Shown: positions 1 to 64,000 of the stretch, piece by piece | Position numbering within the stretch: position 1 is the stretch's first letter | Layout: each line of letters begins with the position of its first letter | Virus record (IMG/VR): IMGVR_UViG_3300034418_011250 | Span: 24,935 to 88,934 of that record | DNA: 64,000 nucleotides | Source: a virus | Strand: one strand, 5' to 3' | The notes under the pieces: generated by a model | Seen by the model: only the letters and a program-made list of their open reading frames with translations | Databases searched by the model: none | Told to the model about the DNA's origin: nothing | Translations under genes and position numbers: made by a program

Positions 1-1257
1 GAATACATAATCTTTTGAATCATTATCAAGTTTCCAACCATCAGGCACATAAACAATTCCACCTTTCTGATTTATTTCCAGCATCTTTCGATTACCATCT
101 GTTGTATAAAAATGTATTTTTGATTTAACAGGTGTTTCTGAATGATAATCCTGATAATTAGGATCTGTCATCATATCTAGTTCTTTGGTATTTTTTAGAT
201 ATATTGTATTTTCTTTGATTAAACACCGATCAGCCACATTTTTCAACATATTTGCTAATATAACAGACTTCATTCCATAGGAACCATGAACTCCAAGATA
301 GTTTGACATGATTTCCATGACTTCTTTACTATTACTTGTTAAAGAATATTCGGATGGAAATTTATCTGAACCAAATTTTGTTATTTTATAATTTTTATTA
401 TATCCACCATCAATCACCTTGATGAATGATGCATTGAAGAATACTGCTTGTGTTGGTTCTGAACGATGTATGATTCCTGCATCGTTTTTATCAGCAATAC
501 CATGATACCCCAGATCCCTAAAAATTTTATTCCAAAGATTTGTTGGTGAACCTCTCCTGATGTTTTCATACACTTCAATTCTAATTTTTTTGTCTGAAAA
601 ATTAGCACGTTTCTTAGGATCAAGCATTGCTTCTTGAACTTCTTCTTCATATTCTTTCATCAATCTTGTGCTAATTTGGCCTGTCATTATAAAAAATGTA
701 TATCTTGTCATGTTCCAAAATTGACCACCAATGGATCTATTCTTAGAATTCTGTGTTGCTGCTTCTAGAGTTGCTTTCGCCACTTCCCAACTGAACCATT
801 GATTCATCTTATTCTTCTTCATGAAAAAATTGATAATCATTTTGGCAAGTTTATCATAATCTTTATCATAACTAGCAGAACTGTATTTTTTCAGATCAAC
901 AATCTTGTCTGTAGCTTTTGGTTTGAAAATATAAACAAATGGTTGTTCACCAGCAAATGGAACATCCAAAGTTTTATCAACAGGATTTTTGTGTTTCTTC
1001 CAGATTTCTTTCAGAGGATATGAATAAATACCATTTGGTGTATTATATTCTGAATTTGGATTTATTCCAATCTTATAACCTTCTGCACTTTTACTCATTG
1101 AACCTACATCAGCAACATATGTAATATAAACATCACTATCATTGGCTAATGGTTCCAATTTGTCATAAAGAGGAATTTTGGGATTTAATTCTTTTCCTGT
1201 TTTCTTTGAAATAGGATTTCTTCTTGCTTCATCTAAAAAGTTGCGAAATGTTTTCAT
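1..1257 (-). CDS. Head-targeted protein, possibly ADP-ribosyltransferase-like; partial, runs off left edge
   Basis: An open frame of 419 codons starts at the ATG at 1257 and reaches the window edge without a stop. The first residues, MKTFRNFLDEA, closely match the capsid-targeting peptide of T4 internal proteins (M-K-T-aromatic-x-x-F-hydrophobic-x-E), with a predicted gp21 cut after LDE. Around residues 245-285 there is 'GYHGIAD' followed by 'EPTQAVFF' and 'IKVID'. This resembles the C-terminal strands of ADP-ribosyltransferase folds in phage polyvalent proteins, where a G-[YF]-D-G motif precedes a hydrophobic 'VFF..xxIK' strand. T4 packages the ADP-ribosyltransferase Alt, so the role would fit. 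The head targeting is a good motif match; the enzymatic assignment is weak. Confidence 0.6.
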   Translation of the reverse strand, partial: MKTFRNFLDEARRNPISKKTGKELNPKIPLYDKLEPLANDSDVYITYVADVGSMSKSAEGYKIGINPNSEYNTPNGIYSYPLKEIWKKHKNPVDKTLDVPFAGEQPFVYIFKPKATDKIVDLKKYSSASYDKDYDKLAKMIINFFMKKNKMNQWFSWEVAKATLEAATQNSKNRSIGGQFWNMTRYTFFIMTGQISTRLMKEYEEEVQEAMLDPKKRANFSDKKIRIEVYENIRRGSPTNLWNKIFRDLGYHGIADKNDAGIIHRSEPTQAVFFNASFIKVIDGGYNKNYKITKFGSDKFPSEYSLTSNSKEVMEIMSNYLGVHGSYGMKSVILANMLKNVADRCLIKENTIYLKNTKELDMMTDPNYQDYHSETPVKSKIHFYTTDGNRKMLEINQKGGIVYVPDGWKLDNDSKDYVF

Positions 1258-1259
1258 CT

Positions 1260-1733
1260 TTACGATCCCCAAATAGGTAGTTTTTGTATAATGAATCCTA
1301 GAACAATGGAACCTCCAATGATTAGCCATCTCCATTTTTCTAGAATTCCTATGCGATTTGATATTTCATTATGTAGCTTTTTAAATTCTTCAGTTGTTCG
1401 TTTGTTATGTTCATCCATTACTGTGGTCAGTCTTCGTTCTGTTTCAGCAATATGAAGGAATGTTTCTTTAGAATTGGTTGTAATTCGTGAGTGCAGTTCT
1501 TGTATGTTATCGTGCAATTTCTTTTCCTGACTAATAATGTTATCTTCTTGTCTTGTTAGTTTTTCCTCATGAACTGCCATAATTGTATGCAATGATTGCG
1601 ATACTTCGGCAATCTTTTCAATTGCGGAATCTAAACGTAAATGAATTTGTTTTAAATCGGCTATATCTTTTTTAAGAATAGCAACATCAGTCTCGATTGT
1701 CATTTGGGATGTTTCCTCTAATTGCTTCTTCAT
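1260..1733 (-). CDS. Coiled-coil protein with C-terminal membrane anchor (XhlA-like)
   Basis: 157 aa. Residues 1-130 are charged and heptad-like with many E, K and Q, predicting a long coiled coil. Residues 133-152 (WRWLIIGGSIVLGFIIQKLP) form one transmembrane helix just before the C-terminus. This layout, coiled coil then a terminal membrane helix after a basic/aromatic 'EKWRW', is that of the haemolysin XhlA family, which works with holins in some phage lysis systems. Its start lies 47 nt inside the upstream lipoprotein gene, so the two are probably translated together. Neighbouring spanin-like genes support a lysis or envelope role. No endolysin is visible in the window. Confidence 0.5.
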   Translation of the reverse strand: MKKQLEETSQMTIETDVAILKKDIADLKQIHLRLDSAIEKIAEVSQSLHTIMAVHEEKLTRQEDNIISQEKKLHDNIQELHSRITTNSKETFLHIAETERRLTTVMDEHNKRTTEEFKKLHNEISNRIGILEKWRWLIIGGSIVLGFIIQKLPIWGS

Positions 1734-2094
1734 AGTACTCTATGATTTCTTTTTGTTGTATTATGTATCTGCGAATGTCTGATACATTTAAAGATAAGTT
1801 TTCATAATCTTTGGGTGTCAAAGCAAAGAATACAATCACACCATTTTGTTCTTTTTTTAATTCATCAAAAAAAGAATCAATGGTTTCGTCAGTGACAACA
1901 TACCATTCAAGACCATTCATCTTCAGTGGTTTAGGTCTTGCCTGAATAGGAATTTTTTTATCAATATATTTAGTTTCTACAATAATCTTGGGTGGGAGAG
2001 GTTCAGAGGATGAAAAGAATGAACAACTACTAAGGAGTGGTAGGGACAGCAGTAATATCTTCCAGTTCTTTGAAAATTTTAGTTGTGGCATCAT
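1687..2094 (-). CDS. Outer-membrane spanin lipoprotein (Rz1-like)
   Basis: 135 aa with a short basic N-terminus, a hydrophobic stretch and a lipobox 'LLSSC' at about residues 20-24, predicting an outer-membrane lipoprotein. A polar, proline-containing segment 'IQARPKPLKMNGLEWYVVT' follows. The gene starts inside the end of the i-spanin-like gene (65 nt overlap), the classic Rz/Rz1 arrangement. As an o-spanin it would join the inner-membrane partner across the periplasm and fuse the membranes at lysis. It is longer than a minimal Rz1 and carries a C-terminal extension of about 70 residues of unknown role. Confidence 0.55.
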   Translation of the reverse strand: MMPQLKFSKNWKILLLSLPLLSSCSFFSSSEPLPPKIIVETKYIDKKIPIQARPKPLKMNGLEWYVVTDETIDSFFDELKKEQNGVIVFFALTPKDYENLSLNVSDIRRYIIQQKEIIEYYEEAIRGNIPNDNRD

Positions 2095-2419
2095 TCACTC
2101 TTTTTTCTATAAGACCTGGTTTTGCTGTTGACAGTTTTGTTAGATTATGTTCATTAAGTTTCTTTTGAAGGTCATCTTGATATTTTTCAGCTTCTTGTAA
2201 TTCAGTTTGTAACTTTTCTTGAAGAAGCTGCATTTGTACAGATTCTTCTCTCATTCTGTCAATAGCTTCATTTGTTACTTTAACAGCATTCTCGTATGCT
2301 GTGATGTTCTTTTGTAATTGTATTATGGTTTCTTGTGAATCTTTGAAATAAGAATAACCACCATACAATACTGTTCCAAGTATACCTAATACAATCACTG
2401 TTGCATAAAGTTTAATCAT
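2030..2419 (-). CDS. Inner-membrane spanin (Rz-like)
   Basis: 129 aa. A single N-terminal transmembrane helix (residues about 4-24) is followed by a periplasmic coiled coil rich in Q and E up to about residue 90. That is the i-spanin topology. It overlaps the downstream lipoprotein gene by 65 nt in another frame, as Rz and Rz1 genes do. The ATG overlaps the 3' end of the preceding 57-codon gene by 8 nt. The assignment rests on topology plus gene arrangement; sequence alone does not prove spanin function. Confidence 0.55.
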   Translation of the reverse strand: MIKLYATVIVLGILGTVLYGGYSYFKDSQETIIQLQKNITAYENAVKVTNEAIDRMREESVQMQLLQEKLQTELQEAEKYQDDLQKKLNEHNLTKLSTAKPGLIEKRVNDATTKIFKELEDITAVPTTP

Positions 2420-2585
2420 ATTTCTTTTTGTGATTCTTTACAATATTCAATACTCTTCTTGGTTGTGTTTCTTCTATTTCTTTCTTTTTGTTCTTCTTTT
2501 GAACAATAACTGTATCTACAGGTTCATCGTCATTTAATGATGCAATTGGTTTATATGTATCTACTGGGACGTATGATGATGCCAT
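2412..2585 (-). CDS. Small basic hypothetical protein, 57 aa
   Basis: A short frame starting MASSYVPVDTYKP and ending in a lysine-rich tail (HKKKYD). Its ATG overlaps the stop of the upstream structural gene by one base (TAATG), and its 3' end overlaps the i-spanin start by 8 nt. This strongly suggests a real, translationally coupled gene. No known domain was recognised. A 'VQKKNKKKE' stretch makes the middle highly basic. Confidence 0.5.
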   Translation of the reverse strand: MASSYVPVDTYKPIASLNDDEPVDTVIVQKKNKKKEIEETQPRRVLNIVKNHKKKYD

Positions 2586-3421
2586 TATTCGTTATCCACT
2601 AAAATGATGTCAAATGTTGTTGATATTTCTGAACCTGTTGAACATAATGCTCTTGCTTCTATATCTGTCTTTTCTAAAAATTTAAGAGGAATATTATAAT
2701 CTCTTGTAAAATGTCCTCCTGGAACACACATTACATCTAGTGTTCTAAAAGCACCACCACCAAAAGGTTTAAACACTAACCATGCTGTACATTGGTCATT
2801 ATATGCTCCAACACCAACATTCCATTGTGTCATGTATCCTGTTTTTCCTGCTGGTATGGTATAAAATCCAGAGAAAGATTGACCTGTTCCATATACTGTT
2901 CCGCCACCCAAAGTATCAATAGTAGTAAGAACTTTTCCTAAACTGGCAGCATCTGATATTGATAGAGTTCCTACATTCGTACCAGTTGAACCAGATGTAA
3001 CAACAAATGCACGAAACACTCTTAAAAATTGTACAGCACTTGGTGCACCACCTACAACAATGGTATCTTCTACAGCAGTATAATTTGCATCTAATCCTTG
3101 AACGGTAACAGTTCTTGCACCAATTGCTGCTGCACCATCGCTTCCACTTGAACTATAACAATAAACAATGGAAGGAGAAGAAAGATAAGAATAAACTCCA
3201 CCACCTCCCCAAATGGTTTCTGGAGCACCACCAATTGAAGGATTTCTTCCAAATTTATGAATAACAGAATATCCTTCTAAATTTCCAGCTGCAATCACAA
3301 CATTTGATGCTGCACCAAATGTGTTGATAATGTTTCCATCTTCATCGCTAATCATCACCACTTCATGATTTGTGGTTTGTTGCGGAAGATAAGCCTGTGA
3401 GTATTTACTCCATTGTGCCAT
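2585..3421 (-). CDS. Virion structural protein, beta-rich
   Basis: 278 aa from the ATG at 3421 (MAQWSKYSQAYLP), chosen because AAAGAAAG lies just upstream and the longer frame has no good ribosome site. The protein is rich in G, S, T and V with alternating hydrophobic residues. It includes 'YTIPAGKTGYMT' and, near the C-terminus, 'IPLKFLEKTDIEARA', motifs I associate with particle proteins of marine phages. It sits in a late structural block. It may be a decoration or fibre-type protein; the exact location in the virion is unknown. Confidence 0.55.
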   Translation of the reverse strand: MAQWSKYSQAYLPQQTTNHEVVMISDEDGNIINTFGAASNVVIAAGNLEGYSVIHKFGRNPSIGGAPETIWGGGGVYSYLSSPSIVYCYSSSGSDGAAAIGARTVTVQGLDANYTAVEDTIVVGGAPSAVQFLRVFRAFVVTSGSTGTNVGTLSISDAASLGKVLTTIDTLGGGTVYGTGQSFSGFYTIPAGKTGYMTQWNVGVGAYNDQCTAWLVFKPFGGGAFRTLDVMCVPGGHFTRDYNIPLKFLEKTDIEARALCSTGSEISTTFDIILVDNE

Positions 3422-3422
3422 A

Positions 3423-3656
3423 TTATTCTTTCTTTGATGCTCGCTTCTCTCTTGCAAGCATGATTCGTTTTACTAACTCTTTTACAATTTTTGTACGACC
3501 ATCATATGTCATGTCTTTCTTTTTCTTTTTGTCAATCAATGGTCTATCCGGATTAGCAATTGCTGGACCAGTTGAGTTGGTTGGTGCCTCTTCATTACGA
3601 ATTCCTGATTTAGGATCACTGTAATATTTTTGCATTAGTTCTTGAAAAGAAATCAT
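3423..3656 (-). CDS. Small basic protein carrying a capsid-processing-like motif
   Basis: 77 aa. The N-terminus MISFQELMQKYY resembles the amphipathic start of head-targeted proteins. Residues 23-31 (EAPTNSTGP) nearly repeat the segment right after the predicted gp21 cleavage site of this phage's major capsid protein (AAPTNSTGA). The rest is very lysine/arginine-rich. It may be a minor head or prohead-core component processed like gp23. No known enzyme domain is seen. The stop lies 1 nt before the start of the next gene. Confidence 0.5.
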   Translation of the reverse strand: MISFQELMQKYYSDPKSGIRNEEAPTNSTGPAIANPDRPLIDKKKKKDMTYDGRTKIVKELVKRIMLAREKRASKKE

Positions 3657-4231
3657 TTCTTAATCCTTATGTCATCTACTGAAACATATATTGGCTGATT
3701 TGTTCTTTTATGTATTGCTTCATAAATGTCAATTCCCAAAACATTATCAACAGGGCTGGCATCATTCTCAAAAATAATTCTATCACCAAATTTTGCTAAT
3801 GTCTCAAAATCCGGAAGCATCATTTCTGATCTCAATTTATACTCACCAGAAGGAATGCTTCCGAAATAATCTTCAGATATTTCAGAACTGAGATTATTAT
3901 CTTTCATTATTTCTTCTAATAACATTTTCTGTATTTGATCAAAATCTTCTATTTGTTCTTTGAATGTGTCTTTTAAAAGAAATAATGCTGCTGCATATGT
4001 TCCAAGTCTTGTCCCCAATCCTGGAACCTTTCCCATCAATCTTTTGATATTAAAAATCAATTTATGAAGAATAGTGTAAGATGCTTTTTCTTCAGGTGTT
4101 TCTATTTCTTTTTCAGTTCTATAACCTTTATCATCAATAATACCATAGGTAAAAGCATCTTGTTTATTAAATGGTTTTACTAATAATTTTATGAATCTGT
4201 ATGTGACAAATAAATCTACTAATCTTCCCAT
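3653..4231 (-). CDS. Conserved T4-like marine phage protein, probable virion component
   Basis: 192 aa starting MGRLVDLFVTYRFIKLL. The N-terminal half is helical with a basic centre (KLIFNIKRLMGKVPGLG) followed by a hydrophobic alpha-helical patch (TYAAALFLLKDTF). The acidic C-terminal half ends in a beta-like 'IYVSVDDIRIKK'. From memory I recognise this family as conserved in marine T4-like myoviruses next to a DUF7207-type gene, but without assigned function. It overlaps the next gene by 4 nt (ATGA). Confidence 0.5.
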   Translation of the reverse strand: MGRLVDLFVTYRFIKLLVKPFNKQDAFTYGIIDDKGYRTEKEIETPEEKASYTILHKLIFNIKRLMGKVPGLGTRLGTYAAALFLLKDTFKEQIEDFDQIQKMLLEEIMKDNNLSSEISEDYFGSIPSGEYKLRSEMMLPDFETLAKFGDRIIFENDASPVDNVLGIDIYEAIHKRTNQPIYVSVDDIRIKK

Positions 4232-4594
4232 TTAAATTTTCTCTAATATGCTTTTTATTTTTTGATTTATTGGTATTTCTTTTAGTTCGAATTCGTTTAA
4301 CATGTTTAAATATAAAAGAAATGTTTTTAAATAGGACCAATATTTTTGTTCTATTCTAAAAAACAAAAGTGTTGTTCCTGCATCTACCCCAAAAAGATTG
4401 GTGATAATTATAATATGATTTAAAATCAGTCTTTCTTTTAAAATGCCTGATTCATCATATTTTGAAAATAATTTTTTGATGTAGGTGAAGCGTTTCATGT
4501 CATCATAAAACTCTTCTTCACCTACACACTGAGGATTATCGTAATGTTTTATTGCGAATAAAAGAAAATTTTCATTCGTTATCTTCTGAAACAT
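4232..4594 (-). CDS. Conserved T4-like phage protein (DUF7207-type)
   Basis: 120 aa, almost entirely helical and rich in F, L, I and Y. Features include 'YDNPQCVGEEEFYDDMKRF', 'YIKKLFSKY' and 'LKERLILNHIIIITNLFG'. This pattern is typical of a small protein family conserved across T4-like phages with no proven function. The stop TAA is directly followed by the ATG of the next gene, so the two are coupled. Confidence 0.5.
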   Translation of the reverse strand: MFQKITNENFLLFAIKHYDNPQCVGEEEFYDDMKRFTYIKKLFSKYDESGILKERLILNHIIIITNLFGVDAGTTLLFFRIEQKYWSYLKTFLLYLNMLNEFELKEIPINQKIKSILEKI

Positions 4595-4739
4595 TACCTT
4601 CTTCTACATCATCGTTTAAAATCTTCACATTTTCTTCTTTTGGTTGCTCAACTGCTGGCTTGGGCGCTTCATCAACTACTGGTTTGGGCACTTTCTTTTC
4701 AACCATTGGCATACCATTTGCTGCATATCTTATTGCCAT
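4572..4739 (-). CDS. Small acidic proline-rich protein, 55 aa
   Basis: Begins MAIRYAANGMPMVEKKVPKP and ends in an acidic tail (DVEEGNVSEDNE). It contains repeated [KP]-P-[KA]-P-x-V blocks and is probably disordered. AAGGAAT lies a few bases before the ATG. It overlaps the start of the DUF7207-type gene by 23 nt and follows the upstream structural gene by 11 nt, consistent with operon membership. Function unknown. Confidence 0.45.
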   Translation of the reverse strand: MAIRYAANGMPMVEKKVPKPVVDEAPKPAVEQPKEENVKILNDDVEEGNVSEDNE

Positions 4740-4750
4740 GTATTTATTCC

Positions 4751-5209
4751 TTATGGATTAATTGTTGTTCCATAATTACTAATAACAATCCAATTTGAAT
4801 TAGTAAATAAAAGAACAATAGTTTGTCCAACAGCAGTAAATGTAAATGAGGTTCCATTAGCAAAATTTGTTGGTGTCACTTGCGCATCATCATCATGTCC
4901 TGTCATAGTAATAATTTTAATTTGGCCACGAGAGCCATCTGCAAGTGTATGAGTAGATGCAGAACCAGTCGACAATGAAGATGTATCAATTTCTGTTATA
5001 GATGTTATAAGATTAACTGGATCATTTGTTTGTATAATTGGTTGTGGAACCCCATCCAATCCAATCCATGTTGGAATGTTATTAAAAACATTGGCAACTG
5101 TCACTTTTTTGTTTACTGGGCTTCCACCCATGTCAATAACATGCAATAAATCTATACCTTCAATTCCATCTTGCAAATCTTCTAAAGCAGTAATTTTTTT
5201 ATCAGCCAT
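4751..5209 (-). CDS. Virion structural protein, fibre-like
   Basis: 152 aa beginning MADKKITALEDLQDGIEGIDLLHVIDM, an opening I associate with marine phage particle proteins ('KITAL..L......DLLHVVD'). A helical N-terminal segment leads to a glycine/threonine-rich beta region ending in 'TIVLLFTNSNWIVISNYGT'. That last motif is typical of trimeric fibre-type folds ('W.v.s..g'). It is probably a small fibre or head-decorating protein. Separated by about 30 nt from the upstream coiled-coil gene. Confidence 0.5.
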   Translation of the reverse strand: MADKKITALEDLQDGIEGIDLLHVIDMGGSPVNKKVTVANVFNNIPTWIGLDGVPQPIIQTNDPVNLITSITEIDTSSLSTGSASTHTLADGSRGQIKIITMTGHDDDAQVTPTNFANGTSFTFTAVGQTIVLLFTNSNWIVISNYGTTINP

Positions 5210-5240
5210 TTATGTTATTCCTTTTAAATTATTTAAACCT

Positions 5241-5483
5241 TCAACTCAGTACTGCACTTACAGCACTATTGTCTTGCGAAGGGATGCTACTTGCGGGACT
5301 CGCATCAAACATTTCTAAAAACACCTCGCATTGTTGTATTGCTCCAGAAAGAGCATAACTTTTAATTGACAATTGAGTTTTTATTTTTTCAACATTTTCT
5401 AACTCTTTCTGGAGAGCTTCTTTTCTCTCTTCAATTTGCTCAATTGTCAATCCATTTTCCATAAATTTACCATTCTTTTTCAT
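5241..5483 (-). CDS. Small coiled-coil protein, 80 aa
   Basis: A single strong coiled coil (residues about 12-62, E/K/Q-rich) and a serine/alanine-rich tail. AAGGT lies five bases before the ATG at 5483. It lies 7 nt downstream of the Ig-like structural gene and is co-transcribed with it. Function unknown; it may be an assembly chaperone or a trimerisation helper for its neighbours. Confidence 0.45.
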   Translation of the reverse strand: MKKNGKFMENGLTIEQIEERKEALQKELENVEKIKTQLSIKSYALSGAIQQCEVFLEMFDASPASSIPSQDNSAVSAVLS

Positions 5484-5490
5484 TCATACC

Positions 5491-6042
5491 TTATGCAGAA
5501 ACTGTCAATGTCGAAGCAGAAGCAGCATGTGTTAGAATAGATGGCAATGTTGTTTGATAATCATAGATTGTTCCACTATTCAATGCTACTGCATTTGTTC
5601 CAATACTCAATACATCATTTTCTGCTACAGGCAATGTTCCATTTCCACCTGTGGCAGTAAATGTTACTCTATTTCTTGTATGTGATGCATAATCAAGAGT
5701 AAATGTAGATGTAGCGCCTGTGCTATTGACAGTGACTTGCGGTGTTCCAGTAATATCAACTCTTTCATTGAATGTTACAACCACAGATACAGTTCCACCA
5801 TTTAATTCACTGTAAGCAGAAGCTGCTGAAAATTCAATAGCAGAAATATTTGCTGCACCCAATCCAGCAGTTGCACTGGTTCCACCAGCCAATCCACCGA
5901 TTGCTACAATTACTTCTTCCAATCCCTTTCCATTCAATTGTACCCAACCACGATCAGTTGCATACACATTTTTCTTTTGCTCATCTGTCAACCATTTAGG
6001 CTTTGCCTCGTCGACATTTGCCGTTGTTCCCCATAGTGCCAT
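5491..6042 (-). CDS. Virion structural protein with Ig-like domain
   Basis: 183 aa. The N-terminus 'MALWGTTANVDEAKPKWL' is a recognisable signature of a T4-like marine phage structural protein. Residues 65-180 form a beta-rich Ig/cadherin-like domain with 'VVVTFNERVDITGTPQVTV' and 'RVTFTATGG', as seen in extracellular adhesion repeats. AAGGAGA sits well placed before the ATG, and a late promoter variant lies about 34 nt upstream. Probably displayed on the capsid or neck; the Ig domain could aid weak attachment to cell surfaces. Confidence 0.6.
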   Translation of the reverse strand: MALWGTTANVDEAKPKWLTDEQKKNVYATDRGWVQLNGKGLEEVIVAIGGLAGGTSATAGLGAANISAIEFSAASAYSELNGGTVSVVVTFNERVDITGTPQVTVNSTGATSTFTLDYASHTRNRVTFTATGGNGTLPVAENDVLSIGTNAVALNSGTIYDYQTTLPSILTHAASASTLTVSA

Positions 6043-6075
6043 TTTAATTTCTCCTTAAGAAATATGCTTTGGTTA

Positions 6076-6083
6076 TATTTATT
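6076..6083 (-). promoter_or_regulatory. Candidate late promoter (AATAAATA)
   Basis: One base from the T4-type late promoter TATAAATA on the minus strand. It overlaps the end of the upstream gene and lies 34 nt before the ATG of the Ig-like structural gene, a typical late spacing. Short AT-rich motifs can arise by chance here, so confidence is moderate. Confidence 0.4.
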
Positions 6084-7119
6084 TGTTTTCAACTCTTATC
6101 TGAGACCATGGTTTGCCTGTCATGGTTTTTTGTCCAGATTCTTCCGTTTTGACTCCATACTTTTTCATATATTTTTTAACAACTTTTTCCATATCAGGAG
6201 TGCCAACACCTCTAAAGGAATCAACATTCTTTCCTTTGTAATAAACATCACCCAAATTACTTTTATCATTATATGTAACATACATATCATCACTTACATG
6301 ATACATAGTCTTTTGGAAACCAGATGCACCAGATGTTGAAGTTTTGACATCCATTCCCATAATCTTTTTCATTGCTGATTTCATATCACCTTCTTGAATA
6401 GATTTATTTTTTGATTCAGCCACCACACCTTTATTTGAGGATTTACATTTCGGACAAAATCCTTTATTTTTTTTCCAAGCAGCTTCAGTTGAAACTTCAT
6501 CACATTCAACACATGCGATTTTTTTAACTGCTTCACTAACCATTTCGTTTTTAGCCTTATAATTGGCATCAACATAATTGAAAAACTTCTTTCTCAATTC
6601 ATCAGTTTTCAACTCAGATGGAGAACTAATATTAAATTTTTTCATTGCAGCGTCAAATACTTTTCTGTATGCAGCAACATTTGTTGATGTATCGGTAGTT
6701 TTTGGATTACTGCTTGTTGAATAAGCCTCTTCAACTGATTCTTTTTTTGATTGTTCTGCTTTACGAATCATAAGTTTAAGTGATTGTGAAGAAGTTCCAC
6801 TAGGCGCTTTTTTACCAGTTAATTTTTCATACTTATCTACTAGATCTTGATGTCTTACCTTTTCATCAATCATATTCTCTTCTTTTTTCATTGGTAGTCC
6901 TTTGTGTTTTGTTTTTGCAAAATCTTCTAAATCCTTTTCACTCATATTCATCATTTCCTTTGCTGGACCTTCCAATTTAGAAGGATCAATTTCACCTCGT
7001 TTTGCAGCAAGTGCAATCCCAGCAGCTTTCTGTTGTGCAACAGAAACTGATTTTTCTTGAATGTTTTTTACGATGGAGTCTTCAAGACTGCCTTCTATGA
7101 TTTCAAAATACCGTGACAT
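6079..7119 (-). CDS. Probable internal head protein: DUF3008-like segment and zinc ribbon
   Basis: 346 aa. It starts MSRYFEIIEGS, an amphipathic peptide with a possible gp21 cut after IIE. Residues 22-75 (including 'SVAQQKAAGIALAAKRGE' and 'EDFAKTKHKGLP') match the DUF3008 family. A second helical module lies at about 145-195. Two CxxC pairs (CVEC near 203, CPKC near 222) form a zinc ribbon. A C-terminal beta region ends in 'GKPWSQIRVENK'. It stands in a run of other proteins with head-targeting starts. It may be a packaged DNA-binding protein; function not demonstrated. Confidence 0.5.
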   Translation of the reverse strand: MSRYFEIIEGSLEDSIVKNIQEKSVSVAQQKAAGIALAAKRGEIDPSKLEGPAKEMMNMSEKDLEDFAKTKHKGLPMKKEENMIDEKVRHQDLVDKYEKLTGKKAPSGTSSQSLKLMIRKAEQSKKESVEEAYSTSSNPKTTDTSTNVAAYRKVFDAAMKKFNISSPSELKTDELRKKFFNYVDANYKAKNEMVSEAVKKIACVECDEVSTEAAWKKNKGFCPKCKSSNKGVVAESKNKSIQEGDMKSAMKKIMGMDVKTSTSGASGFQKTMYHVSDDMYVTYNDKSNLGDVYYKGKNVDSFRGVGTPDMEKVVKKYMKKYGVKTEESGQKTMTGKPWSQIRVENK

Positions 7120-7120
7120 T

Positions 7121-7528
7121 TTATGCTCCTTGTTTTCTATCTTGTAAAGTGTCTAAGGTTTGTTGTAACGCAGCAATTCTTGACTTGACTTGTGCAATTT
7201 GTTTGTCTAATTGCACTGCTCTATTATCTGCCTTTGGATCTTCTTGTTCTGTCACAGTTCCTTCTGACTCCATATAGTCTCTTACACTATCCAAATAGTC
7301 AACACTTTTTGTGATCTTGGATTGAACCCACTCTGGAAGATTGGTATCATCCTTAATAATATTCATGAGAGAGTCGATGGCGCTCTGTGCAGTTTTCAGT
7401 TGACTGATTGCCATTGAACCTTCTCCATCATACTCGTCTTTTTTAGAAGGGTCAAGTTTTTCTTTGATGCTTATTTCGTTTTCATGAACTTGTTTCATGA
7501 GTTCGTACATCGATGTATATTTCACCAT
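7121..7528 (-). CDS. Conserved helical head-cassette protein, 135 aa
   Basis: Contains 'DEYDGEGSMAISQLKT' and 'DDTNLPEWVQSKITKS', a family I recall as recurring in marine T4-like phages, followed by a C-terminal coiled coil (residues about 100-132). GAGGAAA precedes the ATG at 7528. The ATG overlaps the stop of the upstream cupin-like gene. An N-terminal 'MYELMKQVHENE' is weakly similar to head-targeting peptides. Function unknown; possibly a small internal or scaffolding-associated protein. Confidence 0.5.
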   Translation of the reverse strand: MVKYTSMYELMKQVHENEISIKEKLDPSKKDEYDGEGSMAISQLKTAQSAIDSLMNIIKDDTNLPEWVQSKITKSVDYLDSVRDYMESEGTVTEQEDPKADNRAVQLDKQIAQVKSRIAALQQTLDTLQDRKQGA

Positions 7529-7812
7529 TCTTGTTTTTCCTCTATGTCTAGAATGAGTTCACCTTGTCCTTTGATGATGCGATGATAATCCATCTTTTTT
7601 ATAATATAAGTTTTACCTTTGACCAATTCTTCTGGCAATTTATTATCCATCTGCAACTTCCAACCTTCTCCCTTGACAACAGAAACCACTCTATCTTGTT
7701 TATCTCTATGCCATACTAATTCTTCTTCTTTAATATCACCAGAAAATACTCTTAAAAAATGATCTTGATTAAACCGATCAATGTGTATTTCTGTATATTG
7801 ATTCATGTTCAT
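7522..7812 (-). CDS. Small cupin-like protein
   Basis: 96 aa from the ATG at 7812, which overlaps the upstream stop in an ATGA. The upstream in-frame TTG is less likely. The pattern 'LVWHRDKQDRVVSVVKGEGW', 'LPEELVKGKTYIIKKMDYH' and 'RIIKGQGELILDIEE' gives alternating strands around conserved His/Gly positions, as in single-domain cupins. The metal site is not obvious, so it may be a binding rather than a catalytic fold. It sits between two head-cassette genes. Confidence 0.45.
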   Translation of the reverse strand: MNMNQYTEIHIDRFNQDHFLRVFSGDIKEEELVWHRDKQDRVVSVVKGEGWKLQMDNKLPEELVKGKTYIIKKMDYHRIIKGQGELILDIEEKQEW

Positions 7813-8999
7813 AACCAATCTTTAACATTAACAAACACATTAGTTTTTCCTTGCGCAGCCTTTCCTCCAGTATCAGTAAATGTTATGGTCGCCTTTAATA
7901 ATGTCTCACCATTAATTGCTGTAAACATAATATTACCATTATTTGTATTTCCATTTCTTTCAATATTAATAACAAATCCTTTATTCAATTCATTTATTAT
8001 TTTTTTAAATTCTGCGCTTCTCCTTGAGGATAATAATTTTTGATTTTTTCCCTTTCCAATTGAAGCGTAAAAATCATCAGAACTATCTAAACCAAGAAGA
8101 AATAACATTCTTTTATTCAATCTTTCTTTATTTTTTGAATAATGTTGTTTAAATATTTTTGACATTAATTCAATAACATCACCATGAGTGGCCTTTGCTT
8201 CTTTTCTAGCTGCAGCTTTATCCATTCCAGATTGCATTTTATTGCCAATAATATTTTGAAAATCAAGTATTTTATCAATATCAGATTTAGATCCAAAATC
8301 TTTTACAAATTTTTCAACAAACTCAGAAGTGCTTGTTGGCAATGATTTTGGGTCTTCATAAAATAATGTTTTAAATAATGAAATATATGTACTATTAGCT
8401 AAATTAATATTAGTAGATTGATATGCTTTAAGAGAAGCAACAATCGAATCAACTACATTTTTTGGACTTTCTTTATATACATGAAGAATTAAATCTGCCT
8501 TTGTTGTACCCTTTCCAGAGTCTCCCGTCATTTCAATATCAAATGTGAGAAACATTGGATCTTCACCATTAAAACTTATATCACCAACAATTCCCTTTGC
8601 AAGAGTTTGTCCCGCAAAATCCATTCTTTCCAACTCCTTTGTTGGTGCACCTAATCGGTTTAACTCATTTCTCATTTTATCATATACAGCTGTTGTAACT
8701 GATGATTTAGAACGATTAGTTAAATTGTATCCATTTCCTTCCATCAAATCAGACATATATTTGGCAGTAGAATATTCTGACAAATATCCTAATCTGGATT
8801 TCAAATCAATCGTTTCATTAGCAGCTTCAAAAACTTTTTTGGGAATTTGTTTACTAATATTAATGCTAATCTTTTTTCCAAATTTTAATTTTGAAAATGC
8901 ACGTTTAATTAAATTACTAACTGCTCTTCCAATTTTTTTAAAAAAATCAAAAAAACCTTCATCTATTTGATTTTGATTATATTGCTTGAATGTTAACAT
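7809..8999 (-). CDS. Head-cassette protein with possible PD-(D/E)XK nuclease-like core
   Basis: 396 aa. The N-terminus MLTFKQYNQNQIDEG fits a head-targeting peptide with a cut after IDE. It is followed by a strongly basic amphipathic helix (about 15-45). Around residues 153-195 the order is 'FDIEMTG', 'TKADLILHV' (D169) and 'ASLKAYQS' (K191). The spacing of an acidic residue, a beta strand and a late 'SLK' resembles PD-(D/E)XK restriction-like nucleases. The C-terminal 90 residues are beta-rich. The nuclease call is tentative and needs a profile comparison. Genes on either side also look head-associated. Confidence 0.4.
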   Translation of the reverse strand: MLTFKQYNQNQIDEGFFDFFKKIGRAVSNLIKRAFSKLKFGKKISINISKQIPKKVFEAANETIDLKSRLGYLSEYSTAKYMSDLMEGNGYNLTNRSKSSVTTAVYDKMRNELNRLGAPTKELERMDFAGQTLAKGIVGDISFNGEDPMFLTFDIEMTGDSGKGTTKADLILHVYKESPKNVVDSIVASLKAYQSTNINLANSTYISLFKTLFYEDPKSLPTSTSEFVEKFVKDFGSKSDIDKILDFQNIIGNKMQSGMDKAAARKEAKATHGDVIELMSKIFKQHYSKNKERLNKRMLFLLGLDSSDDFYASIGKGKNQKLLSSRRSAEFKKIINELNKGFVINIERNGNTNNGNIMFTAINGETLLKATITFTDTGGKAAQGKTNVFVNVKDWL

Positions 9000-9005
9000 A
9001 TATTT

Positions 9006-9527
9006 TTACCAGAAAAAATTTCCGCCTCCTGAAAGTCCTAGTTGTTTAGCATATCGAGGAAGATTGCATGCCCAATAAGCAGCTGTTGTTCTATCTTTTT
9101 GTTGATCACATTTATGCCTTGCAGCAAAACTCTTTCTTGCTTCTGGATCATCAATTTTTACTTTTAATCCAGTCGTGTCACCCCACGTGACTTTTTTCAC
9201 ATTTCCAGTTTTTGGATCCTTAACATATACATAATATTTTTTTGGACCACCTTTTTTGGGTTTATTCAATTCAACATCCTTTTCTTCCTCAATCATTGGA
9301 CAATCTAATGGAACATGATTACCTTCATAAACTGCAAATTTACCAATATCTGTTTCTAAAATTTGTTTATCAATACTAGATACATCATGTAACATATTAT
9401 TTTCATACAATTTTCTATATGCATTAAATACTTCAAAATATTTTTCAGATCCTACACGGTAAATATTTGATTCTATAATTGATGATTGGAACTCATCATT
9501 TTCTATGAATTCTTTGAATTCAAACAT
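9006..9527 (-). CDS. Probable internal head protein (DUF5872-like)
   Basis: 173 aa. Starts MFEFKEFIEN with a possible gp21 cut after FIE; AAGGAT precedes the ATG. The C-terminal 80 residues carry 'KKYYVYVKDPKTGNVKKV', 'WGDTTGLKVKIDDPEARKSF' and 'ARHKCDQQKDRTTAAYWAC', a compact domain frequent in T4-like marine phages and sometimes fused to larger head proteins. Two cysteines and a histidine could bind metal. The acidic linker at 78-90 separates it from the N-terminal helical part. Function unknown. Confidence 0.55.
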   Translation of the reverse strand: MFEFKEFIENDEFQSSIIESNIYRVGSEKYFEVFNAYRKLYENNMLHDVSSIDKQILETDIGKFAVYEGNHVPLDCPMIEEEKDVELNKPKKGGPKKYYVYVKDPKTGNVKKVTWGDTTGLKVKIDDPEARKSFAARHKCDQQKDRTTAAYWACNLPRYAKQLGLSGGGNFFW

Positions 9528-9529
9528 TT

Positions 9530-10810
9530 TTATCCTTTATGTTGTTTCCAAAGATCAGCATCAGCTGTTGTTCTTGTTTTTCCACCTGTAATAAAACTAT
9601 TTACACGAGCATGTCCCCATTGTTCGGGAGTTGTTCCTGGACGATGCCCTGTTCTCCATGCGGCAACACCACGTTTAAATACTTTTGTAAGAATTCCAAC
9701 AGCAATCCCAGATGCCTTTGCTTTCTTTTCTAATGATGAATCTGCAGATTCATCATATAGTTCTGGATACTTTTTCTTGACTGCTTGAGTATATTTGGAT
9801 GGTTTCGTTTCCGCAGTCTTATCTCCAGGAGCAGGTTTATAAGCAGATGGATCATTGTCATCTTTTTCTGCACCTTTCTCAAAATGTCTGGCTCTTGCTG
9901 CCTTTGTTGACTTAGACATCTCATCACCATCAGCATCTTTTGCATAATATTTTGCTGGTTGAGATCCTTCTCGATCCTTAATATCAGAATCTTGTTTTAC
10001 TTCTCTTAATTCAAACAACCAATTCTTATGAATGGTTCCATCAGCTTCAGCAAATACCAAATAATTTGTGCCTCTTCTTACAACTTTACCATATGCTCCA
10101 GTATTAATATCTTCAACAATATCTCCGATATTAAAAATCTTTCCATTCACATATGCATCTCTTAGTTTATGATCATCAGTTGTTTCTGCTACTCTGTTAA
10201 TAAATGATTCTTTTACTCCCATTGCCATTCTTACATCATCAAACAATTTCTTTCCATCACCAAATCCTTTTGGCAATCCTTTAGAAAAAGAATTAAAGTC
10301 GTTTGATGCTGCAGCTGCTCGCATCTTAGATGCTGACATTCCTGTTACACCTTCAGAATCAGGATCTCTTTCACCAGCTGAAACGATTTCTAGTTTATTG
10401 AATTTGTAATAACCATGTCTTGCTTCAACGCCATTGTATTTAGACAAAAGTTCTGTGAATTGTTTAACACGATCACCACCAACTACCATGATGCAACTGG
10501 TGTAACCTTTTTTATGTAAGGATACAGCAACATCAATTGGTGTTTTATCAGTGGCAGAAGCTATAATGTTAGAAGAGTATTTTGGAAACATCTTCTTCAT
10601 ATATGCTATCTTCTTAGCATATGGTAGTGGATCTTTTGTTGGCGATTCAGAGTGGGAAGCGTAGATGAAAAAGTCAGCATTGTTTTTACTTGCAACAGAT
10701 GCTACTTTTTTTAATAACTTTTCATGCCCGATAGTCGGTGGGTTAAATCTGCCAAAAGTGAAGAGTGCTGTCTTCTCACTTGCTTCCATGAAATCAAAAA
10801 ACTTTTGCAT
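9530..10810 (-). CDS. Head-targeted nucleotidyltransferase (HxGH family) with phage C-terminal domain
   Basis: 426 aa. The start MQKFFDFMEAS gives a T4-type head-targeting peptide with predicted cut FME|A. Residues 16-30 (LFTFGRFNPPTIGHE) are the nucleotide-binding motif of the cytidylyltransferase/NMN adenylyltransferase superfamily. 'GVTGMSASKMRAAA' near 166-179 is the second nucleotide-contacting motif. A small beta domain at about 215-265 ('VEDINTGAYGKVVRRG') resembles a KOW/SH3 fold. The C-terminal 85 residues ('GVAAWRTGHRPGTTPEQWG', 'VNSFITGG') match a DUF5824-type domain common in phages. It may act on NAD-type or other nucleotides early after injection; the substrate is unknown. Confidence 0.65.
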   Translation of the reverse strand: MQKFFDFMEASEKTALFTFGRFNPPTIGHEKLLKKVASVASKNNADFFIYASHSESPTKDPLPYAKKIAYMKKMFPKYSSNIIASATDKTPIDVAVSLHKKGYTSCIMVVGGDRVKQFTELLSKYNGVEARHGYYKFNKLEIVSAGERDPDSEGVTGMSASKMRAAAASNDFNSFSKGLPKGFGDGKKLFDDVRMAMGVKESFINRVAETTDDHKLRDAYVNGKIFNIGDIVEDINTGAYGKVVRRGTNYLVFAEADGTIHKNWLFELREVKQDSDIKDREGSQPAKYYAKDADGDEMSKSTKAARARHFEKGAEKDDNDPSAYKPAPGDKTAETKPSKYTQAVKKKYPELYDESADSSLEKKAKASGIAVGILTKVFKRGVAAWRTGHRPGTTPEQWGHARVNSFITGGKTRTTADADLWKQHKG

Positions 10811-10813
10811 GTT

Positions 10814-11200
10814 TTATTCCTTGCTGGATTTCTTTTGACTAATTCTTTCCATTTCTTGTTTTTTCAAAACAGGAATCATTTTCAATGCCATCTTTTTAAT
10901 AGCAGCAGATTTACTTTCAATTTTTTTGTCAATTGCTACCTTTTCTTGTGGTGATTTTGCCAAGTAATCAGATTTACTTAATCCTGTTAATTTTTCAATA
11001 ACTTTTATCTTAGCTATTTTCATGGCACGTTTCAACAAATCTTCTTTTGAAGATATTTTTGCCATCTTCTTTTCTCTTTTCTTTTGAAAAGCTGATGTTT
11101 TAGCCATTTTAGCCATTCGTATTGCTGCTTTTTTCCTCTGAGCAACACTCATGGTTTTCTTTTCATTAAGTTCTTCTAATAATTCTTTAAATTTTTTCAT
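10814..11200 (-). CDS. Small highly basic head protein
   Basis: 128 aa from the ATG at 11200, which overlaps the preceding stop (ATGA); the longer frame needs a TTG. It begins MKKFKELLEELNE, a head-targeting-like amphipathic helix. Almost the whole chain is lysine/arginine-rich helix ('AQRKKAAIRMAKMAKTSAFQ', 'EKVAIDKKIESKSAAIKKM'). Such very basic proteins in T4-like phages are good candidates for packaged DNA-binding internal proteins. No enzyme motif is present. Confidence 0.5.
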   Translation of the reverse strand: MKKFKELLEELNEKKTMSVAQRKKAAIRMAKMAKTSAFQKKREKKMAKISSKEDLLKRAMKIAKIKVIEKLTGLSKSDYLAKSPQEKVAIDKKIESKSAAIKKMALKMIPVLKKQEMERISQKKSSKE

Positions 11201-12453
11201 TTGTCCCAACTTTTTATAGCAGTAAAGTTATTAAAGGAAAATTCCATTCTATCTACAATCTTAACTGCTTCACCAGTAATTCTATCAATAGCTACATATC
11301 CCTCTGGAGTAGTAACTTTAAATCCATTAGCAGTCTTTATAAATGTGTCAGTCAACTGTTTAATACTATTTAGTTTTTTGAGAATTTCTAGTTTTGCAAA
11401 CACCAAATAATTCTGAAAAGTAATCAACTGTTCTATGTTATTAATATGTTTTTTCAACTCACGAATCGTTTCGTCTTTTTTATTTTGTAGAACTTGTTTA
11501 TTTTTTTCTGTTTTTAATTTGTCAATGTTTTTCTGAAACGCATTATCTACCCATTCCAAATATCCTTGAGCATGTGCTCTAGGATTCGAGATTGTCTCTC
11601 CTGCTCTTACCTTTGAATTATTATAAGTCTTCAATGATGCTCCGACCATATTTCCTGTAAATGAATTCTGCATGTCCAGAAAACTTCTAAACAATGGAGC
11701 ATTTATTTTATGAAAAGTTTTTCCAGCATTCGAAACATGTCCTGTCAATACATCAGTTTCTGCTTTTGTCATTACAGCTGAACCAGAAACATCTTTATAT
11801 GTTGCATCATCCATCCAAACTGATGATATTTTATTTAGTTTCGAAATATTTGCGCCAAAACTGGCAGACATATCTTGTAATGCATTTCCTGTGTAAGTTG
11901 TATGCCATACAACTCCAATTTTGGAAATGGCAATTTTCTTTCCTAACTCAGAATTAATCGGAACCGCATATACAATAGTATTAGGCTGAAAAGTATAATA
12001 CTTGACACCATCAATAGTTTCTCGTTTGATGTCGTCAGTAAACATCAAGTCTCCCTGAAGAACACCTTTGATTCCAAGTTTTGGAAATTCCTCAAGTGCA
12101 ACTTTAAATTTTTTGTTCAGAGAACCTTTTATATCATCATCAATTTCTTGATTTGTTTTATAAAGTTTTGGAGTTGCATTGAAAACAGATTTCTTGGCTA
12201 CAAAAAATTTGCCATCAGAAGGATCGATGCCTGCAAAAATAGCAGGAGCACCATCCCATTTGACAGTCATATTAATAGAAGATCTTGATCCACCTGCAAG
12301 CATATCACGCAGTGATCTTAAGAAATTAATTGCAGCACGACCACCATCAATACCAAAATTGATTATTTGATCTTCGATGTGTTCCAAATGCAGATTTTTA
12401 TTTTCTTTTCCTTCAGCCAGAAAATCATTAAAATTTATCAAATCTATCTCCAA
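11197..12453 (-). CDS. Ligase-like covalent nucleotidyltransferase (DUF6267-type), head-targeted
   Basis: 418 aa. Starts MEIDLINFNDFLAEG with a possible gp21 cut after LAE. 'VKWDGAP' (K65-x-D-G) is motif I of DNA/RNA ligases and capping enzymes, where the lysine binds AMP or GMP. 'GVLQGDLMFT' (about 150-160) fits motif III, 'PEGYVAID' (E384-G385) fits motif IV, and 'AVKIVDR' (K398) fits motif V. All core motifs are therefore in order. The C-terminal third has a helical insert. A late promoter lies upstream. It probably ligates or caps nucleic acid, or adenylylates another target; no OB-fold is obvious. Confidence 0.65.
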   Translation of the reverse strand: MEIDLINFNDFLAEGKENKNLHLEHIEDQIINFGIDGGRAAINFLRSLRDMLAGGSRSSINMTVKWDGAPAIFAGIDPSDGKFFVAKKSVFNATPKLYKTNQEIDDDIKGSLNKKFKVALEEFPKLGIKGVLQGDLMFTDDIKRETIDGVKYYTFQPNTIVYAVPINSELGKKIAISKIGVVWHTTYTGNALQDMSASFGANISKLNKISSVWMDDATYKDVSGSAVMTKAETDVLTGHVSNAGKTFHKINAPLFRSFLDMQNSFTGNMVGASLKTYNNSKVRAGETISNPRAHAQGYLEWVDNAFQKNIDKLKTEKNKQVLQNKKDETIRELKKHINNIEQLITFQNYLVFAKLEILKKLNSIKQLTDTFIKTANGFKVTTPEGYVAIDRITGEAVKIVDRMEFSFNNFTAIKSWDK

Positions 12454-12470
12454 ATTCTCTTATATCAAAA

Positions 12471-12478
12471 TATTTATA
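12471..12478 (-). promoter_or_regulatory. Late promoter TATAAATA
   Basis: A perfect T4-type late promoter on the minus strand, 18 nt before the ATG of the ligase-like gene and within the 29-nt gap after gp41. It marks the switch from replication genes to the head-cassette block. Confidence 0.6.
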
Positions 12479-12482
12479 ATGA

Positions 12483-13862
12483 TTACATTTTAAAGTCTGA
12501 GAACTTTTCATAATTAGATTGAATTCCAATATCCAAATCAACTCCTGAATCTTGTATATCATTTTGGGCATTCTGTTCACAATCATACAACTTCATTCTA
12601 CTACGATCAACGCCAATCACAAATCTTTTATTAATTGCTGGATCATTATATCGATTCTTCAATTGCTTGACCATAATCTGATTTAATTTTTCAAGTTCTT
12701 CTGTTACAATCAGAGCAATCATTAAATCTGCAGTTGCAGGAAGTCCAAATGATTCTGAAGTATCTGTCAAATCAACATCTGAGTTTGAATATCCTCCTCT
12801 GGTTGTTTGAGTTGCACTGACAATGGGAACATCATTCTCTACAGCCAATCCTCTTAATTCCTCAGCAATTGCCTTTACATACATGTATGATCCAACATTT
12901 GCATTTGTTTTGAATCTAGAGGAAGCACAAATGTTCAAATAATCAATAAAGATTATATCTGGTTTGAAAGATTTCTTCAATGCCAATTCATTGATCAACG
13001 CACGAAAATGCCCAGAATGTGCTGCAGCAGTCGGATACTCTTTTATTATAAGTTTACCCTGTGTTTTTTTCTGAATCTTATCTAGTCTGTCTGTAAACAT
13101 CTTTTTGGAAATTGTTTCCAAATCTGTAATAGGAATATTCATCAAATTAGCATCGATTCTTTCTGCAATCTTTTCCTCAGCCATCTCGAGAGTAATATAC
13201 AAAACATTTCTATTCTGAGAAAGACAGCTGGCAGCATAATGACACATGAACAATGATTTACCAACACCAGTTCCAGCAAGTGCAATGTTCAATGTTTTGG
13301 GTGATAATCCACCTTTTGTAATTTTGTTTAAAAACTCAAGATCGAATTCAATTTTTTCTTCTTTACGATGATAAAACTCAAATCTAGATTCACCATCCTC
13401 AATATAGTCATGTCCAACATGATTATCAAATCCAACAGAAAGTGCTTCAGTTAGAATATTAGGAAGTGCTTCAGGAGAAAGTTTTTTATCTTTTCCTTGA
13501 ATAATTCCAATGCCTTTAAGAATTGCATTATAGACAGCTTTGTCTTTACAAAATTTTTCTGTAGTTTGTACTAACCATTCTTGATCTACATCAGTTTTGT
13601 CAAGATTTTTTATTTCTGACAGAATAGTTTTATATTCTTCATCGGAGAGATCTCTTCTATTGTCAAGATCAATTTCTAGAGATTGTTTGGAAGGAAGATT
13701 TTTGTATTTAAGAATAAATTTTTGAATTTCTTCAAATAATGTTTTATCCTTTCTTTCGTGAAAATATTCTGATTTTAAAAATGGAAGTATTTTTCTGGCA
13801 TACGGCTCATTGTAAATTAACTGAGATAGTATCGTCTTCTCTATCGTTATTTGTTCCGACAT
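12483..13862 (-). CDS. gp41: Replicative DNA helicase (DnaB family)
   Basis: 459 aa, close to T4 gp41 (475). The RecA-type core has Walker A 'AGTGVGKSLFMCHYA' (about 200-214), a Walker B region 'PDIIFIDYLNI', an arginine-rich motif 'ATQTTRGGYSNSDV' and 'GVDRSRMKLYDCE' near the C-terminus. It forms the hexameric helicase that unwinds the phage fork and loads primase. No intein is seen here, although gp41 is a known intein host in related phages. The gene overlaps the preceding small gene by 51 nt. Confidence 0.9.
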   Translation of the reverse strand: MSEQITIEKTILSQLIYNEPYARKILPFLKSEYFHERKDKTLFEEIQKFILKYKNLPSKQSLEIDLDNRRDLSDEEYKTILSEIKNLDKTDVDQEWLVQTTEKFCKDKAVYNAILKGIGIIQGKDKKLSPEALPNILTEALSVGFDNHVGHDYIEDGESRFEFYHRKEEKIEFDLEFLNKITKGGLSPKTLNIALAGTGVGKSLFMCHYAASCLSQNRNVLYITLEMAEEKIAERIDANLMNIPITDLETISKKMFTDRLDKIQKKTQGKLIIKEYPTAAAHSGHFRALINELALKKSFKPDIIFIDYLNICASSRFKTNANVGSYMYVKAIAEELRGLAVENDVPIVSATQTTRGGYSNSDVDLTDTSESFGLPATADLMIALIVTEELEKLNQIMVKQLKNRYNDPAINKRFVIGVDRSRMKLYDCEQNAQNDIQDSGVDLDIGIQSNYEKFSDFKM

Positions 13863-14157
13863 GAAATCCTTCTTTTTTATTTAATGCTAGTTCTAATAAT
13901 TCTTCAATAATCACGCATATAATATCTGCCAATTCCTCTTTGTTTAGTTCATTTTCTGGAATATCATTATATTTCAATATATCCCAATCAAATGATAATG
14001 TATAAGTTCCATCATCATTTTCTTTATTAGCAAATTTTATTTGTCCATAACGATATACAATTCCTGCATATTTTCCTGCATCTTCTAACAATTCTATCGA
14101 CGCTAATTGATTTAAATTGTTGTCCATTTCCAATATTTTATACAATTTCTTTTTCAT
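13807..14157 (-). CDS. Hypothetical acidic protein upstream of gp41
   Basis: 116 aa from the ATG at 14157, chosen for the strong purine tract AAAGGAAAAGGA just upstream. The longer frame starts inside the oxygenase gene. An acidic helical C-terminal half ('ELADIICVIIEELLELALN') and a beta-like 'KYAGIVYRYGQIKF' are visible. It overlaps gp41 in another frame. No family recognised. Confidence 0.5.
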   Translation of the reverse strand: MKKKLYKILEMDNNLNQLASIELLEDAGKYAGIVYRYGQIKFANKENDDGTYTLSFDWDILKYNDIPENELNKEELADIICVIIEELLELALNKKEGFHVGTNNDREDDTISVNLQ

Positions 14158-14167
14158 TCCTTTTCCT

Positions 14168-14713
14168 TTAAATGTAGTGCAAATAGCTTCCAACTATATA
14201 TTTTGGTTTTTTGATAGGTTTTAATCCAGCATGATAATGAGTCCATAATGGTGGAAACATTAACACCTTTCCAATCTTCGGTTTTATTTTTATATTAAAG
14301 TCTGGGAATACGGTATCACCACCTTTATTATTATTTAAATATATGAAAAAAACCAAAAATCTTTTTGCTGATGCATAATCTGTAACATCTACATGAGTTC
14401 TAAATTGATCTCCATTATCTGGTAAATATCTCTTCATTCTAAAAATTTCAAATCCATATTTTTCTGGAAATCTATGTAATTCTATCTTTAAATCACTAAC
14501 ATATCTGTATACTAAATTTTTTAAAACATTTTCTAAAATGTCAGAAAAATATTCCCATTCTTTATGTAATTGCAATTTAACTTGAGTAAATGAATAAAAA
14601 CTATCTATACATTCTCTTTCATGATGCTCTGTTTTCTTTTCAAAGAAATCTATAATTTCTTTACAAAAATCTTCAGAAACAACGTTGTTATAACATTTAA
14701 TATAATTATCCAT
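14168..14713 (-). CDS. Prolyl 4-hydroxylase-like Fe(II)/2-oxoglutarate oxygenase
   Basis: 181 aa, a single double-stranded beta-helix domain. Iron ligands are H107-x-D109 ('FRTHVDVTD') and H161 ('THYHAGLKP'), with the 2-oxoglutarate-binding basic residue at about K171 ('[12 protein letters not shown]'). This is the P4H/PKHD type often carried by marine T4-like phages. It could hydroxylate a protein side chain; the substrate is unknown. It overlaps UvsX by 8 nt and so is expressed with recombination genes. Confidence 0.75.
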
Positions 14714-15764
14714 TCAATAACTCAATTTCTGTAGATTCTTCAGTCTCCTCTATTTTCTGCTGTCCATATTTAAATTCTTTTTTGGCAAAATCATCAAGTT
14801 GTTTCATAATTTCTTCTGTAAAGAATTTCTCAGGATCATTGTTAATTGTTTTTCCAAATGTTTTTGATCCATCTGGCAATTCAATTCTTGTTGATACTGC
14901 TTTGAATATTCCATGCTTCAATGCAAGTTCCAGCAATCCATAATAGCGATCCAATCCACTGTCATACATCAATCTAACATCAACTTGTTTATTCTCAACA
15001 GTCAATCTAGATTTAGCATTTTTACAATGAATTATATTTCCTACAACTTCAGTCCCATCCTTTTCTTTCTTCTTTGAAAGATACACAATAGAACTAGCAG
15101 CATATTTTAATCCTGAACCACCACCCATTTCTTTGGCAGGAAACATCGAACCAACAACATCATAGGTATGATTTGTGACTACCATAGGTATTTTAGCACG
15201 TCCAAGTTTAAGTGTCAAGACTCTAAATGCAGCTTTGATCACCTGAGCTCGAGTCATATCTCTTGTTTCTTTACCATCAGATGTATCTTCGACTTCTTTG
15301 GTTGTTGAAAGCATGCCAAGAGAATCCAGACAAATCATCATTGGTTTTTTATTATCAGATTCAATATATTTGTCAAGAACTTTTATTGCTTGCGTTCTAA
15401 ATTCCTGAACTGTGGTGACTGGAAGTATCACCATGCGACTCGGATCAATTCCTCTGTCAATAATCATCTGCTTTGTAATAGCAGATTCTGATTCAAAATA
15501 CAAAACTCCTGCCTCTGGATTAGAATCTAGAAAACTCTTAACCATTCCCAAAACAAAAAATGTTTTGCCTGTTGCCGACTCACCTGCAATGGCAGTAATC
15601 TTATTTGATGGTAATCCTCCGAAAATAGAGCCAGAAAGAAGTGCATTGAATATATATGATCCAGTATCAATGAATGAATCAACATCTCCTGCCTCAACAC
15701 CATCCGATACCAATGCAGCGTATTCATTTCCAGCAATCTTTGCTATTTCTTGAAAAAAATCCAT
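14706..15764 (-). CDS. uvsX: RecA-like recombinase
   Basis: 352 aa (T4 UvsX is about 390). Walker A '[16 protein letters not shown]' (about 57-72), Walker B '[12 protein letters not shown]' (about 140) and the RecA-like '[20 protein letters not shown]' region (about 199-217) are clear. It forms filaments on single-stranded DNA, with UvsY as mediator, for strand exchange and recombination-dependent replication. Start and stop are tightly coupled to MazG and the oxygenase. Confidence 0.9.
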
Positions 15765-16168
15765 TATACATCCTTCTGCGCTCTTTTCTCAGAGCGAATC
15801 TTTTCAAATCCATTAGGATATCGTTGTTCTAACTTTTTAATATTTGCTTGTAATATGTCCTCAATAGTAACACCCAATGACATGCAGCCTTGTGCCACAT
15901 ACCACATGACATCACCAAGTTCTTTCACCATATGCTCTTTGACTTCAGCATTCAAATCTTTTCCTTGAAACAAACATTTTTTGACTAGATCACCAAATTC
16001 ACCTGCTTCAGCTGATAATCCAAGTGCAGCTGTGATCAATCTTTGAGGTGGAACTGCATGCTGGTTTTCCATTTTTGAAAGTGATGCGTCAAACGGAAAC
16101 TTTAGTCTTGACTCCTCACTTGTCACACTATTCACAAATGCAACATAATCTTCTGTAAATTTACTCAT
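15764..16168 (-). CDS. MazG-like nucleotide pyrophosphohydrolase
   Basis: 134 aa. The four-helix MazG signature is present: '[14 protein letters not shown]' (E-x-x-E metal ligands) and '[19 protein letters not shown]' (E-x-x-D). Such enzymes hydrolyse NTPs or (p)ppGpp-like nucleotides and are common in marine phages. Its stop overlaps the UvsX start by one base, and it overlaps the upstream gene by 8 nt. Confidence 0.85.
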
Positions 16169-16745
16169 CTATAGATTCTCCATTCATTTTTAGTTGATTC
16201 ATACACCATCTGATGTGCTCTTTCATCTGAGAAACTGTAAGAGCCTTGGCATGCTCTCGTATCATGACTTCTGGACCTTGTCTTCCATCAACAGGAGGTA
16301 ATGATCCATAAACACTTTTATATTCAGAAATCAATTCTGATTCTTTTCCATGAGCTTTCAGTTTAATCTCTGGACCATATCCCATTGGAAAGTATGCTAC
16401 ATACAAATGTCTTTTGTTTTCTTCTCCGTAGATTGCTCGGAAATACATTCCGTTCTCGTATGGATTCTTTTGACTCAATCCACGAATGACTGTTCCTGAG
16501 AAATCTAATGTTCTTGAGCAGATTCCTCTTGCAGTCGAGCTACCAGCTGTTCCAATATAAATCACACGCTCATCTAAATGATCAGGTGTTTCATTTACAA
16601 TCTCACCTGTTGGATCGTATGCATAAAGATAACAACCACCCATGTTAAATCCACGATCATCTTTTTTCGCAAAACCAACATAATCGTTGTCAAACTTGGC
16701 TCGTTGATCATTGGGGAAGATTGACAACCACTTTGTAGCTTTCAT
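16161..16745 (-). CDS. GIY-YIG-like domain protein
   Basis: 194 aa. 'GCYLYAYDPTGE' and 'VIYIGTAGSSTARG' fit the two strands of the GIY-YIG nuclease fold (Y-[LI]-Y ... Y-I-G), followed by an arginine and, later, 'GKESELISEYKSVYGSLPPV', where a glutamate could serve as the metal ligand. It lacks the extra DNA-binding modules of homing endonucleases. It could be a repair- or modification-linked nuclease, because it is the first gene after the hypermodification operon under its own promoter. Moderate to low confidence. Confidence 0.45.
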   Translation of the reverse strand: MKATKWLSIFPNDQRAKFDNDYVGFAKKDDRGFNMGGCYLYAYDPTGEIVNETPDHLDERVIYIGTAGSSTARGICSRTLDFSGTVIRGLSQKNPYENGMYFRAIYGEENKRHLYVAYFPMGYGPEIKLKAHGKESELISEYKSVYGSLPPVDGRQGPEVMIREHAKALTVSQMKEHIRWCMNQLKMNGESIDE

Positions 16746-16789
16746 AACAAATCCTGCATTAAATTAACATTCACTAACAATCTGGATTT

Positions 16790-16818
16790 ATTATCTTCTT
16801 TCCCTTAGGAAATGTCAA
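16790..16818 (-). promoter_or_regulatory. Early sigma-70 promoter
   Basis: On the minus strand TTGACA (16818-16813), a 17-bp spacer and GATAAT (16795-16790). The -35 box lies inside the last codons of the kinase gene. It would start the MazG/UvsX/gp41 operon 45 nt before the GIY-YIG-like gene. One mismatch to consensus in total. Confidence 0.7.
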
Positions 16819-17371
16819 GCATTTTTTTCATGAATTCTACAATTTTTTCTGTATCATCTGGAGTCTCGTGAACAAACGTCTTCACGCAGCCTTCTTCCTC
16901 TCCGAAAAGAGTAGCTCGTGGTCCAAAATGCTCAAGAATATTTTGAACCTTTGTCTTGGTAGTCTGAATGAATTTTTCAGATTGATCAGATCCTCTTTCT
17001 TTGTATCTTCGTTGTCTTTCTTCATCTGAAACTGTCAAGTGAATAATTGTCAACGAATCACCACATGATTCAAAAAACTTCTTGTTGTTGAGACGATCTC
17101 CTTCGCCCACAATCATCTCATTTGTTCTCAAAACATTTGAAATCCAATCAATTGCTTTCGGAGCCACTGCCATCGAAAGTCGATCTGTTCCTCCAAAAAC
17201 TTCTTCATCATTATATTTTCCAAGCACTCTCAATTTTTTTTCTTTAATATATTGAGTATCAAGTAAATCAGCTGGACGATCATCCTTCCAACCTTCAAAT
17301 CCACTCATAAAGTTTCGCATCACAGTGGTCTTTCCAGTTCCTGGAATACCAATCAAATAAACTATCTTCAT
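16805..17371 (-). CDS. P-loop kinase, probable 5-hydroxymethyl-base DNA kinase
   Basis: 188 aa. Walker A 'LIGIPGTGKTT' (6-16), 'GGTDRLSMAVAPKAIDWI' (about 62-79), a probable Walker-B-type 'MIVGEGDRLNN' (about 86-96) and an arginine-rich lid 'SDEERQRRYKERGSDQ'. This is the small P-loop kinase type found with TET/JBP or hydroxymethyluracil systems, where it phosphorylates the 5-hydroxymethyl group of a DNA base. Its start overlaps the TET/JBP stop by 4 nt, so it is the last gene of that operon. A free-nucleotide kinase role cannot be excluded. Confidence 0.65.
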   Translation of the reverse strand: MKIVYLIGIPGTGKTTVMRNFMSGFEGWKDDRPADLLDTQYIKEKKLRVLGKYNDEEVFGGTDRLSMAVAPKAIDWISNVLRTNEMIVGEGDRLNNKKFFESCGDSLTIIHLTVSDEERQRRYKERGSDQSEKFIQTTKTKVQNILEHFGPRATLFGEEEGCVKTFVHETPDDTEKIVEFMKKMLDIS

Positions 17372-18792
17372 TGAAAAAATCCTTCTAATGTAGGTTTTTG
17401 AGCATATGCTTCTGGATGATATTCTTGCACCATATCCCTTCCACCTTTGTCCTCTAGAAAATCATACCATTCTTTCTCATTGAACATATTCGGTGAAACA
17501 CCATTCCAATATTGTTTCCAAAGTCTATGACCTTTATTCAATCTCCTTGTGTCAACAAAGTTTTTACGAATAGCTTCATATTCCCATGATCCAAGATTAT
17601 CCATATCTTCACGGAAATAGAATACTAATGACATTCTCATCATGTTTTCTTCACCAGAATCTGGAGCAGTAATCGGTGTATTCCCATGAATAACACGCAT
17701 GTTGTCAATTAGCAAAAGATCTCCAGGTCTGACATTGACAGCCATCCGAACTTCTGGAACAACCAAATATCCACCTTTCCAGTCTTTGTTATCCTTTGTG
17801 ATTACTGTTAGATTGCTATATCCAGCATTCAAAGAACCTGCATCTCGATGACATGCCATTCTGGCATTTCTTTCCTTTGTTGTTGTATTGACAGTAATCG
17901 TGGTGAATGTAGTATCTTCGCCAATGAGAAATTTATTGTCGAGTCTATCAGCAAATTCTTGTTGTGCCAAATGTCGATTTGGCATTAGTCTTTTGAATTC
18001 TTTCTCCAGTTTTCTAGCAAACGGATAACATTTTGCAAACTGCTCAAGATTATTATCAGTATATGCTGTTGCTCTTCCATATGGAATTCTTGGATATCTT
18101 CCATAGTAACCAGCAATACCTGACCAAAGACCAGCAGCATATGCTGTATTTGAAATCCATTTTTCTCTTACAAGTTTTGAAAACTTTGTTGCCTCTTCAA
18201 TTGGCATTGCTTTTATTCTACTCACCAGCTTAGGAAAAAATCCATCATATTCAGGATAATCTTGTTCTACAACATCTCGCAACCAACAGAATCCTCTGGT
18301 ATTCTTGACATATTTTCCAAGATGTTCTTCCATAATAGTCTGTAATGGATCTGTTCCATCAAGACTTTTTGGTTGTCCTGCCATAAAATACTCAAGCACA
18401 TCATATTGATATGGTGTTACCCATTCTCTTCCTGCTAGCTTTTCTGTTTTTGGACCAGCTGCGAGTCCTCGATTATGAGATTCAGCTGCAGCATCAAACA
18501 ATCCTTCAAATGCACCTTGTTGTTCCTCAGCAGTAAAAACATTTTTTCTAAATTTAAAAGCAATTTTGCTTTCATCCGCAAGATCTGTATGATACTCTTT
18601 TTTATCATAATTGTATTCAGGTGGAAAGTATAAATCTGTATCACTATCAATCAGAATATCATATGATTCATCATTAACATATGTTCCCAAAACTTTTTCT
18701 TCATCAAGAACCTGCATGGCAACATAAACATCTTGTCCTTCATCCCCTTTATATTTCTGCCACTTATTTCCATTTATTTCTAAAATTTCCAT
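17368..18792 (-). CDS. TET/JBP-family DNA base dioxygenase
   Basis: 474 aa. The C-terminal double-stranded beta-helix has iron ligands H315-x-D317 in 'RMACHRDAG' and H369 in 'RVIHGNTPI', with the 2-oxoglutarate arginine at R386 ('MMRMSLVFYFRE'). 'WKGGYLVVPEVRMAVNVRPG' between them is the characteristic strand pair. An upstream 'SHNRGLAAGP' (about 105-114) also fits this family. Such enzymes oxidise thymine or 5-methylcytosine in DNA to the 5-hydroxymethyl base. The gene overlaps its neighbours by 1 and 4 nt, between the pyrophosphorylase-like gene and the kinase. No cytosine methyltransferase or dUMP hydroxymethylase is in the window, so thymine is the simpler substrate. Confidence 0.8.
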   Translation of the reverse strand: MEILEINGNKWQKYKGDEGQDVYVAMQVLDEEKVLGTYVNDESYDILIDSDTDLYFPPEYNYDKKEYHTDLADESKIAFKFRKNVFTAEEQQGAFEGLFDAAAESHNRGLAAGPKTEKLAGREWVTPYQYDVLEYFMAGQPKSLDGTDPLQTIMEEHLGKYVKNTRGFCWLRDVVEQDYPEYDGFFPKLVSRIKAMPIEEATKFSKLVREKWISNTAYAAGLWSGIAGYYGRYPRIPYGRATAYTDNNLEQFAKCYPFARKLEKEFKRLMPNRHLAQQEFADRLDNKFLIGEDTTFTTITVNTTTKERNARMACHRDAGSLNAGYSNLTVITKDNKDWKGGYLVVPEVRMAVNVRPGDLLLIDNMRVIHGNTPITAPDSGEENMMRMSLVFYFREDMDNLGSWEYEAIRKNFVDTRRLNKGHRLWKQYWNGVSPNMFNEKEWYDFLEDKGGRDMVQEYHPEAYAQKPTLEGFFQ

Positions 18793-19790
18793 CAGAATGC
18801 CTCCAGTCCCATTAATTGTTTTGTAAATGTATTGTTGTAATCTATAACACCTGTATTTAGAAAAATTTCCATCTTTGTTTTGTTTATTTTGTTTATCAAG
18901 TATTCTCTTCGTATTGACTCATCTCTACATTGCCATAATGGTGTCCAGTCAATTCCATCCCAACCATCACGCTCTACTTGTTTAATTTCTTCAGCTTGTC
19001 GATCTAGATAATAACCAAGATATCTGCCATTTCTTTTACGGAATAGTTTTTTGAATGAACAAAGACATGTTTCCATTGCAAAATAATCAGCCTTGTTTGC
19101 TTGTTCTGGAAACAATGCTTTAACCTCTTTAAGAATCTCAGATCCTTGACTTTCCATCCAATCAATTTGATCTTGATCTAGAACCTTGTCAACCCAATCA
19201 TCTTTTCCAAGAGCAAAGCATAATCCATTTCGATGTGATCTAGATCCTGAATAATCTTTCAACCAAAGATTATCAATATCAATATTTAATCCGCATGTTT
19301 GTTTTAAAGTTTGAATATAGAACCATGACATGTATCTTCCATACTTGTGCCATGTGTTTACTTCTTTCCAAAGATTATAAAAATTGGTAAATGGATCTTC
19401 TGTGAACAAACTTTGGAATGCTTCAAGTTGACTTCTGCCACCTACCCATTCTTTGTATGAAAGAAATTGAGCAGGAAGATGTCCTTTATTCCATTTTGTG
19501 TCTGTTTGGTATCTGAGTCTTTTGTAATTTTCAGTATTCCATTGCTCAAGTCGATCGACTCCAACAAGTTCCATGTCAGGAAATTCATTCCAGATTACGT
19601 ATGCAGTCGGAAAATGATAAGTTGTGCCATATATCCATGTGATCCAAAGTCTTTGTTCGATATTGAATTCAAATCTGTCATAAAAATAATTCAACATGTA
19701 AAGAGCAGGATCGCAATCATCTATAATCAGCGACCATCCAAACCAATCAATGAATGCTCTTTTTCTATTTTCCAGCAAACGATAATCCAT
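18792..19790 (-). CDS. aGPT-pyrophosphorylase-like / amino acid:DNA transferase-like enzyme
   Basis: 332 aa from the ATG at 19790 (TGATG overlap with the GNAT stop). An all-helical, tryptophan-rich protein with 'SQLEAFQSLFTEDPFTNFYN', 'WHKYGRYMSWFYIQTLKQTC' and 'DYSGSRSHRNGLCFALGKDD'. From memory these are signatures of the alpha-glutamyl/putrescinyl-thymine pyrophosphorylase clade predicted by Iyer and Aravind. Its members replace the phosphate on a 5-phosphomethyl-uracil base with an amino acid or amine. Neighbours supply the oxidation and phosphorylation steps. Family recognition is from motifs seen by eye, without a profile score. Confidence 0.65.
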   Translation of the reverse strand: MDYRLLENRKRAFIDWFGWSLIIDDCDPALYMLNYFYDRFEFNIEQRLWITWIYGTTYHFPTAYVIWNEFPDMELVGVDRLEQWNTENYKRLRYQTDTKWNKGHLPAQFLSYKEWVGGRSQLEAFQSLFTEDPFTNFYNLWKEVNTWHKYGRYMSWFYIQTLKQTCGLNIDIDNLWLKDYSGSRSHRNGLCFALGKDDWVDKVLDQDQIDWMESQGSEILKEVKALFPEQANKADYFAMETCLCSFKKLFRKRNGRYLGYYLDRQAEEIKQVERDGWDGIDWTPLWQCRDESIRREYLINKINKTKMEIFLNTGVIDYNNTFTKQLMGLEAF

Positions 19791-20434
19791 CAAAACTTCT
19801 CTAATGAAGGTACATCAAAAAGATAATTTCTTAGCCAATATTTTCCGACCTTTGTTATGGAGTCCTCAACTTTTTGTCGCTTCACCTTTCCGAACTTATG
19901 ATAATCTATACTCTCTTTTCTCAAAAGATCAAGAACTTTTTTGTCTGTAGGAATCGCAATAGAGGGATTATTTATAGCTTCTTCTCGAAAGCTCAATTGT
20001 TCTTCTTTCGTGGAAAACAATGGTTGATCTGATCTCAGAGATCCGGATGAGTCAACAGCCCAGAATACCAATCCATTTCGAATATGCCAGCTAATAGAAG
20101 TTGGTGTGCAAGATATTTTCAATCTTCTCATTTGATTTTTATATGCATCATTCATCACATATTCCCAGATTAAAGAGGCATATCCTTTTCCTTCATATCC
20201 TTGGAAAGTCACAATCTCGTAAAGATTGATATAAGAAGTTCTTTTACTATATGTAGCGAATACAGCAGAGACTGGTTGATCATTGTCATACATTACTATT
20301 GGAGGATTTTTGTCATAGTTTTTAAAACGAATCCACAAACTATGAGCAGAATTTAAAAACTTGGTATTGGTGCCATTTTCTGAATTCTCAATAATGTTAT
20401 TAATATTTTCATGGTTGTTGGTCTTGAATATCAT
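19790..20434 (-). CDS. GNAT acetyltransferase
   Basis: 214 aa. Acetyl-CoA-binding motif A is 'YEIVTFQGYEGKGYASLIWE' (about 91-110), with the Q/R-x-x-G-x-G/A pattern. The next strand 'RRLKISCTPTSISWHIRNG' matches motif B with the W-H-x-R-N-G-L helix common in GNATs. The C-terminal third is basic and helical. It sits directly upstream of the base-modifying genes with a 1-nt overlap, so it could acylate an amino group added to DNA. Overlaps the amidotransferase by 26 nt. Confidence 0.7.
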   Translation of the reverse strand: MIFKTNNHENINNIIENSENGTNTKFLNSAHSLWIRFKNYDKNPPIVMYDNDQPVSAVFATYSKRTSYINLYEIVTFQGYEGKGYASLIWEYVMNDAYKNQMRRLKISCTPTSISWHIRNGLVFWAVDSSGSLRSDQPLFSTKEEQLSFREEAINNPSIAIPTDKKVLDLLRKESIDYHKFGKVKRQKVEDSITKVGKYWLRNYLFDVPSLEKF

Positions 20435-21071
20435 GAGGGTTCTTTACTTTTCTTTCTCCTTGATTTGTGTATTTTACATACATCTCACATCTTTGTGGAT
20501 TTTGCAATCCACTTCGAATGGCAATATCTTTTGTTGATGTGAATATAATTCCTCTTTGCAATTTTGTATACCATAATGGTCTTGATTCATTTCTAAATCC
20601 TGTAATACCATTATCAACATCTAACATCACGACTGCCATGCTAGATGGAACAAAGTCTGTCAATGGATTTTTATTATTCTCAAGTGATTGTAGAATCAAT
20701 TCACTATCATTTGCAGTCTCCGTTTCGTACTTCCATGTACTTTGATCTTCCTGAGAAATCACCCCATTATGAACAATGCTATATTTATCTGAAGAAAATG
20801 GTTGAGGATATCTTAGATCAGATGTTGAATAACGAATATGTCCCAGCAAACAGATCGAACCATCTTCATCGATACATCTTTCAAAATTTATTTTTTCAAG
20901 AAATTTGTCTGCTGGAATATTTTCTTTTTTGGTTAGTATTTCAGAATGCTTTCGATATGAAATACCAGTAGCATGTTTTCCTCGAATCATTGTCTGTTTG
21001 AATATTTTTCTTATCAAAGAAATATCTTGATCATTGACATCCGTTAATTCGATTCCTATAACTCCACACAT
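20409..21071 (-). CDS. Class II glutamine amidotransferase domain protein
   Basis: 220 aa. The N-terminal cysteine nucleophile is Cys2 (MCGVIGIE) after methionine removal. 'TMIRGKHATGISYRKHSE', 'LGHIRYSTSD', 'YSIVHNGVIS' and 'ETANDSELIL' are the Ntn-hydrolase glutaminase motifs of PurF/GlmS-type enzymes. Only the glutaminase domain is present, so ammonia or a glutamyl group would be passed to a separate partner, plausibly within the adjacent modification pathway. Its ATG overlaps the preceding stop by one base. Confidence 0.8.
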   Translation of the reverse strand: MCGVIGIELTDVNDQDISLIRKIFKQTMIRGKHATGISYRKHSEILTKKENIPADKFLEKINFERCIDEDGSICLLGHIRYSTSDLRYPQPFSSDKYSIVHNGVISQEDQSTWKYETETANDSELILQSLENNKNPLTDFVPSSMAVVMLDVDNGITGFRNESRPLWYTKLQRGIIFTSTKDIAIRSGLQNPQRCEMYVKYTNQGERKVKNPHDIQDQQP

Positions 21072-21271
21072 TATGCTACCAGCCAGAATTGTTTATTTAA
21101 AATGGATTCTAATCGTACTGAAGTAATTACTCCATATCCTTTTTCTTTCTCAGGAAGAACTACTGGACTACCATTTTTCCAATGTATGTAGACCATACTA
21201 CCTTTAGGAAGAGCATTTGTCAAGTTCTTTGCTTGTTTAAATATTAATTTCTGTGCATCAATTCTAGTCAT
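21071..21271 (-). CDS. Small hypothetical protein, 66 aa
   Basis: Start taken at ATG 21271 because GGGTGA lies at proper distance; an upstream GTG also exists. It contains 'GSMVYIHWKNGSPVVLP' and 'YGVITSVRLESIL', suggesting a small beta-barrel. It lies 5 nt after gp43 and overlaps the amidotransferase start by one base, making it part of the gp43-hypermodification operon. No family recognised. Confidence 0.5.
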   Translation of the reverse strand: MTRIDAQKLIFKQAKNLTNALPKGSMVYIHWKNGSPVVLPEKEKGYGVITSVRLESILNKQFWLVA

Positions 21272-21276
21272 ACTAT

Positions 21277-23784
21277 TCACCCAAAGAAATTGTCAAGTGT
21301 TGGCTGTGTTCCATATGTACGATCAATATCCCAGCCGATTTGGCGAACAATGAACATCAATGGTTCCACAAAAGCCTTTTCGAATTGAACTTCATAATCA
21401 ACATATGAAGCCACATCTAGTTCTTTTGGCAGTTTACTAATAAAAGAAATTACATTTGACTGTAATGGATTGGGCTTTCTTAGATTGAGAAATTTGATCT
21501 TTTCACCTTCTTGAATCAAAGGAAATTTAGAGATCAATTTATTACGTTTGAGAAGATAATTATAAATCAATGCTCCTTTGCAATGCATTGGAGTTGATTT
21601 ACGGTAAATAGAGGATGAATCACTCCACTTGTCAAGTCCATTGACGGATCTTGGAAATGCGATATCCTCTGCAGGAAGTTTCATGAATTCATTTCTAAAG
21701 TTCTGAATGAATTTATTAATCTGTGTTTCATCACCAGACATGATAACCTTGAGAGCCTCCTTAATCTTTTCTCTGCAAGGATATGGAGTTGATGATTTGA
21801 CAGCCTCAATGCCCATAATTTTCAATTGAGGATCAGCATATCTGACACCTTCGATATCCCACGCATTCAGAATATATCTTTTCTTTGCAACCCAGATGCC
21901 TTTGTCAGCAATCACCTCTCGTTTCATCTGCATCTTCTGAGAAAATGCATTCATGTATTGTTTGAGTTCTTCATAGCATTCATCGATGTATGGTTCTACC
22001 TTCTCTTTGGCAACTGTATCAAGAAAAGAAACTACTTTCTCAATAGAAAGATCTTCACCGAATACTTTGTCAATAAGTTTATCAAAACAAATATAAACTG
22101 AATCTGTATCAGATGCAATCACATAATCTTCATTTTTAGTTTTAAGAAGATTGTTGAGATATTCATTTAGCTTTCGTTCAATCCAGCGAATCGAAAGCTG
22201 ACCAGCAGTGGTTACACCTTCAGCAATCGCAAGATCAAAGTATCGGAACCATTCATTACCAATAGCACCATAGGCTGAGTTCAATGAGATCTTTCTTGCC
22301 ATCTGAATGTTATTATAACGTGACACATCATTCAGATATTGAGGATTCTTAGTATTCTCATATTGTTGTTTCGCATGAAGCATCTTTTTCTTGTATGTTG
22401 TTCGATCATCATACAGCTGCTGCATCATGGCAGGAAGAAATCCTTGTTTGGAAATTCTGAATTTGGTTCCATTTGGTGTCATCGTCAAATTCTTTTCCTT
22501 CAGGAATTCTGTATCATACTCCTTGGATACAAACTCACCAATCTTAGTATCACCAAAGTTTACACCATCATCAGCCAGAGTTTCTGGAGAGATATTGTAT
22601 TGAATTATCAAGTGTGGATACAATGAATTCAAGTCAAACGAAAGAACCCATTTATGTTGTCCAACTGCTGGATCCTTGACATATGCTCCGGAGAATTGTC
22701 CAGACTTCGAGGATGAGCTCTTTTGTGGAATCACAATGTTTTGTGTTCGCAGATGATTGTAAATTAGCACATCCCAATATTTTACTGAAGTAAATGCATC
22801 TTGGAAGTTGACTTTTGCTTCATATGCCATAGTCATCAACAAATCCATTAGCTTCATTTTAGCATCTAGACGTTCTACCAGAAGAACATCTTGAATATTG
22901 TAATCAATGAAACTTTGATAATCTGATGTGTACCATTCCTTAAATGTTTCATAAGGATTCTCATCTTTCCTTTCTCCTAGTTCTACAAATGCAATATGGT
23001 CAAGTTTATATGATTCCTGATTTGTATAGGTAAACTTTTGATACAATTGTTGATAATCAAGATTAGAAATGCCTAGAATCTCATAAACAGTATTGGTCTT
23101 TCCGAATTTACCATTTATCTTTTTCTCATTGACAATCTTCCAAGGAGAAAGTCTTTTCAGTGCATCATTACCAAATATACGTTTGATTCGATTGCAGATG
23201 TAAGGAATATCAAAGAATTCAGTATTCCAGCCTGTGATTGCATCTGGATGAATTGATTCCCACCAGTCAATGAATCTGTTTAGAAGTTCGACTTCATTCT
23301 GGCACTGATTGTATTGAACAAATTCATTATCTGTTTTGTATTCACCAATACCCCAAACAATGATGTCATCAAATCCATATCTTTTGACAGTGATTGAAAG
23401 AAGTTCTTCAGCAGCAATTTCTTGATTGGGAAATCCATTTTCGCATTGAACTTCGATGTCAATCGTATAGACTTGCATCAAAGATCGATCGAATCGAATA
23501 TCTTGATAATTGTCCGCAATATAAGTATAGACAAATTGATTCAATCCATAAACCAATTCAGGTTGATTCTCATAATGAGAAACAAATTCTTTGGCTTCTT
23601 TGATTGTTTCGAATTTTATGGGTGAGACTGAGGAACCTTCCAAAGTTTTGAATTTGGAAGGTTTCTGAGAAGGAACATAGAGAGTAGGCTTGTATCGAAT
23701 AGCCTTGTTGAATCTTTCACCATTCTTTACACCACGCAGGAAAATATTGTTTCCCCACTGAGCCACGTGCGTATAGAAATTCAT
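21277..23784 (-). CDS. gp43: Family B DNA polymerase
   Basis: 835 aa from the ATG at 23784 (an upstream GTG adds three residues; T4 gp43 is 898). Exonuclease motifs: 'YTIDIEVQ' (Exo I) and 'GWNTEFFDIPYI' (Exo II). Polymerase motifs: 'SFDLNSLYPHLIIQ' (A), 'KISLNSAYGAIGN' (B) and 'YVIASDTDSVYI' (C). The C-terminus 'QPTLDNFFG' is a clamp-binding peptide. It is the phage replicative polymerase with proofreading. Preceded by a sigma-70 promoter; RegA is encoded just upstream. Confidence 0.95.
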   Translation of the reverse strand: MNFYTHVAQWGNNIFLRGVKNGERFNKAIRYKPTLYVPSQKPSKFKTLEGSSVSPIKFETIKEAKEFVSHYENQPELVYGLNQFVYTYIADNYQDIRFDRSLMQVYTIDIEVQCENGFPNQEIAAEELLSITVKRYGFDDIIVWGIGEYKTDNEFVQYNQCQNEVELLNRFIDWWESIHPDAITGWNTEFFDIPYICNRIKRIFGNDALKRLSPWKIVNEKKINGKFGKTNTVYEILGISNLDYQQLYQKFTYTNQESYKLDHIAFVELGERKDENPYETFKEWYTSDYQSFIDYNIQDVLLVERLDAKMKLMDLLMTMAYEAKVNFQDAFTSVKYWDVLIYNHLRTQNIVIPQKSSSSKSGQFSGAYVKDPAVGQHKWVLSFDLNSLYPHLIIQYNISPETLADDGVNFGDTKIGEFVSKEYDTEFLKEKNLTMTPNGTKFRISKQGFLPAMMQQLYDDRTTYKKKMLHAKQQYENTKNPQYLNDVSRYNNIQMARKISLNSAYGAIGNEWFRYFDLAIAEGVTTAGQLSIRWIERKLNEYLNNLLKTKNEDYVIASDTDSVYICFDKLIDKVFGEDLSIEKVVSFLDTVAKEKVEPYIDECYEELKQYMNAFSQKMQMKREVIADKGIWVAKKRYILNAWDIEGVRYADPQLKIMGIEAVKSSTPYPCREKIKEALKVIMSGDETQINKFIQNFRNEFMKLPAEDIAFPRSVNGLDKWSDSSSIYRKSTPMHCKGALIYNYLLKRNKLISKFPLIQEGEKIKFLNLRKPNPLQSNVISFISKLPKELDVASYVDYEVQFEKAFVEPLMFIVRQIGWDIDRTYGTQPTLDNFFG

Positions 23785-23814
23785 AGCAAACACCTGTTAG
23801 CATTATAAAAGAAC

Positions 23815-23843
23815 AGTATACCATATTGAATAAAAAATGTCAA
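23815..23843 (-). promoter_or_regulatory. Early sigma-70 promoter of gp43 and the hypermodification operon
   Basis: Minus strand TTGACA (23843-23838), 17-bp spacer, TATACT (23820-23815). The -35 overlaps the stop codon of regA. It lies 31 nt before the gp43 start. Only one mismatch to consensus. Confidence 0.75.
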
Positions 23844-24235
23844 GCTATTTGTTCCTGCCTCTTTTTTCCAATATTGTATTTTGTCTCAAGAACCCATTCA
23901 TCCTTCTCCTTGAATCCGATGATCTTGATTTGTGAGAGAGGAGCCTTTGGCTCTGCCTCCCCATGAACTGTGACAAGATCCCAGTCCTGAAGAAGCCCAG
24001 CAATGGTATTCCTTCGAGAAATATCATTTTCATTTATGTTGGTTTCTTTTCCATCAAGAGCAAATAATTCCTTGAAATGAACAATATAATATTTGCCTTG
24101 TTTGTGAAGAATATGGCAGGATTGAAATAGTTTCTTTTCTTTACGAGATGCAACACCTATTCTAGAAAGTGTTTCACGAACCTTAAGAAAATCATCAGGT
24201 TCTTTGATTGTTACTTCTAACATGTTATTAATCAT
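23840..24235 (-). CDS. regA: Translational repressor of early mRNAs
   Basis: 131 aa (T4 RegA is 122). 'EPDDFLKVRETLSRIGVAS', 'LFQSCHILHKQGKYYIVHFK' and 'ISRRNTIAGLLQDWDLV' correspond to the conserved RegA core, including the RNA-binding loops. It binds start regions of early transcripts, such as clamp and polymerase mRNAs, and blocks translation. GGTGGAAG precedes the ATG at 24235, which overlaps the gp62 stop (ATGA). Confidence 0.85.
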   Translation of the reverse strand: MINNMLEVTIKEPDDFLKVRETLSRIGVASRKEKKLFQSCHILHKQGKYYIVHFKELFALDGKETNINENDISRRNTIAGLLQDWDLVTVHGEAEPKAPLSQIKIIGFKEKDEWVLETKYNIGKKRQEQIA

Positions 24236-24621
24236 TTTCTTCCACCTTTGTTCAAGCTATCTTTGATAGTAGTAATTTGTTCATCAGATAGTAGTTCAAG
24301 AGCAGCTTTAGCTTTATCATTACTATAACCATAATACTCTTTCACATACTCCAGATCCTTAATCTTATTTGCTTTCAACCATGGTGCAAATCTTTTCTTG
24401 GGTCTAATTGTATTTATAAAAAAGTCAAATTTGAGTTTATTATCAATTTGATGATGAACATTCATCTCATTTGCAAACATTATGGTGTCTTGAAATGAAG
24501 ATAAGATATGATTGACAACATATGCTGGATACTTCTTTTCCCACATTGGATCATCAGAATCCATCAAGTTTTCTTTTGTGAAGTTTATTGCATTCAAATA
24601 CTCCTTTAGTTCATAACTCAT
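24232..24621 (-). CDS. gp62: Clamp loader small subunit
   Basis: 129 aa, shorter than T4 gp62 (187). All-helical, with 'KKYPAYVVNHILSSFQDTIM' and 'FFINTIRPKKRFAPWLKA', which fit the family. Position between gp44 and regA is conserved in T4-like phages. It joins four gp44 subunits to load the gp45 clamp. Overlaps gp44 by 4 nt. Confidence 0.8.
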   Translation of the reverse strand: MSYELKEYLNAINFTKENLMDSDDPMWEKKYPAYVVNHILSSFQDTIMFANEMNVHHQIDNKLKFDFFINTIRPKKRFAPWLKANKIKDLEYVKEYYGYSNDKAKAALELLSDEQITTIKDSLNKGGRK

Positions 24622-25553
24622 TTAAACCTCACATTTGACATGATTTCTGTCATACAAGCTAACAGATTGATCTCTTGGTCACTGACAAATGCAGACTTAT
24701 ATTGGTAATCTGCAATAATTAAAACCAACTGTGGAACACTAGCAGGTTCCAATCGTTCATATAGAGTATCGTAAATTTTACGATAGATTCTAGTAGGATC
24801 ATTATCAAGATTATTTGCAACCCATTTCCTCAAATTACCAAATTCTTTTTCTTTAAGAAAACTTGTCATTTCTTTCAAGTTCTCGTCTGAAATATTTACA
24901 AGAATACCAGCATCGATTTCACCTGATGCTGAATATCTTTGTAACTCATTTAAACACCTTCTCCAATCAGGAAAAAATTTCTCAATTATCCCTGCAACAG
25001 CCTTTGGATTAAACTTGACATTTTCTTCTTCTAATATCTCAGTGATACGTTTAAAGAATTGTGCTGCAAGTTTGGGTTTCTCTTCATTTGGTATTCTAAA
25101 TTCAACGACAGAACATCGTGAATGTAGTGGTTCAATGATGCGATTCTTAAAATTACAAGTTAAAATGAATCCGCAATTTTTATGAAACTCCTCAATGAAT
25201 CCACGAAGAGCAGGTTGAGTTGATTGGGGATTTAGATAATCTGCCTCATCAAGAATTACAAACTTTCTGTTTGTATCAAATGAAACAGTAGATGCAAAGT
25301 TTTTAATCTTGTTTCTGAGAACATCAATACCTGATTCCTCAGAACCATTGATCATCATGTATGTGGCATCAATTTGTTGCAACATAGCCTTTGCAACAGT
25401 AGTTTTACCTACTCCTGGACCGCCTGAAAGCAAAAGATTAGGAATATGTTCATCATCTACAAATTGTTGAAATGTATTCTTCAATTGTACTGGAAGAATA
25501 CAATTCTCAATAGAGTCTGGGCGATATTTTTCTACCCACAAATAATTTTTCAT
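24618..25553 (-). CDS. gp44: Clamp loader ATPase (AAA+)
   Basis: 311 aa (T4 319). N-terminal 'LWVEKYRPDSIENCILP', Walker A 'SGGPGVGKTTVAKAM' (about 44-58), Walker B 'KFVILDEADYLN' (about 96-107), sensor I 'FILTCNFKNRI' and arginine finger 'PLHSRCSVVEF'. It opens and loads the gp45 ring on primed DNA with gp62. Confidence 0.93.
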   Translation of the reverse strand: MKNYLWVEKYRPDSIENCILPVQLKNTFQQFVDDEHIPNLLLSGGPGVGKTTVAKAMLQQIDATYMMINGSEESGIDVLRNKIKNFASTVSFDTNRKFVILDEADYLNPQSTQPALRGFIEEFHKNCGFILTCNFKNRIIEPLHSRCSVVEFRIPNEEKPKLAAQFFKRITEILEEENVKFNPKAVAGIIEKFFPDWRRCLNELQRYSASGEIDAGILVNISDENLKEMTSFLKEKEFGNLRKWVANNLDNDPTRIYRKIYDTLYERLEPASVPQLVLIIADYQYKSAFVSDQEINLLACMTEIMSNVRFK

Positions 25554-25577
25554 AACAAAAACTCCAAAAGGATATTA

Positions 25578-26237
25578 TCAATTAGACTCAAGCGCAACAT
25601 AATACTCTAGATCTTGCCCTTTCTTTTTAAAATGCGAAATACCAACACTAGCAATTCCTACCTCATAATCTCCAGGAAGAACTTTTAGATTTTCAGTCTT
25701 AAAACATGATGTAAGATTGGTTGTTGAAGAATCACCAACTACAAGTGAAAATGTATTTGATGTATCATTCTTTCGATCAGTAACAGTCATTTGAACTTCA
25801 CCTGATTCATATGAATTCACAACAAGATCTGGTGTTCCAAGAATTGCAGCTGATCTTTGAATTTGAGAAAACTCTTCTTGAGTCAATGTAAATTGAACAT
25901 CAATAACTGGCATTTGAATGTCTGTTTTTGGTTCCTTCACCATGTCAGTAGGTGTGTAAAAATATTTACTAGAAGTTTTGCTTCCTTCTTCCTGAATAAG
26001 AATATATTTTTCTTCAAAATTCAAGATTGGTGTTTTGAACAGAGAAAGTGTTGAAAGAAATTCGTTCAAATCATAAATAGCACACTCCTGCTCAAAGTCT
26101 TCTGTAATATTTGCGATTGCTACAATGTTTTTCATTGCACTCATTGTCGCAACTTTATTTCCTGGTTTGATTAACAAGTTTGAATTGATTGTTGAAAAGT
26201 TCTTCAAAATTTCACGAGTTTCATTACTCAGTTTCAT
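25578..26237 (-). CDS. gp45: Sliding clamp
   Basis: 219 aa from the ATG at 26237, preceded by GGAG at normal distance; the upstream in-frame ATG lacks one. 'MKLSNETREILKNFSTINSN' opens the T4-type clamp, and 'ISHFKKKGQDLEYYVALES' closes it. It forms the trimeric processivity ring and, in T4, also activates late transcription with gp55. The first codons overlap the end of the DUF3310-like gene. Confidence 0.9.
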   Translation of the reverse strand: MKLSNETREILKNFSTINSNLLIKPGNKVATMSAMKNIVAIANITEDFEQECAIYDLNEFLSTLSLFKTPILNFEEKYILIQEEGSKTSSKYFYTPTDMVKEPKTDIQMPVIDVQFTLTQEEFSQIQRSAAILGTPDLVVNSYESGEVQMTVTDRKNDTSNTFSLVVGDSSTTNLTSCFKTENLKVLPGDYEVGIASVGISHFKKKGQDLEYYVALESN

Positions 26238-26514
26238 TAGTTTCTCCATAGTTTAAATCATGAACATGTAGTGCCATTATGGCATAGTGAACAACCTTCA
26301 GTAGATCCTTTCGGTTGTAACCATCTTTCTTACCGTATCTCTGCGCATACTTCAAGATATTTCCAATACAAAATCCTTCACCATGTCCAGAGTCTATAAT
26401 GAATTCTGTTGCTTGAAAATTGTTTTGTGAATAATGCTGAGCGTAGGTCTTGTTAATATAATCGACAATCTCAAGAATAAGATTATCTTCATTATATTTG
26501 TATTGAATACTCAC
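26224..26514 (-). CDS. DUF3310-like protein
   Basis: 96 aa. 'GEGFCIGNILKYAQRYGKKD' and 'NRKDLLKVVHYAIMALH' match the DUF3310 family seen in many phages next to replication genes. The function of the family is not established. Start at 26514, just after the Hsp20 terminator. Overlaps gp45. Confidence 0.7.
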   Translation of the reverse strand: MSIQYKYNEDNLILEIVDYINKTYAQHYSQNNFQATEFIIDSGHGEGFCIGNILKYAQRYGKKDGYNRKDLLKVVHYAIMALHVHDLNYGETNETE

Positions 26515-26535
26515 AAGTACATCCTAAAAGTCTGT

Positions 26536-26553
26536 GGCACTCCGAAGAGTGCC
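26536..26553 (-). terminator. UUCG tetraloop hairpin after hsp20
   Basis: Minus strand GGCACTC-TTCG-GAGTGCC: a perfect 7-bp stem closed by a C(UUCG)G tetraloop, between hsp20 and the next gene, followed by ACAGACTTTT. T4 terminators often use UUCG loops. The U-run is short, so it may terminate weakly or serve as an mRNA end. Confidence 0.6.
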
Positions 26554-26564
26554 GTCATGTTATA

Positions 26565-27005
26565 TTAGTTGATATTGATCACTCTTGGACGTTTCTCATC
26601 CGGAATGATTCTTTCCAACTCGATTTTCAATAGACCATCTACCATGGTAGCATCCTTGACGAATACATCTGATGACAAGGTAAATACTCTGTTGAATTGT
26701 CGCTTCGAAATGCCTCTGTGATAATACACAGGAGCATTTTCAGCTTCCTCTACAGTTTTAGCATAATTTGATCGAATAGTCAACTTATTTTCTTTGGTTT
26801 CCACCTCGATGTCTTCTTTTTTGAATCCTGCGACTGCAAGCTCAATAGTGAAGTGCTCATCGTCATGCTTGAGAATATTGTATGGTGGATAATTAGAAGT
26901 TGTTGAAACATTATCAAAAAAGTGATCAAAGATGTTATCAAATCCGACACTGAATGTTCGAAGTTGATGTGGATCAAATGTAGAGAGTGCGGTTGTGCTT
27001 GTCAT
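26565..27005 (-). CDS. Small heat-shock protein (Hsp20/IbpA)
   Basis: 146 aa. The alpha-crystallin domain spans about 40-135: 'HFTIELAVAGFKKEDIEVET', 'NKLTIRSNYAK', 'YYHRGISKRQFNRVFTLSSD' and 'DGLLKIELERIIP'. It is an ATP-independent holdase, often carried by marine T4-like phages, perhaps to help capsid folding. It has its own late promoter, a stable 5' leader hairpin and AAGGAG before the ATG. Confidence 0.9.
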   Translation of the reverse strand: MTSTTALSTFDPHQLRTFSVGFDNIFDHFFDNVSTTSNYPPYNILKHDDEHFTIELAVAGFKKEDIEVETKENKLTIRSNYAKTVEEAENAPVYYHRGISKRQFNRVFTLSSDVFVKDATMVDGLLKIELERIIPDEKRPRVININ

Positions 27006-27049
27006 ATCTATCTCCTTGAATAAGCAAGATTATTTGTTAATATTAGAAT

Positions 27050-27080
27050 GTTGAAGAGAACCCGAAGCATTCTCTTCAAC
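27050..27080 (-). terminator. Perfect 11-bp hairpin in the hsp20 leader
   Basis: GTTGAAGAGAA and its exact complement enclose a 9-nt loop that contains CTTCGG on the minus strand. It lies directly after the late promoter and 45 nt before the hsp20 ATG, downstream of the DUF932 gene. It could end the DUF932 transcript or protect the hsp20 mRNA 5' end. No U-run follows. Confidence 0.6.
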
Positions 27081-27085
27081 AATTC

Positions 27086-27093
27086 TATTTATA
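27086..27093 (-). promoter_or_regulatory. Late promoter TATAAATA of hsp20
   Basis: Perfect late promoter on the minus strand, 81 nt before the hsp20 ATG. The transcript would begin almost exactly at the base of the leader hairpin. Confidence 0.6.
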
Positions 27094-27119
27094 CAAAAGT
27101 CAACAAAAATTTGAAAAAA

Positions 27120-28085
27120 TTATGCTGCTTCTGCATATTCTAGTGCCATGTCAAGTGCATTCAACTTGACTTTACGATTCTTCCCATACCATGCAGATTC
27201 CAACCGACCATCAGCTGATCTGCCCTGTACATGGTCAGACATGTAGGTAACAGCATTAAATGCTTGCCACCATGAACCTTCAGCATACTCTGCTCCAGGT
27301 TGTGTATGAACAAGCTCAAGTGCCTTTGTTGACAATCTTGAATTTGCCTGCTCAGCTTCGTATTCCTTTTCAGTAGATTCATTTCCGAAGACTTTGTTCA
27401 TATATGCAACCAAATCCTTCTTTGTGTATCTTTTCTTTCCAAGGAATTCTGCCATACTCTTGTACTGATCCATTTTCATTCTTGCAATTCCTAACTGCTC
27501 CTTGACAGAATCTGGATCCCATTCCTTTCGATGATTCAATGTGACCATATGTTCACTATTAGTGCTCAAAGAAAGTGTCAAGGTATTTTGGCAAACAACA
27601 CGAATTGGTGTCATCCGAATATTAATTGTTCGCCCATACTGATGAGGATTAGTGAATAAGAAATAATTTTCTGTCACATCACCACTGAACAATTCGAAGG
27701 ACTCATTGGTTTTAGCCAAAGCCCAAACCAATTCTCCTCCACGCAATGATCCAGCAGTGTGCATTTCCATATCACCTGCCTTCACATATTCATCAAAAAG
27801 TTCAAATGCTTGATGGTTTTGAACTGGATTCCAGCCTTTACCGATATTGGTCAAAACTTTCCCATCAAGATCCCGAACCAATGCTTGTTTGCCTGTTGGG
27901 ATTTTTCTTCCATTGAATTCTACAAATCCATCCAACTTAAGAACTTTCCAGTCCAATCCTGCCATCACCATAAATTCTTGTGGTGATAAATCTGGCTGAA
28001 CCTGAAATCCAAGACCATGCCATGGCACTTCTCCAACGTAGGCCATCTGCGCTTCACCATTGATCACTTCTATTGCATGACTCAT
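27120..28085 (-). CDS. DUF932 family protein
   Basis: 321 aa. 'AYVGEVPWHGLGFQVQP', 'LGKGWNPVQNHQAFELFDEY'-like text near residue 80 and 'TINIRMTPIRVVCQNTLTLS' are the DUF932 core. The family is widespread in phages and plasmids; some members have been linked to DNA-repair or anti-restriction settings, without a proven activity. It has its own early promoter and leader, so it is probably expressed strongly and early. Confidence 0.75.
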   Translation of the reverse strand: MSHAIEVINGEAQMAYVGEVPWHGLGFQVQPDLSPQEFMVMAGLDWKVLKLDGFVEFNGRKIPTGKQALVRDLDGKVLTNIGKGWNPVQNHQAFELFDEYVKAGDMEMHTAGSLRGGELVWALAKTNESFELFSGDVTENYFLFTNPHQYGRTINIRMTPIRVVCQNTLTLSLSTNSEHMVTLNHRKEWDPDSVKEQLGIARMKMDQYKSMAEFLGKKRYTKKDLVAYMNKVFGNESTEKEYEAEQANSRLSTKALELVHTQPGAEYAEGSWWQAFNAVTYMSDHVQGRSADGRLESAWYGKNRKVKLNALDMALEYAEAA

Positions 28086-28114
28086 GCTATTCTCCTAAAA
28101 AAGTTATCAAAACA

Positions 28115-28131
28115 GATCGAGAGATTCGATC
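28115..28131 (-). promoter_or_regulatory. Small leader hairpin before the DUF932 gene
   Basis: GATCGA and TCGATC form a 6-bp stem with a 5-nt loop in the leader downstream of the early promoter and about 30 nt before the ATG. It may influence mRNA stability. Short enough to be chance. Confidence 0.3.
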
Positions 28132-28144
28132 ATTACTATATATT

Positions 28145-28173
28145 ATTTTATAATAACTTTTAGAAAAAGTCAA
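28145..28173 (-). promoter_or_regulatory. Early sigma-70 promoter of the DUF932 gene
   Basis: Minus strand TTGACT (28173-28168), 17-bp spacer, TAAAAT (28150-28145), with the same GC before the -35 as the other early promoters. It lies 60 nt before the DUF932 start. Confidence 0.65.
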
Positions 28174-28190
28174 GCACTTTTTTTAAAAAA

Positions 28191-28535
28191 TTATGAAAAA
28201 ATTTCAGGTGGGTGATAAAGATCTCGAATATGTCGATGGACAGCCTCAACCAGAAGTTCCTCGTTATATATCTTTTTGCTCTGAATGCCCATCGCCATGG
28301 AGATAGCATCAGCAGGTTTATCAATCCATGAAGAATGCCAATACATCTTTCCACTCTCACCCTTTCTATAATTTAAATGAATAACTCCAACAAAAACTTT
28401 GTCGTTGGCATATGATTGAAAAAGATGTTTTATTCCCATACTTGGCATATATTTAAATGCTACATCTTTATATAAAGAATGTCTAAAATTCATTTCACAC
28501 ATGTATCGAACTTGTTCTAATTCTTTTTTGTCCAT
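28191..28535 (-). CDS. Hypothetical protein, 114 aa
   Basis: Contains 'QVRYMCEMNFRHSLYKDVAF', 'GVIHLNYRKGESGKMYWHSS' and 'EAVHRHIRDLYHPPEIF'. Mixed alpha/beta, no family recognised. It overlaps the deformylase gene by 19 nt and ends about 20 nt before the next early promoter, so it is the last gene of the gp55-gp47-gp46 operon. Confidence 0.5.
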   Translation of the reverse strand: MDKKELEQVRYMCEMNFRHSLYKDVAFKYMPSMGIKHLFQSYANDKVFVGVIHLNYRKGESGKMYWHSSWIDKPADAISMAMGIQSKKIYNEELLVEAVHRHIRDLYHPPEIFS

Positions 28536-29053
28536 TTTTGTTTCTTGATCATTTTTGCTGCTTTTCTTTTAGCTATGTCAAGTTTTAATGGTGAAACCAA
28601 CTGTGTGAAATTTTTTCCTTCCATATGATCATATTCATGTTGAAAAACTCTTGATGTTATTCCTCTGAATTTTCCAGTCTTTTCCTCACCTTTTACATTC
28701 TGATATGTAAATTCAACAATGTCAGGACGTTTAATGCTTAAAAACAAATACGGATATGTCAAACATCCTTCATCATAAAATTCTGTTTCTTCAGACTCCC
28801 AAATAATTCTAGGATTAAAATAAATCTCATGTTCCTTTTTATCCCAATCAGTGTACATCACAAAGGCACGAATCATCAATCCGCATTGATTTGCAGATAA
28901 ACCAATACCTCCATGTTTTTGCATTGATTCTAATAAGTTGTCGTATAATTCTTGTGGAGTTAGATGAAACATTTCTTCAAAATTATCAAAAGAAATGTCA
29001 GACAATGGAACTTTTAAAATTGGACTTTCTGGGTGAATTAATTCATATATCAT
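28517..29053 (-). CDS. def: Peptide deformylase
   Basis: 178 aa. All three metal-site motifs are intact: 'GIGLSANQCG' (about 50-59), 'EGCLTYP' (about 95-101) and 'QHEYDHMEG' (about 138-146). It removes the N-formyl group from nascent proteins. Deformylases recur in marine T4-like phages, where they may support rapid turnover of host or phage proteins. It overlaps gp46 by 4 nt. Confidence 0.9.
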   Translation of the reverse strand: MIYELIHPESPILKVPLSDISFDNFEEMFHLTPQELYDNLLESMQKHGGIGLSANQCGLMIRAFVMYTDWDKKEHEIYFNPRIIWESEETEFYDEGCLTYPYLFLSIKRPDIVEFTYQNVKGEEKTGKFRGITSRVFQHEYDHMEGKNFTQLVSPLKLDIAKRKAAKMIKKQKWTKKN

Positions 29054-30759
29054 GCGGCAATCCTGCTAAAGTTTTTCTCTTTTTTAAATTGAATGACTGA
29101 TCTAAATTTGTCAAACAATATATCTTGTTTGTGGCTAATTACAAACACATTTTGATTTGTAAATGTATTTAGAATTTTTAGGAAATCGTCAGTTCCTGCA
29201 CCATCTAATGAAGAATCAAATATTTCATCAAGAATCAAAAGATTTGTATTTGTAGAATTTTTTATTTTGGCAATTGCTCTCCATGTAAAAAGAAGAGCCA
29301 GATCTATTCTCATTTTTTCACCTTCTGAAAAAGAAGGATATTTGAAATCATCTCGGTGTCTGGAAAGTATTGTTTCATTAAATGAAGAATCTAGATTAAA
29401 AGAAACATAAAAATCCATTTGTGACAAATAAGCATTGATCAGCTTATTCATAATCGGCAAATACTTTTTAATAATCTTTGTTTTGATACCTGCATCTTGA
29501 AGAAGATTCTTTGCAACATCAAGGTATGTTCTTTCTTCATTTAATCTTAACTTGTTATTATTGTATATCTCTAATTGAGTTTCTAATTTTATTAATTCTT
29601 CTTTGTCTTGATCATTAACCTCATTGTTTGTTATCTGTTCAATTTCTTTTATGCTCTTTTTAATAATATCTTCAAGCATTTTGATTGAAGAATCAATTGT
29701 TGCGACTTTAATTGAAATATTCGAAATCTCCTCCTCTAGTATTTCAAACTCTTTCAATCTATCTTCTTCAATGTTTTCTAAACTTTTTAATTCATTTAGA
29801 GCATCACCAATCTCATGAACCTTTTCATGCTTTTCTTTTATTTTTGTTTTTCGAATATCTTCATCAATATCCTGCGTGCATGTAGGACAAACTTTGTTGT
29901 CATCAAAGAAAGCAAGAATCTTATTTTCCTCTCTCCATTTGTTCTCGAGAGCAGCATGAGTCTTTCTGAGTTTTGTAAGTTTCTTGGTAGCTTCTTTTTT
30001 GCTTTCCAATGCTTCTCTGAGCTCTTCTAGCTTCCGTAGTAAGGTCTTTTTACTTTCTGCCTTGTTTTGTATTATCTCTTTATTGTCTTGTATCTTTTGT
30101 TGACGTTCATCAATAATGTTTTCTTTGTTCTCGAGAACTGACTTGATATATTTCTTTTGCATTTGAATCTTCTCTTCAGCAAGCTGTATCTGATATTCAT
30201 TTTCTTGAATATTATCAAGAAGAGATTTGTTTTTACCTTTCAGAATAGCATTCATCAACGTGAATATCCGAATATCAAGAATATCCTCAACAACTTCTCT
30301 ACGATCTCTTGCAGAAAGCTGCATGAATGGAACAAAAGTAGATGATCCTAAAATTACAACCTGAGTAAACGAACGATAGTTTAATTTGAGAATCTGTTGT
30401 TCTAGGAATTGTTGATAATCTTTCAGCGCAGCATCTTGTGTCACTAATTTATTTTGAACATAAATCTCAAATTTGTTTGGCTTGATTCCTCTACAGACTT
30501 TGACATGTTTTCCAGAAACAGCAAATTCAACCTCAACTTCTAATTCACGTTGATTCACACTATTAATCAGTTGTGGTTTATTAATGCTTCTGAATGGTTT
30601 GCCATAAAGTCCAAAGCAAAGTGCATCAAGAATTGTTGATTTACCAGAACCATTCTCACCAATAATTAGAGTTGAAGATTCATTATCAAGTTTAATTTCT
30701 GTAAATGAATTTCCTGTAGAAAGGAAATTCTTCCATTTTACTGTTTTGAATATAATCAT
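29050..30759 (-). CDS. gp46: Recombination nuclease ATPase subunit (Rad50/SbcC-like)
   Basis: 569 aa (T4 560). Walker A 'IIGENGSGKSTILDAL' (about 32-47), a long central coiled coil with the zinc hook 'VCPTCTQDI' (about 292-300), then signature 'PSFSEGEKMRIDLALLFTW' and Walker B 'LLILDEIFDSSLDG'. With gp47 it resects DNA ends for recombination and host DNA breakdown. In this phage gp47 is 3.6 kb away. Confidence 0.93.
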   Translation of the reverse strand: MIIFKTVKWKNFLSTGNSFTEIKLDNESSTLIIGENGSGKSTILDALCFGLYGKPFRSINKPQLINSVNQRELEVEVEFAVSGKHVKVCRGIKPNKFEIYVQNKLVTQDAALKDYQQFLEQQILKLNYRSFTQVVILGSSTFVPFMQLSARDRREVVEDILDIRIFTLMNAILKGKNKSLLDNIQENEYQIQLAEEKIQMQKKYIKSVLENKENIIDERQQKIQDNKEIIQNKAESKKTLLRKLEELREALESKKEATKKLTKLRKTHAALENKWREENKILAFFDDNKVCPTCTQDIDEDIRKTKIKEKHEKVHEIGDALNELKSLENIEEDRLKEFEILEEEISNISIKVATIDSSIKMLEDIIKKSIKEIEQITNNEVNDQDKEELIKLETQLEIYNNNKLRLNEERTYLDVAKNLLQDAGIKTKIIKKYLPIMNKLINAYLSQMDFYVSFNLDSSFNETILSRHRDDFKYPSFSEGEKMRIDLALLFTWRAIAKIKNSTNTNLLILDEIFDSSLDGAGTDDFLKILNTFTNQNVFVISHKQDILFDKFRSVIQFKKEKNFSRIAA

Positions 30760-30995
30760 TTGGTTATTTCTATTGTAATTCCTGCTCTGCCTTTTGAAAT
30801 TTCATAACCATTTTTTCTGTTATCAAATTTCATACCATATTTTTTAAAATCAAAAACAACACGCATTTCATCTTCAACAACTCCTTCTAGCAAATTTGTT
30901 GCATAATCTAATCCAAGATTGTATAATCCCTCAACTAAAGTTGGATTATCTTTAAAGTTCGATTCTAAATCTGAAATAGGTATATGTATAATCAT
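30756..30995 (-). CDS. Hypothetical protein, 79 aa
   Basis: Start at ATG 30995 (AAGGAAAAT upstream). Contains 'IIHIPISDLESNF', 'LYNLGLDYATNLLEG' and 'MRVVFDFKKYGMKFDNRKNG'. No family recognised. It overlaps gp46 by 4 nt and follows the dioxygenase by 8 nt. Confidence 0.5.
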   Translation of the reverse strand: MIIHIPISDLESNFKDNPTLVEGLYNLGLDYATNLLEGVVEDEMRVVFDFKKYGMKFDNRKNGYEISKGRAGITIEITK

Positions 30996-31003
30996 ATTTT
31001 CCT

Positions 31004-31843
31004 TTAATAACTTTGATTTAAACGCCAAACGAGATATTCTTTTGCTCCAATGGTATCATATTTTTGTTCACCTATCAGACTATCAACCTTAACATCATCT
31101 CTTGGATGAACAAAATATGGAAAACTGAAACGACTGATATTCAGATGCTCATTTACGACACGATGCGGAGTTGAGACATAAATATCATTAGTCCAGCGTT
31201 GAAGCAAATCTCCAACATTTACAATACAAGTATTTGTAATGTAAGGAGCATCAATCCATTCATCTGTTCCTCTTGGCTTTATTTGTAATCCAGGATTTTC
31301 ATCCGTGAATAAAATTGTAATTGTTCCATAATCCGTATGTTCTCCTCCACGCATTTGATTTTCTTGTATTCTACCATTCCAAGCAGGATAATGTAGCATT
31401 CTTGCTGTAGTAGATGAAGATTCTCTATGTTTATCAATCAAAAATAATTCTGGCAAATCTAATGCTTTTTCAATCAACCATAAAATACGTTTACTAATAA
31501 GATCTAATACAAGATTCCATTCTAGACATATATCTTCAAATCCTCTATCTGGCCATTTATTGTCATCACCATACTTACACCAATTGAATGCCTCTTTTAA
31601 ATCAGGAGGTGTTCCTGGAGTCAAACTTTCTATCATCCCTTGATATCCAGTGTTTGATTCTGTTGATGTGTACTTGTATTTGTTTTTTTCATCAATTGGT
31701 AAAGCAAAAAATTTCTTAGCATGATTCAATATTTTTGGCCATGTTGTTTGCGTTTCAAAATAAGCAAACCCGATGGTCTTGAATGCTTCATCTAATTTAA
31801 TATGAGCATCATCATCTAAATGATTTATAATTGGTATTTTCAT
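31004..31843 (-). CDS. Isopenicillin N synthase-like Fe(II)/2-oxoglutarate dioxygenase
   Basis: 279 aa. N-terminal helical domain, then the jelly-roll with H169-x-D171 ('GGEHTDYGTITILFT'), H227 ('STPHRVVNEH') and R238-x-S ('SRFSFPYF'), the full iron and 2-oxoglutarate set. It belongs to the IPNS/flavone-synthase-like group of oxidases for small molecules. The substrate is unknown. It lies directly after the solute-binding protein gene, suggesting that it may act on the imported compound. Confidence 0.8.
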   Translation of the reverse strand: MKIPIINHLDDDAHIKLDEAFKTIGFAYFETQTTWPKILNHAKKFFALPIDEKNKYKYTSTESNTGYQGMIESLTPGTPPDLKEAFNWCKYGDDNKWPDRGFEDICLEWNLVLDLISKRILWLIEKALDLPELFLIDKHRESSSTTARMLHYPAWNGRIQENQMRGGEHTDYGTITILFTDENPGLQIKPRGTDEWIDAPYITNTCIVNVGDLLQRWTNDIYVSTPHRVVNEHLNISRFSFPYFVHPRDDVKVDSLIGEQKYDTIGAKEYLVWRLNQSY

Positions 31844-31878
31844 AAGAATATATGGGGGATTTACTCCCCCAATAAATG

Positions 31879-32937
31879 TTATTGCATCTGAGTAGTTACA
31901 CCATCAACATAATGATCCATTGAATCAATTTCTGATCTTCCTGATCCTGGAGGAACAATTCTTCCATCCTGTCTCATATATCCTCTTGAAAAAGGAAATG
32001 AAGCATCATATTCTCCTGACACAAATTTAGCTTTCTCAACTTCTACAAAAGACTTGACACTTTCTGGAACATTTGGACCCCATGGGCTAAGATCAACACA
32101 TCCCCTTTCCATACCCCAGAATGGTGTGTCTACTTCCCATGTTCCATCTTCAACTGTTTTCATCACATGCTTGTAATAGACATCCCAGTTGAACATTGGA
32201 CCAGTTGCGTATCGATCAGGACCAAATGAATTCATTGGTGCATCATTACCCATTCCCCAAAGTGGATTTTCAGGTGTTGACTTTTTCTGAGCTAGCATAA
32301 CAACCGATGGTGAATCAGTAGTTGTGAAGAAAACATCTACTCCACTTGTATGAAGCGCATCTGCTGCAGCTGCATCTTTACTTGGATCAAACCATGAATT
32401 AATCCAAACAATTGAAACTTCAACATCTGGATTTACTGATTTTGCTCCAAGAGTTGCTGCATTGATGTTTGAAATAATTTCTGGAATTGGATGTGAACCA
32501 ACAAATCCAATCTTGTTTGTTTTTGTAAGCAATCCTGCAGCAACACCAGCTAGGTATCGTGCTTGGAATAATCTACAATTGTAGTTATTCATGTTTTCTG
32601 CAGTTTTGAATCCTGTAGCATGCATGAACTTGACATCTGGAAATTTCTTGGCGACATTAAGCATGGATTCCATATATCCAAATGATGTGCCAAAAACTAC
32701 ATCATGCTTTCTTGCCAAATTTCGAAATACTCTTTCTGATTCTGTTTCTGCCACTGCTTCAACTACATCAAATTCATATCCTGATTCTTTCATCCCTTGA
32801 TAATGCCTCATACTCCAACCACCATCACTTTTCGGACCAACTAAAACTAATCCTGCAGTCGGTTTCTCTGCAGCAAATACAATGGTTGTAAATGCTACAA
32901 ACGTAATCATCATCAATACACTAAAGAATTTTTTCAT
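31879..32937 (-). CDS. BMP-family periplasmic solute-binding protein
   Basis: 352 aa. A signal peptide (residues 1-22, ending VFA before AEKP) precedes a mature chain with 'VLVGPKSDGGWSMRHYQGMK', 'VVFGTSFGYMESML', 'NKIGFVGSHPIPEIISNINA' and 'GVDVFFTTTDSPSVVMLAQ'. This is the basic-membrane-protein/PnrA type that binds nucleosides or related compounds for ABC importers. No lipobox cysteine is seen, so it would be soluble in the periplasm. A host-derived auxiliary gene is likely. Preceded by two hairpins and AAAGGAG. Confidence 0.85.
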   Translation of the reverse strand: MKKFFSVLMMITFVAFTTIVFAAEKPTAGLVLVGPKSDGGWSMRHYQGMKESGYEFDVVEAVAETESERVFRNLARKHDVVFGTSFGYMESMLNVAKKFPDVKFMHATGFKTAENMNNYNCRLFQARYLAGVAAGLLTKTNKIGFVGSHPIPEIISNINAATLGAKSVNPDVEVSIVWINSWFDPSKDAAAADALHTSGVDVFFTTTDSPSVVMLAQKKSTPENPLWGMGNDAPMNSFGPDRYATGPMFNWDVYYKHVMKTVEDGTWEVDTPFWGMERGCVDLSPWGPNVPESVKSFVEVEKAKFVSGEYDASFPFSRGYMRQDGRIVPPGSGRSEIDSMDHYVDGVTTQMQ

Positions 32938-32976
32938 TGTTCTCCTTTGAGATTAAGTTTAAAACATAACAAAATC

Positions 32977-33016
32977 GGTGCGTACATGCACCATATTAAT
33001 GCGAATTCGCATTAAT
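32977..33016 (-). terminator. Twin hairpins between NTF2-like and BMP genes
   Basis: A perfect 22-nt palindrome (ATTAATGCGAATTCGCATTAAT, 32995-33016) is followed on the minus strand by GGTGC-6 nt-GCACC (32977-32992) and then GATTTTGTTATGTTTT. The second hairpin with its T-rich tail could be a terminator. The palindrome could instead be an operator for a dimeric regulator of the BMP gene. Confidence 0.5.
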
Positions 33017-33020
33017 TTCT

Positions 33021-33350
33021 TTATTGTCGATATCTCATTAATCTGGTGATTTTTCCATTATCATCATAATTAATGACATAAACTTGATTATATCCTTTTT
33101 GATTATCCATCATTACAGTTAATTGAGCAAACACGACATTTCCATTTGTTGCCATATTATCAATATGGTTCACAAGCATAACTGATGACGAAAAATAATT
33201 TGTGTAATGCTCATAAATCTTAGGTTTTGTTGTAATAATGTTATTCCAATCATAAAAAACACATATGTCACTAAAGCATTCTAAAACACATGTGGAATCT
33301 TTTTTATTCAAACATTGAAAGAAAGTTGCAGCTTGTTTTATAAAATTCAT
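33021..33350 (-). CDS. NTF2/SnoaL-like small protein
   Basis: 109 aa. An N-terminal helix ('AATFFQCLNKKD') with 'CVLECFSDICVFYDWNN' and a curved sheet 'VVFAQLTVMMDN', 'YNQVYVINYDDNGKITRLMR' form the cone-shaped NTF2 fold. Such domains bind small ligands. It shares one base with the transporter stop and precedes the BMP gene, so it belongs to the transport cassette. Confidence 0.55.
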   Translation of the reverse strand: MNFIKQAATFFQCLNKKDSTCVLECFSDICVFYDWNNIITTKPKIYEHYTNYFSSSVMLVNHIDNMATNGNVVFAQLTVMMDNQKGYNQVYVINYDDNGKITRLMRYRQ

Positions 33351-34321
33351 TATGCCTTGAATTGTTTTTCAAATTCACGAAGTCTTTTGTATACACTCAT
33401 AAGTTCTACAATTTGCAACCAACTACGAATAATAAATTGCAAACTTTCTGCAACTTTACCGAATGCTCTTGTTGTTTGACTCACGATTCCTAATGTGATT
33501 CCACCAGCAATGATGCTTGGTCCAAGCGCAACATAAGGAACAATCACCATACCTTGCAAATAACTCCATTTTGCAATATTGAAATAAAAGTAATGCAAAT
33601 AAGAATGAAAATGAATTGCTTTTACATTATCGAATAATTCTTCTACAGTTGACAACTTTGCTCTTGTTTTTTTATCTTCGCCATGAACCAATTCTTTTCT
33701 GTAAGCAGCTTCTTCTTTTTGAATATCGTATTCAATTCCTGGAAGTTTAGAACCAATTGCGCTTAAAACAGCTGTTCCACCCAATGCTGTAACAATCACA
33801 GCCCAAACAAGTCCATGATCTACTTGCCCAAAAATAGGAAATTCTGTAACTGCTTTACTCAGTCCATATAGAATAGGAACAAATGCAATCAACATCAAAA
33901 CTGATTCAAGTAATCCAACACCAAGATTCTCAGTTAATCTAGCAAATTTTAATGTGTCTTCTTGAACACGTTGACTTGCACCTTCAATGTGTCTAACCTT
34001 TTGCCAGTTCTCATGATAATAATCTGCCATACTTTGTCGCCATCGAAATGTCCAATGATTAACTAAGAATCCATTGAAGATCACATTCACTATAATGTAA
34101 ATACCTGCAATGCTGAAAAAATCAAACATGTATCCATAATATTCATCATAACTTACAGATCCAGGTTCAGACAATGCCTTCTGAAGTGCATCGTAAAATC
34201 TTCCAAACCATTCATTAATTTGAACATCTAATTGAACACTATACCAAATTGCTGCAATAATGGTTAATGTTCCAAGTCTACTCCATAGTCTCCATCTTTT
34301 ATCAGTAAAAAATCTAAACAT
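33350..34321 (-). CDS. SbmA/BacA-like inner-membrane transporter
   Basis: 323 aa with about six transmembrane helices. Family motifs: 'INEWFGRFYDALQKAL' near the N-terminus, 'HIEGASQRVQEDTLKFARL' (about 112-130), 'AAYRKELVHGEDKKTRA' (about 203-219) and 'ELMSVYKRLREFE' at the end. SbmA/BacA proteins import peptides, bleomycin or cobalamin using the proton gradient. Shorter than E. coli SbmA (406) at the N-terminus, as in many alphaproteobacterial forms. It follows gp47 by 18 nt. Confidence 0.85.
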   Translation of the reverse strand: MFRFFTDKRWRLWSRLGTLTIIAAIWYSVQLDVQINEWFGRFYDALQKALSEPGSVSYDEYYGYMFDFFSIAGIYIIVNVIFNGFLVNHWTFRWRQSMADYYHENWQKVRHIEGASQRVQEDTLKFARLTENLGVGLLESVLMLIAFVPILYGLSKAVTEFPIFGQVDHGLVWAVIVTALGGTAVLSAIGSKLPGIEYDIQKEEAAYRKELVHGEDKKTRAKLSTVEELFDNVKAIHFHSYLHYFYFNIAKWSYLQGMVIVPYVALGPSIIAGGITLGIVSQTTRAFGKVAESLQFIIRSWLQIVELMSVYKRLREFEKQFKA

Positions 34322-34339
34322 ATATTCCTTTATAAATTA

Positions 34340-35401
34340 TTAAATTTCCAATTCACTTGCTTCTAAATATAATGACTTCATCATTCCAGACAATCTTTGC
34401 TTGTCAAGAGATATTTCAAGTTCATCAATATAATTTTCTAATAACGAAACAGTATCTTCAGATTTCTCAACAATATCATCTGAAACATTATCAGCATCTA
34501 AATCTGAAAAATCCTCAATAATCTTTACTTCATGTGCTGTGCTTTTTAGAAGTTTATCAATGAACAAATCAAATCCATAAAGATCTGTTTTGTTTACAAC
34601 TACAACCTTGGTGTATTTCTCATGTACAGTATTAAAATCAAAATTAGAATAATCATAATTTCTATCGTCATAATATAACTTGTAGAAGATGGTGTGAGGA
34701 TTAACGATTCTTTCTAATTCACGAGTCTTGACATCAAACACATGAAATCCTCTTGGGCATTTATAATCAGCCCATGTTATTTCATATGTATTTCCAAGAT
34801 AATATATTTGTCCATCATCTGACTTCTTATGAAAATGACCAGAAAATACTAAATCAAATTTATTAAACAAATCTTTATCATAACCTCCTTGAGCATAATT
34901 ACCTGAATGCATTTCAAATCCATTGATTTCCAAATGCCCCATGGCAATCTGAGCTTTTGTTGCTTTAATCTTTTCCATGGTGTCAGCATAGTTTTCACTA
35001 TTGATCCATGGAATCATTAAAATAGGAGTATGATTAAATTTAATCTCAGAGCATTCTTGATAAATGTGAACATTTGGAAATTTGCCTGTAATCAATTCTG
35101 TCAATGAATTTACTTCATTGGTGTTTCGATAAAATATATCATGATTACCCACCAACATATGAAGCTCTATCTTCATATCAAAGAAAGGTTGTAAAAATCT
35201 TTCACGAAAATCTTTGGCAATTCTATATGAAACAAATTTTCTTCGATCCATAACATCACCAAGATGAAGAACATGCTTTATATTGTTCTCTTTCAAATAT
35301 GGAAAAAATGTTTCTTCCCAAAATTTGTAAAAGAAATCATTAAAAATGATACTGTCCGACCTAGCTCCGAAGTGACTGTCGGTAATTAATGCTACTTTCA
35401 T
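34340..35401 (-). CDS. gp47: Recombination nuclease subunit (Mre11/SbcD-like)
   Basis: 353 aa (T4 339). Metallophosphatase motifs: 'ALITDSHFGARSD', 'HVLHLGDVMDRRKF', 'HMLVGNHDIFYRN' and 'DLVFSGHFHKKS'. It is the nuclease partner of gp46. It overlaps gp55 by 4 nt. The usual close pairing with gp46 is broken by the accessory cassette downstream. Confidence 0.92.
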   Translation of the reverse strand: MKVALITDSHFGARSDSIIFNDFFYKFWEETFFPYLKENNIKHVLHLGDVMDRRKFVSYRIAKDFRERFLQPFFDMKIELHMLVGNHDIFYRNTNEVNSLTELITGKFPNVHIYQECSEIKFNHTPILMIPWINSENYADTMEKIKATKAQIAMGHLEINGFEMHSGNYAQGGYDKDLFNKFDLVFSGHFHKKSDDGQIYYLGNTYEITWADYKCPRGFHVFDVKTRELERIVNPHTIFYKLYYDDRNYDYSNFDFNTVHEKYTKVVVVNKTDLYGFDLFIDKLLKSTAHEVKIIEDFSDLDADNVSDDIVEKSEDTVSLLENYIDELEISLDKQRLSGMMKSLYLEASELEI

Positions 35402-35925
35402 GCTTTACAAAATTTCTCAAGTCCTTTTGGTTTGTCAACTTTTTTCTTTTTAGTTTTATAAACTTCTTCATCTGGCAGGTAATTCTTTTGAAGATAATCA
35501 GTATAATAATTGGTTAGATCTTCATTGTCTTCTATTCCAATAATGGATGGATCAAAATTAATGTTTTCAATTATTTTGTGTTTGATATGTTGTTGTTTCT
35601 TTTCCTTTTGAATTCTTCGCACAAAAGCATAGAATACTATTTGTGTGAAATAACCGAATGGATTGTTGTATTTTTCGTGATCAAAATTGTGGGCATATTG
35701 TATACAATTCTCGATTCCATCAAGAATCATTTCATCTTTGTAAGTATAGTTGATGAAGTTTGGGCGATAAGAAAGGTGAGTTGCAATCTTTAAAAAACAC
35801 TCTCCAAGATATTCTGGAATTGGTGGTGTTTCTTCTCCTAAATCCTCAGCTTCAATATAACTTTCCCTCCACTTTTTAATAGCTTCATAAAATTCATCAT
35901 TATTGATGTAATGTTTTTTCTTCAT
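35398..35925 (-). CDS. gp55: Late-transcription sigma factor
   Basis: 175 aa from the ATG at 35925, preceded by GGAG (T4 gp55 185). 'PEYLGECFLKIATHLSYRPN', 'DEMILDGIENCIQYAHNFD' and 'NPFGYFTQIVFYAFVRRIQK' are sigma region-2-like elements that read the TATAAATA -10 box. The basic C-terminus likely contacts the clamp. A consensus sigma-70 promoter directly upstream explains early expression. Confidence 0.9.
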   Translation of the reverse strand: MKKKHYINNDEFYEAIKKWRESYIEAEDLGEETPPIPEYLGECFLKIATHLSYRPNFINYTYKDEMILDGIENCIQYAHNFDHEKYNNPFGYFTQIVFYAFVRRIQKEKKQQHIKHKIIENINFDPSIIGIEDNEDLTNYYTDYLQKNYLPDEEVYKTKKKKVDKPKGLEKFCKA

Positions 35926-35949
35926 AATACTCCATGAAAAATAAAAACC

Positions 35950-35978
35950 ATTATACCTCAGAAAAAAATAATTGTCAA
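35950..35978 (-). promoter_or_regulatory. Consensus early sigma-70 promoter of gp55
   Basis: Minus strand TTGACA (35978-35973), 17-bp spacer, TATAAT (35955-35950): a perfect consensus match, 25 nt before the gp55 start and about 60 nt after uvsW. The strongest early promoter found in the window. Confidence 0.85.
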
Positions 35979-36039
35979 GCAAAAAAAATAACTTGACATT
36001 TGCTCTCAGAAAATGTAGAGTAGATGTGTTGGCTGGTGA

Positions 36040-37515
36040 TCAGGAGATTCGAATCCTATGAATCTCATAATTAAACTGTTCGCTGTTATAAATATTGATT
36101 CTCTCTTGAAAATGATTTAAAGTGTAATTACTCTTCTTTCCAGATGAAAGATCATCCGCAATATCAAATAGTGTAGCATATGTTTTTTGTTCGTTCGTTC
36201 TTAATCCTCTTCCTATTGATTGTAATGTTCGAATTCTTGACTTACTTGGGCTCGCAAATATAATGTTATGTAGATTTTTAATGTTGATTCCTGTTGAGAA
36301 GGTTCCATAAGAAGCAACAATAATACAATCATTTTTTTCTTCAGATAGTTTTCTTATATCTTCTCTGACTTCAGTATCTGTAGCTCCATAAACATAATAA
36401 ACTGGTCTTTCTGTTGATGATTTTATTTGATCATACAGAATAGCTCCATGTTTTTCTACATATTGAAATAAAAGTAATGTGTTGTTTTTTAATCTAAGTG
36501 CAAGATCGCAGATGAACTGATTTCTTTTTGAATGAGAAGTGATAAAATCCATTTCTTGAGGATATGACATTTTCTTGACGAGTTTACATTCTTCATCACT
36601 ATAGGTAAGAACTAATGCTTGGATGTTTAGCGTTGCAAGTGTCTTCTTTTCCATTAGTTCTTTGGTCGAGACTACTTTTTTTACTGGACCAAACAATCCT
36701 TCTAAAACAAGTCGATGTGTTTGCGTTCCATCAAGCGTACCAGTCAAACCAAATCTATATTTAGTCATATGCAGCTTATGCATGATATTTGAAAGTGATT
36801 TTGCTTTAAATAAATGGCATTCATCACCAATCACTGCACCAAATGTTTCAAAATATTTTGTTGGAAATTTATAAATAGATTGCCATGTAGAAATAACAAC
36901 AGGATGTGTTACATTTCTATCATGTCCAGAATATATTTTTTGAATGTTTGATTCCTGCCAACCATAATCAACAAAATCAGAAGCAAGTTGTTCAACAAGA
37001 GATGTGGTTGGAACAAGAATCAAAATATTCTGTTGATCTGTTTCTTCTAAAATGTTTAGATAGAATCGAACCAAACAGTAGATAATAAGAGATTTGCCTG
37101 AAGCAGTAGGACTGATAAGTAATGTCCGATTGTTTCGAATTGCGTGTGCCAAGGCATCAATTTGATAGTCACGTGGTTTGACATTTTTTCCAGCTGATTT
37201 TAGCTTGAGATATTTTGTGAATGATTCAACATCTTTTGTTGAAATAGAAACAGCATCATTTAACAACTCCTCAGAAAGTGTATAATTTATTTCTTGTTGT
37301 TGCAGATACTCAGCAAGGTAAGAAAGTAGACCAATATATAATTCTCCTGTCATTACATTAAACAGTCGAATTTTTCCATCCCAAATTCTGTTCCTTACAG
37401 CAGGCATAAATTTTGCCCCTGGAACTTCAAATGTAAAATATGATGAAATTTGTCGTGCTTCGGATGGTTCGCAATCTATTTTAAGATAAACTTCATTTTT
37501 CTTTTTAATTTCCAT
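36040..37515 (-). CDS. uvsW: Recombination helicase (SF2)
   Basis: 491 aa from the ATG at 37515 (T4 503). 'LLISPTASGKSLIIY' (motif I), 'GAVIGDECHLFKA' (II), 'FGLTGTLDGTQ' (III), 'IVASYGTFSTGINIKNLHN' (V) and 'RTLQSIGRGLRTNEQ' (VI). It unwinds R-loops and branched DNA and switches replication mode. Overlaps the upstream membrane gene by 11 nt. A 7-bp hairpin falls in its last codons. Confidence 0.92.
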   Translation of the reverse strand: MEIKKKNEVYLKIDCEPSEARQISSYFTFEVPGAKFMPAVRNRIWDGKIRLFNVMTGELYIGLLSYLAEYLQQQEINYTLSEELLNDAVSISTKDVESFTKYLKLKSAGKNVKPRDYQIDALAHAIRNNRTLLISPTASGKSLIIYCLVRFYLNILEETDQQNILILVPTTSLVEQLASDFVDYGWQESNIQKIYSGHDRNVTHPVVISTWQSIYKFPTKYFETFGAVIGDECHLFKAKSLSNIMHKLHMTKYRFGLTGTLDGTQTHRLVLEGLFGPVKKVVSTKELMEKKTLATLNIQALVLTYSDEECKLVKKMSYPQEMDFITSHSKRNQFICDLALRLKNNTLLLFQYVEKHGAILYDQIKSSTERPVYYVYGATDTEVREDIRKLSEEKNDCIIVASYGTFSTGINIKNLHNIIFASPSKSRIRTLQSIGRGLRTNEQKTYATLFDIADDLSSGKKSNYTLNHFQERINIYNSEQFNYEIHRIRIS

Positions 37516-37984
37516 CTTTGTCTGGCAGATAGTGTGGCACATCTAATTCATGAAATATTAAATCAGACCCATCATTGTTATTTCTTTCTTTTTTCTTTTC
37601 TTCGCTTTGGTCTTCACCATCTTTAAACTCACCTTCGAATTCTGCACCTTCATTCATCTGCTGAGACATGTTCTGTAACTTTTTATGCATGTCAGGGCTG
37701 TAAGGCAAAAAGATTGCTTTTGGTTGTTCTTCGTTTTCTAAAAGAATCCAGAAATATATCTTTTTTTGTTCCTCATTAACATCAAATGCAATTAATCTAA
37801 ATTTAGTTTCATCAGTTTTCGGAACAGGATAGCCAAACAATTTATCAAGATAAAAGTATGATCCTGATACAAAAAATAAAGAAAGAGGAATCACATAGAT
37901 TAAATGTATGCTTTTTTTAAGTTCTATCAATAAATAAAGAAAAATACTGAGAAGAACTAATCCTGTTAAAATTATATATATCAT
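37505..37984 (-). CDS. Membrane protein of the ExbB/ExbD-like module
   Basis: 159 aa. Two N-terminal transmembrane helices (about 2-19 and 28-46), a beta-rich soluble part ('FRLIAFDVNEEQKKIYFWIL') and a very acidic/basic low-complexity tail (about 115-140) ending 'ELDVPHYLPDKDGN'. Its start overlaps the ExbD-like gene by 4 nt, so it is probably the third component of that complex. No known family. Confidence 0.5.
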   Translation of the reverse strand: MIYIILTGLVLLSIFLYLLIELKKSIHLIYVIPLSLFFVSGSYFYLDKLFGYPVPKTDETKFRLIAFDVNEEQKKIYFWILLENEEQPKAIFLPYSPDMHKKLQNMSQQMNEGAEFEGEFKDGEDQSEEKKKERNNNDGSDLIFHELDVPHYLPDKDGN

Positions 37985-38610
37985 GGTCCTCTGTTTATTA
38001 TTTCAGGATTTTCTGTTGAAATTATTCTTTGGCTTTTAACTATTTCACGCCTTAATTGATTTATATTTTCAACAGTTCCATCTGATTTCATTGTAAATCT
38101 GACAAATGTTTCTTCTTGTCCTCTCCGCTCAAACCTTTTTGTTCCTTGATATATTTGCTTATATGGATTAAGTTTGACAACCTCAACACTTACATGTGTT
38201 GTCAAATCGTCATCTGAATTCTGATAATAAAAAGCATTTACAATATATTCTCCAGGAACAATACCTCGAATATTTACAACTTCACGATTTATGTGGACAA
38301 CTTTTCTTACATTATTCTCAAAATAAGAATCATTTCTATGTCCAAGATCATCACGATCTAGAAACATATTTCCTTGTTCAAGAGAAGTAAATCCAACTTT
38401 ACCAGTTGGACCTTCCATCCATAAATCTATGTCTTTATTATGATCCGCATCCCAATTCATAATAACCATAAATTCTGCTTTTGTTTCTATTCCTTCTTTT
38501 TTTGTGGGTTCATTGATTAGAATAAAACTAACAATGAAAAGAAAAACAAATCCAAGAATCAGATTAAAAAGTAAATCAATAAATGCAAGATTACTATTAT
38601 AAGATTTCAT
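37981..38610 (-). CDS. ExbD/TolR/MotB-like membrane protein with periplasmic domain
   Basis: 209 aa. One N-terminal helix 'NLAFIDLLFNLILGFVFLF' contains an aspartate (D12) at the position of the protonated Asp of ExbD/TolR ('F-I-D-x-x'). The periplasmic part has 'IMNWDADHNKDIDLWMEGP' and 'GIVPGEYIVNAFYYQ', resembling a DUF2135-like beta-sandwich. It overlaps the ExbB-like gene by 14 nt. Together they would form a proton-driven membrane complex. Confidence 0.65.
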   Translation of the reverse strand: MKSYNSNLAFIDLLFNLILGFVFLFIVSFILINEPTKKEGIETKAEFMVIMNWDADHNKDIDLWMEGPTGKVGFTSLEQGNMFLDRDDLGHRNDSYFENNVRKVVHINREVVNIRGIVPGEYIVNAFYYQNSDDDLTTHVSVEVVKLNPYKQIYQGTKRFERRGQEETFVRFTMKSDGTVENINQLRREIVKSQRIISTENPEIINRGP

Positions 38611-39034
38611 CTTTTGCTATGATTAGTTGCCACTTTATGAGAACACTAGACACTAGACCTACTAATGTAGTTAAAAGTGCTGTTCCCATTCCTTGTGCCA
38701 TCATCATCATACTCTGCTGAAGTTTTATTGTATCTGCTATATTTAATTCTGCAAATGCAGAATAAAGCATAAAGATAAATCCTACAACTGTTCCGATCAT
38801 TCCAAGACTAATGACTGTCTCAGATGTAAACCATTCCATTTCAAAATCATAATTTTCTTTGTAATACTTGTACCCAATGTTTAGTGTTGTAAAAGCAAAA
38901 ATAGCAAGTATTACAAAACTTAGTCTTGTGAAATCATTATAGTATAAAAATTCTACAAATGAAAAATACCAGCTTATTGAAGATGCTATGATTATTAGAA
39001 CAAATAATAACCACCATTTTAAAAATATTGACAT
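38597..39034 (-). CDS. ExbB/TolQ/MotA-like proton channel subunit
   Basis: 145 aa with four predicted membrane helices. The C-terminal pair carries the family signature: 'ISLGMIGTVVGFIFMLYSAF' (about 75-94) and 'MAQGMGTALLTTLVGLVSSV' (about 112-131), equivalent to 'LG-LGTV-G' and 'G-AL-T-GL' of ExbB/TolQ. It is compact, without the long cytoplasmic tail of ZorA-type proteins. Sits between uvsY and its ExbD-like partner. Confidence 0.75.
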   Translation of the reverse strand: MSIFLKWWLLFVLIIIASSISWYFSFVEFLYYNDFTRLSFVILAIFAFTTLNIGYKYYKENYDFEMEWFTSETVISLGMIGTVVGFIFMLYSAFAELNIADTIKLQQSMMMMAQGMGTALLTTLVGLVSSVLIKWQLIIAKDEIL

Positions 39035-39035
39035 G

Positions 39036-39446
39036 TTAATTTAATCCTTCACTAAATTTTTTCCAATCAATTGCGTTTTTAATTTGGAATCCTCTATTAT
39101 TTAGAGACTTTAAAATACCTTCCAGATATGCCAAAATGGTTTTATAAAATTCCCATTTATTTTTTAATTTTAATAATTCTTCGTCTGAATCAAGATATAT
39201 TGGTATATCTTGTTTTAAAATTGTTAAAGGAAAAGGAATTTCGCTCTTTCCAGTGTAAAATTCCCATTTGTTTCTATACAGAATCTTGTAATCAGATTCA
39301 GCTTGTTTGGCAAGAACATTATAATTTGCAAAATAATTAAGGTATTTGTGCTGGAGTTCTGGTATTCTGAGGGATTCAATATCAAGATTATCTTTCTCAA
39401 GTTTCATATCTTTTTCTGCAATATCTCGCAGTTCATCAAAAGTCAT
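39036..39446 (-). CDS. uvsY: Recombination mediator
   Basis: 136 aa from the ATG at 39446 (GGAG upstream; an in-frame GTG lies three codons earlier). T4 UvsY is 137. 'DIESLRIPELQHKYLNYF', 'LYRNKWEFYTGK' and 'LAYLEGILKSLNNRGFQIKN' match the family. It loads UvsX on gp32-coated DNA. A perfect late-type promoter box precedes it. Confidence 0.85.
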   Translation of the reverse strand: MTFDELRDIAEKDMKLEKDNLDIESLRIPELQHKYLNYFANYNVLAKQAESDYKILYRNKWEFYTGKSEIPFPLTILKQDIPIYLDSDEELLKLKNKWEFYKTILAYLEGILKSLNNRGFQIKNAIDWKKFSEGLN

Positions 39447-39473
39447 AATTTCCACTCCTACATAATTTAAAAT

Positions 39474-39481
39474 TATTTATA
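39474..39481 (-). promoter_or_regulatory. Late promoter TATAAATA before uvsY
   Basis: Perfect late promoter on the minus strand, overlapping the stop of the tail protein gene and 28 nt before the uvsY start. It would also serve the ExbB/ExbD-like genes. Confidence 0.6.
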
Positions 39482-40010
39482 GTCTTCTTAATTCAATATC
39501 AGAAAATTTAAATGTTGCGGTTGCAGAAAGAGATACAACATCAGTTTGTTGCGTATCATATTCTAATCCAGTCAATGTGATAGGATAAACGTCTTTATAA
39601 ACAATTTGAAGTAATGGATTATTTTTGTTTGACAGGATTGTCAATGTGGCTTCAGAAAACATGTTTTGAGGTTCTTGCTCACTTTCTGTTATCATAGCAG
39701 CAAATTCACCTCTGGTTGCAGGGAAAGCAATTCCTCGAACCCAATTGTAAATTTCTTCCCAATTTTCAAGGGATTCATTTACCATAAATTTTACAGATAA
39801 ATCTTCATATTCTAAAATATCAGCACCATTGTAAAATGCTTTAAATGGAGTATTTATTTCAGCATCACCTGTGTGTGAAACTTGAGGAACATTTGCTGCA
39901 ACAATAAAATATTCTACATTAGGAAGTCTTGCTATTTGAAAACGAAACTGAGAAGGAGCAGCGTAGTCTATATTGGTAGGGATTCGATTTGCGGCAACTA
40001 AATCAACCAT
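39477..40010 (-). CDS. Tail-tube-fold protein, probable tail completion protein (gp3-like)
   Basis: 177 aa. 'FRFQIARLPNVEYFIVAANV' and 'NWEEIYNWVRGIAFPATRGE' are typical of the tail-tube/tail-terminator fold, and the C-terminus 'TATFKFSDIELRRL' resembles gp19. It differs clearly from the gp19 at 46 kb. Placed directly after gp23, where I recall T4-like marine phages encoding gp3. A gp19 paralogue is the alternative. Confidence 0.65.
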   Translation of the reverse strand: MVDLVAANRIPTNIDYAAPSQFRFQIARLPNVEYFIVAANVPQVSHTGDAEINTPFKAFYNGADILEYEDLSVKFMVNESLENWEEIYNWVRGIAFPATRGEFAAMITESEQEPQNMFSEATLTILSNKNNPLLQIVYKDVYPITLTGLEYDTQQTDVVSLSATATFKFSDIELRRL

Positions 40011-40023
40011 AATTTTTCCTATA

Positions 40024-40058
40024 AAATAGAGAAGTAGAATTGCTCTACTTCTCTATTT
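40024..40058 (-). terminator. 15-bp terminator hairpin after gp23, overlapping a late promoter
   Basis: Minus strand AAATAGAGAAGTAGA, loop GCAAT, TCTACTTCTCTATTT, then TATAGG. A perfect 15-bp stem just after the gp23 stop. The 5' arm shares bases with the late promoter at 40054-40061. Confidence 0.75.
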
Positions 40059-40061
40059 ATA
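40054..40061 (-). promoter_or_regulatory. Late promoter TATAAATA nested in the gp23 terminator
   Basis: Perfect late promoter on the minus strand, 44 nt before the tail protein start. Transcription from it would begin inside the 5' arm of the hairpin. Confidence 0.65.
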
Positions 40062-40067
40062 AGAGAA

Positions 40068-41354
40068 TTACATCAAGTTAAGAACTTTAACATTTCTGTA
40101 ATATTGGTTTGTTCGAGGAGTTAGTGCTCCACCAAGAACAGCGGATCCACCAGCAAATGGATTAGAAGTCATGCCGTAGCGTGTCTTGAATCCGATTTTT
40201 GGTTGGAAGGAATTGCTGTCAACCGCACGAACCATTTGCAATGGAACGTATGGGCAATAGAATACGCCAGCATCAGCAAAAGATGAACCTTTGTATCCAA
40301 TTACATAGTATTGAGTGGCAGAAGCATTTGCTGCATATGGATCGATGTATACTCGATATCGACCATTCAATACACCAGCAAAAGTATTTCCTGTGTCATC
40401 GTCGCCCAAGTTGTTGCTCAATGCAGGTGTGTAATCCAATTTACCTGCTTGATTCAATGCACTTGCAACATCAGATGAACAGATAATTACGTTACCACGT
40501 CCACGTCTTGTTTGTTGAGCAATTACGTTTGCATCACGCTCAATTTGGTACATCAATCCTTTGAACTTTTCTACACTCCATCGTCCATTTGAATCAACAT
40601 CCAAATCAAATTCTCCAGGATTTGCTGTATCAACAGCAGCACCTTTTACCGCAACACGATAAATGGTTCTGATTACTTCTCGGTTGATTTCTGTCAAGAT
40701 TTCGGAAGAAAGAATGTTGGCCAATTCGGTTTCAGCATCAAGTCCATGAATTGCTTTCAAGTCTTGTGCCAATTCCATTGAATATTCTGCTTTCAATGCT
40801 CTTGATTTTGCTTCTACACTGAACTTCTCAATTGAGAATGCCATTTCAGCAAAAGGATTACCAGCAGAGTCTCCCAATGCTTCTGCAGTAGTAGTTGAAA
40901 ATGCAGTACCTGTGGTGTAGTTAGATCCAGCATTACTGTCATTCAATACTCCAGGATTTGTTCCTGTTTGAGTTCCTGTTCCTGACCATGCTGTATTTGC
41001 TTCATCATAGAATGCTTCTGTTCCTGCTTGAGAATCATATCTGCTTCTCATTGCAAATACCAATCCAGTTGGTCCAGTCATTGGCTGAACGCCAGCAACA
41101 TCATATGCAATCAAGTTAGGCATTGCACGTCTTACCAAAGAAATCAAAATTGGATCCCAGTTAGAAATGCCAGCGCCTGTAGAGTTGGTTGGTGCAGCTT
41201 CTGACAAGAATCTTGCATCTTCTTGCAATGCACGCTCTTGGTTTTCCAAAATTACCGAAGTAACTGCTCTTCGGTGTTTATCATTAATGGGTGACAACTC
41301 TTGATGATTCAAGACGGGAGCCCATTTTTCTTGAAGGTGTTCTGATTTGAACAT
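40068..41354 (-). CDS. gp23: Major capsid protein
   Basis: 428 aa precursor (T4 521). A predicted gp21 cut lies after E52 in 'ARFLSE|AAPTNSTG'. 'GISNWDPILISLVRRAMPN', 'VQPMTGPTGLVFAMRSRY' and 'YGMTSNPFAGG' are strongly conserved gp23 elements. The HK97-type subunit forms the hexamers of the head. A late promoter variant and TAGGAG lie upstream. Confidence 0.95.
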   Translation of the reverse strand: MFKSEHLQEKWAPVLNHQELSPINDKHRRAVTSVILENQERALQEDARFLSEAAPTNSTGAGISNWDPILISLVRRAMPNLIAYDVAGVQPMTGPTGLVFAMRSRYDSQAGTEAFYDEANTAWSGTGTQTGTNPGVLNDSNAGSNYTTGTAFSTTTAEALGDSAGNPFAEMAFSIEKFSVEAKSRALKAEYSMELAQDLKAIHGLDAETELANILSSEILTEINREVIRTIYRVAVKGAAVDTANPGEFDLDVDSNGRWSVEKFKGLMYQIERDANVIAQQTRRGRGNVIICSSDVASALNQAGKLDYTPALSNNLGDDDTGNTFAGVLNGRYRVYIDPYAANASATQYYVIGYKGSSFADAGVFYCPYVPLQMVRAVDSNSFQPKIGFKTRYGMTSNPFAGGSAVLGGALTPRTNQYYRNVKVLNLM

Positions 41355-41384
41355 TGTATTTAAACTCCTAAAAATTATTTAAAT

Positions 41385-41392
41385 TATTTATT
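41385..41392 (-). promoter_or_regulatory. Candidate late promoter (AATAAATA) of gp23
   Basis: One base from TATAAATA on the minus strand, overlapping the gp22 stop and 31 nt before the gp23 ATG. Position fits the expected separate late promoter of the capsid gene. Confidence 0.5.
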
Positions 41393-42524
41393 AAAACTTG
41401 TTTTTTGTGATACTAATTGCTTGCAAATATTTTGCCATAGAACCACTTACTTCTACATCCTCAACTGAAGTGTCTTGTGCGTCAACAGATTCAGAAATAG
41501 TTTTTGTCTTTGGGAAGTAACTTTCTTTCAAAGCATTCAATTTGAATCTAAAAGACTCTTCATCAATATACTCTGTTTCAGTTACCAATGACTCAAACTT
41601 TTCTTTTTCTGTATCACTCAAATCTCCAGAAACTTCAACAAAAATAGATTCTCTAATGTATTTTGAAACTTCGTTCTTCAATTCAACACTGTTTTGAATC
41701 TGCTCGTTGAGTTTATTTTCCAAATATTCAATTTGCTGAGCTTGTGACTCAAGGATGTCATATTTCTCATTTGGTACATCAATATAATGCTCTTCAAACA
41801 ATCCTTTCAATCCAGCAATAAAGTCTTCGGCAATTTCACCCTTCAATCCCCGTTCAACTGCTAGTTGATTTTCGGTCATCCATTGTTCTACAACATAATT
41901 CAAGTATTTGTCAACTTTCTCAGTTAGCTCATCTTTATAAACATCAACAAATTCGTTAATTTCTTCTTCTTTTTCTTCTTCCAATCTTTGAATCTCTTCA
42001 CGCAATTTTGATTTAACTGCTGCTTCAAAGATTACAGAAGCCTTTTCTTTAAATTCTTCAGAAAGATCATGACCTTCAGTCAATGCATTAACATCTTCTG
42101 AAACATCAATAGAAGCAAGACGATCTTCAAAAGATTCTTTTTTCATCTTTTTCTTCTCTTCCATCTCTTCTTCTTCATCCTCTTCTTCATCATCTTCCAT
42201 GTCCATGGCTTCGTCCATGTCCTCTTCTTCATCATCTTCTTCGTCTTCGTCTTCCATCTCTTTCATGGACATTTTCTTTTTCTCTTCCAACTCTTCTGCG
42301 TCTTCCATATCAAATTCTGTTGAAGCAGAAATTGTTTTTGGTTGAGCAGCTTTTTTCATTTTACTGGCTGCAGCTTCAGGCTTTTCACCTAAATCTTCAG
42401 TTTCTCCAGAAACGGATTGCATTTTATCTGGACTCTTAGCAGATTTCTTGGGAGCATTTGCATCGTTCATTTCTTCCAAAATTTCTGCTTCAAGTTGTTC
42501 AATTGTCTTGTCTAGTTCTGACAT
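41391..42524 (-). CDS. gp22: Prohead scaffold protein
   Basis: 377 aa from the ATG at 42524, preceded by AAGGAGTATACCA. Long helices and an extreme acidic tract (residues about 85-130, mostly E and D, broken by lysine clusters) are typical of assembly-core proteins. Position between gp21 and gp23 is conserved. It is digested by gp21 after head assembly. Confidence 0.85.
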   Translation of the reverse strand: MSELDKTIEQLEAEILEEMNDANAPKKSAKSPDKMQSVSGETEDLGEKPEAAASKMKKAAQPKTISASTEFDMEDAEELEEKKKMSMKEMEDEDEEDDEEEDMDEAMDMEDDEEEDEEEEMEEKKKMKKESFEDRLASIDVSEDVNALTEGHDLSEEFKEKASVIFEAAVKSKLREEIQRLEEEKEEEINEFVDVYKDELTEKVDKYLNYVVEQWMTENQLAVERGLKGEIAEDFIAGLKGLFEEHYIDVPNEKYDILESQAQQIEYLENKLNEQIQNSVELKNEVSKYIRESIFVEVSGDLSDTEKEKFESLVTETEYIDEESFRFKLNALKESYFPKTKTISESVDAQDTSVEDVEVSGSMAKYLQAISITKNKF

Positions 42525-42560
42525 TTGGTATACTCCTTGAAAAGTTCGAATATTATATTT

Positions 42561-42568
42561 ATTTATCA
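42561..42568 (-). promoter_or_regulatory. Candidate late promoter (GATAAATA) of gp22
   Basis: One base from TATAAATA on the minus strand, at the 3' end of gp21 and 37 nt before the gp22 ATG. Confidence 0.4.
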
Positions 42569-43213
42569 CATTATTGATTTGAAGAATTTTGCGAATGCAA
42601 GTGCTTGATACTTTGTCTGTTTTGCTCTTGCACCTTTTTCAATATCCTCTTTAATCTCATTCACTGCAACTTCTTTCAACAATCCATTGTCCCAGATCCA
42701 TTCTTTGCCTTCCATAATACCCTCAACAAATGCTTGAGGAGCAGAAGGATCCGCAACAATATCTGCAGCAGTTGCAAGATAAAAATCATCCTTTACATAA
42801 TTGACACCATTTCTTGACTCTAGAGAACCCATTCCTCTAGAAGAAACTCCCAATTTACCACCATCACTAATAAGTGCCTTCGCAATTTCCCCCATAGGTG
42901 TAGAAAGTAATTTTGCTTCACCAATGAAGTTCTTTCCATCCGGTTCTAATCTTGTAATCATGTGTGAAACACGATCAAGATTAACAGTAGGGCCATCTGG
43001 ATGTCCAAGTTCACCAAATGCTCGCCCTTGCTTTATGAATTCTTCGTTATATCTTTTGACTTCTTTTTCTAATACATTAAAAGGATAAACACGTCCATTG
43101 CGATTCTTTTGTTCAGATTGCATGAATATACCACGAATCTTCATACTCTTAGAACCAGATTTATCCTCAATGATATATTCTACATCTTGAATGTGTTCCG
43201 CAATAAGTTTCAT
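42566..43213 (-). CDS. gp21: Prohead core protease
   Basis: 215 aa (T4 212). 'GIFMQSEQKNRNGRVYPFN', 'FGELGHPDGPTVNLDRVSHM' with catalytic His71, and 'GGKLGVSSRGMGSLE' with catalytic Ser124/125 show the herpes-type serine protease fold. It matures head proteins after L/I-x-E sites. Several other proteins here carry such sites near their N-terminus. Confidence 0.93.
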   Translation of the reverse strand: MKLIAEHIQDVEYIIEDKSGSKSMKIRGIFMQSEQKNRNGRVYPFNVLEKEVKRYNEEFIKQGRAFGELGHPDGPTVNLDRVSHMITRLEPDGKNFIGEAKLLSTPMGEIAKALISDGGKLGVSSRGMGSLESRNGVNYVKDDFYLATAADIVADPSAPQAFVEGIMEGKEWIWDNGLLKEVAVNEIKEDIEKGARAKQTKYQALAFAKFFKSIM

Positions 43214-43221
43214 GTTTGTTC

Positions 43222-43470
43222 CTATACTTCTAATGTTTCTTTTTCAAAATATTGAACCAATGCTTTTGCTTCAACTTTATGTTTTTTGGCAGTCTTTTCA
43301 ATAAACTTATCAAATGTTGCCAGAAAGTCAGATGGATTACTTTCTAAAAACTTAAAAACATCATCAACAGCTTTCTTCATTCTAGGTGATAATGTTTTAT
43401 ATCTATCAGAAAGTTTGTATTCATTCTTTTCTTGTAACTGTGAAAAAAATGTTTCAAACGGTTTATGCAT
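43222..43470 (-). CDS. Small prohead core protein (gp68-like by position)
   Basis: 82 aa, all helical, basic. 'MHKPFETFFSQLQEKNEYKL' and 'LSPRMKKAVDDVFKFLESNP'. It lies between gp21 and the gp67-like gene, where T4-like phages encode a small core protein. The N-terminal F-x-x-F-F pattern resembles head-targeting peptides. Assignment is mainly positional. Confidence 0.45.
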   Translation of the reverse strand: MHKPFETFFSQLQEKNEYKLSDRYKTLSPRMKKAVDDVFKFLESNPSDFLATFDKFIEKTAKKHKVEAKALVQYFEKETLEV

Positions 43471-43472
43471 AA

Positions 43473-43934
43473 TTAACTTTTAGGTTCAAAAGATTCAAAG
43501 TATTTCATGCCGTCATCATCAGAAACTGGATTGACTTTTCTTTTTTTCAATTCTTTTCCTATAAGAACAGTCAATGGGTGTAATTTACCGCTACCTGATC
43601 CTCCATACCCCATATTATGAAAATACAAATACAATAAAAATTGTGTAGGAGTTTTAGAAATATTTGCTGTATCATCTTCTATCTTTTCAGCCCAATCATC
43701 TGCTTTTTGATGATCTTTATCAGTAAAAGCCTTTGTGATTTTAAAACCTAAATCGTCTTTAGCTTCTTGTATATCAGAAGAATTAATAAATGATTTTGCA
43801 ACTTCTATTCTTTTTGTTTGTAAAGCATCACTAATTTTTATTGACATCTCAGAATCAAAGTTACTTTGAGCGTTGATATTATCTCCAGCATCAATCGCAT
43901 CAATAAAATCTCTCAAAAAATTATTATCGCTCAT
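43473..43934 (-). CDS. Prohead core protein (gp67-like N-terminus)
   Basis: 153 aa. The N-terminal 'RDFIDAIDAGDNINAQSNFD' and 'SIKISDALQTKRIEVAKSF' fit the gp67 pattern (aIx-gD..A...F). The C-terminal half ('TPTQFLLYLYFHNMGYGGSG') is a different, longer domain than T4 gp67 (80 aa). Position after gp20 agrees. Confidence 0.55.
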   Translation of the reverse strand: MSDNNFLRDFIDAIDAGDNINAQSNFDSEMSIKISDALQTKRIEVAKSFINSSDIQEAKDDLGFKITKAFTDKDHQKADDWAEKIEDDTANISKTPTQFLLYLYFHNMGYGGSGSGKLHPLTVLIGKELKKRKVNPVSDDDGMKYFESFEPKS

Positions 43935-43935
43935 G

Positions 43936-45525
43936 TTATTTTTCCTTTAAATATTGTGCTTTAACTTCTTCTTGTTCATCCTTTTCAGGTTCATTATCTT
44001 TTGGTTCTTCATCAGGTTCTGGAGATGGTGATGAATCATTACTATCAACACCAAATTCATCATACTCACCATCTTCTTTTTCATCTTCAATCTGATCTTC
44101 TATTTCTTCTATTTCTTCATCAGACATTTTAAGAATATTTTTCTTTACCCATTCTTTAGAGAAGAACTGACCAACATATGTTTCGACTTGAGCAAGCATG
44201 TCAAGTCGTTCTCTCATAACTTCTGCATTCTTTAATTCTGTAAAATGTCCATCTTGCAAAAAGTCAAACTGAATATGTTCTTTAAGATCGACCCATTCAT
44301 CTGCAGCAATTACACCTTTGAGAATAAGCTGTGTTTGAAGAAGATCATGAAAAAGAACGACAAACTTTTTTCTTATTCTTTGAACAAATTTTGTAAACTT
44401 TAGCTCATCTCTTGTAATGTTATCAGAACGTCCAATTGAGAATGTTGCTTCCGATTCTAATCTGGAAATTGGAACATTTAATGAGCGATAAAGTTTCTTT
44501 TTGAAATATTCTATGTCATCAATTTCGCCAAGATTAGATCCTCCAGGAAGTGTGGAAATTTCTGTTCCTCTTCCACCTTCTCTTCTTGGAAGCCAGAAAT
44601 CCTCCAACATTGACATGTGATTTCTGTCATCTCGAATCTCACCTGTTTTAGCATCATAAACTAATTTGTTTCTATAACGATTCATTACATCTTTGAGATA
44701 CTGCTCAGCTTTTGCTTTTGGTAGATTACCTACATCGATGTAAAAGATTCTTCTTTCTGGTGCTCTTGAAATACGATATATAACCAGCGCATCTTCAATC
44801 ATTCTCAGTTGATTGACTGGTTTAATTGCTTTGTGGAGATGGGAAAGAACAAGACCTTTCTGGGCATCAATTAGACCAGATGGGCAATATGCTATTGAAT
44901 CTTTGGTCAACCTTAGTCCGGATGCTGACCCTGTTGCATATTCTATACCTTTTTCGTTGTAGACGTAAAACTCATCGACTCCTACAACTACATCGGCTCC
45001 GTCTTTGTTCTTTCCTTTTTGTATCTCCCTCATTTTTTTGATCTTACGAGGATCAATATATCTTAATTCAACAAGACCATTTTTGGGATTATTTGAATCA
45101 ATAATTTTATGATAGTATATTCTTCCATCAACATACCATCTTCTAAAAATGTCATGCCCTTTGGCATTGAAATCCAAAAGACTTAAAATGGTGTCAAATT
45201 CTTCTCGAATTTTCTTTTTTATCTTTTCGGAATATTCTAATCTATCCAATGAGACAGATACTGATTGATCTCTCTCATTGGATACGATTGCTTCATTCAC
45301 AATATCTTCAATTGCAGAATCGCATTCAGGATGCATTGCAATATCCCGATATCTTCTCAGAAGATCAAGTTCTCCTCTATCTCGACCTTCCATGTCAAGA
45401 TATTCTGAGAAGAACCCACCTCCTGCAATATCATAAGAACCATCATCTGAAGTAGGAAGAGTCGGCTGACCCTTCTTTACTTCATCATTAGCTCTTGTGA
45501 TTTTGAAACCAAATATTTGTGCCAT
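43936..45525 (-). CDS. gp20: Portal protein
   Basis: 529 aa (T4 524). 'YRDIAMHPECDSAIEDIVNE', 'RRWYVDGRIYYHKIID', 'ELRYIDPRKIKKMREI' and 'REGGRGTEISTLPGG' are conserved portal segments. An acidic tail ends the protein. The dodecamer forms the DNA entry vertex and binds terminase. A perfect late promoter lies upstream. Confidence 0.93.
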   Translation of the reverse strand: MAQIFGFKITRANDEVKKGQPTLPTSDDGSYDIAGGGFFSEYLDMEGRDRGELDLLRRYRDIAMHPECDSAIEDIVNEAIVSNERDQSVSVSLDRLEYSEKIKKKIREEFDTILSLLDFNAKGHDIFRRWYVDGRIYYHKIIDSNNPKNGLVELRYIDPRKIKKMREIQKGKNKDGADVVVGVDEFYVYNEKGIEYATGSASGLRLTKDSIAYCPSGLIDAQKGLVLSHLHKAIKPVNQLRMIEDALVIYRISRAPERRIFYIDVGNLPKAKAEQYLKDVMNRYRNKLVYDAKTGEIRDDRNHMSMLEDFWLPRREGGRGTEISTLPGGSNLGEIDDIEYFKKKLYRSLNVPISRLESEATFSIGRSDNITRDELKFTKFVQRIRKKFVVLFHDLLQTQLILKGVIAADEWVDLKEHIQFDFLQDGHFTELKNAEVMRERLDMLAQVETYVGQFFSKEWVKKNILKMSDEEIEEIEDQIEDEKEDGEYDEFGVDSNDSSPSPEPDEEPKDNEPEKDEQEEVKAQYLKEK

Positions 45526-45557
45526 AATTTATTTTTATCCTACTAATGTTGTAGAAT

Positions 45558-45565
45558 TATTTATA
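45558..45565 (-). promoter_or_regulatory. Late promoter TATAAATA of gp20
   Basis: Perfect late promoter on the minus strand, directly after the gp19 stop and 33 nt before the gp20 ATG. It would start the head assembly operon. Confidence 0.65.
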
Positions 45566-46105
45566 TTAATTGATTTGGAACTCAGTGTATCTCCAAGTCA
45601 CATCAAATGTTTCAACTTCATTTCGAGTATCCCAGTTCAACTCGATAGGTGCAATTACTGTTGGCCAGCAATTTAAAAGAGTATAAGATTTCAATACTTC
45701 ATCCTCTGCGCCTCTTCCCAGTTGTCTAACAGTCATTTGCCCCATGTAAGAAGTAATATTACCTGCAGCAGAACCACCAACTGATACGTTAGTATTCAAA
45801 TTATTGATGGTATTCATCCAATCCTCAAGTTTTTTTCTTACAGCAAAATCAGTATCATTAATGATAGTAGTTGTCCATGTATCGAATGTTCTATCACCAT
45901 CCAAATACAAGATACGACCACGATAGTTAATAGCAACTTCTTCGATGGTATGACCTGGAAGAGATGCTGCTTTAATAAAGAAGCTATCCGAAGTATCTCC
46001 TGGAGCGGTTCCTCCTGGAGTTGCAAGAAATACTTCAAATTGATTAGCTCTTGCACCACCTTTTTGAAATGCGCTGGTAAATCCGTTTAATGCTAAAGTT
46101 GTCAT
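45566..46105 (-). CDS. gp19: Tail tube protein
   Basis: 179 aa (T4 163). 'GGARANQFEVFLATPGGTAP', 'SLPGHTIEEVAINYRGR', 'FDTWTTTIINDTDFAVRK' and 'ETFDVTWRYTEFQIN' are the tube fold. It forms the inner tube within the sheath. It lies 2 nt after gp18. Confidence 0.92.
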   Translation of the reverse strand: MTTLALNGFTSAFQKGGARANQFEVFLATPGGTAPGDTSDSFFIKAASLPGHTIEEVAINYRGRILYLDGDRTFDTWTTTIINDTDFAVRKKLEDWMNTINNLNTNVSVGGSAAGNITSYMGQMTVRQLGRGAEDEVLKSYTLLNCWPTVIAPIELNWDTRNEVETFDVTWRYTEFQIN

Positions 46106-46107
46106 GA

Positions 46108-48324
46108 TTAACCTCCTATCTCGCTAAATGACACACCTGTCCTCACCGCAATGAAGTTAAGTGTGATAAAGTTAATTGAACGAGCAGGTTTGATATAAAT
46201 GTCTGCAACAAATTCATTTCGGTCAATTACCTCGCCTGTATTGTTTGAGCTATCGCAAACAACACTAAAGTCAGTAATACCTCTTCTTCCTTGAACTTGT
46301 CTCAAGAAAGGCTCAACGAGTGCTTTAAACTGCGCTTGAGTAAACGCATCGTTGAACTCAAACAATTGGAATTTAGCTGCTCTTGCAATAGATTTTTCAA
46401 GTACCAAGAACAATCTTCGTACGTTGATTCTATCAAATGCACTTGGTTTGGCCAAAGCAGTCTTGTCACCGAAGAGTAGTGTTCCTTGTCCTGGAAATGT
46501 AACAACAGGGTTGACTCTGGCAGGATAAAGAATATCTCTTTGAGATTTGGTTGGATTGTATGCCAACTTTACTGCGCCTCTAATTTGACCTCTGTTTAAA
46601 CCTCCTGGAGAGAACCAAGGATCAGCAACATTGTCAGTATTAGCACATAGACCTGCAATGTCACCATTCAATGGAACATATCGGTATACATCATTGTATC
46701 GATCATACATGTACTTGTATCCGGAATCGAATACTGCGTATGAAGAACTTGCGATTCCATCAAAGAATTCTTTGACGTTTGTAGTCTGAGTAATACCGCT
46801 AGTAATACCAACAACGTCTTGTCTTCTTGGTGAAACGAAAGCAACACAGTCTTTTCTGCCTTCAACCAAGTCAATCATACCAACAACATGAGTAGTACCA
46901 TATGTACTGTCTGGAGTTTTGCCACCCATTACTAAATTGATATCCACAATATCTGGGTCAGCAAAATAATCATATGCTAACAATGTTTCACCAGCAGTTG
47001 GTGAAAAGTCATCAGCAGCTGTTGACAATGTATCAGCAATAGGTAATGCTGGAGCAGCAAATGATGTATCTGTACTTACTGAAGTTTTATCTTCTCCCCA
47101 ATCAGTTCCAGATTGATCATGATCCATCCACCAAACATATGCTGAATTTCTATTCATAATGTCAACATAGTAATTTGTTCCACCTTGAGATGTTCTTGCT
47201 TTTGGGTGTTTAGAAACAAATTCGAATGTTTCGATTACAGCATTGCCTCTGTTTCCAGCAACATCGCTGTCATAACCAGTAATTTTCCCTTGAGTATCAT
47301 ATACTACAATATGCATCTCATCGACTGAAGATCCAAGTCCAACTCCTGTAGCCCAATCAGAAGTTCCTGGAGCAGCATCAAATAGATCGTAGTATTTCCA
47401 TCTTCTTCTAATCTTAGTTCCAGAAGCAATTTCGGTTTTTACTCCGCCACCTTTTGGATCATCAAATCTGCGAATGGTCAAGTTTCCTGCACCAGAAGAA
47501 GCAGAAATAGCAGTTACTTCATATTGTTGACCAGAAGCAGTTTCTTGGAAAAATACAACATCTCCAACTTGAAATCCTGAAGTTTCATCTACTGCAATAG
47601 AAGTTTCTCCAATAGGCTCAGTAGCCGTAGTTTCTGCAACATCAGCTGTCTCATATGCTGCAGCACTTGCGCAAATTGAAACACCTAATGAATTGCCCCA
47701 TTCTCCTGGATACTTAGATGCCCAGTTACCAAAAGAACCTTGTCCATCAGCATAGTTGTTATCATAGTCATCATCATTGGTAATTTTAGCTCCCAATTTT
47801 ACGCTAATATTTCCTGTTCCAGCTGCTGGAGCAGAATCAAAAGTGATTGATGATCCGCTTACAGAAAATGCTGTGGTAGTAACAAATGTTGTCCCATCTG
47901 CTGTAGTATTATCTACTCTTACATACAACAAATCAGCATCACTTACTGATTGAGCCATTGTAAATACAGTTGTTGAACCATCTCCATCTGGAGCATCAGA
48001 ACCATCTGAATTAGAATTGTTTGTCAACAATTCTACACCGCCACCTGAAACTGCATTTCTTGCACCTGTTTCAATTCTGACAACTCTGAGAGCATTGCCA
48101 TATTGCAAGAAGTTTGCAGCTGTAAACCAATTTTCAAAGTTTGTATTATTTGGTTTACCAAATACTTGAATCAATTCCCGTTCTGAACCAATTGGAATAA
48201 CTTCATTCATTGGGCCTTTTTCAAATGCACCAACTATTGCACCAATGGAAGTAGCAGAAGCAGGAACGACATTCGTCAAGTCTATCTCTTTTACGAGAAC
48301 ACCTGGACTTACTTGAAATGCCAT
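46108..48324 (-). CDS. gp18: Tail sheath protein
   Basis: 738 aa (T4 659). 'GVLVKEIDLTNVVPASATS' at the start and 'INVRRLFLVLEKSIARAAKF' with 'GVSFSEIGG' at the end are sheath hallmarks. An inserted beta-rich region around residues 80-330 accounts for the extra length and is probably surface-exposed. Contracts during injection. Confidence 0.93.
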   Translation of the reverse strand: MAFQVSPGVLVKEIDLTNVVPASATSIGAIVGAFEKGPMNEVIPIGSERELIQVFGKPNNTNFENWFTAANFLQYGNALRVVRIETGARNAVSGGGVELLTNNSNSDGSDAPDGDGSTTVFTMAQSVSDADLLYVRVDNTTADGTTFVTTTAFSVSGSSITFDSAPAAGTGNISVKLGAKITNDDDYDNNYADGQGSFGNWASKYPGEWGNSLGVSICASAAAYETADVAETTATEPIGETSIAVDETSGFQVGDVVFFQETASGQQYEVTAISASSGAGNLTIRRFDDPKGGGVKTEIASGTKIRRRWKYYDLFDAAPGTSDWATGVGLGSSVDEMHIVVYDTQGKITGYDSDVAGNRGNAVIETFEFVSKHPKARTSQGGTNYYVDIMNRNSAYVWWMDHDQSGTDWGEDKTSVSTDTSFAAPALPIADTLSTAADDFSPTAGETLLAYDYFADPDIVDINLVMGGKTPDSTYGTTHVVGMIDLVEGRKDCVAFVSPRRQDVVGITSGITQTTNVKEFFDGIASSSYAVFDSGYKYMYDRYNDVYRYVPLNGDIAGLCANTDNVADPWFSPGGLNRGQIRGAVKLAYNPTKSQRDILYPARVNPVVTFPGQGTLLFGDKTALAKPSAFDRINVRRLFLVLEKSIARAAKFQLFEFNDAFTQAQFKALVEPFLRQVQGRRGITDFSVVCDSSNNTGEVIDRNEFVADIYIKPARSINFITLNFIAVRTGVSFSEIGG

Positions 48325-48379
48325 TTTTCATTTCTCCTAAAAATGTTGAAAATCATATAGTTTAAGTTTTCAATACAAT

Positions 48380-48387
48380 TATTTATA
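48380..48387 (-). promoter_or_regulatory. Late promoter TATAAATA of gp18
   Basis: Perfect late promoter on the minus strand, 56 nt before the gp18 ATG, in the gap after the terminase C-half. Confidence 0.65.
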
Positions 48388-48399
48388 AAAAATGAATTT

Positions 48400-49563
48400 T
48401 CACCATGGTGTGTCATATGAACGAACTACAGAACTCCATTTTGTTCCATATTCATCAATAACTGATTCTTCATTATGATAATCGGTAACACCATCATCGA
48501 TAAATCCAAATGGAGCCATGTCTTGCTCAATCTGACTTTGTTGTTCTAAAAACAATCTGGATCGGATGTCATCATTCGTAAGTTCTTTGAAATACTGTTG
48601 TTGAACAGCCCAACCAAAAATCACACAGCACATTGCTAAATCGTCCGTATGTCCCTCCTCGGCTTCATAGGACTGTCCTCTCTGAATGAATGTTGACCAT
48701 TCAGTGATTAGGTCGTAATCTTGTATGATTAACTTGTCAGTCTCAATGATTTGTTTTATATTAGAACATCCTGTTGATTTGACTGCCTTTGAAGTTCGGA
48801 CTCCCAGTTGAGCCTTTCCACCTGAGAAACCTCCACCAAGAATTTGTCCTGCTCGCCCACGCATAGCAGCCATGATCAAATTTCCGTACTCTAGATCGAA
48901 CTGAAGAGCATGCGCCACCTGCTCACCAATGTCATTTACTTCAACAAGAACATGAGCTGTGTTGTATGCTCTTGCAATCTCACTAATAATATTCGGAAAC
49001 AACATTGGTTTGATTTCATTGTTTCGATATTTGGCAGAAATCTTGTAAGGAACAGTTGTTACATCAAAAACAATAAATGCTGAATAGTCATTGCTTAGTC
49101 CTCTTGCCACATCAGCAACCAGAAAATATGTGTTGCCTTCTATCGGATTTTCATAGACATCCAATCCTGCATTTGATTTGATTGGATTTCGATATGCCAT
49201 TGTTCGTATCTTAGTCGGATGTATTAGTGTATTTGTTGAACCTAAGAAATTGCAATTATGAGATACAATATTATTAGTATAGTATAAATTTTCTTTTTCT
49301 ACTTCAACCAAATCATATAAATCTATTTCATTTTCAACATCTTCTGAATATAGAATTTGTTTCCCATTTAAATACTCACCAACAGATAATGTTTTTGCAA
49401 GTATTTTACTCTCTCCAAAAGCATGATCCAATGAGCATTTTATTTCTGTTTTATCCTCAAAAATAATGTGCCTATAAACATTCTTTTTAATTTGTCTGAT
49501 TCCTCTAAAATCAGACCAACCTGTTGGTGTTAAAACGCAATAACTATTATTCTCTTTAAACAT
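48400..49563 (-). CDS. gp17: Large terminase C-half with C-terminal split intein
   Basis: 387 aa. Residues 1-103 are the C-terminal intein piece: 'TEIKCSLDHAFGESKILA' contains the block B histidine (H47), and 'NLYYTNNIVSHN|C' gives the penultimate His102, terminal Asn103 and Cys104 as the first extein residue. Residues 104-387 are the gp17 nuclease domain, starting CNFLGSTNTLIHPTKI, with 'YFLVADVARGLSNDYSAFIV' (metal-binding Asp) and 'GHTDDLAMCCVIFGWA' near the end. After splicing to the N-half it would give 551 residues. Its start overlaps the endonuclease gene by 8 nt. Confidence 0.9.
   Translation of the reverse strand: MFKENNSYCVLTPTGWSDFRGIRQIKKNVYRHIIFEDKTEIKCSLDHAFGESKILAKTLSVGEYLNGKQILYSEDVENEIDLYDLVEVEKENLYYTNNIVSHNCNFLGSTNTLIHPTKIRTMAYRNPIKSNAGLDVYENPIEGNTYFLVADVARGLSNDYSAFIVFDVTTVPYKISAKYRNNEIKPMLFPNIISEIARAYNTAHVLVEVNDIGEQVAHALQFDLEYGNLIMAAMRGRAGQILGGGFSGGKAQLGVRTSKAVKSTGCSNIKQIIETDKLIIQDYDLITEWSTFIQRGQSYEAEEGHTDDLAMCCVIFGWAVQQQYFKELTNDDIRSRLFLEQQSQIEQDMAPFGFIDDGVTDYHNEESVIDEYGTKWSSVVRSYDTPW
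49255..49563 (-). other. IntC: C-terminal piece of a split intein
   Basis: 103 residues encoded at the start of the terminase C-half, with intein blocks B, F and G in order. The +1 residue is cysteine. The length and break point are like the atypically split AceL-TerL intein described from an Antarctic lake metagenome. Confidence 0.88.
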
Positions 49564-50128
49564 CTTTCCATGTTTTTCTTAATACTATGTTTTTAATATT
49601 TTGAGGTGTCACTTGATAATCTTTTGAATATTTTAAAGAAAATGCTTGAATATATGACATGGCTCTTCCATTTTTTTGAATAACACCAACTCCTTCAATT
49701 TCTGGTTTAGTTTCAAAAATTTTTCTTACTTGAATAACATCTTCTTTGGTCATTTTTGTTGGTTTCCAACATTTACCTTTTCTTATTTTACTCCATCTCT
49801 CTTTAGTTTCTTTGCTAAAAGCATTTTTTACATTTTTATTCCATGGAGTTGTTCCTTTTGGCACGCCACCTATACCCTTTCTAGAATAATCTTCAAATCC
49901 TTCACCACCTGGAGACAAATTCCATCCATTGCCATATGTTTCAAATTTAGATATTAAATGAATTTCTAAATTTTTAGCTTGTTCACGTTCTAAATTTTCA
50001 TATAACACATGAAAAGTATGAGGTGGTTTTTCTCTTTTATGAGAACTTCTTCTTCCTATTGGATTTATTGTTTGTCCAACATATTTAATTTTTTCATCTA
50101 AATCTTTTAAACAATATATTGAATACAT
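49556..50128 (-). CDS. GIY-YIG homing endonuclease between split-intein halves
   Basis: 190 aa. Catalytic domain: 'YSIYCLKD' and 'IKYVGQT' (the GIY and YIG strands), R26/R27, the metal-binding Glu55 ('NLEIHLISKF') and 'NGWNLSPGGEG'. The C-terminal DNA-binding part has 'GTTPWNKNVK' (NUMOD3-like) and a helix-turn-helix 'FSLKYSKDYQVTPQNIKNIV' of the intron-endonuclease repeat type. It is the free-standing enzyme that would cut intein-free terminase genes. It has its own SD (AAGGAG) and late promoter, and its end overlaps the terminase C-half start. Confidence 0.88.
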   Translation of the reverse strand: MYSIYCLKDLDEKIKYVGQTINPIGRRSSHKREKPPHTFHVLYENLEREQAKNLEIHLISKFETYGNGWNLSPGGEGFEDYSRKGIGGVPKGTTPWNKNVKNAFSKETKERWSKIRKGKCWKPTKMTKEDVIQVRKIFETKPEIEGVGVIQKNGRAMSYIQAFSLKYSKDYQVTPQNIKNIVLRKTWKDV

Positions 50129-50153
50129 AATTCTCCTTTAGATTTTATAATAT

Positions 50154-50161
50154 TATTTATA
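50154..50161 (-). promoter_or_regulatory. Late promoter TATAAATA before the homing endonuclease
   Basis: Perfect late promoter on the minus strand, in the 60-nt gap after the terminase N-half and 26 nt before the endonuclease ATG. It would also drive the terminase C-half. Confidence 0.6.
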
Positions 50162-50188
50162 AATCCAAAGAATTTACACTCAACATTT

Positions 50189-51073
50189 TTAAAATAATTC
50201 TTCTATTTTAATAGTTTTAATTTCTTTGCTTTGTTTATGCATAACAACAATATTAGTATCTCCAGAAACGCATTCAAATTCTCTCGAGAATTGTTCTGAA
50301 CTTGTGTTTGCAATTGTTTCAGTTTTCCATTTTTCATCTCTTCCAGGAATCTCGCTCCAATGAACTTCTATTGGAACATATGAATTGATTTGATTCTCTG
50401 CATCACTCCAAAGTTTATAAAACAAATTCATACCATTTGGTGTGGAAATGATTACAACCTTTGTTGATTTACCAGAAGAAATGGTGGGATAAACAGAAGA
50501 GAAAAAGTCTTCAGCAATGTTCTGTGGAACAAAGGCAAATTCATCCAAAAAAATCATGTTATAAGAACCGCCACGAACTGCCGAAGAAGAGGTTGCAGAG
50601 GCAACAATTCTTGAACCGTTTTCTAGTTCAAGAGAACCTTTGTTCCAAGAAAGCACACCTTGTTGTAACCATTTAGGAAGATTCTCATAAGCAAGTTGAA
50701 GTCTTGATAAAATATCTCTTGCAGTAGCTGCTTTGTTTGCAAGAATGGCAACATTGATATTGTTATTGAAAAGAACATAATGTAGAATGTAGGCAACCAG
50801 TGTGGTTGTTTTTCCGCTCTGCCGAGGTAATTTGCATATGGTAAATCTATTGTTGTGAATTGTGCCGACAATATCCTTCTGAAAAGGAAAAAGTTTGAAC
50901 GGCACAACACCTTCATCTAGTGAAACAATCTTGATATAGTTTTCCACAAAATACAGTGGATCTTCCATGCATCTCTGGTATTCAGAGATTGTTTCTTCTG
51001 TCCATTCTACTGCAACGTTGGCACGTTTGAGAAGAGGATTTCCTAAGTATGCCGAATTATCATCAAGTTTCAT
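50189..51073 (-). CDS. gp17: Large terminase N-half with N-terminal split intein
   Basis: 294 aa. Residues 1-267 are the gp17 ATPase: 'CKLPRQSGKTTTLVAYI' (Walker A, about 80-96), 'YNMIFLDEFAFVPQ' (Walker B, about 171-184) and 'KVVIISTPNGMNLFY' (coupling motif). Residues 268-294 are the intein N-piece, beginning with Cys268 in 'CVSGDTNIVVMHKQ' (block A) and ending 'IKIEELF' at a stop. The junction 'SREFE|C' resumes as CNFLG in the C-half. The ATPase powers DNA packaging. Confidence 0.92.
   Translation of the reverse strand: MKLDDNSAYLGNPLLKRANVAVEWTEETISEYQRCMEDPLYFVENYIKIVSLDEGVVPFKLFPFQKDIVGTIHNNRFTICKLPRQSGKTTTLVAYILHYVLFNNNINVAILANKAATARDILSRLQLAYENLPKWLQQGVLSWNKGSLELENGSRIVASATSSSAVRGGSYNMIFLDEFAFVPQNIAEDFFSSVYPTISSGKSTKVVIISTPNGMNLFYKLWSDAENQINSYVPIEVHWSEIPGRDEKWKTETIANTSSEQFSREFECVSGDTNIVVMHKQSKEIKTIKIEELF
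50192..50272 (-). other. IntN: very short N-terminal split-intein piece
   Basis: 27 residues starting with the catalytic cysteine and the C-x-x-G-D-T block A signature. Most natural split inteins have an N-piece of about 100 residues; this one is broken right after block A. Confidence 0.88.
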
Positions 51074-51086
51074 AGTGATTTCTGTA

Positions 51087-51113
51087 AATTGCCTCTTTTA
51101 GAAAGAGGCAATT
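51087..51113 (-). terminator. 12-bp terminator hairpin between tail adhesin and gp17
   Basis: AATTGCCTCTTT, a 3-nt loop and the perfect complement. It lies just after the stop of the adhesin gene and before gp17. Shares its outermost base with the late promoter at 51113-51120. Confidence 0.65.
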
Positions 51114-51120
51114 ATTTATT
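51113..51120 (-). promoter_or_regulatory. Candidate late promoter (AATAAATA) of gp17
   Basis: One base from TATAAATA on the minus strand, at the stop of the adhesin gene and 40 nt before the gp17 ATG. Transcription would begin within the hairpin's 5' arm. Confidence 0.5.
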
Positions 51121-52787
51121 TAGCGAGCATTGCTGTAAATGAATGGTTGTTCTGCGAAGGACATAAAGATGTAGGTTTCACCGCTTTGATTGTATTCCCC
51201 ACCATTCGCTCTAATTTTGAATCCATTAGATAAAAAGTCTGCACCTGAAAAAGAAAATTCTTGATTAGGCAAATTAGCAGAAAGACCTGGAAGGTTTCCG
51301 TTATACGGACCCCTTGTACTGTCATGGACATACCAATTGTGGTAGGATAATCCCTGTGTTGCAGATTTTATCATCACAAACGCAGGACGGAAACCACAGT
51401 ACACAAACGGACCATCGGTTGACCCATTGCCTGTGTAGGAACCGAACTTACTGTAGCCTTCAACCGAATGCCAGCAGTAGGATATGTTAGTACCGCCACT
51501 TGGATTTAAAGCGGCAGATGTTCCGACAGTAAATGTTGATGATGTTGGTGCTGTGTTATTCCAAATTGCTGTTTCAGTAATTGCCGCTACTGAGCTGTTA
51601 AGTTGAAGCCATTTTGTTGCGCCTAGTCCAGAGTGGTATACCAACCAGTTTTGAGCATAGCTTCTACCTTTAATAATAACCATATCAGGCGCACTAGATA
51701 GACCATGACCAACAGTAGCCACTGAACCTGTACCAGTCCAACTCACAATACTAAACCCTGCATCTGTATTAGCAGACACAGTAGAAGTGATTGAGCCGTC
51801 ATTGTTGGTTACGGCTGCACCTCCTGCTTTCCAGCACCAAGCAACGTAGGTTACGCCTGAGTCGTTTAGCTCAGGATTATTTCCAAGTGTGAACCCATCA
51901 GCATCTAGTGACGTTAATACAGCCGTATTTGTGTTTTCAGAATTTGTTAAGTTAGGAAGTACGCCTTTATTACCACCACGAATAACATCATAAATCCAAT
52001 GATTATATGCAGCACTTCTTGCTTTTGCCCACACCATGTCTGCAGCAAACCCGACACCAGTAATGGATTGCGTAGAGCCATTACCTGTATACAACACAGT
52101 CTTAAAGTAATCCTGCGGAGTATCACCAGTAACATCTGGTGTCATTTCTGGCAGGTTGGCAGTACAAAGTGCTAGTGCGCCAGTTGGTGGTTCGTAATAG
52201 AATTGACCGTATCCTTCAGAATCAGTTGCTCCAGCACCCCCAGAAGCAGTGCCAGCAAAACTTTGATCTTGACCAAAATTCAAAACAATTCCTCTGTCTG
52301 TAGTATATGTAGCAAACCAAATTTCTAGAATATTTGTACTGCAATTGAAGGTTAAATCAGGATTCTGACCATTCTCTATTTCAATCTTTCGTGCAGCACT
52401 CCAGTTTCCATTTGACTGTCTCCATAATTTGCCTTCACTAACATCTATTACCCAACTAACTATTTCATTTTGTCCAACCTGACGATGAACATTAGTTGGA
52501 TTTAAATTTGCACCGTTTTCCTCAAATATCGCTATATATCCATTTGTAGCAGAAGTAGATCCTACACCTCTTGCTTCAAAATAAACTTTATTGATGCCTG
52601 TTTTTGATGGAATTATTGAGGGAAGTTCCCCCGAACCCGCAGTTCCAGATGCAACAGTTTTAAGATTACCTTCCGACAATATTTGAGCGGAATTAGCTCC
52701 GCCTAAATCTTTCCATCCTAAAGGATTCAACGTAGCAAAATTATTCGTTGGACTGTCAGATACAATATCGTGATTACTAAATGCCAT
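51120..52787 (-). CDS. Tail fibre/adhesin C-terminal part (DUF7483-type)
   Basis: 555 aa. Starts MAFSNHDIVSDSPTNNFATLNPLG, text that in related phages continues directly after a lectin-like domain. Later 'YCWHSVEGYSKFGSYTG', 'GFRPAFVMIK' and 'SFAEQPFIYSNAR' are typical of the receptor-binding ends of marine phage fibres. An internal repeat of 'YTGNGST' is present at about 230 and about 455. It pairs with the upstream 843-aa gene, from which it may have split. AGGAG precedes the ATG. Confidence 0.65.
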   Translation of the reverse strand: MAFSNHDIVSDSPTNNFATLNPLGWKDLGGANSAQILSEGNLKTVASGTAGSGELPSIIPSKTGINKVYFEARGVGSTSATNGYIAIFEENGANLNPTNVHRQVGQNEIVSWVIDVSEGKLWRQSNGNWSAARKIEIENGQNPDLTFNCSTNILEIWFATYTTDRGIVLNFGQDQSFAGTASGGAGATDSEGYGQFYYEPPTGALALCTANLPEMTPDVTGDTPQDYFKTVLYTGNGSTQSITGVGFAADMVWAKARSAAYNHWIYDVIRGGNKGVLPNLTNSENTNTAVLTSLDADGFTLGNNPELNDSGVTYVAWCWKAGGAAVTNNDGSITSTVSANTDAGFSIVSWTGTGSVATVGHGLSSAPDMVIIKGRSYAQNWLVYHSGLGATKWLQLNSSVAAITETAIWNNTAPTSSTFTVGTSAALNPSGGTNISYCWHSVEGYSKFGSYTGNGSTDGPFVYCGFRPAFVMIKSATQGLSYHNWYVHDSTRGPYNGNLPGLSANLPNQEFSFSGADFLSNGFKIRANGGEYNQSGETYIFMSFAEQPFIYSNAR

Positions 52788-52814
52788 TTTTATTTTCTCC
52801 TAGTTTTGTTCTTT

Positions 52815-55346
52815 TTAGCTTGCAGTCCAGTGATTGCCTCTACCAGAGACATCATTGATTTGTGTGATTGTTGTTCCGTTGTATACTATGCTTGCAGGAC
52901 TGAAGTCAAGATGGAATCCATTTGTGCCGTAACTATCTGTTGCTGTATCCCCATCAGATGCTGTTGCTGTACCAGATCCAGCAGTGCTGAATGCGTTATA
53001 AGGAACCCAAATATTGTCTTTAAATTCGCCAAAGAAGTATTGGTCTAACGCTTGCCCGTCAATAAATTGGATGTTCGCTTTATAGCATCGTGAATACCTG
53101 TCATTATAGCTTGGTCTTTTGCCAATTGCATGAAGCCGATTATGATTTAACCCAAGAGCAATACTTTGCCCAATTCCAGTATAACTAGAATAAGAAACTT
53201 CCTTACCATTTACAAAGAAATTTATTCTCTTATCTGCTTGGGAGTTGGTTGTATCTGCTCTCATTACAATGTGCATCCATGCTGAATAATCTCTATACAG
53301 ACCTTGAGAGGAAGCATTTAATGTAACAGACCCATTGTAATGCAAATATGTCAAAGTATTCCCATCAATTCTAAAAACCCATTCATTACTACCTTGAGAA
53401 GTGTCAAATAGAGTGACTATTGATTCGGAAGTGTTTTTAACCCAAACAGACCATGTCCAAGTTGTTGTTGATGTCCCTGTGAAATTAGTTGGAGTTCTTG
53501 TTAGGGAACTACCCCCATCAAACCGTAATGACTGGTCAATCGGGTAGGCGTAGACAGGAGTAGGTGTAACTACTGTAATGGTATAAACACGATTATCAGT
53601 TTTTACATTATCAGTTTCGGCAGAACGAGCAGCTGCCACAACTGTGAAATTATAAACAGCAGGTGTAACAGAACTCAAATCAGCTGTTCCAGAAAGCGCA
53701 CCTGTATTTTCATCAATTGCCAAATTGGAAAGTTCGGTTGCCACATTGGTAAGAGAATATGTAATAGTATCATCAGGGTCAACTGGATTGGCATCAAGAG
53801 TTGTAGTTGTAAGAGTTGAATAATCTTGACTTGTTGTTGCAATTAATGATCCAACTGATCCAGATGCTTCATTGAATGTTGGAGTTGGAGCATATTCAAA
53901 TGTGTCAGCAAGAGTATCTTCTTTAGAATATCCACTTGCTGGATTTGTAACTTTCAAGTCAAATCTTTCATCTCCAGAAACTTGTCCTACTGTTTCAATC
54001 GCAGTTGCCATGGCAGCAGTTGTTTGGAATCTGATTTGCGTAGCCGAATCAAAAGTCACAGATGATGCCACATATGGTGTGCTGTCGGGTGCCAACAAAG
54101 TAACAGTTGGAGCATCTTTAAATCCTGTTCCTGTTACTGTGATTTCTGTTCCAGATTGTGAAATATAATCTTGGTCAACACTGGTAACAGTTGGAGCAGA
54201 AACATTACCTTCCAAGGTAATTACAAAATCTCTTGTAGATGTTCTTGTAATACTGGTTTGGTCTGATACTACACTAGCAGTAACCGTAAATGTATAACCA
54301 GTAGAAGTATCATCGGCAGGAAATCCATTTGTTGGAATTCCACCTTCCAATGCACCTGTAGTTGAATTAATTGTCAATCCAGTAAGTTCTGTTGGAAGTG
54401 TAGTAATTGCGTAAGTAACTGCTCCGTCATCAGGATCAAGAGAGATTGCCGAAATAGTCACACCAAGGTCAGCAAATGCATCAGCATTTGGATCATTTGT
54501 TGTAGCTGTTACAAGTCCGAGAGGACTTGCATTTGAAGTCTGGAATGTTGGAGTTGGAGCATATTCAAGAGCATCAGAATTAATAACAAATGAACCATTA
54601 GAATTGAGAATTTTAACATCAAATGGATCTTCTCCAGGTGTTTGTCCAGAAGTAATAACACCAGCAGGAATATCAAAAGTTATTTGATTTGAACTTACAT
54701 AAACCACATTATCTGCTGTGTATTCTGTTGAACCAATTGTATCAATAAGAACAACACTTACACCTTCCATGAATCCAGTACCATTTACTGTAATAGTATC
54801 TCCAGCAGTCTGGAACCATGCTTCACTAGCAGAATTCAATATACCACCAACATTAATTGTTGGAGTTGATGGAAGAAGTGCTTTTACAGTATTCTCATTT
54901 GCAGCATCAGTTACAATCCAACCTTGTGTTGAATCTACATAAACCAGCTGTACACCACCTCTACTGGCACCAATATCTTTGTAATCAGTAGAACCATTAA
55001 TTTTTGAACCATTTGGATTAATCTGAATGCGATTAGTATAGAAACCATTTGCATCAGTCCCCGTTCTGCTATTTGTTCCAGCATAGTCAACAAGTGAAAC
55101 ATAATTACCCACCGAAGGAGAAGCAGGTAGTGTTACTGTTACCACTCCCAAAGTTGTATCTACAAAATATCCATTGGAAGAAACAGCAGTAAAACTTGAA
55201 GTTTGTACAGCATTTGTCCAATTAGTTCCACCCACACCTTGTGGCAGGGTAACATCAAGTGAAGAAAGATTTAGTGGATTTGCAAGTTTTACAGCTGTAA
55301 TTCCACCATCTGCAATGGCAGTAAGTTTAATTCTCGTTAATGGCAT
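52815..55346 (-). CDS. Tail fibre with Ig-like and lectin-like domains
   Basis: 843 aa. The N-terminus 'MPLTRIKLTAIADGGITAVK' is a marine phage fibre attachment signature. IPT/TIG-like and cadherin-like repeats follow (about 165-600; two copies of 'D.ITV.GTGF' and 'EYAPTPTF'). A concanavalin/LamG-like lectin domain is at about 620-800 ('SLRFDGGSSLTRTP', 'WTWSVWVKNT', 'RINFFVNGKEV'). It stops abruptly at 'NDVSGRGNHWTAS', where relatives continue. Probably binds cell-surface glycan. Confidence 0.7.
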   Translation of the reverse strand: MPLTRIKLTAIADGGITAVKLANPLNLSSLDVTLPQGVGGTNWTNAVQTSSFTAVSSNGYFVDTTLGVVTVTLPASPSVGNYVSLVDYAGTNSRTGTDANGFYTNRIQINPNGSKINGSTDYKDIGASRGGVQLVYVDSTQGWIVTDAANENTVKALLPSTPTINVGGILNSASEAWFQTAGDTITVNGTGFMEGVSVVLIDTIGSTEYTADNVVYVSSNQITFDIPAGVITSGQTPGEDPFDVKILNSNGSFVINSDALEYAPTPTFQTSNASPLGLVTATTNDPNADAFADLGVTISAISLDPDDGAVTYAITTLPTELTGLTINSTTGALEGGIPTNGFPADDTSTGYTFTVTASVVSDQTSITRTSTRDFVITLEGNVSAPTVTSVDQDYISQSGTEITVTGTGFKDAPTVTLLAPDSTPYVASSVTFDSATQIRFQTTAAMATAIETVGQVSGDERFDLKVTNPASGYSKEDTLADTFEYAPTPTFNEASGSVGSLIATTSQDYSTLTTTTLDANPVDPDDTITYSLTNVATELSNLAIDENTGALSGTADLSSVTPAVYNFTVVAAARSAETDNVKTDNRVYTITVVTPTPVYAYPIDQSLRFDGGSSLTRTPTNFTGTSTTTWTWSVWVKNTSESIVTLFDTSQGSNEWVFRIDGNTLTYLHYNGSVTLNASSQGLYRDYSAWMHIVMRADTTNSQADKRINFFVNGKEVSYSSYTGIGQSIALGLNHNRLHAIGKRPSYNDRYSRCYKANIQFIDGQALDQYFFGEFKDNIWVPYNAFSTAGSGTATASDGDTATDSYGTNGFHLDFSPASIVYNGTTITQINDVSGRGNHWTAS

Positions 55347-55761
55347 CTTGTTTTTTATCCTTCAGTAGTTTTTGGAGTTCGGCTGTGCTTCCGACATACA
55401 ATGCGTTTGTTACACTTCTTGGACCTTTATTTGGTTCTTCTTTTACTTTTTTCATTTTTTCTTGAAGTATCATTAATTTGTCAGTAACATCAGCAATATT
55501 TTTAATTAGATTTCCTGCAACTTCATATGCTCTTGGTTGTTCAGATTCTCTTGCAATATGCAAAATACCCTCTATTGCATCTTGTCCACGTTCAACCAAT
55601 GTATATAAATTATCTCTTTGATATTTATAATCATTATCAATATCATCCAGATTTAATTTAGGTTTCAGAATTGGTTTTGGTTTATTCACTACAACTGAAG
55701 TTTGTTCAACCACACTTGTTATTCCCAAAACTTCATCTAATGTATCTGTTGAATTACTCAT
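55327..55761 (-). CDS. gp16: Small terminase subunit
   Basis: 144 aa (T4 164). 'LDDIDNDYKYQRDNLYTLVE', 'GQDAIEGILHIARESEQPRA' and 'YEVAGNLIKNIADVTDKLM' are the conserved coiled-coil core of T4-type TerS. It recognises DNA for packaging and stimulates gp17. Separated from gp17 by two fibre genes. Confidence 0.82.
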   Translation of the reverse strand: MSNSTDTLDEVLGITSVVEQTSVVVNKPKPILKPKLNLDDIDNDYKYQRDNLYTLVERGQDAIEGILHIARESEQPRAYEVAGNLIKNIADVTDKLMILQEKMKKVKEEPNKGPRSVTNALYVGSTAELQKLLKDKKQDAINEN

Positions 55762-56557
55762 CTTGTCCTGTTACTGGATTAAATGTTTTTGCATCTTCAA
55801 AGTATGAAGTTGTCTCATTAAATCCAAAATCATCATCAAAAGATGCAGTAATTGGATCTGGAGTAGCAGTATATCTTTGCTCTCGTGCCACTGCAACATC
55901 TGGTGTATTTGTATATTGATCAACCTGCACTTGTTTAATAACCTTCTGAGAAAGAACAGGACCATACAAAAAGAATTTAGCAGTAAATGCCAAAGTATAA
56001 ACAATAGCCTTTCTTGTGGCAAATTCGCCTTCATATTCATCTGAATATGCTACAGAATTTAAAACAATCGGAACATCACGAACAATATCTAAATCTGGTC
56101 TTTCTTTTATTGTAATTGCATATTCAGGTTGAAAGAAAGGTAATATTTGTTCAACAATCTGTAACGCATCATCAGAATTTTTTGCCATCACATAAAGCTC
56201 AAAATTCATATTATAAGGAACAGGCATATAAGAAGAAACTGCTTGATCTGTCTCTTTTGTATTTGTTAATTTTTTAACTTTTATAGCTTTGTTTAATTTT
56301 CTTGTAGCATCATATTCAAGACCTGTAATTTCAAATCCTATTCTTGGCAAAGTAATTGCGAATTGTTTTTGTAATTTAGGATCATCTGTAATTCTTACTA
56401 ACCATTTTTGTCTTGGTCCATATGCCAATGGAACTTTCAATGTTTGAGTAATTTGTCCTGCTGAATTCTTTCTAATTAAATAAATGTTATTAAAAATACT
56501 ACCAAATCCAACAACCACATCTCTAGAAGTTTGGTGATAAAAATGCCCACCTATCAT
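55754..56557 (-). CDS. gp15: Tail sheath stabiliser / tail completion protein
   Basis: 267 aa (T4 272). 'MIGGHFYHQTSRDVVVGFGS', 'LAYGPRQKWLVRI' and 'FAITLPRIGFEITGLEYDA' are the gp15 signatures. It caps the tail end and joins it to the neck. Overlaps gp16 by 8 nt. Confidence 0.88.
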   Translation of the reverse strand: MIGGHFYHQTSRDVVVGFGSIFNNIYLIRKNSAGQITQTLKVPLAYGPRQKWLVRITDDPKLQKQFAITLPRIGFEITGLEYDATRKLNKAIKVKKLTNTKETDQAVSSYMPVPYNMNFELYVMAKNSDDALQIVEQILPFFQPEYAITIKERPDLDIVRDVPIVLNSVAYSDEYEGEFATRKAIVYTLAFTAKFFLYGPVLSQKVIKQVQVDQYTNTPDVAVAREQRYTATPDPITASFDDDFGFNETTSYFEDAKTFNPVTGQDE

Positions 56558-57300
56558 GTAACATCTCCGAATGGATTAGATTCTGAAAAATCTAGAATAG
56601 CATCATTCAAAATATCAAAATCTAAATTTTGTGAAGTTTTCTCTATGGTTCCTATGTTATAATCTTCATTAATAAGATAAGAAATATCAGAACCTATTAA
56701 TGGATCTTCTATAAGAATGGAACCTGTTTCATTTTCTAGACTTAATTTATAAGTCTGCATATTCAATGAATATGTGTTTTCAATATAATCAATTTCTGTA
56801 ATATCAGTATTAAATTCTTCAGAACTATATTCAAATGTTCTACATTGTAGTTTATAAATAGGTAAATTGCTTAATTGATAAAATGGATTATCATGATCAA
56901 CAAATCCTATTTCAAATACCTTTTTTGTTAATGGAAAATATATTAAATCGCCTTCATTTGGTCTAGATGCTTCTGTAATATTTTCATCAATTGAAACAAA
57001 TTGTTCCCATCTTCTTCTTGAAACAACAAATGTAATTTCATCTTGAACATCAACTCCAAATTTGGTCATTAATTCTTTTTGTCCTTCATAACCTTCTACA
57101 TTTTCAACATACATTTCAATTAAATATGCATCATTAAATGTAGAAATAGGATCTTCTCCAAATATATCGTCAAGATTTACAATTTTTCTTGGAAGATAAA
57201 AAACATCTTGTCCAAATGCTCTAAGCTGTTCAATAATTAAATCTTCATATAATCTTTGCTCTCTTTTTGTGCCTGTATCAAAATAAACTGAAGTTGGCAT
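56554..57300 (-). CDS. gp14: Neck protein
   Basis: 248 aa (T4 256). 'MPTSVYFDTGTKREQRLYED', 'FGQDVFYLPRKIVNLDDIFG' and 'FVVSRRRWEQFV' are gp14 hallmarks. Forms the head-tail connector with gp13 and gp15. Overlaps gp15 by 4 nt. Confidence 0.9.
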   Translation of the reverse strand: MPTSVYFDTGTKREQRLYEDLIIEQLRAFGQDVFYLPRKIVNLDDIFGEDPISTFNDAYLIEMYVENVEGYEGQKELMTKFGVDVQDEITFVVSRRRWEQFVSIDENITEASRPNEGDLIYFPLTKKVFEIGFVDHDNPFYQLSNLPIYKLQCRTFEYSSEEFNTDITEIDYIENTYSLNMQTYKLSLENETGSILIEDPLIGSDISYLINEDYNIGTIEKTSQNLDFDILNDAILDFSESNPFGDVT

Positions 57301-57302
57301 AT

Positions 57303-58118
57303 TTACCCTATCATAATTTCAGGAGGCAATTCAAAGGCAAGTTGAATTTGCTCTTCCAATTTTATAATTTCCTCCTGCGCTTGTTGATAAATGGTTTCTC
57401 CATTAATTGTTACAGCACCTAACATTTGCACACCATTGAACTTAATGAGATTTGCACCCCATTGAAGTTTAATTAATTGAGTAGCATATTTTTTTAAAAA
57501 CATATCATTCCAAATATTTGGAAATGTAGAAGGATCAATTTTTCGAATTGCTTCGATCACCAAATATTCACCTACAACAATGTCAGTTTGCCAATCCATA
57601 TCAATATATAATCTATTCATGTGTTGATTATGTCGAATTGGTTTTTGACCTACAAGAATGCTTTCTAGAAGATCTAGATGTTTCATTGTCATGTCGTAAT
57701 GAATAATAGATGTCGAAGAGAAATCATAAAGATCGTTTAATCTTAATTGATACCGAACATCAAACATATTGATGTTACCTTTATCAGAAAAATCAAATAC
57801 CTTTATGACAGAAATAATTGAATCTGGGACAGGAATGTAATTTTTACCTTCTAACCATGTTGCTGTAGTGGCTCCATCCACATCAGTCACAGAAGATAAT
57901 GAATTATTTGATTTTGCTCTATCAATGTCATCTTGAGAAACTTGATATTTTAAATAGACTCTTTCTGCGCCATCATAATGATATTGAGCAAAATATTGAA
58001 GTGCTTGATCAATGCGATCTTCTACTTGATCAGGATCAACATTAATTTCAATAACAGGATGTCCTAATGCACGAAGACAATATTGTCTAAATTCTTCTTT
58101 TGTTGATGGTATTGGCAT
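57303..58118 (-). CDS. gp13: Neck protein
   Basis: 271 aa (T4 309). 'STKEEFRQYCLRALGHPVIE' and 'EDRIDQALQYFAQYHYDGAE' at the start and 'WQTDIVVGEYLVIEAIRKID' in the middle are family features. Head-completion connector protein. Two nt before gp14. Confidence 0.9.
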   Translation of the reverse strand: MPIPSTKEEFRQYCLRALGHPVIEINVDPDQVEDRIDQALQYFAQYHYDGAERVYLKYQVSQDDIDRAKSNNSLSSVTDVDGATTATWLEGKNYIPVPDSIISVIKVFDFSDKGNINMFDVRYQLRLNDLYDFSSTSIIHYDMTMKHLDLLESILVGQKPIRHNQHMNRLYIDMDWQTDIVVGEYLVIEAIRKIDPSTFPNIWNDMFLKKYATQLIKLQWGANLIKFNGVQMLGAVTINGETIYQQAQEEIIKLEEQIQLAFELPPEIMIG

Positions 58119-58121
58119 TTT

Positions 58122-58949
58122 TTATCCTAATGCTATTGAAAAAGTAATTCCATTGTTAACTGCTTTATCAGTTACCTCTTGAGAAGAGTCTACATCAAGA
58201 TTTGTTCTTGCACCAGCAGCTGTAGTTGCTCCAGTTCCACCATCAGCAATTGCAATTGCTGATGTTAAACCACTAACTGTTCCATTACTAACATTACCTG
58301 TTAAATTACCTATAAATGTTGATGCTGCAAAATCTTCAGTAGCTACTGTCCAATGATCGTTTGTTTCATCCCAATAAAAAGAAACATTAGTGTCATTTCC
58401 TCTTTCAACTTCAATACCAGCATTTTCTGTTGCCGAACCTGTTGCATTAGAATTTAATAAAATTATATTGTCATCTAAAACAATGGTTTCTGTATTTAAT
58501 GAAGTAGTTGTTCCTTGTACAGTAAGATTGCCTGTCAATGTTAGATCAGTAAATGTTACATTAGAACCACTACCTACTCCTAAATTTGTTCTTGCAGTAG
58601 CAGCATCGTTTAAATCACTAAGATTATTTGCAACGGCTAATGCTTCAGATGTTGAATAAACATCTAAACTTGCTCGAGCAGTTGCACCAGATTCTATAGT
58701 AAAATTTGTTCCATTACCAACTATAAAACTGCCATCAGATGGTGATAATGCGGAAATATCGTCTAAAGTTGCTGCATACGCTTGAATGTCAACACCTATC
58801 TGAAGACCTAAATTATTTCTTGCATCTGAAGCGGTAACTGCTCCAGTACCACCATCAGTAATAGAAATAAAATCAGTAGAAATAAATTCTGCTAATCCAG
58901 TAGGGTCGCTTCCCGTATACGTTGCTTTTATAGGAGACTGTGCAGCCAT
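58122..58949 (-). CDS. Fibre-type structural protein with repeats
   Basis: 275 aa. Residues about 30-50 and 225-250 contain near-copies of 'ITDGGTGAVTASDARNNLGL' and 'IADGGTGATTAAGARTNLDV', the G-G-T-G-A-T repeat of phage tail fibres. Between them is 'TLTGNLTVQGTTTSLNTET' with 'DNIILLNSNATG', a conserved fibre module. Extended trimeric shaft likely. Confidence 0.6.
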   Translation of the reverse strand: MAAQSPIKATYTGSDPTGLAEFISTDFISITDGGTGAVTASDARNNLGLQIGVDIQAYAATLDDISALSPSDGSFIVGNGTNFTIESGATARASLDVYSTSEALAVANNLSDLNDAATARTNLGVGSGSNVTFTDLTLTGNLTVQGTTTSLNTETIVLDDNIILLNSNATGSATENAGIEVERGNDTNVSFYWDETNDHWTVATEDFAASTFIGNLTGNVSNGTVSGLTSAIAIADGGTGATTAAGARTNLDVDSSQEVTDKAVNNGITFSIALG

Positions 58950-58959
58950 TATTTTCCTT

Positions 58960-59421
58960 TTAGCTCATTACCATAGTAGTATATGATGTTCCATTAGAAT
59001 CTGTAAATGGCAAATACAAACTTTGTACTGCTTCTGATAATGTTCCTGCTTCAACTCTTAATTTTAAACTTAATGATGATCCATTTGTATCAGAAAATGG
59101 AATTCCTATTGGAGTTCCTATTGTAATAGTATCTGTGGTTGCATCTGTTGTAATACTATTTAGTCCAGAGCCAACAAGCGTAAGAGTGTCCGTAGAACTA
59201 TCAGCTTGTATTGTAGATTGTCCACTTACAGAAATATTAGTAAATGATGTTCCTGCAGCGCCTGATGATGCACCATTTCCTACAACAACAATTCCAGTGC
59301 TAGAACGAACATAGATTTTTTGATCTGCTGTATTAACAGCAACCTCACCTATTTCTAAATTTGAAGTTGTAGGTATGGAACCGCTAGTTTCAGACCTTTT
59401 TAATTTAATTACAGATGACAT
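58960..59421 (-). CDS. Fibre-associated structural protein
   Basis: 153 aa. N-terminal 'VIKLKRSETSGSIPTTSNLE' and 'GEVAVNTADQKIYVRSSTG' form the common phage attachment module ('IKLKRS...P....L..GELA.N..D.k.Y'). The remainder is T/S-rich beta shaft. Probably a short fibre joined to its neighbours. Confidence 0.6.
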   Translation of the reverse strand: MSSVIKLKRSETSGSIPTTSNLEIGEVAVNTADQKIYVRSSTGIVVVGNGASSGAAGTSFTNISVSGQSTIQADSSTDTLTLVGSGLNSITTDATTDTITIGTPIGIPFSDTNGSSLSLKLRVEAGTLSEAVQSLYLPFTDSNGTSYTTMVMS

Positions 59422-59430
59422 AATTTATTA

Positions 59431-61947
59431 TTAATATGATCCGCCATCAACTGCAGTTATAGTAACAAGTCCAGCAGTAACATTAAAATTAGATGAACTA
59501 TATGTGGAAACCCCTTTGGTACCAGCAGTATTAGCATTTACACCTGAAAAATTACCTGATGATTGATCATATGCTAATCCTGTGCTTGCAGTAACACCTA
59601 CATCTGCTCTTACTCTAGCAGTAGTGTACCACAAATTAGTCGCTCCTGCTCCTTCTTGGAAATCATCCGTATCAAATACATATGAAGCACCTAAAGCAAT
59701 AACTTGACTGTTGATGGTAATTGAAGAATTTGCTAATTTTGCATTTGCAATAGAACCAGCTAACATGTCATTGGTAACACCAAGAGCTTTAATGTACAAA
59801 GCGTCACTACTAATTCCAATTGAACTGTCATCTACATTTACATCCAAACTAATTTGATCTGTTGAATGCGTAGAGGTGATAGCATTTCCACCGATAATAG
59901 AAAGAGTGTCACCTAAATCAACTGCATTTGAATTAGAACCATCAGAAATTGTGACAGTTGAATTTGCTAATTTTGCATTTGCAATAGAACCTGCCAACAT
60001 GTCATTGGTAATTCCGCTTGCTAATACATACAACTGGTCATTTCCGTTCAATCCAATAGAAGAATTGTCATACAAAACATCTAATGTATTTCCTGTTTTT
60101 GATAAAGCATCACCAGCAGAAATTTGTCCTGCTCCAGAAAATTGTTCAAATGTGATATTAGAAACACCTATTGTTGGCGTACCATTATGTGTTGCCACAA
60201 ATCCAGCATCTGCATTATCAGTACCTTCTTCAATAAAAGTAAATGCCCCACCTGTAATTTCATCTGCTTCATTTGCATCTGGTGTTCTTGTAAGAACAAA
60301 TACTGCAGTTGTCGATCCAGTATTTGTAACAGTGTAAATACCATTATCAGTTTGTGCTGTTTGATCTTTTACCAAGATTCTATCACCAACAGAAAGGGTA
60401 ACACCATCAACAATAATAGCACCATTGGATGATGCTGTTAATACGCCAGAACTGTATGTAGCAGAAAGATTTGCTGTTGTTGCAACTCTACAAGATTCTT
60501 TAACATCTAATCCCTGAGCAACTTGGTCAACATAAGTTTTGTTTGTGAGAGAATTGCTTCCAAATCCTGTTCTTGTTTCATATCCAGATGGTACATTAAT
60601 AACACCTTCTCCATCAGGTGTTAATGTGATATTGCCATCAGTATCAGTTGAAGAAATATCATTACCATTAATTGTTAAATTGTCAACTTGAACTGATGTA
60701 AGATTTGCTAAATCAGTAATTGCAGAACCACCCAATGTCACTGTTGCTGCACCTATTGTCACATAATCATAAACCAATTTTGCATTTGTAATTGAACCAG
60801 CTAGTTGTGCATTGGAAACACCACCAGTTTTTATTGTAACATCACCATTTGTTACTAAAAAATCATTAGTATTAAAAGAAGCAACGCCCAAATTGGTATC
60901 AGAAGCAGTCTCAGCAACAATTGTAATGGTATCATTAGTAACAGAAGTGTCAATACCTTCTCCACCAAGAATAGAAAAAGTATCAGAAGCAAGAGAAACA
61001 CCACCTGCTCCAGTTCCATCATCTGCAGCAATTGTAAGTGTTGTGGAAATAGAAGCAGTTCCTGCTGCAGTCAATCGTCCTTGAGCATCAACTGTAAAAG
61101 TAGGAATAGCTGAAGAAGAACCATAACTTCCTGGAGTGACAGCTGTGTTGTCAAGAGCAATGGAAATAGAATCTCCAGAAACAGTTGATGTTAAACCTGT
61201 TCCTCCACCAATGGTAAGCGTGTCGCCCAAATCAACTGCATTAGTGGTTCCACTATCAGCAGCAACACTGATTGTTGAATTTGATAATTTTGCATTTGTG
61301 ATTGAACCAGCTAGTTGCGCATTGGAAACACCACCTGTAGCAATTGTAACATCTCCATTTGTTACCAAAAAATCACTAACATTAAATTTTGCAACACCTA
61401 AATTGCTATCGGAAGCAGTTTCAGCGGTAATAGTTGTAGTACCAGCAGAATCGTCATATGTTACATCAATACCTTCACCTGCAACAATAGAACCACCTGT
61501 CAAATCTTCAATATATTCTTGAAGAGAAGTTGTAGCATCAGTATAGATGTTACTTATGATGGTTTTACCAACACCATTTGGTGTAATTTCAATGTCACCA
61601 TCAGTATCGGTAGAAGTAATTGCTCTTCCATCTAAATCTAAAAAGTCTATTTTTAGATTATCAATTTTTTTATTATTATCTACAATAATTGCGGAATCAG
61701 CAGTTAATGTGCCCTTTGCATGTTCCATCATGTCAGTGTAATACTGTCCACCTATTTTGATAGGAACATCTGTAGAACTTGATGGATTACCGATATATAA
61801 TCTTCTTCCATTACCTCCTGGACCTATAGAGCCAGAGGTAGGAGAAGTATTATAAACATACGCTAGCTCACCTAAATTAAGAGTACCACTATTAGCAGTA
61901 GGTAAATCTGCTGTAGTAGTTCGTTTTATTTGTATTAAAGTAGACAT
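59431..61947 (-). CDS. Long repetitive tail fibre
   Basis: 838 aa. The N-terminal 'LIQIKRTTTADLPTANSGTL' and 'NLGELAYVYN' is the attachment module. Repeats of 'FLVTNGDVTI.TGGVSNAQ' and 'AGSITNAKL' (about 190-220 and about 360-390) and of 'GVTNDMLAGSIANAKLAN' (about 650-750) make a long shaft. 'VADGVTLSVGDRILVKDQT'-like text near 515 is a frequent fibre insertion domain. Host recognition is its likely role. Confidence 0.65.
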   Translation of the reverse strand: MSTLIQIKRTTTADLPTANSGTLNLGELAYVYNTSPTSGSIGPGGNGRRLYIGNPSSSTDVPIKIGGQYYTDMMEHAKGTLTADSAIIVDNNKKIDNLKIDFLDLDGRAITSTDTDGDIEITPNGVGKTIISNIYTDATTSLQEYIEDLTGGSIVAGEGIDVTYDDSAGTTTITAETASDSNLGVAKFNVSDFLVTNGDVTIATGGVSNAQLAGSITNAKLSNSTISVAADSGTTNAVDLGDTLTIGGGTGLTSTVSGDSISIALDNTAVTPGSYGSSSAIPTFTVDAQGRLTAAGTASISTTLTIAADDGTGAGGVSLASDTFSILGGEGIDTSVTNDTITIVAETASDTNLGVASFNTNDFLVTNGDVTIKTGGVSNAQLAGSITNAKLVYDYVTIGAATVTLGGSAITDLANLTSVQVDNLTINGNDISSTDTDGNITLTPDGEGVINVPSGYETRTGFGSNSLTNKTYVDQVAQGLDVKESCRVATTANLSATYSSGVLTASSNGAIIVDGVTLSVGDRILVKDQTAQTDNGIYTVTNTGSTTAVFVLTRTPDANEADEITGGAFTFIEEGTDNADAGFVATHNGTPTIGVSNITFEQFSGAGQISAGDALSKTGNTLDVLYDNSSIGLNGNDQLYVLASGITNDMLAGSIANAKLANSTVTISDGSNSNAVDLGDTLSIIGGNAITSTHSTDQISLDVNVDDSSIGISSDALYIKALGVTNDMLAGSIANAKLANSSITINSQVIALGASYVFDTDDFQEGAGATNLWYTTARVRADVGVTASTGLAYDQSSGNFSGVNANTAGTKGVSTYSSSNFNVTAGLVTITAVDGGSY
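60779..60915 (-). repeat. Internal repeat copy 1 in the long fibre gene
   Basis: 137 nt that aligns without gaps to 61289-61425, offset exactly 510 nt (170 codons). Encodes the 'LVTNGDVTI.TGGVSNAQLAG' module. Confidence 0.7.
61289..61425 (-). repeat. Internal repeat copy 2 in the long fibre gene
   Basis: Partner of the copy at 60779-60915, with scattered substitutions mostly at silent positions. A likely product of in-frame duplication. Confidence 0.7.
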
Positions 61948-61962
61948 TTTCTTCCCTTTATT

Positions 61963-63102
61963 TTAATAAGTGCCACCATTTAATCTTAGTTCACCTGTAG
62001 TAGTATCTATTTCAGTTGTTGCTATCCATTTAGCTAATGATTCAGAATATTGTAATAAAGCACCATCTGCTATGTTTGTTATATCTATATCTGAAGTATT
62101 ATTTATTTGTCCAGATATTGTAAAGGTTCCAGGAACACCTTGTTCGCCTTGTATACCTTGTTCGCCTTGTATACCTTGTGGTCCAACTTCACCTTGTGGT
62201 CCAACTTCACCCTGTAAACCTTGTAAACCTTGTGGTCCTACATCTCCTTGTGGACCTTGTGGACCTTGAAGTCCTTGTGGTCCTTGTATGCCTTGTGGTC
62301 CCTGTGAACCAATTTCTCCTTGTGGTCCTTGAAGTCCTTGAATTCCTTGTGGACCTGTTGGACCAGCTGGACCCTGAATTCCTTCTGATCCTTGTGGGCC
62401 AATTTCTCCCTGAATTCCTTGTGGTCCAACATCACCTTGTGGTCCTTGAATTCCTTGTGGTCCAACATCACCTTGTGGTCCTTGAATAACTCCAACATCA
62501 GTCCATTGACTATTTCCCCAAACATATCCATGAGTATCAGCGGCAACTATATATAAATCACCATCGGTAGCACCGCTAGGCAAATCATTTACAGTAGCGA
62601 CTGCACCTTTAAGCAAAATGCTTGTGCCGTCAGCACCATCTGCGCCTTGTGGACCTTGTATGCCTTGTGGACCCTGAATTCCTTGAGGACCAGCATCTCC
62701 TTGTGGACCCTGTGGACCAACATCGCCTTGTGGACCTTGTAAACCTGTTGATCCTATTTCACCTTGAAGTCCTTGAACTCCTTGTAATCCCTGAATTCCT
62801 TGAGGACCAGCATCTCCTTGTGGACCCTGTGGACCAGCATCTCCTTGTGGACCCTGAAGACCTTGAATACCCGTCTCGCCTTGGATTCCTTGTGTGCCTT
62901 GTGGTCCAGTTGTTCCTTGCGGACCTTGCGGACCAGTTATTCCTTGCGGACCTTGCGGACCTTGTGAACCAGTTTCGCCTTGTAAACCAGTTGTTCCCAC
63001 ATCTCCGGATGGTCCCTGTAATCCTGGAACTGAAACTCTTAAAATTTCTTTAGATATGGGAGTTACTGTTTTAATAACACGTGGTTTATTTATTACAGCC
63101 AT
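61963..63102 (-). CDS. Collagen-like tail fibre
   Basis: 379 aa. About 270 residues are Gly-x-y triplets, mostly G-P-Q and G-I-Q/G-L-Q, in two tracts (about 28-150 and about 205-325). A globular spacer, '[18 protein letters not shown]' to '[13 protein letters not shown]', separates them. Such tracts trimerise as a collagen-like helix. The C-terminus resembles the fibre module '[17 protein letters not shown]'. Length variation by triplet slippage is expected. Confidence 0.75.
62130..63030 (-). repeat. Gly-x-y coding triplet repeats
   Basis: Tandem 9-nt units (variants of CCTTGTGGA/CCTTGTGGT on the plus strand) in two blocks interrupted at about 62490-62640. They encode the collagen-like tracts. 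Confidence 0.8.
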
Positions 63103-63103
63103 A

Positions 63104-63445
63104 TTAAGATGTCCTAGAAACTCCTGGAGTTACAGTTGCTATTCCTTCTACAACTCTTGTAGATAATCCATTAGTATTTGTAATTAAAACATCATAAACA
63201 TATCTTCCATATTCTAATGCTGCAGTTTGTGCTGCTGTCAAAGAGATGGTTATATTTCCTGTTGTTCTGTCATCATCAAATTCGGCTGTGAATGAAACAG
63301 CATTAACAGATTCATATGTTTTACGAAGTTGAGCAATGACAGAATAATTAGACAAATCGGTTGCATCTCCATTAGAATCACCAACAAATAAAATAGTTAT
63401 GAAATCTGAACCTTGGTCAATAAAAATATTGGAAAGGGAAGCCAT
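63104..63445 (-). CDS. Small structural protein, 113 aa
   Basis: '[20 protein letters not shown]' and '[14 protein letters not shown]' with '[15 protein letters not shown]' give an Ig-like beta sandwich recurring upstream of fibres in marine myophages. First gene after the doubled late promoter. One nt before the collagen-like fibre. May be an adaptor for the fibres. Confidence 0.55.
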
Positions 63446-63466
63446 GAAGTTACCTTGTTTTCTTAA

Positions 63467-63480
63467 TATTTATATTTATA
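63467..63480 (-). promoter_or_regulatory. Doubled late promoter
   Basis: Two overlapping perfect copies of TATAAATA on the minus strand (63480-63473 and 63474-63467), 22 nt before the first gene of the fibre-neck-terminase operon. Confidence 0.65.
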
Positions 63481-63505
63481 AGGATTGTGTTCTGAGAAAG
63501 GAAGG

Positions 63506-63539
63506 AATTTGCTTCTGAAAACTTTTTCAGAAGCAAATT
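63506..63539 (-). terminator. Strong terminator hairpin after the right-edge adhesin
   Basis: AATTTGCTTCTGAA and its exact complement (up to 16 bp) with a very small loop, just after the stop at 63550, ahead of the doubled late promoter. Classic terminator-then-promoter order. Confidence 0.75.
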
Positions 63540-63549
63540 TTATTTGTGA

Positions 63550-64000
63550 TTAGCGTGCGTTAGCGTAGTTGAATGGTTGTTCTGCGAATGCCATGTAGAT
63601 ATACTTCTGGTTGTTAGAGTTTCCATATATGCTGTTTCTCCACTTGAATCCATTAGACAAAAAGTCTGAGGCTCTTCCAGAAGTTATTTCTCCACTAGAA
63701 CTGTCTGCAGCCAATGACCGAATAACTTGATTATAACTTTCTCTTTCCGAATCAAATATAGACCAGCCTCCCGTACCTGATGTTTGTTTGTATAAAACAA
63801 AAGCAGGTCTAAACCCTGTGTACACAAACGTCCCATCCGGAGACCCATTTCCGGTGTAACTGCCGAACTTACTGTAGCCTTCAACCGAATGCCAGCAGTA
63901 AGCAATAATTGGCCCTGATCCATTTGTATCATTATACTGCTCAACTTTAAAATAAGAATTATTAGCGTACCAAGAAGCAGTATTTGCTGCCGAATTACCC
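63550..64000 (-). CDS. Tail adhesin C-terminus, partial (DUF7483-type)
   Basis: 150 codons from the right edge with no start in view. 'YCWHSVEGYSKFGSYTGNGS', 'GFRPAFVLYKQTSGTGGW' and 'MAFAEQPFNYANAR' match the end of the 51-kb adhesin closely, including 38 identical nucleotides. A paralogous receptor-binding end with a variable middle part. Confidence 0.75.
   Translation of the reverse strand, partial: GNSAANTASWYANNSYFKVEQYNDTNGSGPIIAYCWHSVEGYSKFGSYTGNGSPDGTFVYTGFRPAFVLYKQTSGTGGWSIFDSERESYNQVIRSLAADSSSGEITSGRASDFLSNGFKWRNSIYGNSNNQKYIYMAFAEQPFNYANAR

Follow-up and report, generated by a model that had tools for sequence, protein, structure and literature searches.

A phage large terminase gene broken by a split intein and a GIY-YIG endonuclease gene, and the probable homing of this cassette among phages

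The window, by which is meant the whole stretch of 64,000 nucleotides analysed here (positions 24,935 to 88,934 of IMG/VR virus record IMGVR_UViG_3300034418_011250), carries on its minus strand a large terminase gene (terL) that is broken into two reading frames with a third gene between them. The first frame (51073-50189) encodes 294 amino acids, comprising the 267 residues of the ATPase half of gp17 (TerL-N, 50273..51073; Pfam Terminase_6N, E 1.2e-22; T4 gp17 structures, E ~1e-64) and a 27-residue intein start, CVSGDTNIVVMHKQSKEIKTIKIEELF (IntN, 50192..50272), which opens with Cys1 (Cys268 of the frame, in CVSGDT) and runs into the TAA stop codon that breaks the gene (50189..50191). Sixty nucleotides after this stop begins a GIY-YIG endonuclease gene of 190 codons (50128-49556), preceded by AAGGAG (50134..50139), its likely ribosome-binding site, and by TATAAATA (50154..50161), the -10 element of a T4-type late promoter, which lies 25 nt 5' of the start. 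The end of this gene overlaps the start of the third frame by 8 nt (49556..49563). That frame (49563-48400) encodes 387 amino acids, of which the first 103 form the C-terminal intein part (IntC, 49255..49563; block B SLDH, terminal SHN) and the remaining 284, with Cys+1 as the first residue, the nuclease half of gp17 (TerL-C, 48403..49254; Pfam Terminase_6C, E 2.1e-12), which matches T4 gp17 and the related terminase nuclease-domain structure 3c6a. Rejoined, the two halves give a TerL of 551 amino acids (267+284) with the extein junction SREFE/CNFLGS. This is the arrangement that an earlier note, made from the sequence alone, had described, and all of its coordinates and numbers were right.

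Structure matches place the break where the ATPase and nuclease domains of T4 gp17 meet, residue 267 corresponding to about chain position 353 (353/356 of 3ezk). The window phage is marine and T4-like, and among cultured phages its portal protein, TerS and TerL are closest to those of the Methylophilales T4-like phage Melnitz (75%, 65% and 66%, respectively). No second copy of TerL, the presence of which the earlier note had taken to count against its reading, was found in the 88.9 kb record, which may be a fragment. The anatomy of the broken terL is confirmed as real and beyond chance for three reasons: first, the same codon boundary is crossed without a gap in 62 intein-free terL relatives, so that the junction is, as had been claimed, a normal gp17 junction and these relatives present the empty site. 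Second, the IntC matches the engineered CatC of PDB 6dsl with an E-value of 1.8e-32 at 56% identity. Third, the identical locus, with 100% protein identity, is present in three more metagenome contigs (L082-L084).

The match to CatC bears out the kinship with AceL-TerL that had been suggested for this intein, given that Cat is a consensus derived from AceL-TerL and GOS-TerL (PMC11766414). The IntN aligns over its whole length with CatN of 6dsl, albeit as a weak match (E 1.3). With its position in a phage large terminase, its split at the N-terminal end into 27 and 103 residues and its homology to a characterised member, the intein falls within the range used here for membership (IntN of 15-35 aa, PMC13014065; IntC of about 100 aa) and is, as judged from these alignments, an atypical split intein of the AceL/GOS-TerL (Cat) type, a divergent one at 56% identity to CatC. 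No weight was placed on a grouping with the intein of locus L099 (support 81), which unites two long branches. The claim that an IntN of 27 residues is among the shortest natural ones holds only in part: it is short, but ordinary for its class, in which AceL-TerL has 25 aa, VidaL 16 aa and natural atypical IntNs range from 15 to 35 aa (PMC13014065). Among relatives the splicing residues are strictly maintained, with Cys1 present in all 83 distinct relatives, HN preceding the cysteine in 153 of 153 and Cys+1 invariant, and the median dN/dS of IntC is 0.10 by a crude pairwise estimate.

The assignment of the middle gene agrees in its PHROG match, its fold and its catalytic residues with what had been proposed from the sequence. 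The Pfam PF01541 score is borderline (21.4 bits in one scan and 22.6 in another, against a cut-off of 22.6), the match to a PHROG of homing endonucleases has an E-value of 9.5e-12, and Y5, Y16, R26, H30, E55 and N70 are invariant across a 36-row alignment of the family. An AlphaFold model of the protein has a mean pLDDT of 79, with residues 1-70 at about 86-92, and its top fold matches are the GIY-YIG domains of UvrC and I-TevI, with a probability of ~1.00 for the best six and E-values of just 0.02-0.08. By reading frame, predicted fold and catalytic residues the nuclease appears to be an intact GIY-YIG enzyme. A crude pairwise estimate of dN/dS over 303 relative pairs gives a median of 0.21 for the GIY-YIG gene, and both this gene and IntC thus appear to be under purifying selection in relatives.

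Within the window TATAAATA occurs 15 times against 5.6 copies expected by chance, a nearly threefold enrichment, often 18-56 nt 5' of gene starts (for example at 45558-45565 and 48380-48387, minus strand), and several copies lie directly 5' of late genes, gp18 and gp20 among them. Upstream of the GIY-YIG gene it is found in 79 of the 83 distinct relatives with a readable IntN, and it is missing from the nuclease-less locus L015 and from the IntN-IntC stretches of L104, L125 and L151. The 8-nt overlap between the GIY-YIG stop and the IntC start recurs in 77 of 84 distinct loci. The position and conservation of TATAAATA, taken together with this overlap, suggest that the nuclease and the C-terminal half would be expressed late. 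The predicted element would represent an endonuclease-associated control element, a feature seen in some fractured loci and not strictly defining for them.

The scans of IMG/VR with IntC and GIY-YIG profiles gave 151 and 152 confirmed stretches, respectively, from which the best 80 of each were taken; some contigs are present under two locus identifiers. A TerL split intein together with a GIY-YIG gene is found in more than 140 IMG/VR loci (84 distinct alleles, from the best 80 per profile), and in the loci taken the IntC lies within TerL wherever the sequence is long enough. CatC is up to 88% identical to the IntCs of relatives that bear a GIY-YIG gene, and the AceL, GOS and Cat inteins therefore very probably belong to this family. 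Three topologies occur at the one TerL site, which is residue 268 when the window protein is rejoined: the GIY-YIG protein is fused to IntN in Vibrio phages VP-1 and K469, fused to IntC in Aeromonas phage PX29 and free-standing in the window. In K469 (L092:985-1962) the GIY-YIG protein apparently has its C-terminal part, putatively the one that binds DNA, twice in tandem.

In four loci (L015, L104, L125 and L151) the split intein is present but the nuclease is missing. Locus L015 is 99-99.7% identical to the nuclease-bearing L017 on either side of a clean gap of ~590 nt, while L104 and L151 retain a scar consisting of the final GIY-YIG codons (ECWKNV and ECSKSV, respectively), which indicates that in these two the nuclease was lost rather than never gained. 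In L151 (1351-1470) the IntN is in frame with these last codons of the deleted gene and the IntC apparently starts with GTG. A bacterial MAG contig (L238) carries a different, unclassified ORF in the place of the nuclease, encoding 247 amino acids between the IntN and IntC of the TerL split intein (3268-4011). This ORF had no Pfam match above the cut-off, no PHROG match and no significant PDB match; its C-terminus resembles, by eye only, the EDxHD (Vsr-like) homing endonucleases.

The history of the cassette differs from that of the gene that carries it. A tree of 114 TerL exteins, obtained by a quick LG+G4 search on a sample biased to the best matches, contains seven changes between the split and intein-free states, at least six of which are forced by well-supported branches, and nests the window, together with L083, in a clade that includes 13 intein-free TerLs (support 99). 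The distances of IntC and GIY-YIG are correlated with each other (Spearman 0.93), whereas against the exteins the coefficients are only 0.53 and 0.56, and AU tests reject a shared topology in both directions (p 6e-5 and 3e-5). Transfer pairs, defined as loci with inserts at least 97% identical and both flanks at most 84% identical, number 13 in five independent groups (insert 97-99.8%, flanks about 72-84%), whereas typical inserts at equal flank divergence are merely ~77-82% identical. In L177/L175 a common insert of 989 nt is 99.8% identical at the DNA level, against 78% for the gene halves, and the pairs L228/L225, L105/L106 and L132/L131 have inserts of 99.0, 99.5 and 97.8% identity, the gene halves in the four pairs ranging over 73-82%. 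The shift in identity falls at both splice junctions.

Cultured phages present the filled and empty states side by side. Compared with the same-species phages VAP7, BX-1 and SD25, VP-1 has an insertion of 1072 nt exactly at the terL split site, and PX29 is filled while Aeh1 (~83% DNA identity to PX29, a more distant pair) has an uninterrupted gp17. Neither VP-1/VAP7 nor the transfer pairs, in which identity falls at the junctions, have obvious co-conversion tracts. These comparisons of aligned loci show recent movement of the entire cassette, with its three parts as one unit, between divergent phages. For the window itself, the closest intein-free TerL is just ~80% identical, which suggests that its own acquisition of the cassette is not recent.

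Given that the nuclease has been lost on its own in four loci and that L238 carries a different ORF in its place, it is possible that only the endonuclease gene is mobile and that it enters, by intronless homing, an intein that was resident and split beforehand. However, this is unlikely: IntN, GIY-YIG and IntC are near-identical together in otherwise divergent genes, and the sharp edges fall at the splice junctions, not at the ends of the GIY-YIG gene. A second possibility stems from the location of the break, since the ATPase and nuclease of gp17 are separate domains and the gene is broken at their boundary: the terminase could work as two subunits without splicing, the intein pieces merely holding the halves together or being carried as passengers. 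This we consider very improbable, in view of the invariance of Cys1, HN and Cys+1 and the low dN/dS of IntC, since pure passengers would lose their splicing residues. That the locus is instead a decaying remnant, with a broken terminase and a dead nuclease in the window phage, is more doubtful still; no support for it was found in the window, where the reading frames of the two halves and of the nuclease are open and keep their catalytic residues, the same locus recurs in three further contigs and no other TerL is present in the record. Group I introns often carry GIY-YIG enzymes, yet the chance that the break is due to an RNA intron, or to an artefact of metagenome assembly, is negligible: the region has no Rfam match, the reading frames are clean intein halves, the same site holds a GIY-YIG gene in the cultured phages VP-1, K469 and PX29, and an assembly chimera might swap flanks yet would be unable to place the same insert in both genomes. 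A sequencing error that splits a contiguous intein was likewise rejected, given that the same overlap geometry occurs in dozens of independent loci and that IntC is out of frame in VP-1 and K469 also.

It is therefore with high confidence that the locus is regarded as a fractured-gene homing cassette in terL, whose halves would be trans-spliced to a 551-aa TerL and whose nuclease would cut intein-free terL. A split-intein gene broken by a nuclease gene, as the earlier note had put it, is also the best reading found here, with a free-standing GIY-YIG gene between the halves and intein-free alleles in existence. In such a cassette the TerL-N-IntN and IntC-TerL-C precursors would be translated separately, IntN would dock into IntC, and class-1 protein trans-splicing (Cys1, Asn103, Cys+1) would yield a normal terminase, so that the insertion would cost the phage little. 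The GIY-YIG protein, probably made from the T4-type late promoter, would cut terL near codon 267/268 in co-infecting phages that lack the intein, and repair off the uncut genome would copy IntN, nuclease and IntC together. While the splicing, the cleavage at the empty site and the repair route during co-infection are steps that we infer, whole-cassette homing with trans-splicing is the simplest account of the anatomy, homology, selection, mobility and nuclease loss. With less assurance, it is suggested as probable that IntN-GIY-IntC is a protein-splicing parasite of phage terminases, made up of three parts and actively homing, which travels as a unit between distant phages, with a cycle of gain, spread, nuclease loss that leaves the split intein behind and occasional replacement of the nuclease; the nuclease-free split inteins would then be fossils.

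Of most interest in these results is the evidence, at the population level, for homing and for loss of the nuclease. To our knowledge the evidence for mobility of the cassette is new, and we know of fractured-gene mobility and the origin and persistence of split inteins as having been argued mainly from single loci so far. The family offers a large set of alleles, among them empty, full and nuclease-less ones and different fusions, as well as the near-isogenic cultured pair VP-1/VAP7, which makes homing of a split intein directly testable by co-infection. In addition to AceL, GOS and Cat, it also provides many further natural inteins with a short IntN for use in protein labelling.

Other inteins of terL were seen alongside. 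In Krischviruses the gene is fractured elsewhere, just after the Walker B acid (YIDE/C ... SHN/CAF), as in Escherichia phage kaaroe (L241:2245-5356), JK32 (L247), G2494 (L246) and GoldenSnicker (L245); here the IntN and a PD-(D/E)XK-like nuclease (Pfam TnsA-like N / Phage_endo_I) form one fusion, and the ORF that follows and overlaps it encodes IntC-TerL-C. Phage kaaroe grows on E. coli K-12 and would be an easy bench model for this locus. Vibrio phage vB_VmeM-32 (L244:1102-3216) has a contiguous mini-intein at this Walker B position. Contiguous inteins also occur at the Walker A lysine, in L086 (2086-3954) and L080 (4234-6918), both of LAGLIDADG type, and in L104, with a mini-intein in VP-1/VAP7 (L090, L091), so that L086, L104 and VP-1 each combine a split intein with a second intein in a single terL. 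In Campylobacter phage CP21 (L243:1118-5404) terL is in several pieces, partly unannotated, with an apparent Walker A intein, more intein pieces and a T5orf172 nuclease ORF.

Fractured genes, in which a split intein interrupts a gene and a homing endonuclease gene lies between the two halves, were reportedly described by Dassa et al. in 2009; the window locus is alike in both respects and differs in its host gene. The pairing of the TerL split site with a GIY-YIG nuclease had been put forward as uncharacterised, which stands as far as experiment is concerned, a literature search, outside whose scope key subscription papers lay, having found no experimental study of it, nor any earlier demonstration that the cassette moves as a unit. 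As an observation the pairing is not new, given its abundance in IMG/VR and the depositor annotation of PX29 (GU396103), which names 17A a 'putative N-intein' and 17B a 'putative GIY-YIG endonuclease and C-intein'. This phage shares the terL site, split intein and GIY-YIG gene with the window and differs in that its GIY-YIG is fused to IntC. Phages VP-1 (MH363700) and K469 (OZ195916) also share the site and the GIY-YIG, and their IntC frame overlaps the GIY-YIG end; unlike in the window, the GIY-YIG is fused in frame to IntN, and their records call the pieces terminase or hypothetical protein. The AceL NrdHF gene is fractured with an intervening GIY-YIG gene, as in the window, but differs in host gene, intein class and split point, having a class 3 intein with a canonical split point (98+48 aa; PMC7891396), and for Campylobacter phage IBB_35 both an intein and an intron, with a homing endonuclease, have been reported to interrupt TerL (PMC3322345). 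AceL-TerL, GOS-TerL and Cat-TerL resemble the window in host protein, very short IntN and long IntC, from which the window differs as a divergent branch with its own 27-aa IntN and 103-aa IntC. In summary, the kind of locus is already known, from fractured genes, from atypical split inteins of TerL and from a GIY-YIG gene within a fractured gene, and the window locus is a divergent member of a large family.
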